DNA of 38,432 bases from a virus: positions 1-38,432 of IMG/VR virus record IMGVR_UViG_3300017751_000064; one strand, given 5' to 3'. Under the pieces are notes generated by a model that was not told where the DNA came from, did no database searches, and was given only the letters and a program-made list of their open reading frames with translations. Below, piece by piece: positions 1 to 38,432 of the stretch. Each line of letters opens with the position of its first letter. Positions within the stretch are counted from its first letter, which is position 1. A program made the position numbers and the translations under genes.

Positions 1-732
1 AGCCATATCAGAACTAAAGATGCTATCGAGGGTGTCATCAACATCAACAAGAACACAGCTAGCAAATTGTCGAAGTGGAGTTCGCACTCCTGCCATGATA
101 GGTGTGGGAATGTTGATTTTGTGTTTTGAGATTGCGTCGTAGTATCTTTTGACATATGAAAGTCGTGTCTCCTGAGGATATTCTGCGAATATCGTTAGTG
201 CAATCAAAATGTACATAAACTGAGGTGTCTCAAATACCTCAGCATTACTTCTATCTTGTACTAGGTATTTATCTACAACTTGCCTCAACCCAGCATACGT
301 GAACAAATAATCCCTATCATGGTAGATAAAGGAATTTACTTTTTCAAGTTCTTCTTCAGTATATTTTTGCAGCACTTCTGCGTCATATACATTGTTATCA
401 ATACCATACCTAATCTGCTCTAGAAGGGTAGGACTTCTTTTAAAGTTCACCGCAAGTTGCTTACGGATAGAGAATAGGAGCAATCTTGCTGCTGCATATT
501 GATAGTTAGGATGCTCTAGATCGATTAGATCTGAAGCAGAACGAATCAAAATCTCTTGAATCTCATCAGTAGTAACACCATCATAGAATTGAATTCCAGA
601 TTGGATCTCTACTTGACTAGCAGACACACCAGAGAGACCCTCACAGGCAGCCTCTACCATCTTGTGCATCTTTTCAAGGTTCAGTACCTCAATAGTCCCA
701 CTACGTTTTTTAACCTTGATACCGTTGCTCAT
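1..732 (-). CDS. nrdA: Ribonucleotide reductase class Ia large subunit (NrdA), N-terminal part
   Basis: This is the first 244 residues of an aerobic ribonucleotide reductase alpha subunit; the gene runs off the window at base 1 and no stop is seen. The enzyme reduces ribonucleoside diphosphates to supply dNTPs for phage replication. The N-terminus (MSNGIKVKKRSG, then LEKMHKMVEAAC) looks like the family's ATP-cone region. The visible end, around TPIMAGVRTPLRQFASCVLV, matches the conserved NrdA block that carries a catalytic-pair cysteine. The start ATG at 732 overlaps the primase stop by four bases (ATGA), which suggests coupling. Placing nrdA after the primase fits the cyanophage order gp41, gp61, nrdA, nrdB. 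Confidence 0.93.
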   Translation of the reverse strand, partial: MSNGIKVKKRSGTIEVLNLEKMHKMVEAACEGLSGVSASQVEIQSGIQFYDGVTTDEIQEILIRSASDLIDLEHPNYQYAAARLLLFSIRKQLAVNFKRSPTLLEQIRYGIDNNVYDAEVLQKYTEEELEKVNSFIYHDRDYLFTYAGLRQVVDKYLVQDRSNAEVFETPQFMYILIALTIFAEYPQETRLSYVKRYYDAISKHKINIPTPIMAGVRTPLRQFASCVLVDVDDTLDSIFSSDMA

Positions 733-1700
733 ATTCTCTTCCAGGTGGTAAATTTTAATTTTGCTTCTAAACCAGAATAAGTATTTAATTCTATCAGATT
801 TTGGACATCGTGTCCAGCAAGGACCATATCATTTATGTCCTTTTCATCAATATGTGATGGCCAAATGACTATGGAGTCACCACTATCGATTGTTCGACTG
901 ATTCTACTGAGGATTTCTCTATTACGTGGTTCGTTATCGTAGATCCAAACAGGATTGCTAATACCCCAATTACTGATATCAAGATCAGCTCCGCACATAG
1001 CAATTGAGTTGCGAATAAACGTGCTATCGAATGGTCCCTCTGTAATGTAGACACTGCTACTTTTTGTGATGTTGTCGAGTCCATATATTTTCGGTGCTCC
1101 CTCTTTAAGCATTACAGTAATATATTTAATAGATTTGGAATTTAGACTCCTACCTTGGAATCCGATGAGATCTTTGTCGCAATATAACGGGATGATGATC
1201 CTAGGCTCTTTACCCATATACCCGTGATCCAATCCCTTAAACGTATGCACAAACTTATCAAAGTTTTCTGCATAATAAAATTTGGTGGGATCGATCTTAC
1301 GATTTTGAAGATAGGTTCTAGCAACTTCCACCTCACTGCATAGAGGAAGAACGATCCTCTGTGCAAACTTAGGTTTTTCAAAAACAAACTTAGGTTCATT
1401 AGTTTGCATCCCACGTCTTCCAGTTTTTCCCTCCTTAAACTTCTCTAGACAATAACTCTTATGCAGAGCAACATCCATATGCTTAAGAAAATTATTCAAC
1501 GATAAACTAGCACCACAGTTATGGCACTTATAGTTAGTATCATTTTTTACAGAGTATAGATAACCTCTCGTTTTACTCTTATTCTTATGGGAGTCTCCAC
1601 AAATGGGACACCTAAAGTTAAAAAGATTTGCCTTTACTCTTTTAAATTTTTGTAGTCTTACAGAAACTAGGTTAACATATTTGACATCAATTTGATCCAT
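729..1700 (-). CDS. gp61: DNA primase, T4 gp61-like
   Basis: This 323-aa protein is the primase that makes RNA primers with the gp41 helicase. An N-terminal zinc-binding module is visible: CPIC at 31-34, then C59 and C62. A TOPRIM-like core follows, with the acidic E-G-P-x-D pattern at 221-225 (VYITEGPFDS) and a second acid near D255 (WIYDNE), the layout expected for metal-binding primases. The length is close to T4 gp61 (342 aa). The 3' end overlaps nrdA by four bases and the 5' end overlaps the upstream coiled-coil gene by 14 bases, so it is part of a compact run. Confidence 0.9.
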   Translation of the reverse strand: MDQIDVKYVNLVSVRLQKFKRVKANLFNFRCPICGDSHKNKSKTRGYLYSVKNDTNYKCHNCGASLSLNNFLKHMDVALHKSYCLEKFKEGKTGRRGMQTNEPKFVFEKPKFAQRIVLPLCSEVEVARTYLQNRKIDPTKFYYAENFDKFVHTFKGLDHGYMGKEPRIIIPLYCDKDLIGFQGRSLNSKSIKYITVMLKEGAPKIYGLDNITKSSSVYITEGPFDSTFIRNSIAMCGADLDISNWGISNPVWIYDNEPRNREILSRISRTIDSGDSIVIWPSHIDEKDINDMVLAGHDVQNLIELNTYSGLEAKLKFTTWKRI

Positions 1701-2127
1701 TTACGAAAGAGACGATTTCTGCTTCCACCATATTACTCGCATTTGCTGCTGGTGTCAAGAATCTAATCATTGGTGGGATCACTTGTAATACTGCTACAAG
1801 GGTTGCAAGCACTGCTCCTGCACCCACAACAAACTTAGCATTGGTATCTACCTTTTTCTGGATCTTGCTGATCCTAGTTTGAACCAGTTCATGATCCTTG
1901 TCATGTCTTTCCTTCATCTCCTCAAGCATACCGATAATAAGTTTATCGGAACGATCAGATTCATCCAATCTATTTTCATGACGCTCCAAGATTATAGCAA
2001 CTCTATTGCTATTTTCTGAGATTGTACCTACTGCTCTTTCAAGTTTGTCAAGCATCTCTTTAGAGAGATCTTCATAAATGTCAAGTTTAGATTCTAAAAC
2101 TGCTAATCTACCAAGACCAAATGCCAT
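1687..2127 (-). CDS. Coiled-coil protein with one C-terminal membrane segment, unknown function
   Basis: This 146-aa protein has a long charged, heptad-like region (about residues 8-95, rich in E, K, R, I and L). A hydrophobic stretch (about 97-121, VVGAGAVLATLVAVLQVIPPMI) follows, and the tail is short. This coil-then-membrane layout resembles small phage membrane-associated proteins such as the XhlA type, but I cannot assign it. The ATG at 2127 follows an AAAAAGG ribosome site. The gene begins a few bases after the upstream 68-aa gene and overlaps the primase start by 14 bases. A structural or lysis accessory role is possible; neither is shown by sequence alone. Confidence 0.75.
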   Translation of the reverse strand: MAFGLGRLAVLESKLDIYEDLSKEMLDKLERAVGTISENSNRVAIILERHENRLDESDRSDKLIIGMLEEMKERHDKDHELVQTRISKIQKKVDTNAKFVVGAGAVLATLVAVLQVIPPMIRFLTPAANASNMVEAEIVSFVNGSN

Positions 2128-2132
2128 ATTAG

Positions 2133-2339
2133 TTATACCTTTTTCTTATCTAATGATTTTACCCACTGTTTATAAGTCTTTGGGACTTTTCTATAATCTG
2201 TGTTTCCACGTCTCTGAAATTTAATCAGAGGATCATAACCTGCGGTTGGTCCTGCTGCAGCAGAAGAACCAGTAAATCCACCAGAACCGACTGCGATCAT
2301 TTCACGAATAAGTTGTATGAATCGATCAGTCTTTTCCAT
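2133..2339 (-). CDS. Small conserved-type cyanophage protein, unknown function
   Basis: This 68-aa protein has an amphipathic N-terminal helix (FIQLIREMIAVG), a Gly/Ser/Ala-rich middle (GGFTGSSAAAGPTAGYDP, about residues 20-37) and a basic tail (KKKV). The G-G-F-x-G...GPxAGYDP block is familiar to me from small cyanophage proteins near structural genes, but I know no assigned role. The start overlaps the upstream 130-aa gene by 14 bases, and the next gene follows after five bases, so it is probably expressed from the virion-gene promoters upstream. No membrane segment or catalytic motif is visible. Confidence 0.7.
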   Translation of the reverse strand: MEKTDRFIQLIREMIAVGSGGFTGSSAAAGPTAGYDPLIKFQRRGNTDYRKVPKTYKQWVKSLDKKKV

Positions 2340-2718
2340 TATCGTTATATAAGATTTGTAATTTTTCTAATGCATCAACATCACTTTCAATATCATGAAT
2401 ATAACATTTTGGATACTCTGGCAACCTATTTAAAAAGTGTACAAAGGTTTTTGTTGTTGACCAAAGATCCTCCTCAAGTTTATAGAAGAGCATTGGTGTT
2501 GTTGCATCATCAAATATGTTATACAAAATGATGAAGTGATTAAGAAGCAAATGTACCTTTAATTCACCAGTGCTCTTATATTTCCTCATGAGCCGTTTAA
2601 TGTACTTGAAGTGATTCAAGTCACGATGGAAATCATCTTTAGTAATGGCTTGAGGATTCTCATAATTTTTTATAGCAAATAATAAAAAATTTTCCTCATT
2701 CAATTCATCAAATAACAT
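2326..2718 (-). CDS. Conserved-type hypothetical protein, helical
   Basis: This 130-aa protein of unknown function looks mostly helical. It opens with MLFDELNEENFLLFAIKNYENP and continues with a basic stretch (FKYIKRLMRKYKSTGEL) and hydrophobic helices (HLLLNHFIILYNIF). The opening resembles a hypothetical family that recurs in marine T4-like phages, which I recognise only as uncharacterised. It lies 11 bases downstream of the virion-type gene at 2730-3263 and overlaps the next small gene. That suggests it shares the late transcript from 3304/3355. No signal peptide or catalytic motif is visible. Confidence 0.75.
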   Translation of the reverse strand: MLFDELNEENFLLFAIKNYENPQAITKDDFHRDLNHFKYIKRLMRKYKSTGELKVHLLLNHFIILYNIFDDATTPMLFYKLEEDLWSTTKTFVHFLNRLPEYPKCYIHDIESDVDALEKLQILYNDNGKD

Positions 2719-2729
2719 ATCTTAAGTTA

Positions 2730-3263
2730 TCAGCTTAGTGGATCTGCGTCATAGATTGGAGCATTGCCAGTAGTAATACCAGACATTGCAACTAGAACTT
2801 CTTTCTTAACTCTGTAGTTACCATGAGTATCGTTATAAGTGGTAACTCCAACCCAACCAACACCAGTCTCGAAGACGGTTCCATTTGCGTTCTGAGCACC
2901 TTGCGCTGCTACACCGTAGACATAAGCATCAGCAGTGCCACTAGAAGACTCACTGTACTTAACGTCTCCAACAGTGTATGAAGGACACTGACTTGCAGAG
3001 AAGTTAGTGGCAGCAATTGCAGCACCACTAAGACCTGCAGTAGATGCAATTGTTAATTGTGTTGTGCTCTGAATAGATGCTACGACAGCATCACCAAAAT
3101 AAACACCAGATACGGGATCATCACCAAATCTGATGACATCACCTGCTTGAATAGATCCAGCATTACCAAACCCAGTGGTGGAACCTGTCACAACACGGGT
3201 GGTGTAATTAAGACTAACGGTGCCAGCAGAGGTTACATTATCACTATTTCCCCAAAGTGCCAT
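2730..3263 (-). CDS. Putative virion structural protein (MALWGN type)
   Basis: This 177-aa protein is rich in Gly, Ala, Ser, Thr and Val, with many predicted short beta strands (TTRVVTGSTTGFG, AGDVIRFGDDPVSG). This is typical of phage head or tail decoration-like proteins. The MALWGN opening and the FGNAG...GDVIRF region are familiar from cyanophage genes near structural clusters. The ATG at 3263 has an AAAGGA ribosome site about nine bases upstream. Two perfect TATAAATA boxes lie upstream at 3304-3297 and 3355-3348, so strong late expression is likely. I infer a virion role from composition and promoters; no specific position in the particle can be given. Confidence 0.75.
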   Translation of the reverse strand: MALWGNSDNVTSAGTVSLNYTTRVVTGSTTGFGNAGSIQAGDVIRFGDDPVSGVYFGDAVVASIQSTTQLTIASTAGLSGAAIAATNFSASQCPSYTVGDVKYSESSSGTADAYVYGVAAQGAQNANGTVFETGVGWVGVTTYNDTHGNYRVKKEVLVAMSGITTGNAPIYDADPLS

Positions 3264-3296
3264 GTTTCTTTTCCTTTGAATACATTTGCTATTAGA

Positions 3297-3304
3297 TATT
3301 TATA
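3297..3304 (-). promoter_or_regulatory. T4-type late promoter box TATAAATA
   Basis: The minus strand reads TATAAATA, the exact T4 late -10 sequence recognised by gp55 holoenzyme. It is 34 bases before the ATG at 3263 and immediately follows the U-tract of a candidate terminator, so it would restart transcription for the MALWGN protein. Confidence 0.65.
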
Positions 3305-3305
3305 A

Positions 3306-3331
3306 AAAATGGAGACCACAAAATGATCTCC
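3306..3331 (-). terminator. Candidate rho-independent terminator
   Basis: On the minus strand a short GGAGA / TCTCC stem with a long loop is followed by ATTTTTTA. It lies downstream of the 70-aa gene and just before the late box at 3304. The five-pair stem is weak, so termination may be partial. Confidence 0.4.
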
Positions 3332-3347
3332 GTATCATTTATTTTCT

Positions 3348-3355
3348 TATTTATA
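3348..3355 (-). promoter_or_regulatory. Second T4-type late promoter box TATAAATA
   Basis: A second perfect TATAAATA on the minus strand begins one base after the stop codon of the 3357-3569 gene. It lies 85 bases before the MALWGN start and upstream of the weak terminator, so its transcripts would have to read through that hairpin. Confidence 0.5.
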
Positions 3356-3356
3356 C

Positions 3357-3569
3357 TTATTCAGCAGGTGCGTCTTCTCTTGCAAGAATTGCTTTAGAGA
3401 CAACCTCTAGAAGCTGATCATCCATATCAGTCTTGGTCAACTTAACTGCTTTAGCAAGAATAACAAGACAGATCTCAATGAGTTTCTCACCGAGTTCTTC
3501 ATTTTCTGGAATTTTTTTGACAGCATCCGAGATTACCTTTGATGCGAGTGGTAGTAAGAATGAAAGCAT
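3357..3569 (-). CDS. Small helical protein, unknown function
   Basis: This 70-aa protein begins MLSFLLPLASKVISDAVKKIP. I chose the ATG at 3569 because GAGG lies six bases upstream; a TTG at 3581 in the same frame would overlap that ribosome site. The sequence is amphipathic and helical, with hydrophobic runs near the start (LSFLLPLASKVI) and middle (EICLVILAKAVKL) and an acidic tail. It does not show a clean transmembrane helix. A holin-like role would be a guess. It lies between the 499-aa virion-type gene and the late unit that starts at 3355. Confidence 0.7.
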   Translation of the reverse strand: MLSFLLPLASKVISDAVKKIPENEELGEKLIEICLVILAKAVKLTKTDMDDQLLEVVSKAILAREDAPAE

Positions 3570-3604
3570 GATAAACCTCAAGTTGTATATTCTATATATT
3601 CCAA

Positions 3605-5104
3605 TTACTTCTTCTTGGTATCTATGATTGCACCTTGACCATGCTTGGCACGGATTTGTGCTTTCACTTTTTCGACAGCAGACATACCATCATACTTTGG
3701 TTTTTTCTTACCAAATGTATTGGGTGTATTACTGACTGGTTTCTTATAACGATTGTTACCATCAACACCACCACGTTCCATGCGACGGTCTCTTAGAGAA
3801 TCTGCACCTTCTTCATTAACAACTTCCTCATACTTTACATGATCTTTGGGTTTCTTGTAGTAAGCGGGACCAGCATCAGGCATGATCTTCTTGCTTTTAT
3901 CAGAACCCTTTACCTTGATTCTCTTCTCTGCTTCATCAATCTCAACTTCTTCTTTTGCAACTTTACTTAAAGACTGCTTTCTCTTCTGTGCAATTTGCTG
4001 GTCAACCATTGCCTTCTTTTTCTGGAGAGCAATTTCTTGAGGAGACATTTCCATAGAAGTCTCTTCACTCATACGGTTAACAACTTTTTGTGCTGCTTTT
4101 TTAATTATACTTTTAACACCTTTCTTTGCTTTTTTAGGTGCTGCTGCTGCAGTTGCTTTTGCCTTTTTAACTTTATCACCAGCAGTTTGTGCTGCTTCTC
4201 TACCTTTATTGTAAGCAGCAACTTGTGCCTGAGCAGACTTTAGTCTTGCTTTCTTACCAGTAGACTTAAGTTTTTGTCTTGCAAGTCTACCAACTGCCTT
4301 CACCATACGACCAGTAGAAGTATCTTTCTCATGTGGTTTATCGGTATCATGACCAAAAGTTACTGTTGCTTCAATAAGTGCATACTCAATAGCATCTTCT
4401 ACATCATATACATCAAATCCTTCCTGAACCAACTCGTCATACACAGTATATGCAACAAGATCTACTTCATCCATCTCGGTGTTTTCTAAGATTGAAACTT
4501 CCTCAGAAATCTTAGGATTGATCTTAATAGTATTCTTTACGTTTTTTTCTTTTACTTGCTTCTGCTCTTCACTATCTTCACCAACAACTTCACGAAGATC
4601 ATCTCTCCAGTTTGAATATCCTTCACCAATCTTAGTAGTTACTTTCTTTTTACCATCGGGACTAGGAACAAATTCTCCAAATTCACCCATGGATTTATCT
4701 TTTTTATTGACATCACCACTTACATTGGTGTCAATTCTTTTAACTGCTTTCTTAACAGCACCTTTAAGATCTGTAGAAGGAACTTCTACATCAGTACTCT
4801 TCCCTTCTTTCATTGCTTTGGCAATTGCCTTACGACGTTTTAGAAGATACTTATCAGTCTTATCAACCTTCTTATCATTATTCACATCAGAATCTTCTTG
4901 TCCTACAGGATCAAGTTGCTTTTCCTCAAAGTGAGGGTTCTTCATTTGAGGACCCTTAGCAAGTTCTTTACGTGCCTTCTCATTATTTGCCTGACGTTTC
5001 TTCATATCGGGTTCAAGATATGAATCGTCCTTTTTCTTTTCAGCAATGGCTGCTACCTTCTCAAGATATACTTGAGAAATATCGTTAAGAGGATTCATTG
5101 ACAT
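3605..5104 (-). CDS. Lys/Ala/Glu-rich virion-type protein, 499 aa
   Basis: This is a long, highly charged, low-complexity protein with no membrane segment. The N-terminus (NPLNDISQVYLEKVAAIAEKK) and an internal GYSNWRDDLREVVGE block (about residues 163-177) are motifs I associate with cyanophage particle proteins. A central basic Ala/Lys stretch (about 280-345) could bind DNA or pack as an internal head protein. Many L/I-x-E tripeptides are present, the type of site cut by T4 prohead protease gp21. A CATAAATA late-type box lies 35 bases upstream in the preceding gene. Placement inside the head is inferred, not shown. Confidence 0.75.
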   Translation of the reverse strand: MSMNPLNDISQVYLEKVAAIAEKKKDDSYLEPDMKKRQANNEKARKELAKGPQMKNPHFEEKQLDPVGQEDSDVNNDKKVDKTDKYLLKRRKAIAKAMKEGKSTDVEVPSTDLKGAVKKAVKRIDTNVSGDVNKKDKSMGEFGEFVPSPDGKKKVTTKIGEGYSNWRDDLREVVGEDSEEQKQVKEKNVKNTIKINPKISEEVSILENTEMDEVDLVAYTVYDELVQEGFDVYDVEDAIEYALIEATVTFGHDTDKPHEKDTSTGRMVKAVGRLARQKLKSTGKKARLKSAQAQVAAYNKGREAAQTAGDKVKKAKATAAAAPKKAKKGVKSIIKKAAQKVVNRMSEETSMEMSPQEIALQKKKAMVDQQIAQKRKQSLSKVAKEEVEIDEAEKRIKVKGSDKSKKIMPDAGPAYYKKPKDHVKYEEVVNEEGADSLRDRRMERGGVDGNNRYKKPVSNTPNTFGKKKPKYDGMSAVEKVKAQIRAKHGQGAIIDTKKK

Positions 5105-5118
5105 GAGTATAAAATGTT

Positions 5119-6345
5119 TTACTTTTTAGCCTTATACTTATTTATGAAATTCTTAATAGCACTAGTTCCAGTCATTCTCATCGTATAATTTCTATTTGCA
5201 TCAGTTCCAACTTCCCTCTCTGGACCAGATACACCAGAAGGACCAGGATAATTTACAACTGCTTCCATCACATCCTTAATCCAGGACTTGAACATGTAGT
5301 TCTCTTTAGTAACACAAATGAGATGATTAGTTCCTCTACGAATAATCTCACCAACCAATCCAGTGTTTAGATTCTCTACAATATCTCCAAGACTAAAAAT
5401 TTTCCCAGAGATATAGTTCTCACGAAGTCCTTTATGATCATACTTAGGAGCAATTTCCCACATCTCTGCAGTAACCTTTTGCTTACTCTTCAGTTTCATA
5501 CCAGTACGAACTGCGTTGAAGAGTGCTTTAGTATCACCATCATCAAGTTTCTTTGGTGTTCCTCTACGGAATGAATTAAAGTCACCATCAATAACTGCCT
5601 TACGCATCTTAGATGCAGACATCCCTTCTACACCTTCTGCATCTGCATCTCTTACACCAGCAGAGATGACACGAATCAAATCAAACTCATAAAGTTCACC
5701 ATTATATTTCTGAGCAAGATTTTCAAATTCTGCTTGTCGATCTGAACCAACAACGATATTTACATTCCCATATCCATCTTCATTTGCTGCGACAAGAACA
5801 TCAAAGATATTTTTCATTTCTGGATCATTGACAATGTTCTCTTCATAGTCAGAGAACATCTTCTTCATAAATGAAATCTTCATATCAGGGTCAAGAGGAT
5901 TCTTCTTTGGATCCTGAGAACGTGAAGGAAATACTTTATAGTCTCCACCAGTAGATGATTTCTTTGCCATACTCAAAAGTTTTTCATGTCCAACTGTTGG
6001 TGGATTAAATCTACCAAACACTATAGTTAGTGTATCAGACTGTTGCTCCTCACCTTCTTCTGGTGGTGCTTCTTTCTTAGAACTACCTTTGGGTTCTTCT
6101 TTACCTTGCTTATTTTTAGTTTCGTCTTGCTTCTGTGTAACCTGATTAGTATTCTGGTTGCCGTCCCTTTCACCAACCTTCTGATTTTTATTATAGAACT
6201 TCAGTTTGCCACTTTCAGTTTTCGCAACAAATTCTCCACGGGAGTCATACCAACCACCATGTCCATCACTCTTAAGGTTGAGTTTCTTTGCCTGTGCTGA
6301 GGCACCCTCACCTGCTTCTTTTAGGAACTGTAGAAAACTTTTCAT
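5119..6345 (-). CDS. NMNAT/cytidylyltransferase-fold protein with capsid-targeting-like leader
   Basis: This 408-aa protein has three parts. Residues 1-11 (MKSFLQFLKEA) closely resemble the T4 capsid-targeting leader of internal head proteins (MKTYQEF..EA), including an L-x-E|A cut site. Residues about 28-51 hold a GGWYDSRGEFVAKT...GKLKFY block, followed by a Gln/Lys/Glu-rich linker. A nucleotidyltransferase core begins near 106: VFGRFNPPTVGH at 109-120 (T-x-G-H in place of the usual H-x-G-H), GSDR at 200-203 and SASKMR at 243-248, which resembles the family's ISxTxxR loop. The last 80 residues include a small beta-rich region (GDIVENLNTGLVGEI). Packaging and ejection into the host are inferred; the substrate is unknown. 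Confidence 0.8.
   Translation of the reverse strand: MKSFLQFLKEAGEGASAQAKKLNLKSDGHGGWYDSRGEFVAKTESGKLKFYNKNQKVGERDGNQNTNQVTQKQDETKNKQGKEEPKGSSKKEAPPEEGEEQQSDTLTIVFGRFNPPTVGHEKLLSMAKKSSTGGDYKVFPSRSQDPKKNPLDPDMKISFMKKMFSDYEENIVNDPEMKNIFDVLVAANEDGYGNVNIVVGSDRQAEFENLAQKYNGELYEFDLIRVISAGVRDADAEGVEGMSASKMRKAVIDGDFNSFRRGTPKKLDDGDTKALFNAVRTGMKLKSKQKVTAEMWEIAPKYDHKGLRENYISGKIFSLGDIVENLNTGLVGEIIRRGTNHLICVTKENYMFKSWIKDVMEAVVNYPGPSGVSGPEREVGTDANRNYTMRMTGTSAIKNFINKYKAKK
5139..5146 (-). promoter_or_regulatory. Late-type promoter box CATAAATA
   Basis: CATAAATA on the minus strand lies inside the last codons of the nucleotidyltransferase gene, 35 bases before the ATG at 5104. The spacing matches the other late boxes in this cluster, but it is also coding sequence, so chance is possible. 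Confidence 0.4.
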
Positions 6346-6368
6346 TTATGTTATTAGTCCTTATGTAT

Positions 6369-6376
6369 TATTTATT
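6369..6376 (-). promoter_or_regulatory. Late-type promoter box AATAAATA
   Basis: AATAAATA on the minus strand overlaps the TAA stop of the 444-aa gene and sits 24 bases before the ATG at 6345. An AAGGA ribosome site lies between the box and the start. Confidence 0.5.
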
Positions 6377-7706
6377 CCAATTTCCAGTACGGGGCTGACA
6401 ATGATGATCTAGAATTTGCATAGAGATAAAAATCCTCGCAAACTTGCTTCTGTTTTTCAGAATTTGTTATACCATTGATAGCATCTATGATTGCAATACA
6501 ATGGACTTTTGAATATAACCAAGAATCGAATTGTTTTTTCTTAGTCTTCTCTACTTGCAATTTAGCAAACTTTTCAACTGTGTATCCTGTTGCATATTTT
6601 TTTAGACCCTCACTAACATATTTTACAATATCTGTTGGATCTGACTTTATCTTTTTGGCATATGTAGTGTCTATCTGAGGAACACCATGCATCTTGAGAA
6701 GAAGGTTAACTGGTCCTAAAGATATTTTTCCTTGATTTGCCTTTTGACCTTTCACTTCACCTTGCCATCCAGTTAATGCATTAGCACCACCAAAAGATCT
6801 AAACTGAATCTTTGTACCATCTTTAAAATTCAAATACGTGTCAATACTATCATAATTCATGGTGAAGTTAGTGAACTCTTTTTCCAGAGAATCTTTTTTA
6901 TCGTAATTAAGAACCTTTAGATTAGAAGTTCTAGACATCTTTTTGAGAGAAACTCCAAACATCTTTGGATCGGATGGATTGATTCTTTCATTCATACATT
7001 GATTCAATCCTTTGATTGATTTCTCATTTTCTAAACAGTCAGGATTGTACTTTGGTGTTGTTGCATATATGTCTGCTGGAGACCACTTATTAATATCAAT
7101 TCTTATTCCTTCAATCTTTTTAATTCTTTTAAATTGATTTTCAATATGATCTACTGTCTTTGATCCCCTATGAAATACTATTCCACTTTTAATACCTTTA
7201 AATTTCTCCCATAACTCATTGGCACCCAGGACTGACGATTCAATCCAATCATCAGGAAGTTCATTCAAGATCTTCTCAATATTTTCATCTATGTCAAACT
7301 TATCTTTATTTGCATTAACATTATCTGGAGTAATATCTGAGTGCGTTATCTTTCTTCCAAGACCAAATGCTACTGCAGCATAAACTGCTTGTGCAGATTC
7401 TGCCATTTTAGTGACAGCTGCACCAGCACCAGATCCACCACCAGATTTTGGTTTGAATACAATATTTAAGTATGTGGAAGAACTCTCAGATACCTTTAGA
7501 CCTTCAAAAGTAGATCCAGGAACTTTGGTTTGTTCTACCTTTATACCTTTCTTAGCAAATGCTGCTTTAATTTCTTCCCTTGCTTCCGATCTTTCTTTAG
7601 TGCGAACATGGAGGGTTGTAACTCTAGTTCCAGCACTCTTTACTTCAGTATCATAGTCCTGAAGAATATCGTTAAGGGCAAGTAATGTTTCTGCTACAGT
7701 TGCCAT
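6372..7706 (-). CDS. 444-aa virion-cluster protein with a possible PD-(D/E)XK-like core
   Basis: I recognise this only as a conserved-type phage protein. Visible blocks are FKPKSGGGSGAGAAVTK (about 84-100), a helical stretch AESAQAVYAAVAFGLG, FHRGSKTVDHIENQFKR (about 177-193), KWSPADIYATTP (about 206-217) and MFGVSLKKMS (about 247-256). The spacing of an acid in PADI and a lysine in VSLKK resembles a PD-(D/E)XK nuclease core, and the later GWQGEVKGQ could be part of the same fold. This is an inference from motif shape. The ATG at 7706 has an A-rich leader and no Shine-Dalgarno sequence; the late box is only 13 bases upstream. No capsid-targeting leader is seen. Confidence 0.7.
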   Translation of the reverse strand: MATVAETLLALNDILQDYDTEVKSAGTRVTTLHVRTKERSEAREEIKAAFAKKGIKVEQTKVPGSTFEGLKVSESSSTYLNIVFKPKSGGGSGAGAAVTKMAESAQAVYAAVAFGLGRKITHSDITPDNVNANKDKFDIDENIEKILNELPDDWIESSVLGANELWEKFKGIKSGIVFHRGSKTVDHIENQFKRIKKIEGIRIDINKWSPADIYATTPKYNPDCLENEKSIKGLNQCMNERINPSDPKMFGVSLKKMSRTSNLKVLNYDKKDSLEKEFTNFTMNYDSIDTYLNFKDGTKIQFRSFGGANALTGWQGEVKGQKANQGKISLGPVNLLLKMHGVPQIDTTYAKKIKSDPTDIVKYVSEGLKKYATGYTVEKFAKLQVEKTKKKQFDSWLYSKVHCIAIIDAINGITNSEKQKQVCEDFYLYANSRSSLSAPYWKLE

Positions 7707-7718
7707 TTTTTTTATTTT

Positions 7719-7726
7719 TATTTATG
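7719..7726 (-). promoter_or_regulatory. Late-type promoter box CATAAATA
   Basis: CATAAATA on the minus strand begins eight bases after the stop of the 251-aa gene and ends 13 bases before the ATG at 7706. If used, the leader would be only a few A-rich bases long. Confidence 0.5.
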
Positions 7727-7733
7727 AACGATG

Positions 7734-8489
7734 CTAGGCAGCCTTTGCTCCTGACTTATGACGTTCGGTTCCCTTCTCATCAGTATATGATTCTTTCTCC
7801 CTTCTAGGAGTTACATAACCTACACCAGGAACTACACCAGTCTTACCAGCAGCTCTGGCAGCATTTCTATCTGCTGCTCTCTGTGCTGCTCTCTTGCGAT
7901 TGCGGTCATAAGAACTCATTGCTTCGTCAAAATGCTCATCAGCTTCTAGGATAGCATTGATCTCCTCTTCTGTAAAGATGCCAGTTGCTTCTAGTTCTTC
8001 TTTTTTCATCTTAGTTTTGCTGTCCATTGCCATACGGCGTTTGAACTGCTTATCTGCTTCTTTGTTATCACCACTGTGTTGGGCACGTTGATCATTATCA
8101 TATGCATTTCTCTTTGCCCTATCAACACGCAGTTTGCGCTCAGGAGTCATTGGCTCGTATCCTTCTGCCTCAACTTCTTCATTTGCTTTATTCAAAGTCT
8201 TGGTGATTTTCTTGGAACGTTCCATTGCCTCTGGACTTCCATCACGTCCAAGATTACCTGCTTTACGGAACATCTTGTTCTTAGGGAGTTCTTTCTTCTC
8301 CTCATCCATATGGTCAGCAGACTTGTACATAGGACTACCGTCCTTCTTTTTCATTCCTGCCTTATAATTCTGATATGCTTTAGTATTACCTTTCTTATCA
8401 GCAGCAGTGACAGTATACGTTTCTTCTACGTTGTCAGTATAAACCGCAGAATATGCTTCAGAAAGAGAGTTGAAAGTCTTGCTGTCCAT
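7734..8489 (-). CDS. Charged virion-type protein with L-x-E|A leader, 251 aa
   Basis: This basic, low-complexity protein has no enzyme motif. The start (MDSKTFNSLSEAYSAVY) contains L-S-E|A, the consensus type for T4 prohead protease, and the SLSEAY..VY pattern is one I associate with cyanophage particle proteins. A Lys/Glu/Arg-rich body follows, with an Arg/Ala stretch (RNRKRAAQRAADRNAARAAG, about 199-218) and a GVVPGVGYVTPRR segment. Such composition fits an internal head or DNA-associated protein. A CTAAATA box lies 22 bases before the ATG at 8489. Virion location is inferred. Confidence 0.7.
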   Translation of the reverse strand: MDSKTFNSLSEAYSAVYTDNVEETYTVTAADKKGNTKAYQNYKAGMKKKDGSPMYKSADHMDEEKKELPKNKMFRKAGNLGRDGSPEAMERSKKITKTLNKANEEVEAEGYEPMTPERKLRVDRAKRNAYDNDQRAQHSGDNKEADKQFKRRMAMDSKTKMKKEELEATGIFTEEEINAILEADEHFDEAMSSYDRNRKRAAQRAADRNAARAAGKTGVVPGVGYVTPRREKESYTDEKGTERHKSGAKAA

Positions 8490-8510
8490 ATTAATCTAGA
8501 TACTTTTTAT

Positions 8511-8517
8511 TATTTAG
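8511..8517 (-). promoter_or_regulatory. Late-type promoter box CTAAATA
   Basis: CTAAATA on the minus strand directly follows the TGA stop of the upstream 76-aa gene and is 22 bases before the ATG at 8489. It would start late transcription at the border between the replication run and the virion-type cluster. Confidence 0.5.
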
Positions 8518-8748
8518 TCATTCAGAATCTGAAGAATCATCCGAACCCTCTTTTACTTTATTAAAACCAAATGGACCTGCTGCCTTTTCTTCTAGTGCTG
8601 CCTTCAGTGCAATACCACCAACTGCTTCCATACATTTAAGAATATCTTCTGTCTTAGCACCTTCACCAAGTTCTCTGGCAACGTACCAATACTTTGGCCA
8701 GAATGTTTCACCTGCTTTTTGATAGTCGTCTAGTGTAAGTAATTTCAT
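8518..8748 (-). CDS. Small conserved-type protein, unknown function
   Basis: This 76-aa soluble protein opens with MKLLTLDDYQKAGETFWPKYWYVARELGEG, followed by a helix with EDILKCMEAVGGIALKAALEEK and a Ser/Asp-rich tail (DDSSDSE). The aromatic FWPKYWYV run is distinctive and familiar from cyanophage hypotheticals, but no function is known to me. The ATG at 8748 overlaps the stop of the 52-aa upstream gene (ATGA), so the two are probably coupled. It is the last gene of the long replication run before the first late box. Confidence 0.75.
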   Translation of the reverse strand: MKLLTLDDYQKAGETFWPKYWYVARELGEGAKTEDILKCMEAVGGIALKAALEEKAAGPFGFNKVKEGSDDSSDSE

Positions 8749-8903
8749 TTTCCTGATGTATCGTAATTAAATTTGTCGTCTTCGTCTTTTAGTTTACGTT
8801 GACGAATACCTTCATGAAGAGCAGCAATTGCTGCCTTAGTCTCAGGAGTTTCTTCCCACTCCCATTGCTGTTTATGCTTGTTCTTAAATGATTTTTTACT
8901 CAT
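8745..8903 (-). CDS. 52-aa small charged protein
   Basis: This short gene reads MSKKSFKNKHKQQWEWEETPETKAAIAAL, then HEGIRQRKLKDEDDK and a short tail. It is supported by its packing: its ATG at 8903 lies inside the end of the upstream oxygenase gene (8-base overlap), and its TGA overlaps the next ATG (ATGA). The sequence is basic at the start, then acidic, with an amphipathic helix around ETKAAIAALHEGIRQRK. No domain is recognised. Confidence 0.65.
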   Translation of the reverse strand: MSKKSFKNKHKQQWEWEETPETKAAIAALHEGIRQRKLKDEDDKFNYDTSGK

Positions 8904-9438
8904 AGGTTTCATACTCCATTAGAAGATAGTTAACATTTAAAACAACTCTTGTTTGTTGGTCCGTACAAGTATATCCCATGTGTTTAATTCTACCATCGAA
9001 AATAACTAGACGATTAAATTCACTATTAAATTGTTCTCCAGTTTCAAATTCAGTGAATCCGTTGTTGGTGTTGCAATAATATATTGCTGTTCTATGTATT
9101 GAACCAGGAAAAGTCCAATCAGTATGATATTCTCCGATAGGTTCATTAATATCTCGCATCAAATTTAGATTCATTTTTGATCTAAGGAGCAAGATATTTT
9201 TGTCTGGATAGAGTCTCTCTATTCCATTCATAACGGAACCAGTAAAGGTATTATGCCATTCACTGATTATACCACGATTTTGTTTATAAAGTGTATGCGT
9301 AAATTGACCAAATGTTTTTAATTCTTCTTCACGAGTAATGTATGAATTCCAATACCAAGGAAACTCACTATGTTCAAGAGCAGATGCTATAGCAGAAGAA
9401 TCTCTCGAATTTAAAAAATTATCATAAACTTCAAACAT
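8896..9438 (-). CDS. 2OG-Fe(II) oxygenase-fold protein, 180 aa
   Basis: This is a 2-oxoglutarate and iron-dependent oxygenase of the prolyl-hydroxylase-like type. The iron triad is visible as H105-x-D107 (EYHTDW) and H153 (IKHMGY), with R164 (TRVVLN) as the likely 2OG-binding residue. It shares FPWYW near the start and NRLV(I/V)FDGR near the distal His with the oxygenase at 24310-24900, so the two are probably paralogues. The substrate is unknown. The ATG is at 9438; a GGGAGG motif lies 13 bases upstream. It lies between a small membrane protein and two small genes, downstream of mazG. Confidence 0.85.
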   Translation of the reverse strand: MFEVYDNFLNSRDSSAIASALEHSEFPWYWNSYITREEELKTFGQFTHTLYKQNRGIISEWHNTFTGSVMNGIERLYPDKNILLLRSKMNLNLMRDINEPIGEYHTDWTFPGSIHRTAIYYCNTNNGFTEFETGEQFNSEFNRLVIFDGRIKHMGYTCTDQQTRVVLNVNYLLMEYETYE

Positions 9439-9441
9439 TAT

Positions 9442-9681
9442 TCATTTCCATCCTCCCTTTAGAACCCATTCGTCATGGTATTGATTGTTCCAATTTTTAC
9501 TGATCCCGTAGGATGGTTGAATTACTTGCTCAATGTACCTACGATTTTCTCTGGCAAGATTTAGACTCTCTGCTTCGAGAGACTTGACTCTTCCATCAAC
9601 TTGAGATGCCCACCATACTGCACCTGCTCCCTGAACCAATAGGAAAGAAACAATTGCAAATGGAACTTTTAAATCTTTCAC
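9442..9681 (-). CDS. Small membrane-anchored protein, GTG start
   Basis: This 79-aa protein has one N-terminal hydrophobic helix (about 7-26, PFAIVSFLLVQGAGAVWWAS). A heptad-like stretch (VDGRVKSLEAESLNLARENRRYIEQ) and a Trp-rich tail follow. The start is GTG at 9681, supported by GGAG four bases upstream and by a GTGA overlap with the mazG stop; no in-frame ATG follows near the start. This type of protein is familiar from cyanophages as uncharacterised. A membrane or envelope-associated role is all the sequence supports. Confidence 0.75.
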   Translation of the reverse strand: MKDLKVPFAIVSFLLVQGAGAVWWASQVDGRVKSLEAESLNLARENRRYIEQVIQPSYGISKNWNNQYHDEWVLKGGWK

Positions 9682-10085
9682 AGATCTCCATCTTTACGAT
9701 TTTCAGAATAGTGGACATCAAACTCACCACCAGGATAACGAGACTTGAGTTTATCCACGTTCATCTCAATGACTTCATCAAGAGAAATATTCAGACCCAT
9801 ACATGCCTGAGCAACATACCACATGATGTCCCCAAGTTCACGTTTTAAATGAAACATATTCTCTTCATTTACTGGTTTGCCTTGGAAGATAATCTTCTTA
9901 ACAACTTCAGTAAACTCACCTGCCTCAGCAGACATTCCTACAGCAGCAGTCAAGAGTCTCCAAGTTTCAAATCCTTCTCCACGAAGTTCTTGAATACGAT
10001 ACTCAAAGGCATCAGCATCTTTACTAGGTTGAGATGTGACGGCATTCACAAACTCAAGATATGCATCAGTGTTTACTTTACTCAT
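9678..10085 (-). CDS. mazG: MazG nucleotide pyrophosphohydrolase
   Basis: This 135-aa all-alpha NTP pyrophosphohydrolase is of the MazG family and hydrolyses (d)NTPs to monophosphates. The metal-binding helices are visible: E54-x-x-E57-x-x-E60 (AEAGEFTE) and E83-x-x-D86 (RELGDIMWY), with the later MNVDKLKSRYP segment typical of the fold. Cyanophage MazG was first proposed to act on ppGpp; later biochemical work favoured dNTP substrates, which would fit dNTP recycling from host DNA. The ATG at 10085 overlaps the upstream stop (ATGA), and the stop overlaps the next GTG. Confidence 0.92.
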   Translation of the reverse strand: MSKVNTDAYLEFVNAVTSQPSKDADAFEYRIQELRGEGFETWRLLTAAVGMSAEAGEFTEVVKKIIFQGKPVNEENMFHLKRELGDIMWYVAQACMGLNISLDEVIEMNVDKLKSRYPGGEFDVHYSENRKDGDL

Positions 10086-10378
10086 AAGTCTAATTTGGGT
10101 TGTTCGGATTGTTGTATTTGTAATTTTTGTCCTTGGACTTCAATGTATTCTACCTCTGCCCAACTACCACCAACACCACCGTCCATATTGACAACAATAT
10201 CTTTAGTTGGTAATTGATTTTGTGAAAATGGTTCTGCATCTACAATTTCATAGACTGGTTTGAATTGGTAGAAATGTCCATCCCATCTACAGTTTCTCAT
10301 ATTAACGAGATTTACGGCATCTCGATGAGCACCGCAATCAGCAATTTTTTGACCACGTGGATTAAATACAGAATACAT
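10082..10378 (-). CDS. Hypothetical protein, 98 aa
   Basis: This soluble protein of unknown function opens with MYSVFNPRGQKIADCGAHRDAVNLVNMR and has a HFYQFKPVYEIVDAEP segment and a Gln-rich C-terminus. The N-terminal part has the look of a small beta-alpha module, but I do not recognise a domain. It sits between gp41 and mazG, overlapping gp41 by one base (TAATG) and mazG by four, so it is translated as part of that run. Confidence 0.75.
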   Translation of the reverse strand: MYSVFNPRGQKIADCGAHRDAVNLVNMRNCRWDGHFYQFKPVYEIVDAEPFSQNQLPTKDIVVNMDGGVGGSWAEVEYIEVQGQKLQIQQSEQPKLDL

Positions 10379-11754
10379 TAGAACTTGAATCCATCAAAGG
10401 ATTTTTTAGCATTGTGTTCCTCATCATTATACTCCTCATCCTGCCCACTGTCAAGGATGTCATTCTGGGCAGATTGCTCACAATCATATAAACGCATCTT
10501 GGCACGATCAATACCAACTACAAATCTTTTATTTACATTTCCATCATTGTATCTGTTCTTCAATTGTTTCACCATAATTTGTCCGAGTTGTTCAAGTTCC
10601 TCAGTGCTAATAAGGGCAAACATAAGATCAGCAGTAGCAGGGAGACCAAAGGACTCACTAGTGTCAGTAAGGTCAACGTCAGAGCTACCATAACCAGAAC
10701 GAGTGGTCTGGGTGGCAGATACGATAGGGACCGAGGCTTCGCAAGCCAACCCTCTAAGCTCTTCTGCAATAGACTTAATATATGAATATGAATTGATAGA
10801 GCCACCCTGGCGATACCGTGAGGAAGCACATATATTAAGGTAATCAATGAAAATAATATCAGGTCTAAATGACTTCTTAAGTGCAAGCTCATTAAGAAGT
10901 GCTCTGAAATGTCCACTATGTGCGCTCGCAGTTGGGTATTCTTTAATTATAAGTTGACCTTGTGTTTTTTGTGCAAGTTTTGTCACCTTATCCTCAAACA
11001 TAACTTTAGGTAGATTACTTATCTCCTGAATTGGTACGTTCAAAAGGTTTGCATCAATACGTTCAGCAATTTTTTCCTCTGCCATCTCCATCGTAATGTA
11101 TAGAACATTTCGTCCACTAAACAAAACTGAACTGGCCATATGGCACATGAACAAAGACTTACCAACACCTGTTCCTGCTAGTGCAATATTAAGAGTCTTA
11201 TTGGGAAGACCACCCTTTGTAATTTTATCAAAGTACTCAAGACCAAATGGAATTTTATCTTCTTTCCGATTGTATGACTCAAATCTTTCTTCATAATCAT
11301 TGAGGTAATCATGACCAACATGATTATCAAAACTTACACCGAGAGCATCTGAGAGGATATTGGGAATAGCATCACGATTCTGTTTCTCATCATTACCATC
11401 GGCAATATGAATAGATTCCATAAGTGCCAAATAAATGGCACGATCACGACACCACTTCTCAGTAGTATTAATCAACCACTCAAATTCACTAGAAGAATCT
11501 TCAAGTGATTGAACAAGAGTTATGATATCTTTGAAAGATGAATCATTAACATCCTTTCGGTTTTCAATTTCAATACAAAGAATTTCTTTACTAGCAAGTT
11601 TATTATACTCATTAATAAATTTTGAAATCTCTTCATATACAATTTGCTCAGAAGATTCTTCAAAATATTCCCTCTTCAAAAAAGGAATAACTTTTCTTGC
11701 ATACTCTTCATTGTTCAATAGATTCTTCAGAATCAGAATTTCTATCTTGTCCAT
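10378..11754 (-). CDS. gp41: Replicative DNA helicase, T4 gp41-like
   Basis: This 458-aa DnaB/RecA-fold helicase forms the hexamer that unwinds the fork and recruits primase. The Walker A motif is GTGVGKS at 194-200; ALAGTG precedes it as in gp41. Walker B is FIDYLN (about 301-306). Later motifs include TQTTRSG and a terminal VVGIDRAKMRLY block. The length is close to T4 gp41 (475 aa). The C-terminus ends in an acidic stretch (DSGQDEEYNDEEHNA). The ATG at 11754 lies 47 bases inside the upstream oxygenase gene, one of the longer overlaps here. Confidence 0.93.
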   Translation of the reverse strand: MDKIEILILKNLLNNEEYARKVIPFLKREYFEESSEQIVYEEISKFINEYNKLASKEILCIEIENRKDVNDSSFKDIITLVQSLEDSSSEFEWLINTTEKWCRDRAIYLALMESIHIADGNDEKQNRDAIPNILSDALGVSFDNHVGHDYLNDYEERFESYNRKEDKIPFGLEYFDKITKGGLPNKTLNIALAGTGVGKSLFMCHMASSVLFSGRNVLYITMEMAEEKIAERIDANLLNVPIQEISNLPKVMFEDKVTKLAQKTQGQLIIKEYPTASAHSGHFRALLNELALKKSFRPDIIFIDYLNICASSRYRQGGSINSYSYIKSIAEELRGLACEASVPIVSATQTTRSGYGSSDVDLTDTSESFGLPATADLMFALISTEELEQLGQIMVKQLKNRYNDGNVNKRFVVGIDRAKMRLYDCEQSAQNDILDSGQDEEYNDEEHNAKKSFDGFKF

Positions 11755-12457
11755 AACTAAATTGAAATGATATGCTAATACGTTTGCGGTTTGGTTCCTT
11801 AAAAGGATTCACAGAGTGGACTAGGTAAGTCGGAAATAAAATAAGTAAACCAGCAGTTGGGTATATGTGCATAGCACTTACCGTATGCCATTCGTCTCTC
11901 ACTGGATCTAGATGGATTCTTTTCCCATGATTAGGATCATAGAATGTAAGTGATCCTCCGTCAACACCATTACAGGTTTGTGGTTGTAACCAGACAGTTT
12001 CTTCGTGATAATTATAGAAAGTCTCTTCACCATCTAACCATCCTATTGGATAATATATTGCGGAGAGAGAAGAAAGATTGTGTTGGTGAGGAAAGTTAAT
12101 ATCACCAGGTCCATTAATGTTTGCCCACAAATCTGAGCACTCCAATCCTTTTGCCCATCCACAGTTATCACAATAACTATTTGCAAATCCTGTGACAATA
12201 CTTTTGAGATTTATAAAACTTTGATAGTCTTTCTCTATCCCATATTTACTGTGCCATCCACCAAAATTACTTTGAACAATTCCTTTCGGATCTTTTTCAC
12301 ATTCAGTTGCAATATCGGCAACCAATTGCTCATTCATACCATGAACAGACTCAGTGAAATTTAAAGTAAGAACTGGACTTGCAAATAATCCATGCATTCC
12401 AGGAAAAACTTCAACTGACCGATCTTCTGGTGCTGAGCACTCACAATCAGTTTCCAT
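11708..12457 (-). CDS. 2OG-Fe(II) oxygenase-fold protein, 249 aa
   Basis: This protein resembles the family of putative 2OG-Fe(II) oxygenases with an H-x-H first motif. Visible residues are H124-x-H126 (FPHQHN) followed by the LSAIYYP strand, a SLTFYDPN segment, H214 (YLVHSV) and R226 (RKRISISF). I start at the ATG at 12457 because AAGGAG lies seven bases upstream; longer in-frame starts have no such site. The N-terminus is Cys-rich (DCECSAP, later CDNCG), which is unusual and might bind metal. It lies between uvsX (11-base overlap) and gp41 (47-base overlap). Substrate unknown. Confidence 0.85.
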   Translation of the reverse strand: METDCECSAPEDRSVEVFPGMHGLFASPVLTLNFTESVHGMNEQLVADIATECEKDPKGIVQSNFGGWHSKYGIEKDYQSFINLKSIVTGFANSYCDNCGWAKGLECSDLWANINGPGDINFPHQHNLSSLSAIYYPIGWLDGEETFYNYHEETVWLQPQTCNGVDGGSLTFYDPNHGKRIHLDPVRDEWHTVSAMHIYPTAGLLILFPTYLVHSVNPFKEPNRKRISISFQFSYGQDRNSDSEESIEQ

Positions 12458-13451
12458 AACTAAACTCCTTCTTTGCGATTGCATCAAGTTTTTCCATCAC
12501 CTCTGGTGTGAAGTATGCTTCTGGGTCTTTGTAAATTGCTTTAGCATAGACTTTCTTACCGTCTATCTCATAACGACCTGCAACATTTTTCCACAGACCT
12601 CCCAATTCACCCAACTCAAGAAGACCAAAATATCGATCGAGACCACGCTCATCGTAATACAGACGAACTGTAACATCTTTATTCTCCTTACTTAAACGCG
12701 ACTTAGCAGTCTTTGCTTTGATAAGGTTTCCAATAACTTCCGTTCCATCCTTCTCTTTCTTTTTGCTGAGATGGATGATTGTAGAAGCAGCATACTTGAG
12801 TCCACTACCTCCTCCCATTTCTTTAGTTGGTACATAAGAACCGATGACATCATAAGTGTGGTTAGTAACGATCATTGGAATTTTTGCTTGACCCAACTTG
12901 AGTGTAAGCATACGGAAAGCACCTTTGATAAGTTGAGATTTCGTCATATCACGAACCTGCTTATCGTTCAGTGCATCTGTAATCTCCTTCTCAGTGGATA
13001 GCATACCTAAAGAGTCTAACACAAACATCAGTGGTTTGCGGTCGTCTACAGAATCTTTTAGGTATCGATCAACAATCCTGAGTGCCTTACTACGAAACTC
13101 CTCGATAGTAACAACATTCATCACAACAGTACGTTGAAGATCTACCCCACGACTTGAGAGTAGAGACTTGTTAACAGCGGCTTCAGTGTCAAAATATATG
13201 CACATACCGTCAGGATTAGTATCCAGGAAGTTTTTGACAACGGCGAGACTGAAAAAAGTTTTTCCAGTACTAGACTCGCCAGCAATGGCAGTAATCTTAT
13301 TCCCAGATACACCACCAAATATGCTACCTGAAACAACTCCGTTAAAGATGTACGAACCTGTGTCCACGTAAGTTTCTGTTTCATCTATGTCCGATGCAAT
13401 TTGTGCGTATTCATTGCCAATCTCTTTAACAACATCCTTTAAAAAATCCAT
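12447..13451 (-). CDS. uvsX: RecA-like recombinase UvsX
   Basis: This 334-aa strand-exchange recombinase promotes recombination-dependent replication with UvsY and gp32. Walker A is GESSTGKT at 58-65, and Walker B is LMFVLDSLG at 141-149. The catalytic region YFDTEAAVNK (86-95) and the GGGSGLKYAAS block correspond to the RecA core and DNA-binding loop. The length fits the family (T4 UvsX is 391 aa; cyanophage forms are shorter). The ATG at 13451 overlaps the stop of the upstream oxygenase by one base. Confidence 0.93.
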   Translation of the reverse strand: MDFLKDVVKEIGNEYAQIASDIDETETYVDTGSYIFNGVVSGSIFGGVSGNKITAIAGESSTGKTFFSLAVVKNFLDTNPDGMCIYFDTEAAVNKSLLSSRGVDLQRTVVMNVVTIEEFRSKALRIVDRYLKDSVDDRKPLMFVLDSLGMLSTEKEITDALNDKQVRDMTKSQLIKGAFRMLTLKLGQAKIPMIVTNHTYDVIGSYVPTKEMGGGSGLKYAASTIIHLSKKKEKDGTEVIGNLIKAKTAKSRLSKENKDVTVRLYYDERGLDRYFGLLELGELGGLWKNVAGRYEIDGKKVYAKAIYKDPEAYFTPEVMEKLDAIAKKEFSYGN

Positions 13452-14194
13452 TAGTCCAAGTCCTCTCTTTGATAATACTCTCTATCCGATATGAGATTAA
13501 AACTCATAGTTCTCCTCTCCTCAGTTGTTTTCATTGGATAAACTAAATGACCCAACCACGATGGGAATAACATAAGTTTACCAACTTCTTGGGATGGAGC
13601 ATACTCATCATGGGAAAAGGGTGCATTGCAACCATAAATGAATTGTACTCTCCCATTATTTCTTCCACCTGATTTGTAAGATTCTCCATCACTATCACGA
13701 GATCTCAATTGCTCAGTTTCTAAATTACGTGGTATTTTCAAGAAGACAATACCAGCAAGATCAGATCCATGATCGTGAAGTGGAGTGAAATCACCAGCAT
13801 AATATCTATTCACCCAAGCATCAGAATACCTAAGTTCATCTGAATGTTTAAAAGAAGGATCCCTATCCTTCCCACCATCAATGATTGATAATTTTACACG
13901 ATCATAGTTTATATTATTAGTTACCGAATGTTCAACGTAATAATCTCCAAGTTCTTCCACAAATTTTCTAAATCCAATTTCCTCAAGAAATTCTTCCGTA
14001 AAATAAACTACTTCAAAGTCCCTAAGAAGAAGATTTGGAATGTTCCCAGTTGAAGAACAATACTTTTCCATCTCTTTAGGATCGGAACATACCTCTTCAG
14101 TTTTTCGATTAATGGCATCTACCATAGATTTTGGTAAGTCAGTCTCCATAATAAATGGACCGAATGGTTGATGTATTTTTACAGATAATTTCAT
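13451..14194 (-). CDS. 2OG-Fe(II) oxygenase-fold protein, 247 aa
   Basis: This double-stranded beta-helix oxygenase candidate has HDH at 140-142 (TPLHDHGSDLAGIVFL), a second His at 216 (FPSWLGHLVYP) and Arg at 227-228 (ERRTMSFNL), the order expected for metal and 2OG binding. The first motif is H-D-H rather than H-x-D, as in the neighbouring 11708 and 18291 proteins. The ATG at 14194 overlaps the upstream stop (ATGA); an in-frame TTG two codons earlier is less likely. It is placed directly between gp43 (with one small gene in between) and uvsX. Substrate unknown. Confidence 0.83.
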   Translation of the reverse strand: MKLSVKIHQPFGPFIMETDLPKSMVDAINRKTEEVCSDPKEMEKYCSSTGNIPNLLLRDFEVVYFTEEFLEEIGFRKFVEELGDYYVEHSVTNNINYDRVKLSIIDGGKDRDPSFKHSDELRYSDAWVNRYYAGDFTPLHDHGSDLAGIVFLKIPRNLETEQLRSRDSDGESYKSGGRNNGRVQFIYGCNAPFSHDEYAPSQEVGKLMLFPSWLGHLVYPMKTTEERRTMSFNLISDREYYQREDLD

Positions 14195-14388
14195 TGCCAA
14201 CGTTTTGTTTTTAAGTATTCAAGAATATCATTACGAACATCCATAAGTTCATTATAACACTTTTGATTGTGAGCACACTGCCTTAATGCAGGATCTGGTT
14301 TAAGCACAGACTCAATAAAGAGATCTAATCCTCGATTCCATTTGTCTCTTTTAGATTCTTCATCATCAATGGTGTGTTGGTCTCTCAT
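14191..14388 (-). CDS. Small charged protein downstream of DNA polymerase
   Basis: This 65-aa protein opens with MRDQHTIDDEESKRDKWNRGLDLF and is largely helical and charged, with three cysteines. I start at the ATG at 14388 because it forms an ATGA overlap with the gp43 stop; earlier in-frame codons would put the start well inside gp43. The stop overlaps the next oxygenase ATG in the same way. No domain is recognised, but coupling on both sides argues it is translated. Confidence 0.7.
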   Translation of the reverse strand: MRDQHTIDDEESKRDKWNRGLDLFIESVLKPDPALRQCAHNQKCYNELMDVRNDILEYLKTKRWQ

Positions 14389-16880
14389 ACGAAAAATAAT
14401 TCCAAGTTTACAGTTTTTTCGACATTCCAACCAATCGCATCAAGAATTGCTTTCAGTGGTTCGACAAAGGACTTCTCAAATTGTAAGTCATAGTCTATGT
14501 ATTTGTCAATTCCAAGTTCATGTGGAAAATCCTGAATGAAAGAAATTACGTTCTCATGGATTGTATTTGGTTTTTTCAAATACAAAAACTTAATCTTTTC
14601 ACCATTATTAATCAGAGAATATTTGTGATCTAGTTTATTCTTCTTAATGTAGTAATTGAATAGAAGAGATCCTCTTACATGAATCGGTGTTCCTTTAGAG
14701 TAGATATTAGAATGAGACTTATACTTGACAACATCAGATACAGAACGAGGAAAAGCAATCTCTTCTGGTCTCATCTTTTTAAACTCTTCCCTAGACTTAT
14801 CAATAAAGTCAATTACTTCCTCTTCCGTACCATTCATCATCAACTTTAGACCATCCTTAATCATCTTACGACAAGGTGCTGGAGTTGATGACTTGACTGC
14901 TTCAATACCCATAATCTTGAGTTTGGGTTCATCATAACGAACACCCTCACTATCCCATACATTAAGAATATATCTCTTCTTAGCAGTCCAGATGCCACGC
15001 TCAGCAATGTTCTCCCGTTTCATTTGCATCTTTTGATCATATGCCGAAACGTAGTCCGCAAGGTTCTGGTAGCAGGTATCAATGTACGGTTCCAGTTTTT
15101 CCTCACAGACCTTATTAAGTATATCCACAATCCGTTCTTTGTTGCCAGACTTAGCAGCAAAAAATTTATCAACAACAGGTCCCATATTAAGATAGATAGA
15201 ATCTGTGTCTGATGCAATGACGTAATCCTCCGATTCTGTTTGCAAAAGAGTATTTAGATATTCATTCATCTTATTCTCAATCCATCGGATACTTACTTGT
15301 CCTGACAGGGTAATTGCCTCTGCATTGGCAAGTTTGTAGTACCTAAAATACTGATTACCGATAGCGCCATAAGCACTGTTAAGAGAGATCTTCTTAGCCA
15401 TTTGGATATTGTTGCAACGTGCAATCTCTTTCTCCAATGCTTTAGTTGGTGTTTTTTCATATTCTTGCTTTGCCTTGAGCATCTTTTTCTTAAAGATGAC
15501 ACGATCACCGTACATCTTCTCCATGAGTTCTGGTAAGAACCCACGAACATCTTTGCGGTACATGGCTCCATTAGGACATACCGCATTATCCTTATACAAC
15601 TCAAATGTTATTTCTTCATTAAGGATTCGATCAACGTTAACCGTTGGATGTTTTTCATCGAGTAACGTCTCGGGAGAGATGTTGTACTGCATAATGAGAT
15701 GAGGATAAAGAGAGTTGAGGTCAAAAGACACAACCCAATCATACTTTCCAGGAATCGGTTCCTTGACATATGCTCCTGCGTACTTTTCGTTTTTGCTGCC
15801 TCCAACTTTGGGAGGAATAACAATATTCTTTCTCTTCAAATAGTTATAAATGATGGCATCCCAAGTCCGTACTTGATAGAACACATCGTTATAATTGACT
15901 TTGGCTTCGTATGCCATAGTGATTGCGAGTTCAATAAGTTTCATCTTGCTTTCCAGTCGGTCAACAAGTTCAACGTCAATGATGTTGTACTCTACAAACT
16001 TCTGCCAGTTACCAGTATAGAAGTCTTTGAAGGTGTCAAACTCAGAGTGATCAAGTTTCTTCTGTCCAAGTTCTACATTAGCAATATGATCTAGACGATA
16101 GGATTCCTGTGCCTTATATGTAAACTTCTTGTACAAGTCCATATAGTCTAGTTGAGAGATACCTCCAACATCATATGAGATCTGATCTCTACCCATAATC
16201 TTCAACTCATTCCGAGTTACAAGACCCCAAGGTGAGAAACGTTTCATCTGCTTCTCACCCAAGACACGATCTAGTCGTCCACAGATATATGGGATATCAT
16301 ATAGTTGACAATTCCAACCAGTAATAACTTCGGGAGGATTTACATCCCACCAATCTAAGAATGACTGGAGAACTCCACGTTCTGTACTACAGTGGAAATA
16401 TTTTACATTCTTTTGCTTAACTTCAAAGGGTTTAACACCCCATGTCATAATTTGCTTTGTAGAATAGTCCTGAACCGAGATACACAAAATTTCTTCTGAG
16501 CAAGAAATTGGATCGGGGAATCCATACTCAGAAGAAACTTCGATATCCAAAGTAACTAGTTTGATCTTACTGATATCAAACTTCAGTTCTTCCTCTGGAT
16601 ACTTATCGGAAATATATTGACAGATATATCGGTCATTACCATAGATGGAAAAACCCTGAACATCTTCATACTTTTTATAAAAATCTCTGCAGTCACGAAC
16701 TCCACCTGGTTTAATAGGTTCGACATATTCACCTTCCAAAGTTTTATACTTAGATTTGCCCTTGGAAGGAACAAAGAGAGTTGGTGAAAACTCTTCTTTG
16801 TACATAACAGACTTACCATCCTCATAACCACGGAACAGGAATTTGTTCCCGATCATCTGAACATTGGTGTAGAAATTCAT
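14385..16880 (-). CDS. gp43: DNA polymerase, T4 gp43-like (family B)
   Basis: This 831-aa replicative polymerase has proofreading. ExoI is LDIEV (D112, E114). The polymerase motifs are A at 387-393 (DLNSLYP), B at 497-505 (KISLNSAYG) and C at 558-561 (DTDS). The C-terminal tail ends in VNLELFFV, hydrophobic like the clamp-binding tail of T4 gp43, so contact with gp45 is likely. The gene is intact in one frame, unlike the split gp43 of some cyanophages. It starts at the ATG at 16880, 36 bases after the Sm-like gene upstream. Confidence 0.96.
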   Translation of the reverse strand: MNFYTNVQMIGNKFLFRGYEDGKSVMYKEEFSPTLFVPSKGKSKYKTLEGEYVEPIKPGGVRDCRDFYKKYEDVQGFSIYGNDRYICQYISDKYPEEELKFDISKIKLVTLDIEVSSEYGFPDPISCSEEILCISVQDYSTKQIMTWGVKPFEVKQKNVKYFHCSTERGVLQSFLDWWDVNPPEVITGWNCQLYDIPYICGRLDRVLGEKQMKRFSPWGLVTRNELKIMGRDQISYDVGGISQLDYMDLYKKFTYKAQESYRLDHIANVELGQKKLDHSEFDTFKDFYTGNWQKFVEYNIIDVELVDRLESKMKLIELAITMAYEAKVNYNDVFYQVRTWDAIIYNYLKRKNIVIPPKVGGSKNEKYAGAYVKEPIPGKYDWVVSFDLNSLYPHLIMQYNISPETLLDEKHPTVNVDRILNEEITFELYKDNAVCPNGAMYRKDVRGFLPELMEKMYGDRVIFKKKMLKAKQEYEKTPTKALEKEIARCNNIQMAKKISLNSAYGAIGNQYFRYYKLANAEAITLSGQVSIRWIENKMNEYLNTLLQTESEDYVIASDTDSIYLNMGPVVDKFFAAKSGNKERIVDILNKVCEEKLEPYIDTCYQNLADYVSAYDQKMQMKRENIAERGIWTAKKRYILNVWDSEGVRYDEPKLKIMGIEAVKSSTPAPCRKMIKDGLKLMMNGTEEEVIDFIDKSREEFKKMRPEEIAFPRSVSDVVKYKSHSNIYSKGTPIHVRGSLLFNYYIKKNKLDHKYSLINNGEKIKFLYLKKPNTIHENVISFIQDFPHELGIDKYIDYDLQFEKSFVEPLKAILDAIGWNVEKTVNLELFFV

Positions 16881-16916
16881 AAAGTAGTTTATTTCAAATG
16901 TGTAGGGTCAGAACTC

Positions 16917-17144
16917 TCATTCCAACAAATCGTTATACTTTTCAAGTAAAGTGGGTTTTGGATTTACCAATGTAAGAATTTTATCCGATGACATCATAAA
17001 TTGATTATCGGATGTAATGTTAATTAACCAAGGTTCTAGTGTTCCATCAGAATTGATCATAAATGGTTCTGTCAATTTACAATCAGGTTCTCCAATGTCT
17101 GCACCAGTTTCCTCAATTTGACTAATCAACAGCGTCTGGTCCAT
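16917..17144 (-). CDS. Small Sm-like barrel candidate (C)
   Basis: This 75-aa protein opens with MDQTLLISQIEETGADIGEPDCKL. I prefer the ATG at 17144; earlier in-frame starts at 17189 or 17177 would overlap the upstream gene by 55-70 bases. The order of features matches three other small proteins in this window: an N-terminal strand, an ETGADIG turn, EPFMI, a central PW (EPWLI), then KILTLVNPKP and a final helix with a Tyr (LLEKYNDLL). I infer a shared Sm/Lsm-like fold and an RNA- or protein-binding role. It sits directly upstream of gp43. Confidence 0.65.
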   Translation of the reverse strand: MDQTLLISQIEETGADIGEPDCKLTEPFMINSDGTLEPWLINITSDNQFMMSSDKILTLVNPKPTLLEKYNDLLE

Positions 17145-17496
17145 CAAAACCAAAATCTTGATCACTAACTTCTCCATAATTTTCATCATCCTTAGATAGA
17201 ATTTGTTCTAGATATGCGGTTTTAAGTTTATCGATTGGATCCACAAAAGTCACAATCCAATCCATTGCAACTGGATAAACGGGTCCTTTCCCGAGTGGAA
17301 CCCATGGTTGAAGTGAAATATCAAAAGTTACCTGTGGTAGATTTTCAGGAACTTCAATATTTTTCATGCGAACGATGCATGGTTTCTTGAAAAAGTATCC
17401 TACAACTTTTGTATTTTCACCTTCACCATGATGCATTTCTTTTACATCGGTGACAACTTCTTCACCAGATTTTAGTATAGCAAGTTTTACGGTCAT
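17122..17496 (-). CDS. Small Sm-like barrel candidate (B)
   Basis: This 124-aa protein opens with MTVKLAILKSGEEVVTDVKEM, the first-strand and turn pattern of the Sm-like group (compare RIITGEEVIAEL at 20556-20849). It continues with KKPCIVRM, a PW pair (LQPWVPLG), a WIVTFVDPID strand and a helix with KTAYLEQI, then an acidic tail. It overlaps the related gene 16917-17144 by 23 bases. A GGAG lies about 11 bases before the ATG at 17496, and a strong early-type promoter lies just upstream, so it would be the first gene of the gp43 transcript. Function is inferred as Sm-like only. Confidence 0.7.
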   Translation of the reverse strand: MTVKLAILKSGEEVVTDVKEMHHGEGENTKVVGYFFKKPCIVRMKNIEVPENLPQVTFDISLQPWVPLGKGPVYPVAMDWIVTFVDPIDKLKTAYLEQILSKDDENYGEVSDQDFGFDGPDAVD

Positions 17497-17517
17497 AATT
17501 TTAGATTACTCCAAGTC

Positions 17518-17546
17518 ATTTTAGCAATAAAAAAGAGAGGTGTCAA
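17518..17546 (-). promoter_or_regulatory. Sigma70-type early promoter upstream of the gp43 run
   Basis: The minus strand has TTGACA at 17546-17541, a 17-base spacer and TAAAAT at 17523-17518. The -35 box is perfect and the spacing is optimal. The start site would be near 17511, about 15 bases before the ATG at 17496. The -35 box overlaps the stem of the terminator at 17529-17569. Confidence 0.7.
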
Positions 17547-17569
17547 CTGGTTTGTGCCAGTTACCTCTC
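17529..17569 (-). terminator. Strong rho-independent terminator after the hsp20 late unit
   Basis: On the minus strand a 13-pair stem (GAGAGGT with AACTGG, six-base loop, CCAGTT and ACCTCTC) is followed by TTTTTT. A three-base GAC bulge interrupts the 3' arm. It lies after the 30-aa membrane peptide gene and closes the late transcript from 18252. Confidence 0.85.
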
Positions 17570-17591
17570 CGTCTGCGACGACGATACGTTT

Positions 17592-17684
17592 TTATTTATT
17601 CACCTTCTCATCTCCTGATTGTGTCATCATTGCTGCACCAACAAACGATGCAGCCAGAATAATAATCGTTGCTAATAGTGCCAT
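17592..17684 (-). CDS. 30-aa single-membrane-segment peptide
   Basis: This short ORF reads MALLATIIILAASFVGAAMM then TQSGDEKVNK. Residues 2-20 form a clear hydrophobic helix, and the tail is polar. It stands alone between hsp20 and the terminator with no competing gene on either strand, and a CTAAATA late box lies 25 bases upstream. The ribosome site is weak. The size and layout recall tiny photosystem or cytochrome subunits and phage membrane effectors, but I cannot assign it. Late expression is inferred from the promoter. Confidence 0.55.
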   Translation of the reverse strand: MALLATIIILAASFVGAAMMTQSGDEKVNK

Positions 17685-17708
17685 GAGTACAAATGCTTAC
17701 TAGATATA

Positions 17709-17715
17709 TATTTAG
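17709..17715 (-). promoter_or_regulatory. Late-type promoter box CTAAATA
   Basis: CTAAATA on the minus strand is 25 bases before the ATG of the 30-aa peptide at 17684 and downstream of the hsp20 stop. It has the same box and spacing as the one at 8517-8511. Confidence 0.5.
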
Positions 17716-17751
17716 TCAATAATAAGCAGTTTGTCAACTTATGATTAGGAT

Positions 17752-18186
17752 TTACAGATAAACCCTTCTCTTGTGTGCCTCTGGTACTATCTTTCCAAGT
17801 GTAATCCTCAGAAGCCCATCCTCAAAGCTAACTGATCCAACTTCCGTCTCGTCACTGAGTGTCCAGCACCTTGTGAAAGATCGTTGAGCCACTCCTCTAT
17901 GGACGTAATCCGTGCCTGTTTCTCCATCCTCTCTTTGTCCCTCGACAAAGAGTTTACCGTCTTGTGTGTAGACATTTACTTGCTTCTTTTTAAATCCTGC
18001 TAGTGCCAGTTCTAATACAGATTCTGTGTTACTGACCTGTATTAGATTGTATGGAGGATAATTCGATGTCGTTTCATGCAACGAAAACAGACGATTGAAG
18101 TATTCATCCATACCAATACTATTCCTATTTATGCGGTCTAGCAGTTGATCTAAATTAGCGGCATTAAACTTTGCTAAGTTGTTCAT
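17752..18186 (-). CDS. hsp20: Small heat shock protein Hsp20
   Basis: This 144-aa alpha-crystallin-type chaperone is a cyanophage signature gene. The ACD is visible from about residue 46 (YNLIQVSNTESVLELALAGF) to 132, with FTRCWTLSDETEVGSVSFEDGLLRITLG as its second half. The terminal RRVYL stands where the family's C-terminal anchor is normally I-x-I. I start at the ATG at 18186 because AAGGAG lies seven bases upstream. The frame extends 17 codons further, but that part lies over the ribosome site. A perfect TATAAATA box at 18252-18245 indicates late expression, possibly for assembly or repair of virion proteins. Confidence 0.9.
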   Translation of the reverse strand: MNNLAKFNAANLDQLLDRINRNSIGMDEYFNRLFSLHETTSNYPPYNLIQVSNTESVLELALAGFKKKQVNVYTQDGKLFVEGQREDGETGTDYVHRGVAQRSFTRCWTLSDETEVGSVSFEDGLLRITLGKIVPEAHKRRVYL

Positions 18187-18244
18187 TGTACTTCTCCTTA
18201 TTAAAGCGAGATTTGATTGTGTGGACCCCGAAGGCATCCATGCT

Positions 18245-18252
18245 TATTTATA
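18245..18252 (-). promoter_or_regulatory. T4-type late promoter box TATAAATA for hsp20
   Basis: This is a perfect TATAAATA on the minus strand, 58 bases before the hsp20 ATG at 18186. The leader would contain the AAGGAG ribosome site. It follows a candidate terminator at 18263-18285, so hsp20 starts an independent late unit. Confidence 0.7.
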
Positions 18253-18262
18253 GCACACTCCC

Positions 18263-18285
18263 AAAAATCGAAGGTTCAGAGAACC
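18263..18285 (-). terminator. Candidate rho-independent terminator after the oxygenase at 18291
   Basis: On the minus strand GGTTC-TCT-GAACC forms a five-pair hairpin, followed a few bases later by TTTTT. It lies five bases after the stop of the 18291 oxygenase and before the hsp20 late box. The stem is short and the U-tract is offset, so efficiency is uncertain. Confidence 0.4.
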
Positions 18286-18290
18286 GTACC

Positions 18291-18866
18291 TTAACGTAGG
18301 GAATTCAACATCTCATGGTTGATGATCCCATCATAATCATTACCTATGGAGAAATTAAATGAAATTATAGTTTTTCTTTTTGATAAATTTGTAGTACCTC
18401 TATGAGCAACGTGTGCAGGAAAAAAGATTATATCACCCTCTTCAACATCAACCAATTGCTTAGTATGATCATACGGAGAAACTAATTCTGTTTTAGAACT
18501 TCCGTGAGGAAACTCCAAATAATAAACACCAGTATACTGCTCACCATGAGTATGCCAATCATGCATATCATATTTACGATACTGCTGAAACCACATCTCA
18601 ATAACTTCTATTGAAAGATATGGTGTTATTGTAAGAAACTCATCAATCACATTGCTGAAGTGAGGTTCAAATATTTTAATCCATTTTCTGGACATATCTT
18701 CTGCACTGCACCAATCAAATCTAGAAATACTTTCAAATCTAGTTTCTACTTTTTCTAAAGTATCGCAGTCCGCTTTATCAATTTCAAAGAGAAGTTTATC
18801 CTTAACAAGATCATGATCTTTTATTCTCCCCTTAAAAATAAAATCTTTGAGGAGAATTTTTTTCAT
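18291..18866 (-). CDS. 2OG-Fe(II) oxygenase-fold protein, 191 aa
   Basis: The residues expected for a 2OG-Fe(II) oxygenase are visible: H105-x-H107 (DWHTHGEQ), H155 (FPAHVAHRGT) and R164 (KRKTIISFNF), with GVYYLEFP and GDIIFFP strands between them. The first motif is H-x-H, as in the 11708 and 13451 proteins. It overlaps regA by four bases (ATGA), and a candidate terminator follows its stop, so it is probably the last gene of the gp44-gp62-regA run. The substrate is unknown. Confidence 0.85.
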   Translation of the reverse strand: MKKILLKDFIFKGRIKDHDLVKDKLLFEIDKADCDTLEKVETRFESISRFDWCSAEDMSRKWIKIFEPHFSNVIDEFLTITPYLSIEVIEMWFQQYRKYDMHDWHTHGEQYTGVYYLEFPHGSSKTELVSPYDHTKQLVDVEEGDIIFFPAHVAHRGTTNLSKRKTIISFNFSIGNDYDGIINHEMLNSLR

Positions 18867-19297
18867 GCTTCTTCCTTTTTCTTCTTAGATCCGATATTAT
18901 ACTTTTGCTCTAGTGACCATTCACCTTTCTCTTTATAAGCAATAACCTTAATCTGATTGAGTGGTGCAATGTCCATAATCTTTTCTTCTTCTAGTAGTTC
19001 AACTAGTCCCCAGTCAACAAGAAGTTTAATAATTCTATTCCTGCGTTGAATATCATTTACAGTAATGTTTGCATATTTTCCGTCAAGGGCAAACAACTCC
19101 TTGAAGTGGACAATATAATACTTACCTTGCTTATGCAAGATATGACATGATTGGTACAGTTTCTTTTCTTTCCGAGAAGCAACACCAATTCGTGTCAGAG
19201 TCTCACGTACCTTCAGGAAGTCATCTGGTTCTCGAAGACTGATCTCAACCATCATAGAAGGAGACCAAGTAACCTGAGGTTCAATAATTTTAGTCAT
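18863..19297 (-). CDS. regA: RegA translational repressor
   Basis: This 144-aa RegA-type repressor binds early mRNAs near their start codons and blocks translation in T4. Family-like features are the MVEISLREPDDFLKVRETLTRIG region, the CHILHKQGKYYIVHFKELFALDGK core and ITVNDIQRRNRIIKLLVDWGL. It is longer than T4 RegA (122 aa) because of a Lys-rich C-terminal extension (GSKKKKEEA). Both ends overlap neighbours by four bases. The position after gp62 matches the T4 order gp44, gp62, regA, gp43. Confidence 0.92.
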   Translation of the reverse strand: MTKIIEPQVTWSPSMMVEISLREPDDFLKVRETLTRIGVASRKEKKLYQSCHILHKQGKYYIVHFKELFALDGKYANITVNDIQRRNRIIKLLVDWGLVELLEEEKIMDIAPLNQIKVIAYKEKGEWSLEQKYNIGSKKKKEEA

Positions 19298-19674
19298 TTT
19301 TTTCCACCCTTTTCAATCTTAGATTTGATAAAAGTAATTTGTTCTTTGGAAAGAATTCTTAAAGCTTCTTTTGATTTCTCGTTGGAATATCCATAATATT
19401 GTTTAATGGCATCCAGATCATCAATTTTCTCTTTACGAATCCAAGGAGAGAATCTTTTCTTTTTCCTCAGACTATTTAGCAAAAATGAATATTGCATATC
19501 TTTATCTAAGAAATGATACCTATTCATTTCATTAGCAAACATAATAGCATCAAGGTGCCCAGACAAGCACTTGTTTATGATGAAGGGTGGGTATTGTTTA
19601 ACGGAATCGGGGTCTTCTTTAATAAGGTTTTCCTTATTAAAGTTTATTGAGTTCATCCAATCTTTCAATTCCAT
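19294..19674 (-). CDS. gp62: Clamp loader small subunit, gp62-like
   Basis: This 126-aa protein works with gp44 to load the gp45 clamp. I assign it from position between gp44 and regA and from the pattern MELKDWMNSINFNKENL, PPFIINKCLSGHLDAI and NEMNRYHFLDKDMQYSFL, which fits gp62 of T4-like phages. It is shorter than T4 gp62 (187 aa), as is usual in cyanophages. It overlaps the methylase gene by 10 bases and regA by four. Confidence 0.85.
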   Translation of the reverse strand: MELKDWMNSINFNKENLIKEDPDSVKQYPPFIINKCLSGHLDAIMFANEMNRYHFLDKDMQYSFLLNSLRKKKRFSPWIRKEKIDDLDAIKQYYGYSNEKSKEALRILSKEQITFIKSKIEKGGKK

Positions 19675-20540
19675 TGTTCCTCTAGTGGTGTAAGTGGAGT
19701 AAGAGAGTAATTTGTAACCAGAAGTTCAGTCTTCACATTATCCTGAGTATTCTTGTCACCACGATGAACCATAGAGTAACGTAGTTTCCAATACTCAAGA
19801 TAATATTCCTTATACAACTCAAGGAGACGATCATTCACGTTGTAAGTAATCATGAAGTCGTGAGGACACTTATATACGTTTTCAGCAAATACCTCGTGAT
19901 CAAACGATCTGTGCATCTCACGATTCTTTCCATACAGAAAGTCTTTGATGTCATAAGGAGGATCAAGGAATACAAAAGTATTCTCAGAACCATCGGCATT
20001 CATTACTTCAGAGTAATCAATATTAGTAATCTTCCAGTTCTTGATCAGTTTAGAAAACTGTGCAAGTTTATCTGCACCAACTAAAGAGAAGTTGGAATTG
20101 GCAGCAGTTCGAGAGAAAGAACTGTTCTCAGTCAATCCCGAGTAACTGCACTTATTCATAATAAAGAAGGCACGTGCCTTCTGGAAATTATCGTAAGTAT
20201 CAATCTCAGCAGCATACTGATTGAATAGTTCCTTAGCAAACTTATCTTTCTCTTCTTGAGTGCCACTCTCAAGCATCTTCTCTTTCTGTTCCCTGACACT
20301 CTCAGAGAGGTCTTGACCACGATCCCGCAGTTGCACCCAGAAATTGTATAGGGGCACATACAGATCATTCACCCAGACAGGAATGTCTGGATTCTCTTTG
20401 GTCACATCAATTGCAATAGATCCACCACCAATAAATGGTTCACGATATTCAGTGATGACTTTGGGATACCATTGAGAAAGAGTCTTGATTGCTTTGGACT
20501 TGCCTCCAGGGTAACGGAGAGGAGTCTTCAATGCTTTCAT
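19665..20540 (-). CDS. dam: DNA adenine methylase, Dam/D12 class
   Basis: This 291-aa N6-adenine methyltransferase has LRYPGGKSK near the start (8-16), FIGGGS at 36-41 (SAM-binding region) and the catalytic DPPY at 193-196. T4 and E. coli Dam of this class act on GATC; the target here is not shown, but GATC is present in the window (for example at 519-522 and 528-531), so it is not avoided. The gene is inserted between an Sm-like gene and gp62 within the clamp-loader run. It may protect phage DNA from host restriction or mark replicated DNA; both are inference. Confidence 0.9.
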   Translation of the reverse strand: MKALKTPLRYPGGKSKAIKTLSQWYPKVITEYREPFIGGGSIAIDVTKENPDIPVWVNDLYVPLYNFWVQLRDRGQDLSESVREQKEKMLESGTQEEKDKFAKELFNQYAAEIDTYDNFQKARAFFIMNKCSYSGLTENSSFSRTAANSNFSLVGADKLAQFSKLIKNWKITNIDYSEVMNADGSENTFVFLDPPYDIKDFLYGKNREMHRSFDHEVFAENVYKCPHDFMITYNVNDRLLELYKEYYLEYWKLRYSMVHRGDKNTQDNVKTELLVTNYSLTPLTPLEEQWN

Positions 20541-20555
20541 AATAAAATAAAAAAA

Positions 20556-20849
20556 TCAGAGGATAAGTTTTTTCTCGTCGGGAGTGACCAGTTTACTTCC
20601 GAAGATCTGATTATACTTCTTCTTAACAGAAGAGTCAACGTTGACAACGTAAACAATGAAGTCCCGTGACAATTGAATATCAGGTTCCTCCTTATCGATA
20701 ACTGTTGCCCATGGAGCAAACCCAACATTCTGAGCACTAGGTAGAACTACTAGACCATTCTTAATGGTAATAGTATTCTCATCTTCAGTGACTAGTTCTG
20801 CAATCACTTCTTCACCCGTAATAATACGGAGCAGTTTTACATCAATCAT
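20556..20849 (-). CDS. Small Sm-like barrel candidate (A)
   Basis: This 97-aa protein is the clearest Sm/Lsm-like member of the group: MIDVKLLRIITGEEVIAELV, then NTITIKNGLVVLP gives the strand-turn-strand pattern of an Sm1 motif. APWATVI supplies the PW pair, FIVYVVNVD the late strand, and VKKKYNQIFG the final helix with Tyr. It sits between a membrane peptide and the methylase in the clamp-loader run. RNA binding or a scaffold role with the replication machinery is possible, but neither is shown. Confidence 0.75.
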   Translation of the reverse strand: MIDVKLLRIITGEEVIAELVTEDENTITIKNGLVVLPSAQNVGFAPWATVIDKEEPDIQLSRDFIVYVVNVDSSVKKKYNQIFGSKLVTPDEKKLIL

Positions 20850-20851
20850 AA

Positions 20852-21049
20852 TTAGTAAAAATTAGGTGTATCAGATTTGTGGAGAAGAACTCCATCAACG
20901 TTATTCAATAGTTCTTGCACACTTCCGTGCAGAACTCGATATCCAGTTCCAACATAAAGTTGCCCAAGAACAACTGCTACGGTAGCAGTGCCCCAGAACA
21001 CATAATAGAATCTAGACTTAACTTGTGCTTTTAATTTTGTTTTTTTCAT
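20852..21049 (-). CDS. Small single-membrane-segment protein downstream of gp44
   Basis: This 65-aa protein has a basic N-terminus (MKKTKLKAQVKSRF) and a hydrophobic helix (about 15-34, YYVFWGTATVAVVLGQLYVG), then a polar tail (VQELLNNVDGVLLHK). The ATG at 21049 overlaps the gp44 stop (ATGA). Small membrane proteins at this place in the clamp-loader operon are familiar from cyanophages, without a known function. A link between replication proteins and the membrane is only a possibility. Confidence 0.75.
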   Translation of the reverse strand: MKKTKLKAQVKSRFYYVFWGTATVAVVLGQLYVGTGYRVLHGSVQELLNNVDGVLLHKSDTPNFY

Positions 21050-21996
21050 TTGAATTTACACTCTACCATAATTTCAGTTAGTGCTGCGAGAATATTAATC
21101 TCCTGATCAGCAACAAAGGCAATCTGATACTGATACTTGGCAATGATTAGAACTGCTGCTGCAAGAGAAGGTCCATCAACAACAGATGCAAGACCATCAT
21201 AAACCCTACGAAGGATTAGATTAGGATCATTATCTAAATTAGATGTAACCCATTTTCGGACATAACCAAAGTCTTTGACTTTCAAATTCTTGATTAAATC
21301 TTCAACACTTACATCGGAGAACTGAGCAAGGATAGCACTATCAATCTTACCTGACACTGAGTATCTTTGACACTCATTAAGAACACGTCTCCAATCAGGA
21401 AAGTGCTTATTGATCAATTCTACCAGGACCTTGTTATCATATTCAACACCTTCTGCAACCAAGATTTGTTGGAGACGTTTGAAGAAGTTTGCTGCAATTC
21501 CCTGTCTTTCTTTTCCCTTAATTCCAAACTCGACGACGGCGCATCGGGAGTGGAGAGGTTCAATGATTTTATTTTTGAAATTACAGGTGAAGATGAATCT
21601 ACAGTTGTTATAAAATGTCTCAATATTTGCCCGTAAGAGGAGCTGTACATCATGGGTTGTGTTGTCAGCTTCGTCAATAATGATGACTTTGTGCTTTGCT
21701 TCAGTTGCCGAAAGTGATACGGTCGAAGCAAAGTTCTTTGCTTGGTTCCTAACTGTGTCCAGAAATCGTCCTTCATCAGATCCGTTGATAACGTAATAAT
21801 CTACACCCAGTTGCTCGCATAGTGCCTTTGCCACTGTGGTTTTGCCACAACCAGCTGGTCCAGAAAGAAGCAAGTTGGGTATTTCTTGCTTATTTAGAAA
21901 GTCCTTAAACATAGTTTTAGTATGCTCAGGAAGAATGCAGTCATCAATCGTCTTTGGTCGATACTTCTCAACCCAAAGAAAGTCAGTCTTTTTCAT
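21046..21996 (-). CDS. gp44: Clamp loader ATPase, gp44-like
   Basis: This 316-aa AAA+ RFC-type subunit opens and loads the gp45 clamp with gp62. Walker A is GPAGCGKTT at 46-54, Walker B is IIIDEAD (105-111), the sensor-1 region is FIFTCN (134-139) and the SRC motif with the trans-acting arginine is at 150-152. The length is close to T4 gp44 (319 aa). It overlaps the upstream cupin-fold gene and the downstream membrane peptide by four bases each. Confidence 0.95.
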   Translation of the reverse strand: MKKTDFLWVEKYRPKTIDDCILPEHTKTMFKDFLNKQEIPNLLLSGPAGCGKTTVAKALCEQLGVDYYVINGSDEGRFLDTVRNQAKNFASTVSLSATEAKHKVIIIDEADNTTHDVQLLLRANIETFYNNCRFIFTCNFKNKIIEPLHSRCAVVEFGIKGKERQGIAANFFKRLQQILVAEGVEYDNKVLVELINKHFPDWRRVLNECQRYSVSGKIDSAILAQFSDVSVEDLIKNLKVKDFGYVRKWVTSNLDNDPNLILRRVYDGLASVVDGPSLAAAVLIIAKYQYQIAFVADQEINILAALTEIMVECKFK

Positions 21997-22622
21997 AATT
22001 TAATCCAGGTCCTGTCCTCAAATTTTAATTCACTATCACTATTAATCTCTGTTGGAAAACTAACAGATAATCTTTCAGTAATAGATGTTGCCCGATGTGG
22101 GAAAAATGCTGGGATGAATATTGCATCACCAGGTTCAAGATCACAATCAATAAAGGGATCTTCAGTTAAGGTCAGATTGCCATTGTCTCCTTTAGGATCA
22201 CACAACCAATCATACCACACTTTGAAGTTTGTGACACCCTCACATTGAACAATAATATTGTTGTTATAATCAAAGTGAGTTCCAAATGGATGAACTGCAT
22301 CTAGGTTCTTACATGCATACACATGTGCATCTACTGGTTTCTGATATTTGCGTTCAAAGACCTTACATAGACGATTTATTTTCTCTGTAGACTTTGACAT
22401 ATCGAGAAAATAACATACTCCATTGCGTATTGCATCACCTACAGTACTTGGTGGAAAACAATCGTTATCAAGACACCATGCAGTATCTTCCCATTTACAA
22501 TTATCCTTTCCACCAAAATGAACTCGTTCATATGTAAGTAATGGACGAACATTTATAAGATATTCAAGTTCTTCCCATGTTAATAAGTTTTTATATAAGT
22601 TTTTTATTACCTTAGAAGTCAT
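21993..22622 (-). CDS. JmjC/cupin-like oxygenase-fold protein, 209 aa
   Basis: The likely metal ligands are H116-x-D118 (THFDYNNNIIVQCEG) and H176 (FFPHRATS), with R184 (ERLSVSF) behind them. The THFDYNNN...V-Q-C-E-G-x-x-x-F-x-V-W run resembles JmjC or cupin-4 hydroxylases more than the small prolyl-hydroxylase type of the 8896 and 24310 genes. GDAIFIP precedes the distal His, as in the other oxygenases here. It lies between the Nudix gene (11-base overlap) and gp44 (ATGA). The substrate, perhaps a protein side chain, is unknown. Confidence 0.75.
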   Translation of the reverse strand: MTSKVIKNLYKNLLTWEELEYLINVRPLLTYERVHFGGKDNCKWEDTAWCLDNDCFPPSTVGDAIRNGVCYFLDMSKSTEKINRLCKVFERKYQKPVDAHVYACKNLDAVHPFGTHFDYNNNIIVQCEGVTNFKVWYDWLCDPKGDNGNLTLTEDPFIDCDLEPGDAIFIPAFFPHRATSITERLSVSFPTEINSDSELKFEDRTWIKL

Positions 22623-23037
22623 GAATAAAATGAGTTTGTTCTTTCAGTTCATCGGGTAGTTCTTCAGACCACATGAACTCAGAACTTGTTTCATCAAGAA
22701 CTGGTTCAAACATCTCATCAACATCAACTAAGTAAAGAAGAGTTGGTGTATGAGTTGCTCTTGCATCTTCAACGTCTGGAAACATGTAGTTTGAGAATCC
22801 CACAAGTTTAAAGTTTGGGTAGCATCTTCCAACTTCTCTAATATGAACTCTTTCAGCAAGTTCTTGAATTGTTTCTCTAAACCTAAGTCTTCCTCCAATA
22901 ACCCAGAACACACCCTTCACAGGTTCTTGTGTCCTTTTAATCAATAGAAATTTATTTTTATATCTAAACGCAAAGTCTGCACAAAAAATTGGCATAGACT
23001 TCATCATCTTTTGATAGTCTTCTTCTGGTATAAACAT
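22612..23037 (-). CDS. Nudix hydrolase, GDP-mannose mannosyl hydrolase type
   Basis: The Nudix box is at 48-70: GGR at 48-50, Glu at 55, then ERVHIREVG at 62-70. The usual REUxEE is replaced, as in GDP-mannose mannosyl hydrolases, whose box ends in R-L-x-x-A-E-L-G. THTPTLLYLVDVD after the box also fits a sugar-nucleotide hydrolase. I start at the ATG at 23037 because GAGG lies eight bases upstream; a TTG two codons earlier is less likely. A role in sugar-nucleotide turnover is inferred from the box variant; other nucleotide substrates remain possible. Confidence 0.8.
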   Translation of the reverse strand: MFIPEEDYQKMMKSMPIFCADFAFRYKNKFLLIKRTQEPVKGVFWVIGGRLRFRETIQELAERVHIREVGRCYPNFKLVGFSNYMFPDVEDARATHTPTLLYLVDVDEMFEPVLDETSSEFMWSEELPDELKEQTHFIHDF

Positions 23038-23039
23038 TT

Positions 23040-23198
23040 TCAATCCTCAGGATAATCAATAATAAATTTGTCTTTTAAGTGCCAATGAATATCATCATGT
23101 ACTTGCTGCATTGCATTGTGTTTGATTGCCCAGTGATCATCATCATCGTTGATGAGGACAGTGACTTGGGTTTTCACATCAACTCTTAATGCTTTCAT
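23040..23198 (-). CDS. 52-aa small acidic/His-rich protein
   Basis: This short gene reads MKALRVDVKTQVTVLINDDDDHWAI, then a His-rich region (QQVHDDIHWHLKD) and an acidic end. It fits exactly between its neighbours: the stop is two bases before the Nudix ATG, and a GAGTGG sequence precedes the ATG at 23198. It appears to be one beta strand pair followed by a helix. No domain is recognised. Codon structure and packing support it as a real gene. Confidence 0.6.
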   Translation of the reverse strand: MKALRVDVKTQVTVLINDDDDHWAIKHNAMQQVHDDIHWHLKDKFIIDYPED

Positions 23199-23213
23199 CG
23201 TAACCACTCAAGT

Positions 23214-23579
23214 TTACTTGTCCTTTAGTATACCACAACCATTCGGGTTTGTCCCCAAATCCATACCCTGTCCCTGATTATCTGTTCTTGGGCTCCCTTC
23301 ATTTTTCTTTTCAGTCTTTTGAAATGTTGCTCTCTTATACCTATTAGCAAATATATCAGGACACCAATAAGTTACAATCCAATTAATAGTGGGATTTAAT
23401 TCCATATGCTTTTCAACACTATGGTTCATACTACCTATTTGAACATATCCATCATGCATGAGACATTTACCATTCTCTAGTTCATAAAGATAAAGTGTTT
23501 TAACTCTTGTACAAGAAGGAAATTCTGTACGTTCATTGGGGAACTCATCTTTAGTATCCCAACCATATTGTTCTTCCAT
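23214..23579 (-). CDS. Hypothetical protein, 121 aa
   Basis: I do not recognise this protein. It has a Trp/Tyr-containing core (KTLYLYELENGKCLMHDGYVQIG and INWIVTYWCPDIFA) that looks like a short beta-sheet domain. A basic, Gly/Asn-rich C-terminal tail without clear structure follows. It starts directly after the stop of the 23580 gene, with no gap, so it is co-transcribed with it. The low-complexity tail may be a recent addition. Confidence 0.6.
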   Translation of the reverse strand: MEEQYGWDTKDEFPNERTEFPSCTRVKTLYLYELENGKCLMHDGYVQIGSMNHSVEKHMELNPTINWIVTYWCPDIFANRYKRATFQKTEKKNEGSPRTDNQGQGMDLGTNPNGCGILKDK

Positions 23580-24107
23580 TCATACCCACTCTGGTTTACG
23601 ATCTGGAATACGAAGATAATTATCTTTCACCCAGGGTTTAGATGAGATATACATCTTGTACTTATCGTAAATATCAATACCTTCATCATATTTAAACTCA
23701 TCAGGTCCTGCAAAGACAAAGGGTGTTGGACCCTTCCCACTGCGACCTTGAGGGTCTGCTGTAGGAAGTATCTCCTTTGCCACTAGAAGAGTTTTCTGGC
23801 AAGTATGGATCTTACCATAACGAGCAGTATACTCATCACACATAGCAAGTCCATGAGCAAGCAACCATTGCCAGTTAGTCACAAACTCATTTGCCCATTT
23901 GGTGCAGGGATGATTACGAAAGGCACCCTTCTCAGTAGCATAGGGAGTACCGTCTGCTCTGGGAAGAGTGCCAAAGTTATGACCCCATTTGTCTGAACAA
24001 ACAATAGCAAGCATCTGACAAGTCTCTAAGGGCATCTTGACAATGTGCTTATCGGGGAGAACCCTAGCAGACATCCAAGGACTAGGATCAGTTACAAAGA
24101 TGTTCAT
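23580..24107 (-). CDS. Conserved-type phage protein with DKHIVKM motif, unknown function
   Basis: This 175-aa soluble protein opens with MNIFVTDPSPWMSARVLPDKHIVKM, then PLETCQMLAI. The D-K-x-V/I-V-K-M-x-x-E-x-x-Q-M-L pattern recurs in uncharacterised proteins of phages, bacteria and large viruses that I know of. Further conserved-looking blocks are NHPCTKWA, NWQWLLAHG and TPFVFAGPDEFK. The family's biochemical role is unknown to me. It overlaps the upstream membrane protein by four bases (ATGA). Its His, Asp and Lys residues could form an active site, but that is speculation. Confidence 0.75.
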   Translation of the reverse strand: MNIFVTDPSPWMSARVLPDKHIVKMPLETCQMLAIVCSDKWGHNFGTLPRADGTPYATEKGAFRNHPCTKWANEFVTNWQWLLAHGLAMCDEYTARYGKIHTCQKTLLVAKEILPTADPQGRSGKGPTPFVFAGPDEFKYDEGIDIYDKYKMYISSKPWVKDNYLRIPDRKPEWV

Positions 24108-24343
24108 AGTATTTTTGACATCGAGATTGTCAGGAGGAATGCTATCATTATAACCACATCCCAGGACTTTGTACGGACAAAATAAGGAATTGAAATAGTA
24201 TCTGCAGCAAGATTTAATATAGCTCCAGTCAAAACATCGACATGGAGAATAATAAAGTATGCAACGATAACTCCAATACTTCCGATTATCCGTAAAGCAA
24301 CGTCAGGAGTTATTTGTAGTTTGAGTTCAGAAGTTTTCTGCAT
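24104..24343 (-). CDS. Small membrane protein with two hydrophobic segments
   Basis: This 79-aa protein has hydrophobic segments at about 15-40 (ALRIIGSIGVIVAYFIILHV) and 61-78 (VVIMIAFLLTISMSKIL), joined by a polar loop containing PYFVRTKSWD. This predicts two membrane helices. It overlaps the upstream oxygenase by 34 bases and the downstream gene by four. Similar small membrane proteins occur in cyanophage replication runs as uncharacterised genes. No transporter or lysis motif is evident. Confidence 0.75.
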   Translation of the reverse strand: MQKTSELKLQITPDVALRIIGSIGVIVAYFIILHVDVLTGAILNLAADTISIPYFVRTKSWDVVIMIAFLLTISMSKIL

Positions 24344-24900
24344 TTATGATCTCTTGGTGAACATCCACTATGAATATATCGACCATCAAAGACAACCAAA
24401 CGATTTGGTTTTGGTTCGATTGATTCCTTTATAGTAAAAGAATTAATATTATCTCCATCAACCTGAGTTCCACTATCCCTTTCATTAAAGATGTGGGTGT
24501 TACCATCGGTTTGGTTTATATAAAGAATTGCTGAGTAATGAAATTGTCCAGGATAATCCACATGAGGTCCATGAGTAGCACCTTCAGGATTTTGCATACA
24601 CATATCTGCTCTGACTCTCAGAACTTCTCTTGCACCGAGATAAGACTTTACCTTTAGAGCAAAGGGATAAATCAAATCTCCGAGTGGACAAGTTGATTTA
24701 TCATTATTGATAAGGAGATTAGAAAAACCTTGAGTAAATTTTTCATCTCCATTTATGCTGAATTTTTTAGAACTATGGTAAGTAGAGTCATCACTGTAAT
24801 ACCATGGAAAGGTATCATCGCACATGACTTTATTTGCGATATAGTCAAAGTAAGACTTATCTAAAAAATCATCAATAATCTCAACAAACTTAGTCTTCAT
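24310..24900 (-). CDS. 2OG-Fe(II) oxygenase-fold protein, 196 aa
   Basis: The iron and 2OG-binding residues expected for this family are visible: H113-x-D115 (PHVDYPGQFHYS), H177 (YIHSGC) and R188 (CRKLLN). It shares FPWYY and NRLVVFDGR with the 8896-9438 protein (FPWYW, NRLVIFDGR), so the two look like paralogues. It overlaps gp45 by 11 bases at its start and the small membrane protein by 34 bases at its end. The substrate is unknown; the tight link to the clamp gene fits the same placement rule as the other oxygenases here. Confidence 0.87.
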   Translation of the reverse strand: MKTKFVEIIDDFLDKSYFDYIANKVMCDDTFPWYYSDDSTYHSSKKFSINGDEKFTQGFSNLLINNDKSTCPLGDLIYPFALKVKSYLGAREVLRVRADMCMQNPEGATHGPHVDYPGQFHYSAILYINQTDGNTHIFNERDSGTQVDGDNINSFTIKESIEPKPNRLVVFDGRYIHSGCSPRDHKCRKLLNSNYK

Positions 24901-25558
24901 AAGAAGAATCTGGTTCTAGGGCAATCCAATAGGTAAGGTTTTTATCAGAGTTGACAAACTTAGAAAGAAGTTTCTTAGAGATAGAAACTTGATAACTACC
25001 AGGAAGAATTTTGATGTTTTCTACTTTGAAGTTGAAACTAAAAATATTTTCTGTCTCACCGACAATGATAGAGAAGTCATTAGAAGTATCATTCTTACGG
25101 TCAGATACTACTAGTTTCACAACACCATTCTCACCAACAACAGATAGATCTGGAAGTTGATAAACAGCAGATGCCTTAAGGAGTTTGTCTAATTGCTGAG
25201 TATTAAGATTGAAAGCAATCTCTTCAGATGTCAGAACAATATCCTTATCTGGAGGAGTAATGATCACATTTGGATCAGCAAAGAAGTATTTGGATTTCAT
25301 CTTACCTTCACGGATAACCATGTAAGAATCATTCTCAATATCAAGTTCAGGACTCTGGTGAAGACTTAGACCATTAAGGAACTGATTAAGATCATAGATA
25401 CCAAAGTCTTTAGGGAAGTCTTCATTTACTTCAACCTCGGCAAGAATGTTTTTCATCACACTGATAGTGCGTAGTTTCTTACCTTCTTTGAAGAGAAGAG
25501 ATTGATTAATATTAGAAAAGTTTTTCAGAATATTAACAGTTGAATCAGAAAGTTTCAT
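24890..25558 (-). CDS. gp45: Sliding clamp, gp45-like
   Basis: This 222-aa processivity clamp forms the trimeric ring that tethers gp43; in T4 it also activates late transcription with gp33 and gp55. The opening MKLSDSTVNILKNFSNINQSLLF fits the gp45 family, as do length (T4 gp45 is 228 aa) and position before the clamp-loader genes. I use the ATG at 25558, preceded by AAAGGTG; a GTG two codons earlier is less likely. It overlaps the DUF3310-like gene by 14 bases. Confidence 0.93.
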   Translation of the reverse strand: MKLSDSTVNILKNFSNINQSLLFKEGKKLRTISVMKNILAEVEVNEDFPKDFGIYDLNQFLNGLSLHQSPELDIENDSYMVIREGKMKSKYFFADPNVIITPPDKDIVLTSEEIAFNLNTQQLDKLLKASAVYQLPDLSVVGENGVVKLVVSDRKNDTSNDFSIIVGETENIFSFNFKVENIKILPGSYQVSISKKLLSKFVNSDKNLTYWIALEPDSSYED

Positions 25559-26057
25559 AATCACCTTTGGGTTGTTTGTGTAGACCAGAGAAATGGTAAA
25601 GAAGGACGCAATAATGAATTGCTTTTAAAATATCTTGTTTAGATTTTCCTCCCTTCTTACCAAAACGAGAAAGATATTTGATAGCATTTGATCGGCAGAA
25701 TGGTTCTGCATCACCAATTGCTTCGATAAGATCTAAAGTTTGTGTTTTAGATTCTTTAGATGTGTAGTGTGCATTGTAAGTTTGAGATAGGTACTCACGA
25801 ACCTCCTTCATAGTCAAATCCTCTTCATACTTCCAAAAACCATTGTTTGAAAGTTGATCAAGATTTAAGTCAATTCGGTCTTCACTCATAGATGAAACAG
25901 GTATGTTGATATTGAGGGTATCTCCGAAATCGATAACATCATTATCGTCGTAGATGGGTCGGTCGTCTCCTAGAGGACGACCATCATTATTAAAGAAGTT
26001 CATTTCTTCGTCACTAAATCCGTACATTTCGTCGTATAAAAAACTCCAAGAAGTCAT
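25545..26057 (-). CDS. DUF3310-like domain protein with acidic N-terminus
   Basis: This 170-aa protein has an Asp/Asn-rich N-terminal region (about 1-80) with no recognised domain. Its C-terminal part resembles the phage DUF3310 family: LDLIEAIGDAEPFCRSNAIKYLSRFGKK, then a KQDILKAIHYCVLLYHF helix (about 107-158). T7 gp1.7, a nucleotide kinase, belongs to this family, so a role in nucleotide metabolism is possible. A GGGAGG ribosome site precedes the ATG at 26057. It is co-directional with gp45 and 20 bases downstream of the AAA+ gene. Confidence 0.75.
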   Translation of the reverse strand: MTSWSFLYDEMYGFSDEEMNFFNNDGRPLGDDRPIYDDNDVIDFGDTLNINIPVSSMSEDRIDLNLDQLSNNGFWKYEEDLTMKEVREYLSQTYNAHYTSKESKTQTLDLIEAIGDAEPFCRSNAIKYLSRFGKKGGKSKQDILKAIHYCVLLYHFSGLHKQPKGDYETF

Positions 26058-26077
26058 AATATTCCTCCCAAATTATA

Positions 26078-27199
26078 TCAGAAGTTGGTAGTGTTGTCAA
26101 TTGTATTGATGCTATCATCAGATGTCATTTCAAAGTCAGCATCGATTTTGTCATAAAGTTCGATAAATGACTGCTTAGTCTCATCATCAAATCGTGCAGT
26201 GCAGACCTCAATTGCTTTTTCCTTGTTATCAAAGATGCTATAAGCATTAACGATATGCACTAGACGACGAGTACTGATAACTTCATCAATACCACCATCA
26301 TAGAAGGTCTTACGGATGATGTCTGCCCAATCAACTAAACGAGACAAGAAGTTATCGTCAGTAACATTAAGAGTATCGGCAACCTTAGAAAGAATCTTTG
26401 ATTCACTTGTAGGGGAAGGATATGCCTGCTCAAAGGTTACAGGGAATCTTTCAAGGAATGCTTCATTGAGGACATTAGTTCCAATGAATCGTCCATCCTC
26501 AGATCCCTTGCCTTTAGTGTTTGCAGTTGCGAATACATTGAATCCACTCGTAGGGTCAACTCTTCGTCCAACTTTCTTCAGAAACACACCCTTACCTTCT
26601 AGGATGGATTGCAGACAGAGGATTTTGTTACTTGCGAGATCGATTTCGTCAAGTAGGAGCACTGCTCCCCGCTCAAGGGCTTCAATAACTGGTCCATTGT
26701 GCCATACAGTATTACCATCGACAAGACGGAAACCGCCAATAAGATCGTCTTCATCAGTTTCAATTGTAATGTTTACACGAATAAGTTCTCTACCCAACTG
26801 AGCACATGCTTGCTCTACAGAGAAGGTCTTACCATTTCCTGACAAACCAGTGATGAATGTTGGATAAAAAAGATTAGACTTGATAATTTTTTTAATGTCA
26901 GTGAAGTTCCCGAACGGGACAAAAGTATCATCCTTGATAGGAATAAGGTTCATATCTTCCCGATCGGTAGCAGGGATAGCAGCAGGTGCTTCATATGTGC
27001 GTTCAATCTCTTCAACTTTCTTGTTTGTCACTTCAAGATTCCACTTACCACGACTAACCTTACGATCAGACAATTTACTAGATACGGTCTGGTAGTTAGA
27101 TCCGTTCATTGCACACCATGCACGAATATCGGAAGAAGTTACATTGTTACCGTATAATGCTTTAAGTGAAGTGACAACGTATTCTGGAGACATGGACAT
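26078..27199 (-). CDS. MoxR/CobS-type AAA+ ATPase
   Basis: This 373-aa AAA+ ATPase is often labelled CobS-like in cyanophages. Walker A is GLSGNGKT at 118-125, Walker B is LLLDEID (181-187), the sensor-1 region is FNVFATANTKG, and an arginine-finger candidate lies in NEAFLERF. An N-terminal helical domain (1-60) precedes the ATPase. The partner gene at 27387-29522 carries a VWA domain, the classic MoxR pairing, so I prefer a chaperone or remodelling role to cobalamin synthesis: no other cobalt-chelatase subunit is visible here. No clear ribosome site is seen before the ATG at 27199. Confidence 0.85.
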   Translation of the reverse strand: MSMSPEYVVTSLKALYGNNVTSSDIRAWCAMNGSNYQTVSSKLSDRKVSRGKWNLEVTNKKVEEIERTYEAPAAIPATDREDMNLIPIKDDTFVPFGNFTDIKKIIKSNLFYPTFITGLSGNGKTFSVEQACAQLGRELIRVNITIETDEDDLIGGFRLVDGNTVWHNGPVIEALERGAVLLLDEIDLASNKILCLQSILEGKGVFLKKVGRRVDPTSGFNVFATANTKGKGSEDGRFIGTNVLNEAFLERFPVTFEQAYPSPTSESKILSKVADTLNVTDDNFLSRLVDWADIIRKTFYDGGIDEVISTRRLVHIVNAYSIFDNKEKAIEVCTARFDDETKQSFIELYDKIDADFEMTSDDSINTIDNTTNF

Positions 27200-27222
27200 G
27201 TGTTTCTTTTGAACTGAAGTTA

Positions 27223-27390
27223 TTATAGTATAGAACCAGGAGGGTTGTGCCCATCAGAGGACAGTTTGGAAAGTGGTACTCCTTTATGTTTTAACATACA
27301 GGCACTCCGTGCCCATGCCCTAGAAAGACTAGTGACATCAGCACAGAGTGTGTCAAATTTACCACAATAAGGACAAGATCTGTTAGTCAT
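27223..27390 (-). CDS. 55-aa Cys-rich, zinc-ribbon-like small protein
   Basis: This short gene reads MTNRSCPYCGKFDTLCADVT, then SLSRAWARSACMLKH and a polar tail. Cysteines at 6, 9, 16 and 31 could bind zinc, with CPYC as a typical knuckle. It is well supported by an ATGA overlap with the VWA gene stop (ATG at 27390, TGA at 27387), and the AAA+ gene starts 24 bases after its end. It therefore lies exactly between the two MoxR-VWA partners and may be a third component. Function unknown. Confidence 0.65.
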   Translation of the reverse strand: MTNRSCPYCGKFDTLCADVTSLSRAWARSACMLKHKGVPLSKLSSDGHNPPGSIL

Positions 27391-29522
27391 GCGATTAAGG
27401 AAACAAACTCATTAAGAACTTTCTTATTCGATTTTTTAGTCTTAAGGGATTTGACAAAAGCAGATTTAATCTTTGCCTTTGTTGCACCATCATCTACTTC
27501 AAAGTCTGTTTGACTAGCAAGATTAGAACTAGCAAGTCCGATATATGTATCATAACCAGAATTTTTAATCATAACGCAACGTTCTTTCTTCCATATAGTT
27601 TTCATAATTTCAATTTCCTCCCAAGAACTTCCATGAAGACGAATGAAAGATCCAGATTCACCTTTTGAAAGAACACGAATACCCACAAAATTTGTATTTG
27701 GAAAAGTATCTTTAAGATTAGTCAGCATCAAATTAGTGAATGAAACATATGCTGATTCATGATAGTTAGTAACTTTGTAAGTTGTACCAATCTTACGATC
27801 ACGAATATAACAATTGGCATTAAGACGTGCAGTTCCAATTCGTAGTTCCTGATTTGGATAATCAATCTCAACATGACGACTACAAGGTGCTGCTTCACCG
27901 TCTGTCAAAACAATACACTGTACCTTTTCTAGAGAATATTGTCTCTTGAAATTGGGAATAATTTTATGCAGAGAAATGAGTGCTTCATTCAAAGGAGTTC
28001 CAGATAGACCCATACGAATAGGAATCGGATATCCAACGTATTTAGTTTGTGCGAATGCAATTCGGAACATAGTGTGCATTTGCTTATCAAGAATACGATT
28101 ACTTACATTACTTGTAAGAATATTCATCATCGAGAAGACATCAGGAACTAGAAGCAATCCATCTTCCTTTTCATAATGAGGTTCTGGATAGACTAGTTTA
28201 CCTGTATCATCGTAAACTCCACATCTGAACTCATTAGTAAATGCATATACATCAAACGGAATTGATACTTTACGACAGAACCAAATTAGATTAAACAATT
28301 GCTTCATAGTATCAAGCATAACGGTTCCCATAGAACCAGACCAGTCAAGAACAAATAAAAGACCATGATTCTTTCCATCAGGAAGAACAGTTACTTTCTT
28401 GAAAATGTCTTCATTGTACTTATAGGTGTGGAGTTTAGATGTATCAAGCACACCAGTCTTGGATACGGCGGCACGAGCATATGCAGCAGCAGACTTACGG
28501 CATTCAAATTCTTTAACAAGATAGTTTACTTCTTTCTGTGCTGATTTTTTAAAGTCTGAGTATGAAGTGTCTGCCCAATCAAAATGGTTTAGGTCTCCAC
28601 CATCAGTTTCATAGTTAGACCAAAAGGTATCGATATGATTATGAATATCAGAATTAGATGAGATTACTGTTTTCAGATCCAAATCTGGAATATTTAAATA
28701 GGTCAATTCACTATATGGATTATCTGCTCCACGATCATCAATAAGATCACTGATAGAATCTTCAAGATTCTCTGCAGTTTTTACATCAAGACTAGAAGAT
28801 CCACCACCAGATGATGATGATGCAATCTCTGGCATAGAATCTTCACCAGATTCACCTTCAGAAGACTCGGTTGATTCTGTGTCTAGTTCACCATCACTAG
28901 AATCAGAAGTATTTTGATTCTCAACAGAATTTGAAGATCCTTGAGTAGGAGCAAGGGAGACCTCACTCAAGTCTTCCTCTTGCTTTTTCTTACAATAGTT
29001 GTATAGTTCTTCGGCAACAACCAGAACATCAGCAAAAGTCTCGCAATCAGAAATTGCTTTGATCAAACGACTTTCTTCTGGATTGTGAACAGGAATATTT
29101 ACATAGTTACCAATCTTGAAGTAAAGATTCGCACGATCTGCAAGATTCATTGAAGGAATATCTTCATTCTCTAGTGCAAAGAAATCTTCCTCAGAAAGTT
29201 CTCCATAACCACGATAAAATGTTTTAGCAAGTCCTGCATACTTGCGTTTCATAAGTTTCTCAATTCTAGCATCTTCTACAACATTGACAAACTGTTTGGG
29301 AGTATCCCAATCCCATTCATCAGGAGTGAAGAGAGCATGTCCAACTTCATGAGCAACCAACATATCAAAAACACACTCAGATGCTTTCTTCCACATAGGA
29401 AGTGTCAGAACCCGAGTGTGTACATTGAACATTGCAGTCTCAACATGACGATGCTCAACCACCAAATCTTCCATAGCAAGAAGTTTAGCAAGTTGACTCT
29501 TCACTTCAAAGTTGATGGACAT
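27387..29522 (-). CDS. Zincin-like plus VWA domain protein (CobT/peptidase-like)
   Basis: This 711-aa two-domain protein is the likely partner of the AAA+ ATPase at 26078. The N-terminal domain has HEVGH at 58-62 and an E-D-A-R-I-E helix at 83-88, the layout of a zinc metalloprotease. A Ser/Asp/Glu-rich linker (about 183-245) follows. The C-terminal VWA domain has the MIDAS D-x-S-x-S at 393-397 (DWSGSMG), then SGTPLNEA and LTDGEAAP. CobT-like and VWA-chaperone proteins share this layout. No Shine-Dalgarno site is clear before the ATG at 29522. Its target is unknown. Confidence 0.85.
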   Translation of the reverse strand: MSINFEVKSQLAKLLAMEDLVVEHRHVETAMFNVHTRVLTLPMWKKASECVFDMLVAHEVGHALFTPDEWDWDTPKQFVNVVEDARIEKLMKRKYAGLAKTFYRGYGELSEEDFFALENEDIPSMNLADRANLYFKIGNYVNIPVHNPEESRLIKAISDCETFADVLVVAEELYNYCKKKQEEDLSEVSLAPTQGSSNSVENQNTSDSSDGELDTESTESSEGESGEDSMPEIASSSSGGGSSSLDVKTAENLEDSISDLIDDRGADNPYSELTYLNIPDLDLKTVISSNSDIHNHIDTFWSNYETDGGDLNHFDWADTSYSDFKKSAQKEVNYLVKEFECRKSAAAYARAAVSKTGVLDTSKLHTYKYNEDIFKKVTVLPDGKNHGLLFVLDWSGSMGTVMLDTMKQLFNLIWFCRKVSIPFDVYAFTNEFRCGVYDDTGKLVYPEPHYEKEDGLLLVPDVFSMMNILTSNVSNRILDKQMHTMFRIAFAQTKYVGYPIPIRMGLSGTPLNEALISLHKIIPNFKRQYSLEKVQCIVLTDGEAAPCSRHVEIDYPNQELRIGTARLNANCYIRDRKIGTTYKVTNYHESAYVSFTNLMLTNLKDTFPNTNFVGIRVLSKGESGSFIRLHGSSWEEIEIMKTIWKKERCVMIKNSGYDTYIGLASSNLASQTDFEVDDGATKAKIKSAFVKSLKTKKSNKKVLNEFVSLIA

Positions 29523-29546
29523 GCGTGTTTGTCTTAGATGTACCTA

Positions 29547-29867
29547 TTATAGAGGCAACACGGCCTTAGACTGCGATCTTTGTGCCACTTTATAAACCGT
29601 CACAGGGTCGTCCTTATGTCTAAGTCTATGGCAATTGGAACAGATCAAGACACATTTGTCAATTTCTGCTTGGACAATCTCCATAGAGTATCCATCTCGG
29701 AGCAACATACGAATTTCATCTTTTTTCAATTCTGGTTGCTCATGATGAAAATCCATACAAATTGGATCATATGTTTTTCCACAATCTTGACAAGGTTTTC
29801 CAGTTTTATAATTGGTCAACCATTGCATTCTGGCTAGGACTTTAGTTTTTCTTGTTCTTTTTGGCAT
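29547..29867 (-). CDS. HNH endonuclease-like protein
   Basis: This 106-aa protein has an HNH/ββα-metal fold. The zinc-binding cysteines are visible as CQDC (26-29) and CSNC (76-79); the HNH core is MDFHH (38-42) and CHRLRH (79-84). The N-terminus is basic (MPKRTRKTKVLARM), suited to DNA binding. It may be a free-standing homing endonuclease or a phage nuclease. The ATG at 29867 has no ribosome site, and the gene stands alone between the sulfotransferase and the VWA gene, which fits a mobile insertion. Confidence 0.85.
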   Translation of the reverse strand: MPKRTRKTKVLARMQWLTNYKTGKPCQDCGKTYDPICMDFHHEQPELKKDEIRMLLRDGYSMEIVQAEIDKCVLICSNCHRLRHKDDPVTVYKVAQRSQSKAVLPL

Positions 29868-29880
29868 TTTATGGTTCGTA

Positions 29881-30726
29881 TTATTTTAGATTTGGATATA
29901 GAAATTGATAATACCAAGAATAGTCTCTTAGCATTTTGTTTTGAGATTTCCGTTTTATCAACGGAAACTCATAGGTTTCTTTTTTAGAAACTACCTTAGG
30001 GCGTATCGTATGATCACCCCAAGGTGCATATATCGAATCATTATAATGCCCTTGTCTTACATCATTCAAATCATTCTCGTAATCATCAGCACCGATAAAG
30101 TCATAAATGCTAGTTAATACTTTTTGAGGATTTTCCATAAAGTCTTCATATCTAACAAACTTAAAGTTCTTTAGATATTTTCGTTCACAATCTAAAATTT
30201 CTTTCAATGCAAAAAGAGGAGTATGAATCATGTCTTGCTGCATATATGATTCAATTCTCCTATCCATCAGATCGACATCATTAAACTCTTCTCTAGAATC
30301 AAAAGGGTAAAGTTCTTCTGTAGAAGGTCCCATAATTCTATCTTCAGTCTCAAGTTTTTCCATGGATGAAATAACTCCACGCAAATCTCGAACAAGATAA
30401 ATTACCTTTGCAGATGGGACAAGATTAAAAAGAAGATCAAAATCTACTGCCCAACTTCTATCTTTATCAACGTAGATATTAGTATCACACAAATTTTGTA
30501 ACCAAGATGATATTCCTGCTCGCATGAAAGAGTTGTATAAGAACTTCATCTCTTTCATTGTATGCTGAGTTTCGGTATATACCTTTTCAGAATGCTGAGA
30601 GATATTCGTCAGAATAATCGACAAGCAAGAATCCATCTCCACAGTCATATCTGGATGTTGTTGCAAAAGACTACCTAGAAGAGTTGATCCACTTCTAGGT
30701 AGTCCTGCTAGAGTTATAAATTTCAT
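29881..30726 (-). CDS. Sulfotransferase-family protein
   Basis: This 281-aa protein has the two PAPS-binding elements of sulfotransferases: the 5'-phosphosulfate loop GLPRSGSTLLG at 8-18 and the 3'-phosphate strand VIYLVRDLRGVISS (about 108-121). RYEDFMENP (about 197-205) fits the later conserved block of the family. Its acceptor is unknown; candidates are host cell-surface glycans, phage structural sugars or a protein tyrosine. The ATG at 30726 overlaps the gp46 stop (ATGA), so it is integrated into the recombination operon. Confidence 0.87.
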   Translation of the reverse strand: MKFITLAGLPRSGSTLLGSLLQQHPDMTVEMDSCLSIILTNISQHSEKVYTETQHTMKEMKFLYNSFMRAGISSWLQNLCDTNIYVDKDRSWAVDFDLLFNLVPSAKVIYLVRDLRGVISSMEKLETEDRIMGPSTEELYPFDSREEFNDVDLMDRRIESYMQQDMIHTPLFALKEILDCERKYLKNFKFVRYEDFMENPQKVLTSIYDFIGADDYENDLNDVRQGHYNDSIYAPWGDHTIRPKVVSKKETYEFPLIKRKSQNKMLRDYSWYYQFLYPNLK

Positions 30727-32438
30727 GATTCAACTATCTGCGAAAAATTCTTTCTCTTTTCAAATTTAATGACTCGATCAAACTTATCATGTAGAGATTC
30801 TTTGTGAGAAATAACAAAGATGTTAGCATCTTTAATTACAAATCGAATAATTTTAAGAAACTCATCTGTACCAAATCCATCAAGTGATGAGTCAAAAATT
30901 TCATCCATAATCAAAAGATTAGTACTAGTAGAGTTTTTAATCTTAGCAACTTCTCTCCAAGTAAACAATAATGCTAGGTCAATACGTTGCTTCTCACCTT
31001 CAGAGAATGAAGAATAAGAAAAGTCTTCATGAATTGGTGACTCTACAGATTCATTAAACTCTTCATCTAGTTTGAAGTTAATGTAGAACTCCATCATCTG
31101 CAGATACTTTGCTACCTGCTGATTTATGAGTGGAAGATACTTTTCAATAATCTTCGACTTAACTCCACTATCCTTTAGAAGTTCATGTAGGAAATCATGT
31201 CTAACAATTTTATCCCTATTCTCACTTAGACTATCAAATACGGTTTCGAGATTATTTTTGTATGTGGTTAACTTTTCCTTTTCTTCAGTCTTATTTGCCG
31301 ACTGATCGTTTAAAGTTTTAATCTCAAAGTTTAGACTAGTTACTTGACTTTGTAGTGACGAGATTTTTGCACTATTGGAACTAATCTTACTTTGGGACTC
31401 CATAATAGATTTTGAAATATTGTCAAAAATTTTCTCACGAAATTCTTCAGACTTGATAGTTTCAATAAGTTGATCATACCCACTCTCCAATTCGGTTATT
31501 TTGTTATTAGTATTTTTAAGTCTTTTAACACGAAAAGACTCTTCTATAGTTTGCTCACACGTAGGACATGTGAGATTATCTGAAAAGAAATTCTTCTCAC
31601 GTTTGATAGTATCCATCTTCTGTGAGATTTTACCTTTCAAGTTTCCAAGTTTACGAATTTTACTTTTCGCATCTTGCACACTTTCAAGTTCTTTTGTGTA
31701 ACGAAACACATCCTCTTCAAATATAGAAGTGTCTCTATTAAGATTCCCAATATCACTATTGAGTTGAGAAATTTTATTGTTGTGTTTATTGATTATATCT
31801 TTATCAAGATTATCAAGTTCACTAATAAAGTTTTCTTGCATTCTGACTTTATCAGTAAAAGATTCTTTCTTCAGATTTAATACTTTAACATCTTCCCTAT
31901 ATCCCCTAAGTTGATCTTTGATGATGTTATTCATCGTAGAAAAAACTTTGATGTCTAGGATATCTTCAATAACTTCCCGTCTACCTGATGCTGGCAGTTG
32001 CATAAACGGTGTAAAATTACTGCTACCTAGAATTACGATCTGAGTAAAAGACTTATAGTTCATCTTGAGAATACTTTGCTCAAGATATTTTTGCTGATCA
32101 TTAGCAGATGCTGCTTGATCTAGAAGTGTTCCGTCACGATAAATCTCAAAGACATTTGGTTTAATGCCACGAACAATGCTCCACTCTACTGATCCAATCC
32201 TAAAATCAATATTTACAACACAATCCTTTTCATTCGTAGTGTTAATGAGTTGTGGTTTATTAATCTTACGAAATGATTTTCCAAACAAAACAAAAGTCAG
32301 TGCATCAAGGATAGTTGACTTTCCTGCACCGTTTGTTCCTATAATTAAACTATTCTGACAATCATCAAGTTGGACTTCGGTAAATTGATTACCAGTTGAG
32401 AGAAAGTTTTTCCAACTAATTTTTTTAAAATAAATCAT
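30723..32438 (-). CDS. gp46: Recombination nuclease subunit gp46 (Rad50-like)
   Basis: This 571-aa SMC/Rad50-type ATPase resects DNA ends with gp47. Walker A is GTNGAGKST at 34-42, and the signature SFSEGEKQRI and Walker B LLIMDEIFDSSLDG are near the C-terminus. Two long coiled-coil arms flank the zinc hook CPTC at 291-294. The length matches T4 gp46 (560 aa). It starts 13 bases inside the DUF3110-like gene and is followed, by ATGA overlap, by the sulfotransferase. Confidence 0.94.
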   Translation of the reverse strand: MIYFKKISWKNFLSTGNQFTEVQLDDCQNSLIIGTNGAGKSTILDALTFVLFGKSFRKINKPQLINTTNEKDCVVNIDFRIGSVEWSIVRGIKPNVFEIYRDGTLLDQAASANDQQKYLEQSILKMNYKSFTQIVILGSSNFTPFMQLPASGRREVIEDILDIKVFSTMNNIIKDQLRGYREDVKVLNLKKESFTDKVRMQENFISELDNLDKDIINKHNNKISQLNSDIGNLNRDTSIFEEDVFRYTKELESVQDAKSKIRKLGNLKGKISQKMDTIKREKNFFSDNLTCPTCEQTIEESFRVKRLKNTNNKITELESGYDQLIETIKSEEFREKIFDNISKSIMESQSKISSNSAKISSLQSQVTSLNFEIKTLNDQSANKTEEKEKLTTYKNNLETVFDSLSENRDKIVRHDFLHELLKDSGVKSKIIEKYLPLINQQVAKYLQMMEFYINFKLDEEFNESVESPIHEDFSYSSFSEGEKQRIDLALLFTWREVAKIKNSTSTNLLIMDEIFDSSLDGFGTDEFLKIIRFVIKDANIFVISHKESLHDKFDRVIKFEKRKNFSQIVES

Positions 32439-32694
32439 GTTCTTCAGGTGGAACTACTAACTCATCACTACCAATAATAGCATACATGTATCCATGTTGA
32501 CTACATGTTTCAAATAACAACTCTTCTTCAACTTCCACGGATTTCATTTTCGGAGAACCACTTTCTTCTAACATCATAATAAAACGTTCAACATCATCAT
32601 CATTTTCCCAAATGTATAGAACATTTTCACCATTATCGTCTGCTACAGAATATGCACCTCTGTCTTCTTCTCCGTCAATTACTACGATATACAT
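32425..32694 (-). CDS. DUF3110-like small protein between gp47 and gp46
   Basis: This 89-aa acidic protein contains NGENVLYIWENDDDVERFIMMLEESGSP, which resembles the cyanobacterial and plastid DUF3110 family (V-L-x-F-E-x-E-x-D-A-x-R-F). A VEVEEELLFETCSQHGY segment follows. The family has no known function to me, so a host origin is only an inference. It starts one base after the gp47 stop and overlaps gp46 by 14 bases, so it is translated with the nuclease pair. A regulator or cofactor of gp46/gp47 is possible. Confidence 0.65.
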   Translation of the reverse strand: MYIVVIDGEEDRGAYSVADDNGENVLYIWENDDDVERFIMMLEESGSPKMKSVEVEEELLFETCSQHGYMYAIIGSDELVVPPEEHDLF

Positions 32695-32695
32695 G

Positions 32696-33745
32696 CTAGA
32701 TCATTTCGCAAGCTTCCTGATACACCTCTGCGATAATTTTAGATAACTCTGATTTATCTAAGTCAATCTCAGACTCTTGTATGTACTTATTTAACAAACT
32801 TAAAGTGTTCTCAGATTCAATCTCTTCGATTTGATCTTTTGAATACCACCCATTAAAGTCTTGACTTTCTATAATTTTTAGATCTGCAACATTTGCAGTA
32901 TAGAACTTATCAATAAACTTTTCAAAGTTTTTGTTGTTACTCTTTTTTCTGACGATGATCTTTACAATCATATCACGATACTTTGAAAAGTCAAATGTCT
33001 TATAGTCAGTATCTTCATAGTAAACATGATGAAAAATACTATAAGGGTTATTAACAAAAGTATGTTCTAAAGTTTCTGTATCGAATATTGTAAATCCACG
33101 TACATCATTTACATCGTTCCAGTAGATTTCGTATGCGTTTCCTGTGTAGTGGATGTTCCTATCATTCGATCTAGTGTGGTAGTGACCAGAGAAGACTTTG
33201 GTGAACTTCTCAAATAACTTGCTCTCATGACCATGCTCCATGATGCACTGTTTATTAGCAGCAAATCCTCGGAGTTCAAGGTGCCCCATCGCAATCTTGC
33301 TATCAGTCTTTTTAAGAAGTTTAAAAGTGGTTTCTTCATTTTCTTTATTAATCCATGGAATGAATGCTATCTTTAGACCATCGATAGTAACCTCAGATGG
33401 TTCTGAATAGACTTCAACATTTTTATATTCACGAAGTAAAAGATCTACTGCATTCACATTATTAGTATTCTTATAGAATGCAGTATGATTTCCTACTATG
33501 GTATGAATTTTACATCCCATACTTTCTAAAACATCGTAGTAATTATCCTTTGCCCACTTAAGTGAACTAAAATTAATACCAGTTCTGTTATCAAAGGTAT
33601 CACCCATATCAACAATCGTAGTAATTCCTTCCTCTTTTAGATAAGGAAAGAATACATTATTATAGAACTTCAGAAAAAAGTCGTGAAAGAGTTTTGAATT
33701 CTTACGTGCTCCAAAGTGTTGATCTGTGATGAGGGCAATCTTCAT
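32696..33745 (-). CDS. gp47: Recombination nuclease subunit gp47 (Mre11-like)
   Basis: This 349-aa metallophosphoesterase nuclease is the partner of gp46. The metal-binding motifs are visible: DQH at 8-10, MGDTFD at 47-52, GNH at 85-87, GHLELRG at 154-160 and GHYHTR at 187-192. Its length matches T4 gp47 (339 aa). The ATG at 33745 overlaps the gp55 stop (ATGA), and the stop is one base before the DUF3110-like gene. Confidence 0.94.
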   Translation of the reverse strand: MKIALITDQHFGARKNSKLFHDFFLKFYNNVFFPYLKEEGITTIVDMGDTFDNRTGINFSSLKWAKDNYYDVLESMGCKIHTIVGNHTAFYKNTNNVNAVDLLLREYKNVEVYSEPSEVTIDGLKIAFIPWINKENEETTFKLLKKTDSKIAMGHLELRGFAANKQCIMEHGHESKLFEKFTKVFSGHYHTRSNDRNIHYTGNAYEIYWNDVNDVRGFTIFDTETLEHTFVNNPYSIFHHVYYEDTDYKTFDFSKYRDMIVKIIVRKKSNNKNFEKFIDKFYTANVADLKIIESQDFNGWYSKDQIEEIESENTLSLLNKYIQESEIDLDKSELSKIIAEVYQEACEMI

Positions 33746-34239
33746 ACGTTATTTGAACCCATTCCTCTAAGTTTAGAATAGACAGCATCTTTGATGCTAT
33801 TATAGTCCGAATAGTTGGAGTTGTCAACAGTGTTGTCATTCACAAACACCTGATCATATCCAGTCTTTTCTAAGATCTTATTTTTAATATCTAACTGCTT
33901 CTTTTCTTTTTGAATACGTCTCAAGAATGCGTAGTGAATAATCTGTGTGAAGTATGCAAAAGGATTTGTAGATTTCTCTGGATTGAAATTGTGAATGTAC
34001 TGAATACAGTTTTCTACTCCATCAGAGATCATATCATCTTTAAAGATGTAGTTGACAAAGTTTGGTTTATATGATAAATGAGTTGCAATCTTAAGAAAGC
34101 ATTCACCAAGATAATTTGTGATCCTAGGTCTTGGTTCACCTGCCTCTGCGGCTGCTTCACGTGCTTTTTTGTATTCTACAATTGCATCTAGGAAATCTCT
34201 ATTATTTACATAATGTTCCGATTGTTTTCTTTTAGGCAT
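33742..34239 (-). CDS. gp55: Late-transcription sigma factor gp55
   Basis: This 165-aa sigma factor replaces host sigma on RNA polymerase and directs it to TATAAATA late promoters, several of which are in this window. Sigma region-2-like sequence is visible (FKDDMISDGVENCIQYIHNFNPEKSTNPFAYFTQIIHYAFLRRI, about 88-131). T4 gp55 is 185 aa. It is the first gene after a TTTACA-17-TAGAAT promoter and has no clear Shine-Dalgarno before the ATG at 34239. gp47 follows by ATGA overlap. Confidence 0.92.
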   Translation of the reverse strand: MPKRKQSEHYVNNRDFLDAIVEYKKAREAAAEAGEPRPRITNYLGECFLKIATHLSYKPNFVNYIFKDDMISDGVENCIQYIHNFNPEKSTNPFAYFTQIIHYAFLRRIQKEKKQLDIKNKILEKTGYDQVFVNDNTVDNSNYSDYNSIKDAVYSKLRGMGSNNV

Positions 34240-34270
34240 TTCATTATTACCAGTAATTCAGTATGTACTC

Positions 34271-34299
34271 ATTCTACCATAGCTTGACAAATGTGTAAA
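34271..34299 (-). promoter_or_regulatory. Sigma70-type early promoter upstream of gp55
   Basis: The minus strand has TTTACA at 34299-34294, a 17-base spacer and TAGAAT at 34276-34271. A start site near 34264 would leave a leader of about 25 bases before gp55 at 34239. It lies in a 104-base gap with no gene and would drive gp55, gp47 and gp46. Confidence 0.65.
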
Positions 34300-34343
34300 C
34301 CATGTGTAGAATATCTCTGTTGAGGTTGATAGGAACGCTTTAG

Positions 34344-34724
34344 CTAACTTTTAAATAGATTTTCTAAGTACTTTCGAGTATCATCTACTGACGATAGATA
34401 TCCCATTTTTCTACTTAGATTATGTTTTTGATGATCATCTTTTGATTTTCTACAAAAAGACTTATACATTTTAATTGTATGATTGTCATTACATTCTATA
34501 ATTGTTAGGACATCTTCCATATTGATTATGATCATATCAGATGATGATGTTTTTAACCAAGGATCTATTTTATAACATGCTTGACCTCTAATTAAAATTT
34601 CATCAATCGTAACTGGATCTAATAACATGAGGAATGTTTTATCACCTTCGTTAGAAGGTGATACCTTAGAGAATATCTCCTCAGTATTTTTTAGTTTTAT
34701 CGTTGCATAAAATTCTTCTTCCAT
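34344..34724 (-). CDS. Small Sm-like barrel candidate (D)
   Basis: This 126-aa protein shows the same feature order as the Sm-like group: MEEEFYATIKLKNTEEIFSKV (strand and TEEI turn), then FLMLLDPVTI, a PW pair (KIDPWLKT), MEDVLTIIECND and a helix with Tyr (TIKMYKSFC). It then adds a basic tail (KDDHQKHNLSRK and KYLENLFKS). It is the most divergent of the four. It overlaps uvsW by one base (TAATG). A role in recombination or RNA binding is inferred only from neighbours and fold. Confidence 0.6.
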   Translation of the reverse strand: MEEEFYATIKLKNTEEIFSKVSPSNEGDKTFLMLLDPVTIDEILIRGQACYKIDPWLKTSSSDMIIINMEDVLTIIECNDNHTIKMYKSFCRKSKDDHQKHNLSRKMGYLSSVDDTRKYLENLFKS

Positions 34725-36187
34725 TAATCTTTTAAATCGATGTTTATAATATCATAATTAAAATTTTCTTGATTATAGATTTTAATTCTTTCGATTAAGT
34801 GATTGAGTGTATAGTTTTTTAAACTTCTAATTGTACAGTCGTCTGCTATATCGTATAGAGTTGCTTTTGTTTTATTTTTACCTTTCCTTAAAACTCTTCC
34901 GATCGATTGTAGATTGCGGATTCTTGATTTAGACGGACTAGCAAAAATAACATTATGAAGATTTCTAATGTTAATTCCCGTTGAGAAAGTTCCATATGAT
35001 GCTACTATGATCGCACTACTTTCATCCTCAGTTATTCGTCGAACTTCCTCTCTTTCCTCAGAGTCAACTCCACCATGGACAAAAAATACTTTTCGTCCTT
35101 CACTTACGGAACTATTTATCTTTTCAAAAAGAGGTTCACCATGTGCGGCAACCCGACTATAAAGAATCAAAGTATTACCTTCCAATCCTTTTGCGAGATT
35201 TAATATAAATTTATTTCTCTTTTCATGACCAATTAGGTATTGTATTTCATCTTCATAAGTATCAAATTTTTTTGGAGTATGTTTCAATATAAGACATCTA
35301 ATCTCCAGGTCTGATACATGACCTTTCTCCATTAACTCAGATGTACGTGTTACTCTGTAGCATGGTCCAAACAATCCTTCCAATACCCACTTATGTGTCT
35401 GTGTTCCATCAAGTGTTCCTGTAAATCCATATCTATATTTTGTATGATGGAGATGATTCATAATTGTAATAAGAGACTTGCTTTTAAATAAGTGAGCCTC
35501 ATCACCAATTACTACATCAAAATCTTCAAAATAACTACGTTCTAATTTATAAATAGACTGCCATGTTGTAACTGTGACAGGAAGATCTGTTTCTTTCTCA
35601 CATCCTGCATATATCTTATGACAATATGAATCTGAATTCCATCCATAATCCCGAAAATCCGAGACGAGTTGATCTACTAGACTGGTCGTTGGTACGACTA
35701 CGAGAATTTTTCGTTTCCTATCCACATGATATCTCACGACAGCGTAAATCATCAGACTTTTTCCTGACGCAGTTGGACTTAACAGAATCTTTCTGTTATA
35801 TTTTAATGCATCATGAACTGCTTCAATCTGATAATTTCTTGGGGTCAATGCAGTTATCGAAGCAAGGTAATCTTTAACTCCTTCTAAACTAATCTCCTTA
35901 TTAACTTCAAAGGGTTTTCCATAGTACTTATTTGTTACAAACTCATATGTGTAATTATAATTGCTACAAAATTCTACAAGTCTATGTAATAGACCTATGT
36001 AAAGTCTTTTGGTCCTCAGATCAAATAAGTGTATCTCACCATTCCAATTTCTCTTACGATACTGAGGCATAAATTTTGCCCCAGGAACTTCAAATTTGAA
36101 GTGATCTCGTAATTCGTATTCTATGTGTGGTTCAGTAGTAATTTTGAGATATACTTCATTACACTTTTCAATAATTAAATTAGCCAT
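34724..36187 (-). CDS. uvsW: RNA-DNA and DNA helicase UvsW
   Basis: This 487-aa superfamily-2 helicase unwinds R-loops and branched DNA; in T4 it helps switch from origin to recombination-dependent replication. Visible motifs are the Q-like ALTPRNYQ at 113-120, Walker A SPTASGKS at 137-144, DEAH at 229-232, TGTLDGT (motif III) and the C-terminal QSIGRVLRKG (motif VI). Its length is close to T4 UvsW (about 500 aa). The ATG at 36187 is eight bases inside the uvsY gene end. Confidence 0.93.
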   Translation of the reverse strand: MANLIIEKCNEVYLKITTEPHIEYELRDHFKFEVPGAKFMPQYRKRNWNGEIHLFDLRTKRLYIGLLHRLVEFCSNYNYTYEFVTNKYYGKPFEVNKEISLEGVKDYLASITALTPRNYQIEAVHDALKYNRKILLSPTASGKSLMIYAVVRYHVDRKRKILVVVPTTSLVDQLVSDFRDYGWNSDSYCHKIYAGCEKETDLPVTVTTWQSIYKLERSYFEDFDVVIGDEAHLFKSKSLITIMNHLHHTKYRYGFTGTLDGTQTHKWVLEGLFGPCYRVTRTSELMEKGHVSDLEIRCLILKHTPKKFDTYEDEIQYLIGHEKRNKFILNLAKGLEGNTLILYSRVAAHGEPLFEKINSSVSEGRKVFFVHGGVDSEEREEVRRITEDESSAIIVASYGTFSTGINIRNLHNVIFASPSKSRIRNLQSIGRVLRKGKNKTKATLYDIADDCTIRSLKNYTLNHLIERIKIYNQENFNYDIINIDLKD

Positions 36188-36617
36188 ATCCAGCTTGGAA
36201 TTTTAAAAATTCAATTGAGTTTTTTATTTGGTACGTTCGATTAGATATTTGTTTTAAGATACTATCGATGTAATTAATCATTACCACATAATATTCAATC
36301 TTCATACTGATAGTTGAGAGTCTCTCATCAGCATCAAGATACTTATTCATAGCATCTTTATCTCTTACTTTTTTGGGGAAAGGATCTTTTACATATACAT
36401 CTGGGTCTGCCTTTCCAGAATAATATTCGTATCTTTCGTGTCTTACGTTTTTTCTTTGCTGCTCTGCTTTTGTTTTTAGCAATACTAGATTGTTTAAGAT
36501 ATCGTAGTATTTTGAATGTAGTACTGGAATTTTTAGTGATTCTTCGTGTAAGTTGTCAATATCAATCTGAGAATCTTTTTCCCACATTGATTTAATCATA
36601 GCAATGTCAAATGTCAT
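36180..36617 (-). CDS. uvsY: Recombination mediator UvsY
   Basis: This 145-aa protein loads UvsX onto gp32-coated DNA in T4. The family pattern is visible: HSKYYDILNNLVLLKTKAEQQRKNVRHERYEYYSGKADPD (compare RLDYYSGRGD in T4), then LDADERLSTISMKIEYY and a helical C-terminus ending EFLKFQAGYG. Length matches T4 UvsY (137 aa). It overlaps the gp3-like gene by four bases (ATGA) and uvsW by eight. Confidence 0.92.
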   Translation of the reverse strand: MTFDIAMIKSMWEKDSQIDIDNLHEESLKIPVLHSKYYDILNNLVLLKTKAEQQRKNVRHERYEYYSGKADPDVYVKDPFPKKVRDKDAMNKYLDADERLSTISMKIEYYVVMINYIDSILKQISNRTYQIKNSIEFLKFQAGYG

Positions 36618-37183
36618 ACTCTAGAGTTAAACCTGTCGTTAATAATGTATATACTATACTTAAAAGTTACTGTTGCTGCGAAGTATTGAATGTCTGTATC
36701 CGTAGCATCAAATTCCATTTGAGAAAGTGAAGTTGGAAACATATCTTTGAATACTACGTTGTACTGTAAATTCTCAGTATTTGTTAAAATTTGTAGAGTC
36801 CCATCAGAATAATGATTCTGTTGATTTTGTGTAAATGGTTTCCCTAGCAAATTATCTTCATTTTGTAAGTCATATATTTCACTTAAGGATTCTGGAAATC
36901 CTAAACCTCGCATCCAATTTTGAATTTCTAAGTAATTCCCCAGATCTTCATCTACTAAAAATCTAATAGAAAGATCTTCAAAATCCATCATATCACCAGG
37001 AACTGGAATCATTTTTAAGTATGATCCTTGTTCTGCAACTCCCAAACTTATACCAGGAACATTTGCTGAGTTAGCAAAGTATGCAAGTTTAGGTGCTCTT
37101 GATATTGTAAATTTAAAACCAGTTGGAGCAAGAAAATTCCTATTTGCAATCTGTGTTTTAAACGCTGATGATGATACAGGCAC
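36614..37183 (-). CDS. gp3: Tail tube/completion-type protein, probably gp3
   Basis: This 189-aa protein has a tail-tube-like beta-rich sequence: TGFKFTISRAPKLAYFANSANVPG, then VPGDMMDFEDLSIRFLVDEDLGNYLEIQNWMRGLGFP and AATVTFKYSIYII. Position between the capsid gene and uvsY matches gp3 (tail completion and sheath-stabilizing protein) in cyanophages as I recall; a gp19-like tube protein is the alternative. The start is GTG at 37183, about 11 bases after AAGGA; no ATG follows nearby. A GATAAATA late box lies at 37215-37208. Confidence 0.75.
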   Translation of the reverse strand: MPVSSSAFKTQIANRNFLAPTGFKFTISRAPKLAYFANSANVPGISLGVAEQGSYLKMIPVPGDMMDFEDLSIRFLVDEDLGNYLEIQNWMRGLGFPESLSEIYDLQNEDNLLGKPFTQNQQNHYSDGTLQILTNTENLQYNVVFKDMFPTSLSQMEFDATDTDIQYFAATVTFKYSIYIINDRFNSRV

Positions 37184-37207
37184 AACGATAGAAATCCTTG
37201 GATACTC

Positions 37208-37215
37208 TATTTATC
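37208..37215 (-). promoter_or_regulatory. Late-type promoter box GATAAATA upstream of gp3
   Basis: GATAAATA on the minus strand is formed by the TGA stop of the 56-aa gene and the bases after it. It lies 25 bases before the GTG start at 37183, with AAGGA in between. Confidence 0.55.
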
Positions 37216-37384
37216 ACTCTAATCCCATCAAGTATTCTCCGAGTGCTTCCTTCAATTGCTCAGGTGTTAGTTGTGGTTCTTCCTTCAGATATTTCTCTAA
37301 AACATATACACAATGATTTTTTATTGCCACATCACTAGACCACGAAAGTCTATCATTTACGATGTCTCTTGGTGTCTTTAGCAT
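37214..37384 (-). CDS. 56-aa small protein between gp23 and gp3
   Basis: This short gene reads MLKTPRDIVNDRLSWSSDVAIKNH, then CVYVLEKYLKEEPQLTPEQ and a helical end (LKEALGEYLMGLE). It fills the gap between the gp23 terminator and the gp3 late box without overlapping another gene. It is soluble and helical, with no recognised domain. The start has no clear ribosome site or late box, so expression is less certain than for its neighbours. Confidence 0.55.
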   Translation of the reverse strand: MLKTPRDIVNDRLSWSSDVAIKNHCVYVLEKYLKEEPQLTPEQLKEALGEYLMGLE

Positions 37385-37415
37385 GGATTAATTTTCTGCT
37401 CTAGTATGTAGGCAT

Positions 37416-37441
37416 AAAAAAAGGACCTCCGAAGAGGTCCT
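37416..37441 (-). terminator. Strong rho-independent terminator after gp23
   Basis: On the minus strand a perfect eight-pair stem AGGACCTC / GAGGTCCT has a TTCG tetraloop and is followed by a T-tract (TTTTTT). It lies 22 bases after the gp23 stop and would end the very abundant capsid mRNA. Confidence 0.93.
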
Positions 37442-37463
37442 GTGAAAACTCTGTGAATAGAGA

Positions 37464-38432
37464 TCACATGAGGTTCTTAACGGTTACACGTCTGTAGTAA
37501 CGGTTAGAGTTGGTGGTTAGTCCACCGAGACCCTGATTGGTGCCTTCTGCGAATGGGTTAGCAACTAGACCATAACGGGTCTTGAAGCCAATCTTGGGCT
37601 GGAAGGTGTTCTCTCCAACTGCACGAACCATCTGAAGAGGAACGTATGGGCAGTAGAATAGACCTGCGTCATAAGGTGAAGAACCCTTATAACCAGCAAC
37701 ATAGTACTGATTAGCAGCACTGTTTGCAGAATATGGGTCAATGTATACACGGAACTTACCGAGTAGAGTACCAGCAAAGGTGTTGCCAGTGTCATCTACG
37801 TTAAGGTTTGCATTAAGTGCAGGAGTGTAATCGAGTACACCAGCCATGGCTAGAGCAGAAGCAACGTCTGCGGAACACATGATGATGTTGCCCTTTCCTC
37901 TACGAGTTCTTTGTGCGATTGCGTTAGCATCACGCTCGATTTGGAAGAGTAGACCCTTGAACTTCTCAACAGACCAACGACCATTGGAGTCGATATCTAG
38001 ATCGAACTCACCAGCAGTTGCGGTGTTGACGGTAGCACCTTGCTCAGCAGTCTTGTAGATAGTTCTAATAACTTCTCTGTTGATTTCCGCAAGGATTTCA
38101 GTAGAGAGGATATTAGCAAGTTCTGCTTCAGCATTAAGACCATGAATTGCCTTAATGTCTTGTGCTAGTTCTAGGGAGTATTCTGCCTTGAGTGCTCTGG
38201 ACTTTGCAGTCACAGTAACTTTCTCAATGCTGAATGCCATCTCGTTGAACTGATCAGAGACGCCGAGATTCTCAGCATCGTCAGTTCTCATGCCCTGACC
38301 AGCATTGTATGCTAGTTGATCGGCAGAACCAGTTGGGTTAAGGACGGAAGGATTGCTACCAGACTGTGCGGTAGTACCCAAACCAGCATTAGGATCAGTC
38401 TGACCAGCAGTGAGTCCTCTTCCTGCGTTCTG
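37464..38432 (-). CDS. gp23: Major capsid protein, gp23-like, 5' end outside window
   Basis: This is the C-terminal 322 residues of a gp23-type capsid protein; the frame stays open to base 38432, so the start lies outside. The first visible residues are QNAGRGLTAGQTDPNAG, a Gly-rich stretch. The shell domain is visible as FSIEKVTVTAKSRALKAEYS, ELAQDIKAIHGLNAEAELAN, ILSTEILAEINREVIR and the end PKIGFKTRYGLVANPF, a pattern strongly conserved in T4-like cyanophages. In T4, gp21 removes the N-terminal 65 residues during maturation; that region is not in the window. A perfect terminator follows. Confidence 0.95.
   Translation of the reverse strand, partial: QNAGRGLTAGQTDPNAGLGTTAQSGSNPSVLNPTGSADQLAYNAGQGMRTDDAENLGVSDQFNEMAFSIEKVTVTAKSRALKAEYSLELAQDIKAIHGLNAEAELANILSTEILAEINREVIRTIYKTAEQGATVNTATAGEFDLDIDSNGRWSVEKFKGLLFQIERDANAIAQRTRRGKGNIIMCSADVASALAMAGVLDYTPALNANLNVDDTGNTFAGTLLGKFRVYIDPYSANSAANQYYVAGYKGSSPYDAGLFYCPYVPLQMVRAVGENTFQPKIGFKTRYGLVANPFAEGTNQGLGGLTTNSNRYYRRVTVKNLM

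Follow-up and report, generated by a model that had tools for sequence, protein, structure and literature searches.

A nucleotidyltransferase of T4-like cyanophages with a T4-type capsid-targeting leader: predicted packaging into the phage head

We analysed a 38-kb virus record (the window, meaning the whole stretch of DNA) in which a gene on the minus strand is likely to encode an active nucleotidyltransferase directed by its N-terminal leader into the head of a T4-like cyanophage, as judged from the sequence. Packaging of the enzyme by a leader of the T4 capsid-targeting type is well supported by conservation of the leader, by the published mass-spectrometric detection of relatives in virions, and by the occurrence of the leader or a linked module on other virion enzymes. 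The new part seems to be the targeting leader together with the portable module, while virion presence is the published part. No earlier report of the leader or the module was found in the open-access literature, to which our search was confined (subscription papers lay outside it). Cyanophage virion proteomes keep yielding enzymes that may be contaminants or real cargo, and a head-loading tag would make cargo status predictable.

The proteins encoded in the window keep the gene order of Synechococcus phage S-SCSM1 (Kyanoviridae), a T4-like cyanophage and the nearest isolate; this order runs from the major capsid protein, UvsW, gp55, gp46/47, polymerase and UvsX to primase. The gene encodes 408 amino acids, and ORF91 of S-SCSM1 is 88.5% identical to its product over the full length. 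The protein matches the phrog_395 'cytidyltransferase' profile (E 2.6e-104) and has relatives in 534 phage records. SSM2_161 of S-SM2, annotated 'T4-LIKE GC: 190', is 69.4% identical, which places the protein in the T4-GC190 cluster of Sullivan, a core gene of cyanophages (PMC3037559). The S-SCSM1 record flags ORF91 as a virion protein, and the same flag is carried by its neighbours ORF89, 90, 92, 93, 95 and 97. T4-type late-promoter-like boxes of the form NATAAATA precede the gene and the virion-gene counterparts at 6372-7706, 3605-5104 and 2730-3263 by 12 to 84 nt. The enrichment calculated for these boxes relied on a gene list compiled by hand and serves as a rough guide only. The features are collected in Table 1. 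No Rfam RNA was found in the window, and a PADLOC search matched nothing.

Table 1. Features of the nucleotidyltransferase gene and of its neighbours in the window
Feature	Position	Strand	Basis or remark
Leader-bearing nucleotidyltransferase ORF, 408 aa	5119..6345	-	phrog_395, T4-GC190 family
Capsid-targeting leader MKSFLQFLKE, residues 1-10	6316..6345	-	gp21-type cleavage predicted between E10 and A11
Mini-domain (AKKLNLKSDGHGGWYD..GKLKFYN), residues 14-54, common to unrelated virion proteins	6184..6306	-	HMM, BLASTP, phrog_3561
Variable disordered linker, K/E/P/Q-rich, residues 55-104	6034..6183	-	pLDDT about 30; highest column entropy
Nucleotidyltransferase core, residues 105-265	5551..6033	-	AlphaFold, Foldseek, CTP_transf_like in 28/31 members
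GRFNPPTVGH, residues 111-120	5986..6015	-	T-x-G-H form of H-x-G-H
SRSQDPKKNPL, residues 141-151	5893..5925	-	aligned with NadM SAQKSHTLENPF motif
GSDR, residues 200-203	5737..5748	-	G, D, R invariant
SASKMR, residues 243-248	5602..5619	-	equivalent of I-S-x-T-x-x-R; S243, R248 invariant
Small C-terminal beta domain, residues 304-361	5263..5436	-	predicted structure; phrog_4808, phrog_22379
AATAAATA, T4-type late-promoter-like box	6369..6376	-	23 nt upstream of start codon
ORF90 counterpart; flagged as a virion protein in S-SCSM1	6372..7706	-	phrog_1462; late-promoter-like box upstream
ORF89 counterpart; flagged as a virion protein in S-SCSM1	7734..8489	-	starts MDSKTFNSLSEA, cut-site-like only
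ORF92 counterpart; flagged as a virion protein in S-SCSM1	3605..5104	-	phrog_1418; late-promoter-like box upstream
ORF95 counterpart; flagged as a virion protein in S-SCSM1	2730..3263	-	phrog_3086; two late-promoter-like boxes upstream

The N-terminal leader and presence in virions

The first-pass annotation had likened the first 11 residues, MKSFLQFLKEA, to the T4 capsid-targeting sequence in position, pattern and cut site, and this likeness is borne out. IPII and IPIII of T4 both begin with MKTYQEFIAEA, and the cyanophage protein agrees with them at every genetically defined position. Genetic work on the T4 leader assigns residues 4 and 7 to targeting and residues 8 and 10 to processing (PMC9026906). 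F4 and F7 are present here and kept among relatives, and residues 8 to 11, L8-K9-E10-A11, fit the [LI]-x-E|[AGS] motif of a prohead-protease site. The leader was found in 79 of 80 IMG/VR relatives that had been fetched by body peptides only; F4/L4, F7, L8, E10 and A11 are kept, and position 9 is N, S, K, G or T. Two divergent subfamilies, likewise searched without the leader, carry it in 80/80 members (for example MRFRQFIIEA and MITFHVFITEA) and in 78/79 (for example MKTFGKFLTEA; two of the 78, MTNKNFTSWLSEA, were counted by eye). At the codon level, the kept F7 is written TTC 42 times and TTT 37 times, E10 is GAG in 53 cases and GAA in 26, L8 uses six codons (with one change to Ile) and A11 four. 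Read from these codons, the leader is under purifying selection, its amino acids being kept while the codons vary.

In 1.71 Mb of DNA from relatives, 215 ORFs begin with the strict leader pattern, all of this nucleotidyltransferase family. Across IMG/VR the leader pattern gave at least 120 matches, and 79 of 80 loci had it at the start of an ORF; a control pattern with E-A swapped to A-E gave 36 matches in all of IMG/VR, mostly internal or out of frame. The leader is absent from some relatives (GAP32, S-CAM1). The first-pass annotation had placed the mature N-terminus at residue 12. This needs correction by one residue, since T4 gp21 cuts after E10 and the predicted N-terminus is therefore A11. 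The cut context FLAE|A of the S-SCSM1 capsid protein resembles FLTE|A of T4 gp23 and is of the same type as that of the leader. A gp21-type prohead protease is annotated in S-SCSM1 (ORF40) and S-CREM2 (gp143); the window fragment ends short of this gene.

Virion mass spectrometry of the family covers four cyanophages, all relatives of this phage rather than the phage itself. S-SCSM1 ORF91 was detected in virions (PMC9602691), as were T4-GC190 in S-SM1 (PMC3037559), ORF154 in S-CREM2 with 3 peptides (PMC10665884) and S-SZBM1_140 with 2 peptides (PMC9146016). The low peptide counts in S-CREM2 and S-SZBM1 would suit an enzyme made late in the cytoplasm that reaches virion preparations only by CsCl carry-over, its N-terminal helix having another role such as oligomerisation, and the S-CREM2 authors themselves allow for such carry-over (PMC10665884). 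We regard this explanation as unlikely: four phages independently yielded a member of the family, every position of the leader behaves as in a T4 capsid-targeting leader, down to the variable position 9 and the E|A cut site, and the leader or module is common to unrelated virion-detected proteins. The packaging half of the earlier proposal, that the enzyme is packaged and injected, is well supported by leader conservation and the virion data from relatives, and injection stays a prediction. Its further suggestion of a new type of injected effector stands in part. Virion association of the family and possible injection had been published between 2010 and 2023; the targeting leader was not found in the available text of those papers.

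We prefer leader-directed packaging, which may proceed as follows. The enzyme would be a head cargo protein expressed late. Residues F4 and F7 of the leader would bind the prohead core, and the prohead protease, a gp21 homologue, would cut at L8-x-E10|A11. The freed enzyme would remain in the head beside the DNA and may pass into the host cell upon infection, where the core would most likely transfer an adenylyl group to a small nucleotide-like molecule; the best guess is NMN or NaMN, with NAD(+) or NaAD as product.

The enzyme core and its substrate

FGRFNPPTVGH, GSDR and SASKMR all occur as the first-pass annotation described them, and the proposed NMNAT/cytidylyltransferase-like core agrees with AlphaFold, Foldseek and the family profiles. 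AlphaFold gave a pLDDT of about 90 over most of residues 105-285 and low confidence for the linker. Structural comparison of the predicted model by Foldseek matched NadD, CoaD and NadM with a best E of 1.6e-5; CoaD structures, with a TMt of up to 0.69, match the core about as well as NadD, and identity to NadM, NadR and NadD in structural alignments is 10-17%. An alignment of the family profile to the NMN adenylyltransferase MJ0541 is weak (E 0.007) and spans the G-R-F-x-P and N-P motifs. Among 31 diverse members, the NCBIfam models nadR_NMN_Atrans and NadD matched 20 (best 3e-7) and 27, respectively, and the CoaD model TIGR01510 matched 7 (best 0.0019). The 408-aa protein itself scores below the curated cut-offs (13.4 of 112 bits for TIGR00482 and 15.4 of 21 for PF01467), and a phmmer search with this protein alone against PDB gave chance matches only. 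The structural and family-wide matches support assignment of the modelled core to the NadR/NadM-NadD/CoaD fold of the nucleotidyltransferase superfamily.

The two-His form G-x-F-x-P-x-H-x-G-H is replaced here by T-x-G-H, with T117 in place of the first His, a substitution that the first-pass annotation had left to be explained. Bacterial CoaD carries T-x-G-H, and H-x-G-H occurs in sister subfamilies (S-N03, S-CREM2 and P-RSM6-type relatives). The Thr can thus be understood as a natural variant, and for the same reasons it is no argument for inactivity. The I-S-x-T-x-x-R-type motif is present as M-S-A-S-K-M-R. Residues G111, R112, P115, G119, H120, S141, D145, N149, P150, K156, G200, D202, R203, S243 and R248 are invariant in the 31 members. 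This invariance of catalytic motif residues across distant relatives bears on whether the protein could be a scaffold-like component of the head core whose enzymatic fold is no longer active. The position of the gene among virion genes, the status of T4-GC190 as a cyanophage core gene and the replaced His would all accord with such a role. The invariant residues, the H-x-G-H retained in sister subfamilies and the fusion of some relatives to a kinase domain argue against it, and we consider it improbable, about as much so as carry-over.

For a packaged, active enzyme, adenylyl transfer to NMN or NaMN is our best guess at the reaction from the sequence, held at roughly even confidence. A partner for NAD reconstitution (NAPRTase/NAMPT family, PF04095) was not found in six related genomes. 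Somewhat less probable, though still a serious candidate, is a packaged enzyme with a different target of adenylylation: another small molecule, in the manner of PPAT or FAD synthetase, a protein, or, in concert with a ligase-like partner, the end of a nucleic acid. The T-x-G-H form and the CoaD structural matches are consistent with this, as are the DUF6267 gene directly upstream in many relatives (fused in phrog_455) and the P-loop kinase domain (AAA_33, zeta, PNK-like) of another subfamily. Against it, sequence profiles favour NadR, NadD and NadM over CoaD, a fold search with DUF6267 yielded nothing significant (best E 0.2), and in the window the counterpart position is not occupied by DUF6267.

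The ligase-type motifs KxDG, EGxV and KxVxR of DUF6267 are invariant. We did not adopt its identification as a ligase in view of that fold search, and the fold match of the model to ligases is suggestive only. At four loci (L100, L115, L123 and L157) the leader directly precedes the nucleotidyltransferase core; at L100 and L115 the kinase domain (AAA_33/zeta/PNK-like) follows the core, an arrangement reminiscent of the domain order of NadR.

Leader and mini-domain on other proteins

An HMM of family residues 14-54 matched S-CREM2 gp14 (6.9e-20) and gp12 (1.5e-11), and BLASTP of the N-terminus of the 408-aa protein against that of gp12 gave 7e-10. Both gp12 and gp14 are listed in the virion table (PMC10665884), and the module of leader plus a mini-domain of about 40 aa occurs on both, gp12 being labelled 'Cas9-like'. 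Leaders of the F-x-x-F-x-x-E type start the S-CREM2 virion proteins gp6, gp13, gp14 (an APH-like kinase) and gp136. In IMG/VR, among the matches listed, the leader also starts ligase-like, HAD-like, metallopeptidase-like and small basic proteins.

Virion enrichment was assessed at CDS starts only, because loose six-frame leader scans give chance internal matches. In S-CREM2, 5 of 6 CDS with the F-x-x-F-x-x-E pattern belong to the virion set (P 0.003); this is not an independent test, as the pattern was loosened after the virion list had been seen. A stricter scan of this genome, demanding E[AGS], retained only gp154 at a CDS start. For S-SCSM1 the count is 3/4 (P 0.016), two of the three being ordinary structural proteins, and for S-SZBM1 it is 1/5 (P 0.53), with a slightly broader pattern and a shallow proteome of 30 proteins. 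The leader proteins S-SZBM1 gp191 and gp192 and S-SCSM1 ORF30 were not detected in virions.

Several single loci may be recorded here. S-CREM2 gp12 (L095 7704-10313), which is virion-detected, has the leader-like LRFASFMAEA with the mini-domain and ends in TFRDFLN; no Pfam family supports its Cas9/Csn1 annotation. The product of gp6 (L095 3837-5081), found in virions, belongs to the SAM lyase family (PF23780, E 2.3e-19), begins with MKDFDSFLEE, and is possibly a head-packaged anti-restriction enzyme. The virion-detected gp156 (L097 31012-31725) shows a weak match to a nucleotidyltransferase domain of the Pol-beta type (PF01909, E 3.4e-4). A gene run of S-CRM01 (L420 4249-8827) has the leader-like starts MNFSEFLEAIE, MISFDQFLSE (kinase PKN8), MKKLDQFLTE, LSLDSFIKEA with a mini-domain, and MKLFNQFFKEA (nucleotidyltransferase); kinases have been reported from S-CRM01 virions. 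Leader-like sequences also stand at C-termini, TFKEFLEYIE in S-SCSM1 ORF93 (L003 41626-41835), a small flagged virion protein, and TLKEFLENI in a small S-SM2 protein (L421 8644-9117), and may be C-terminal copies of the targeting motif.

Its presence on several unrelated enzymes makes the tag look like a general label for loading proteins that are injected at infection. From these sequences we lean towards the view that marine T4-like phages package a variable assortment of enzymes by means of one portable N-terminal tag, the leader with or without the mini-domain, and that the head cargo includes the nucleotidyltransferase, the ligase-like DUF6267, a protein kinase, a SAM lyase, and HAD-like and Cas9-labelled proteins. 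This wider reading is likely but not settled, because the support is uneven among the three genomes. If it is true, the host would receive a kit of enzymes from the virion at time zero, and head cargo could be read directly from any genome by the tag. An early-infection function, as the tag would suggest, would also help to explain why the nucleotidyltransferase is widely conserved in marine T4-like phages.

Comparison with known systems

The leader resembles those of IPI, IPII and IPIII of T4 in length, in the pattern M-K-x-[FY]-x-x-F-[LI]-x-E-A and in the type of cut site, and in being a short tag on otherwise unrelated proteins. Unlike the internal proteins, the cargo here is a predicted enzyme conserved across a phage group, with cleavage and ejection at the level of prediction. 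T4 Alt, a packaged and injected ADP-ribosyltransferase, offers a parallel for the head-carried, injected enzyme proposed here. The first-pass annotation had Alt packaged by the same leader, but Alt starts with MELITELFDE and so lacks the F-x-x-F leader, and it belongs to another enzyme class.

The virion-detected enzymes of S-SCSM1, S-SM1 (T4-GC190), S-SZBM1 and S-CREM2 are of the same family, and S-SCSM1 ORF91 has the same leader. Some of the papers on them suggest effects on NAD; their available text does not mention the targeting leader or the shared module. The core shares with NadM (MJ0541), NadR and NadD the fold, G-R-F-x-P-...-G-H, the N-P motif and the S-x-[ST]-x-x-R motif, but differs from them in the Thr in place of the first His, in the additional leader, mini-domain and C-terminal domain, and in a substrate that is only predicted. 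With CoaD it has in common the fold and T-x-G-H, whereas the profile match to CoaD is the weaker one.
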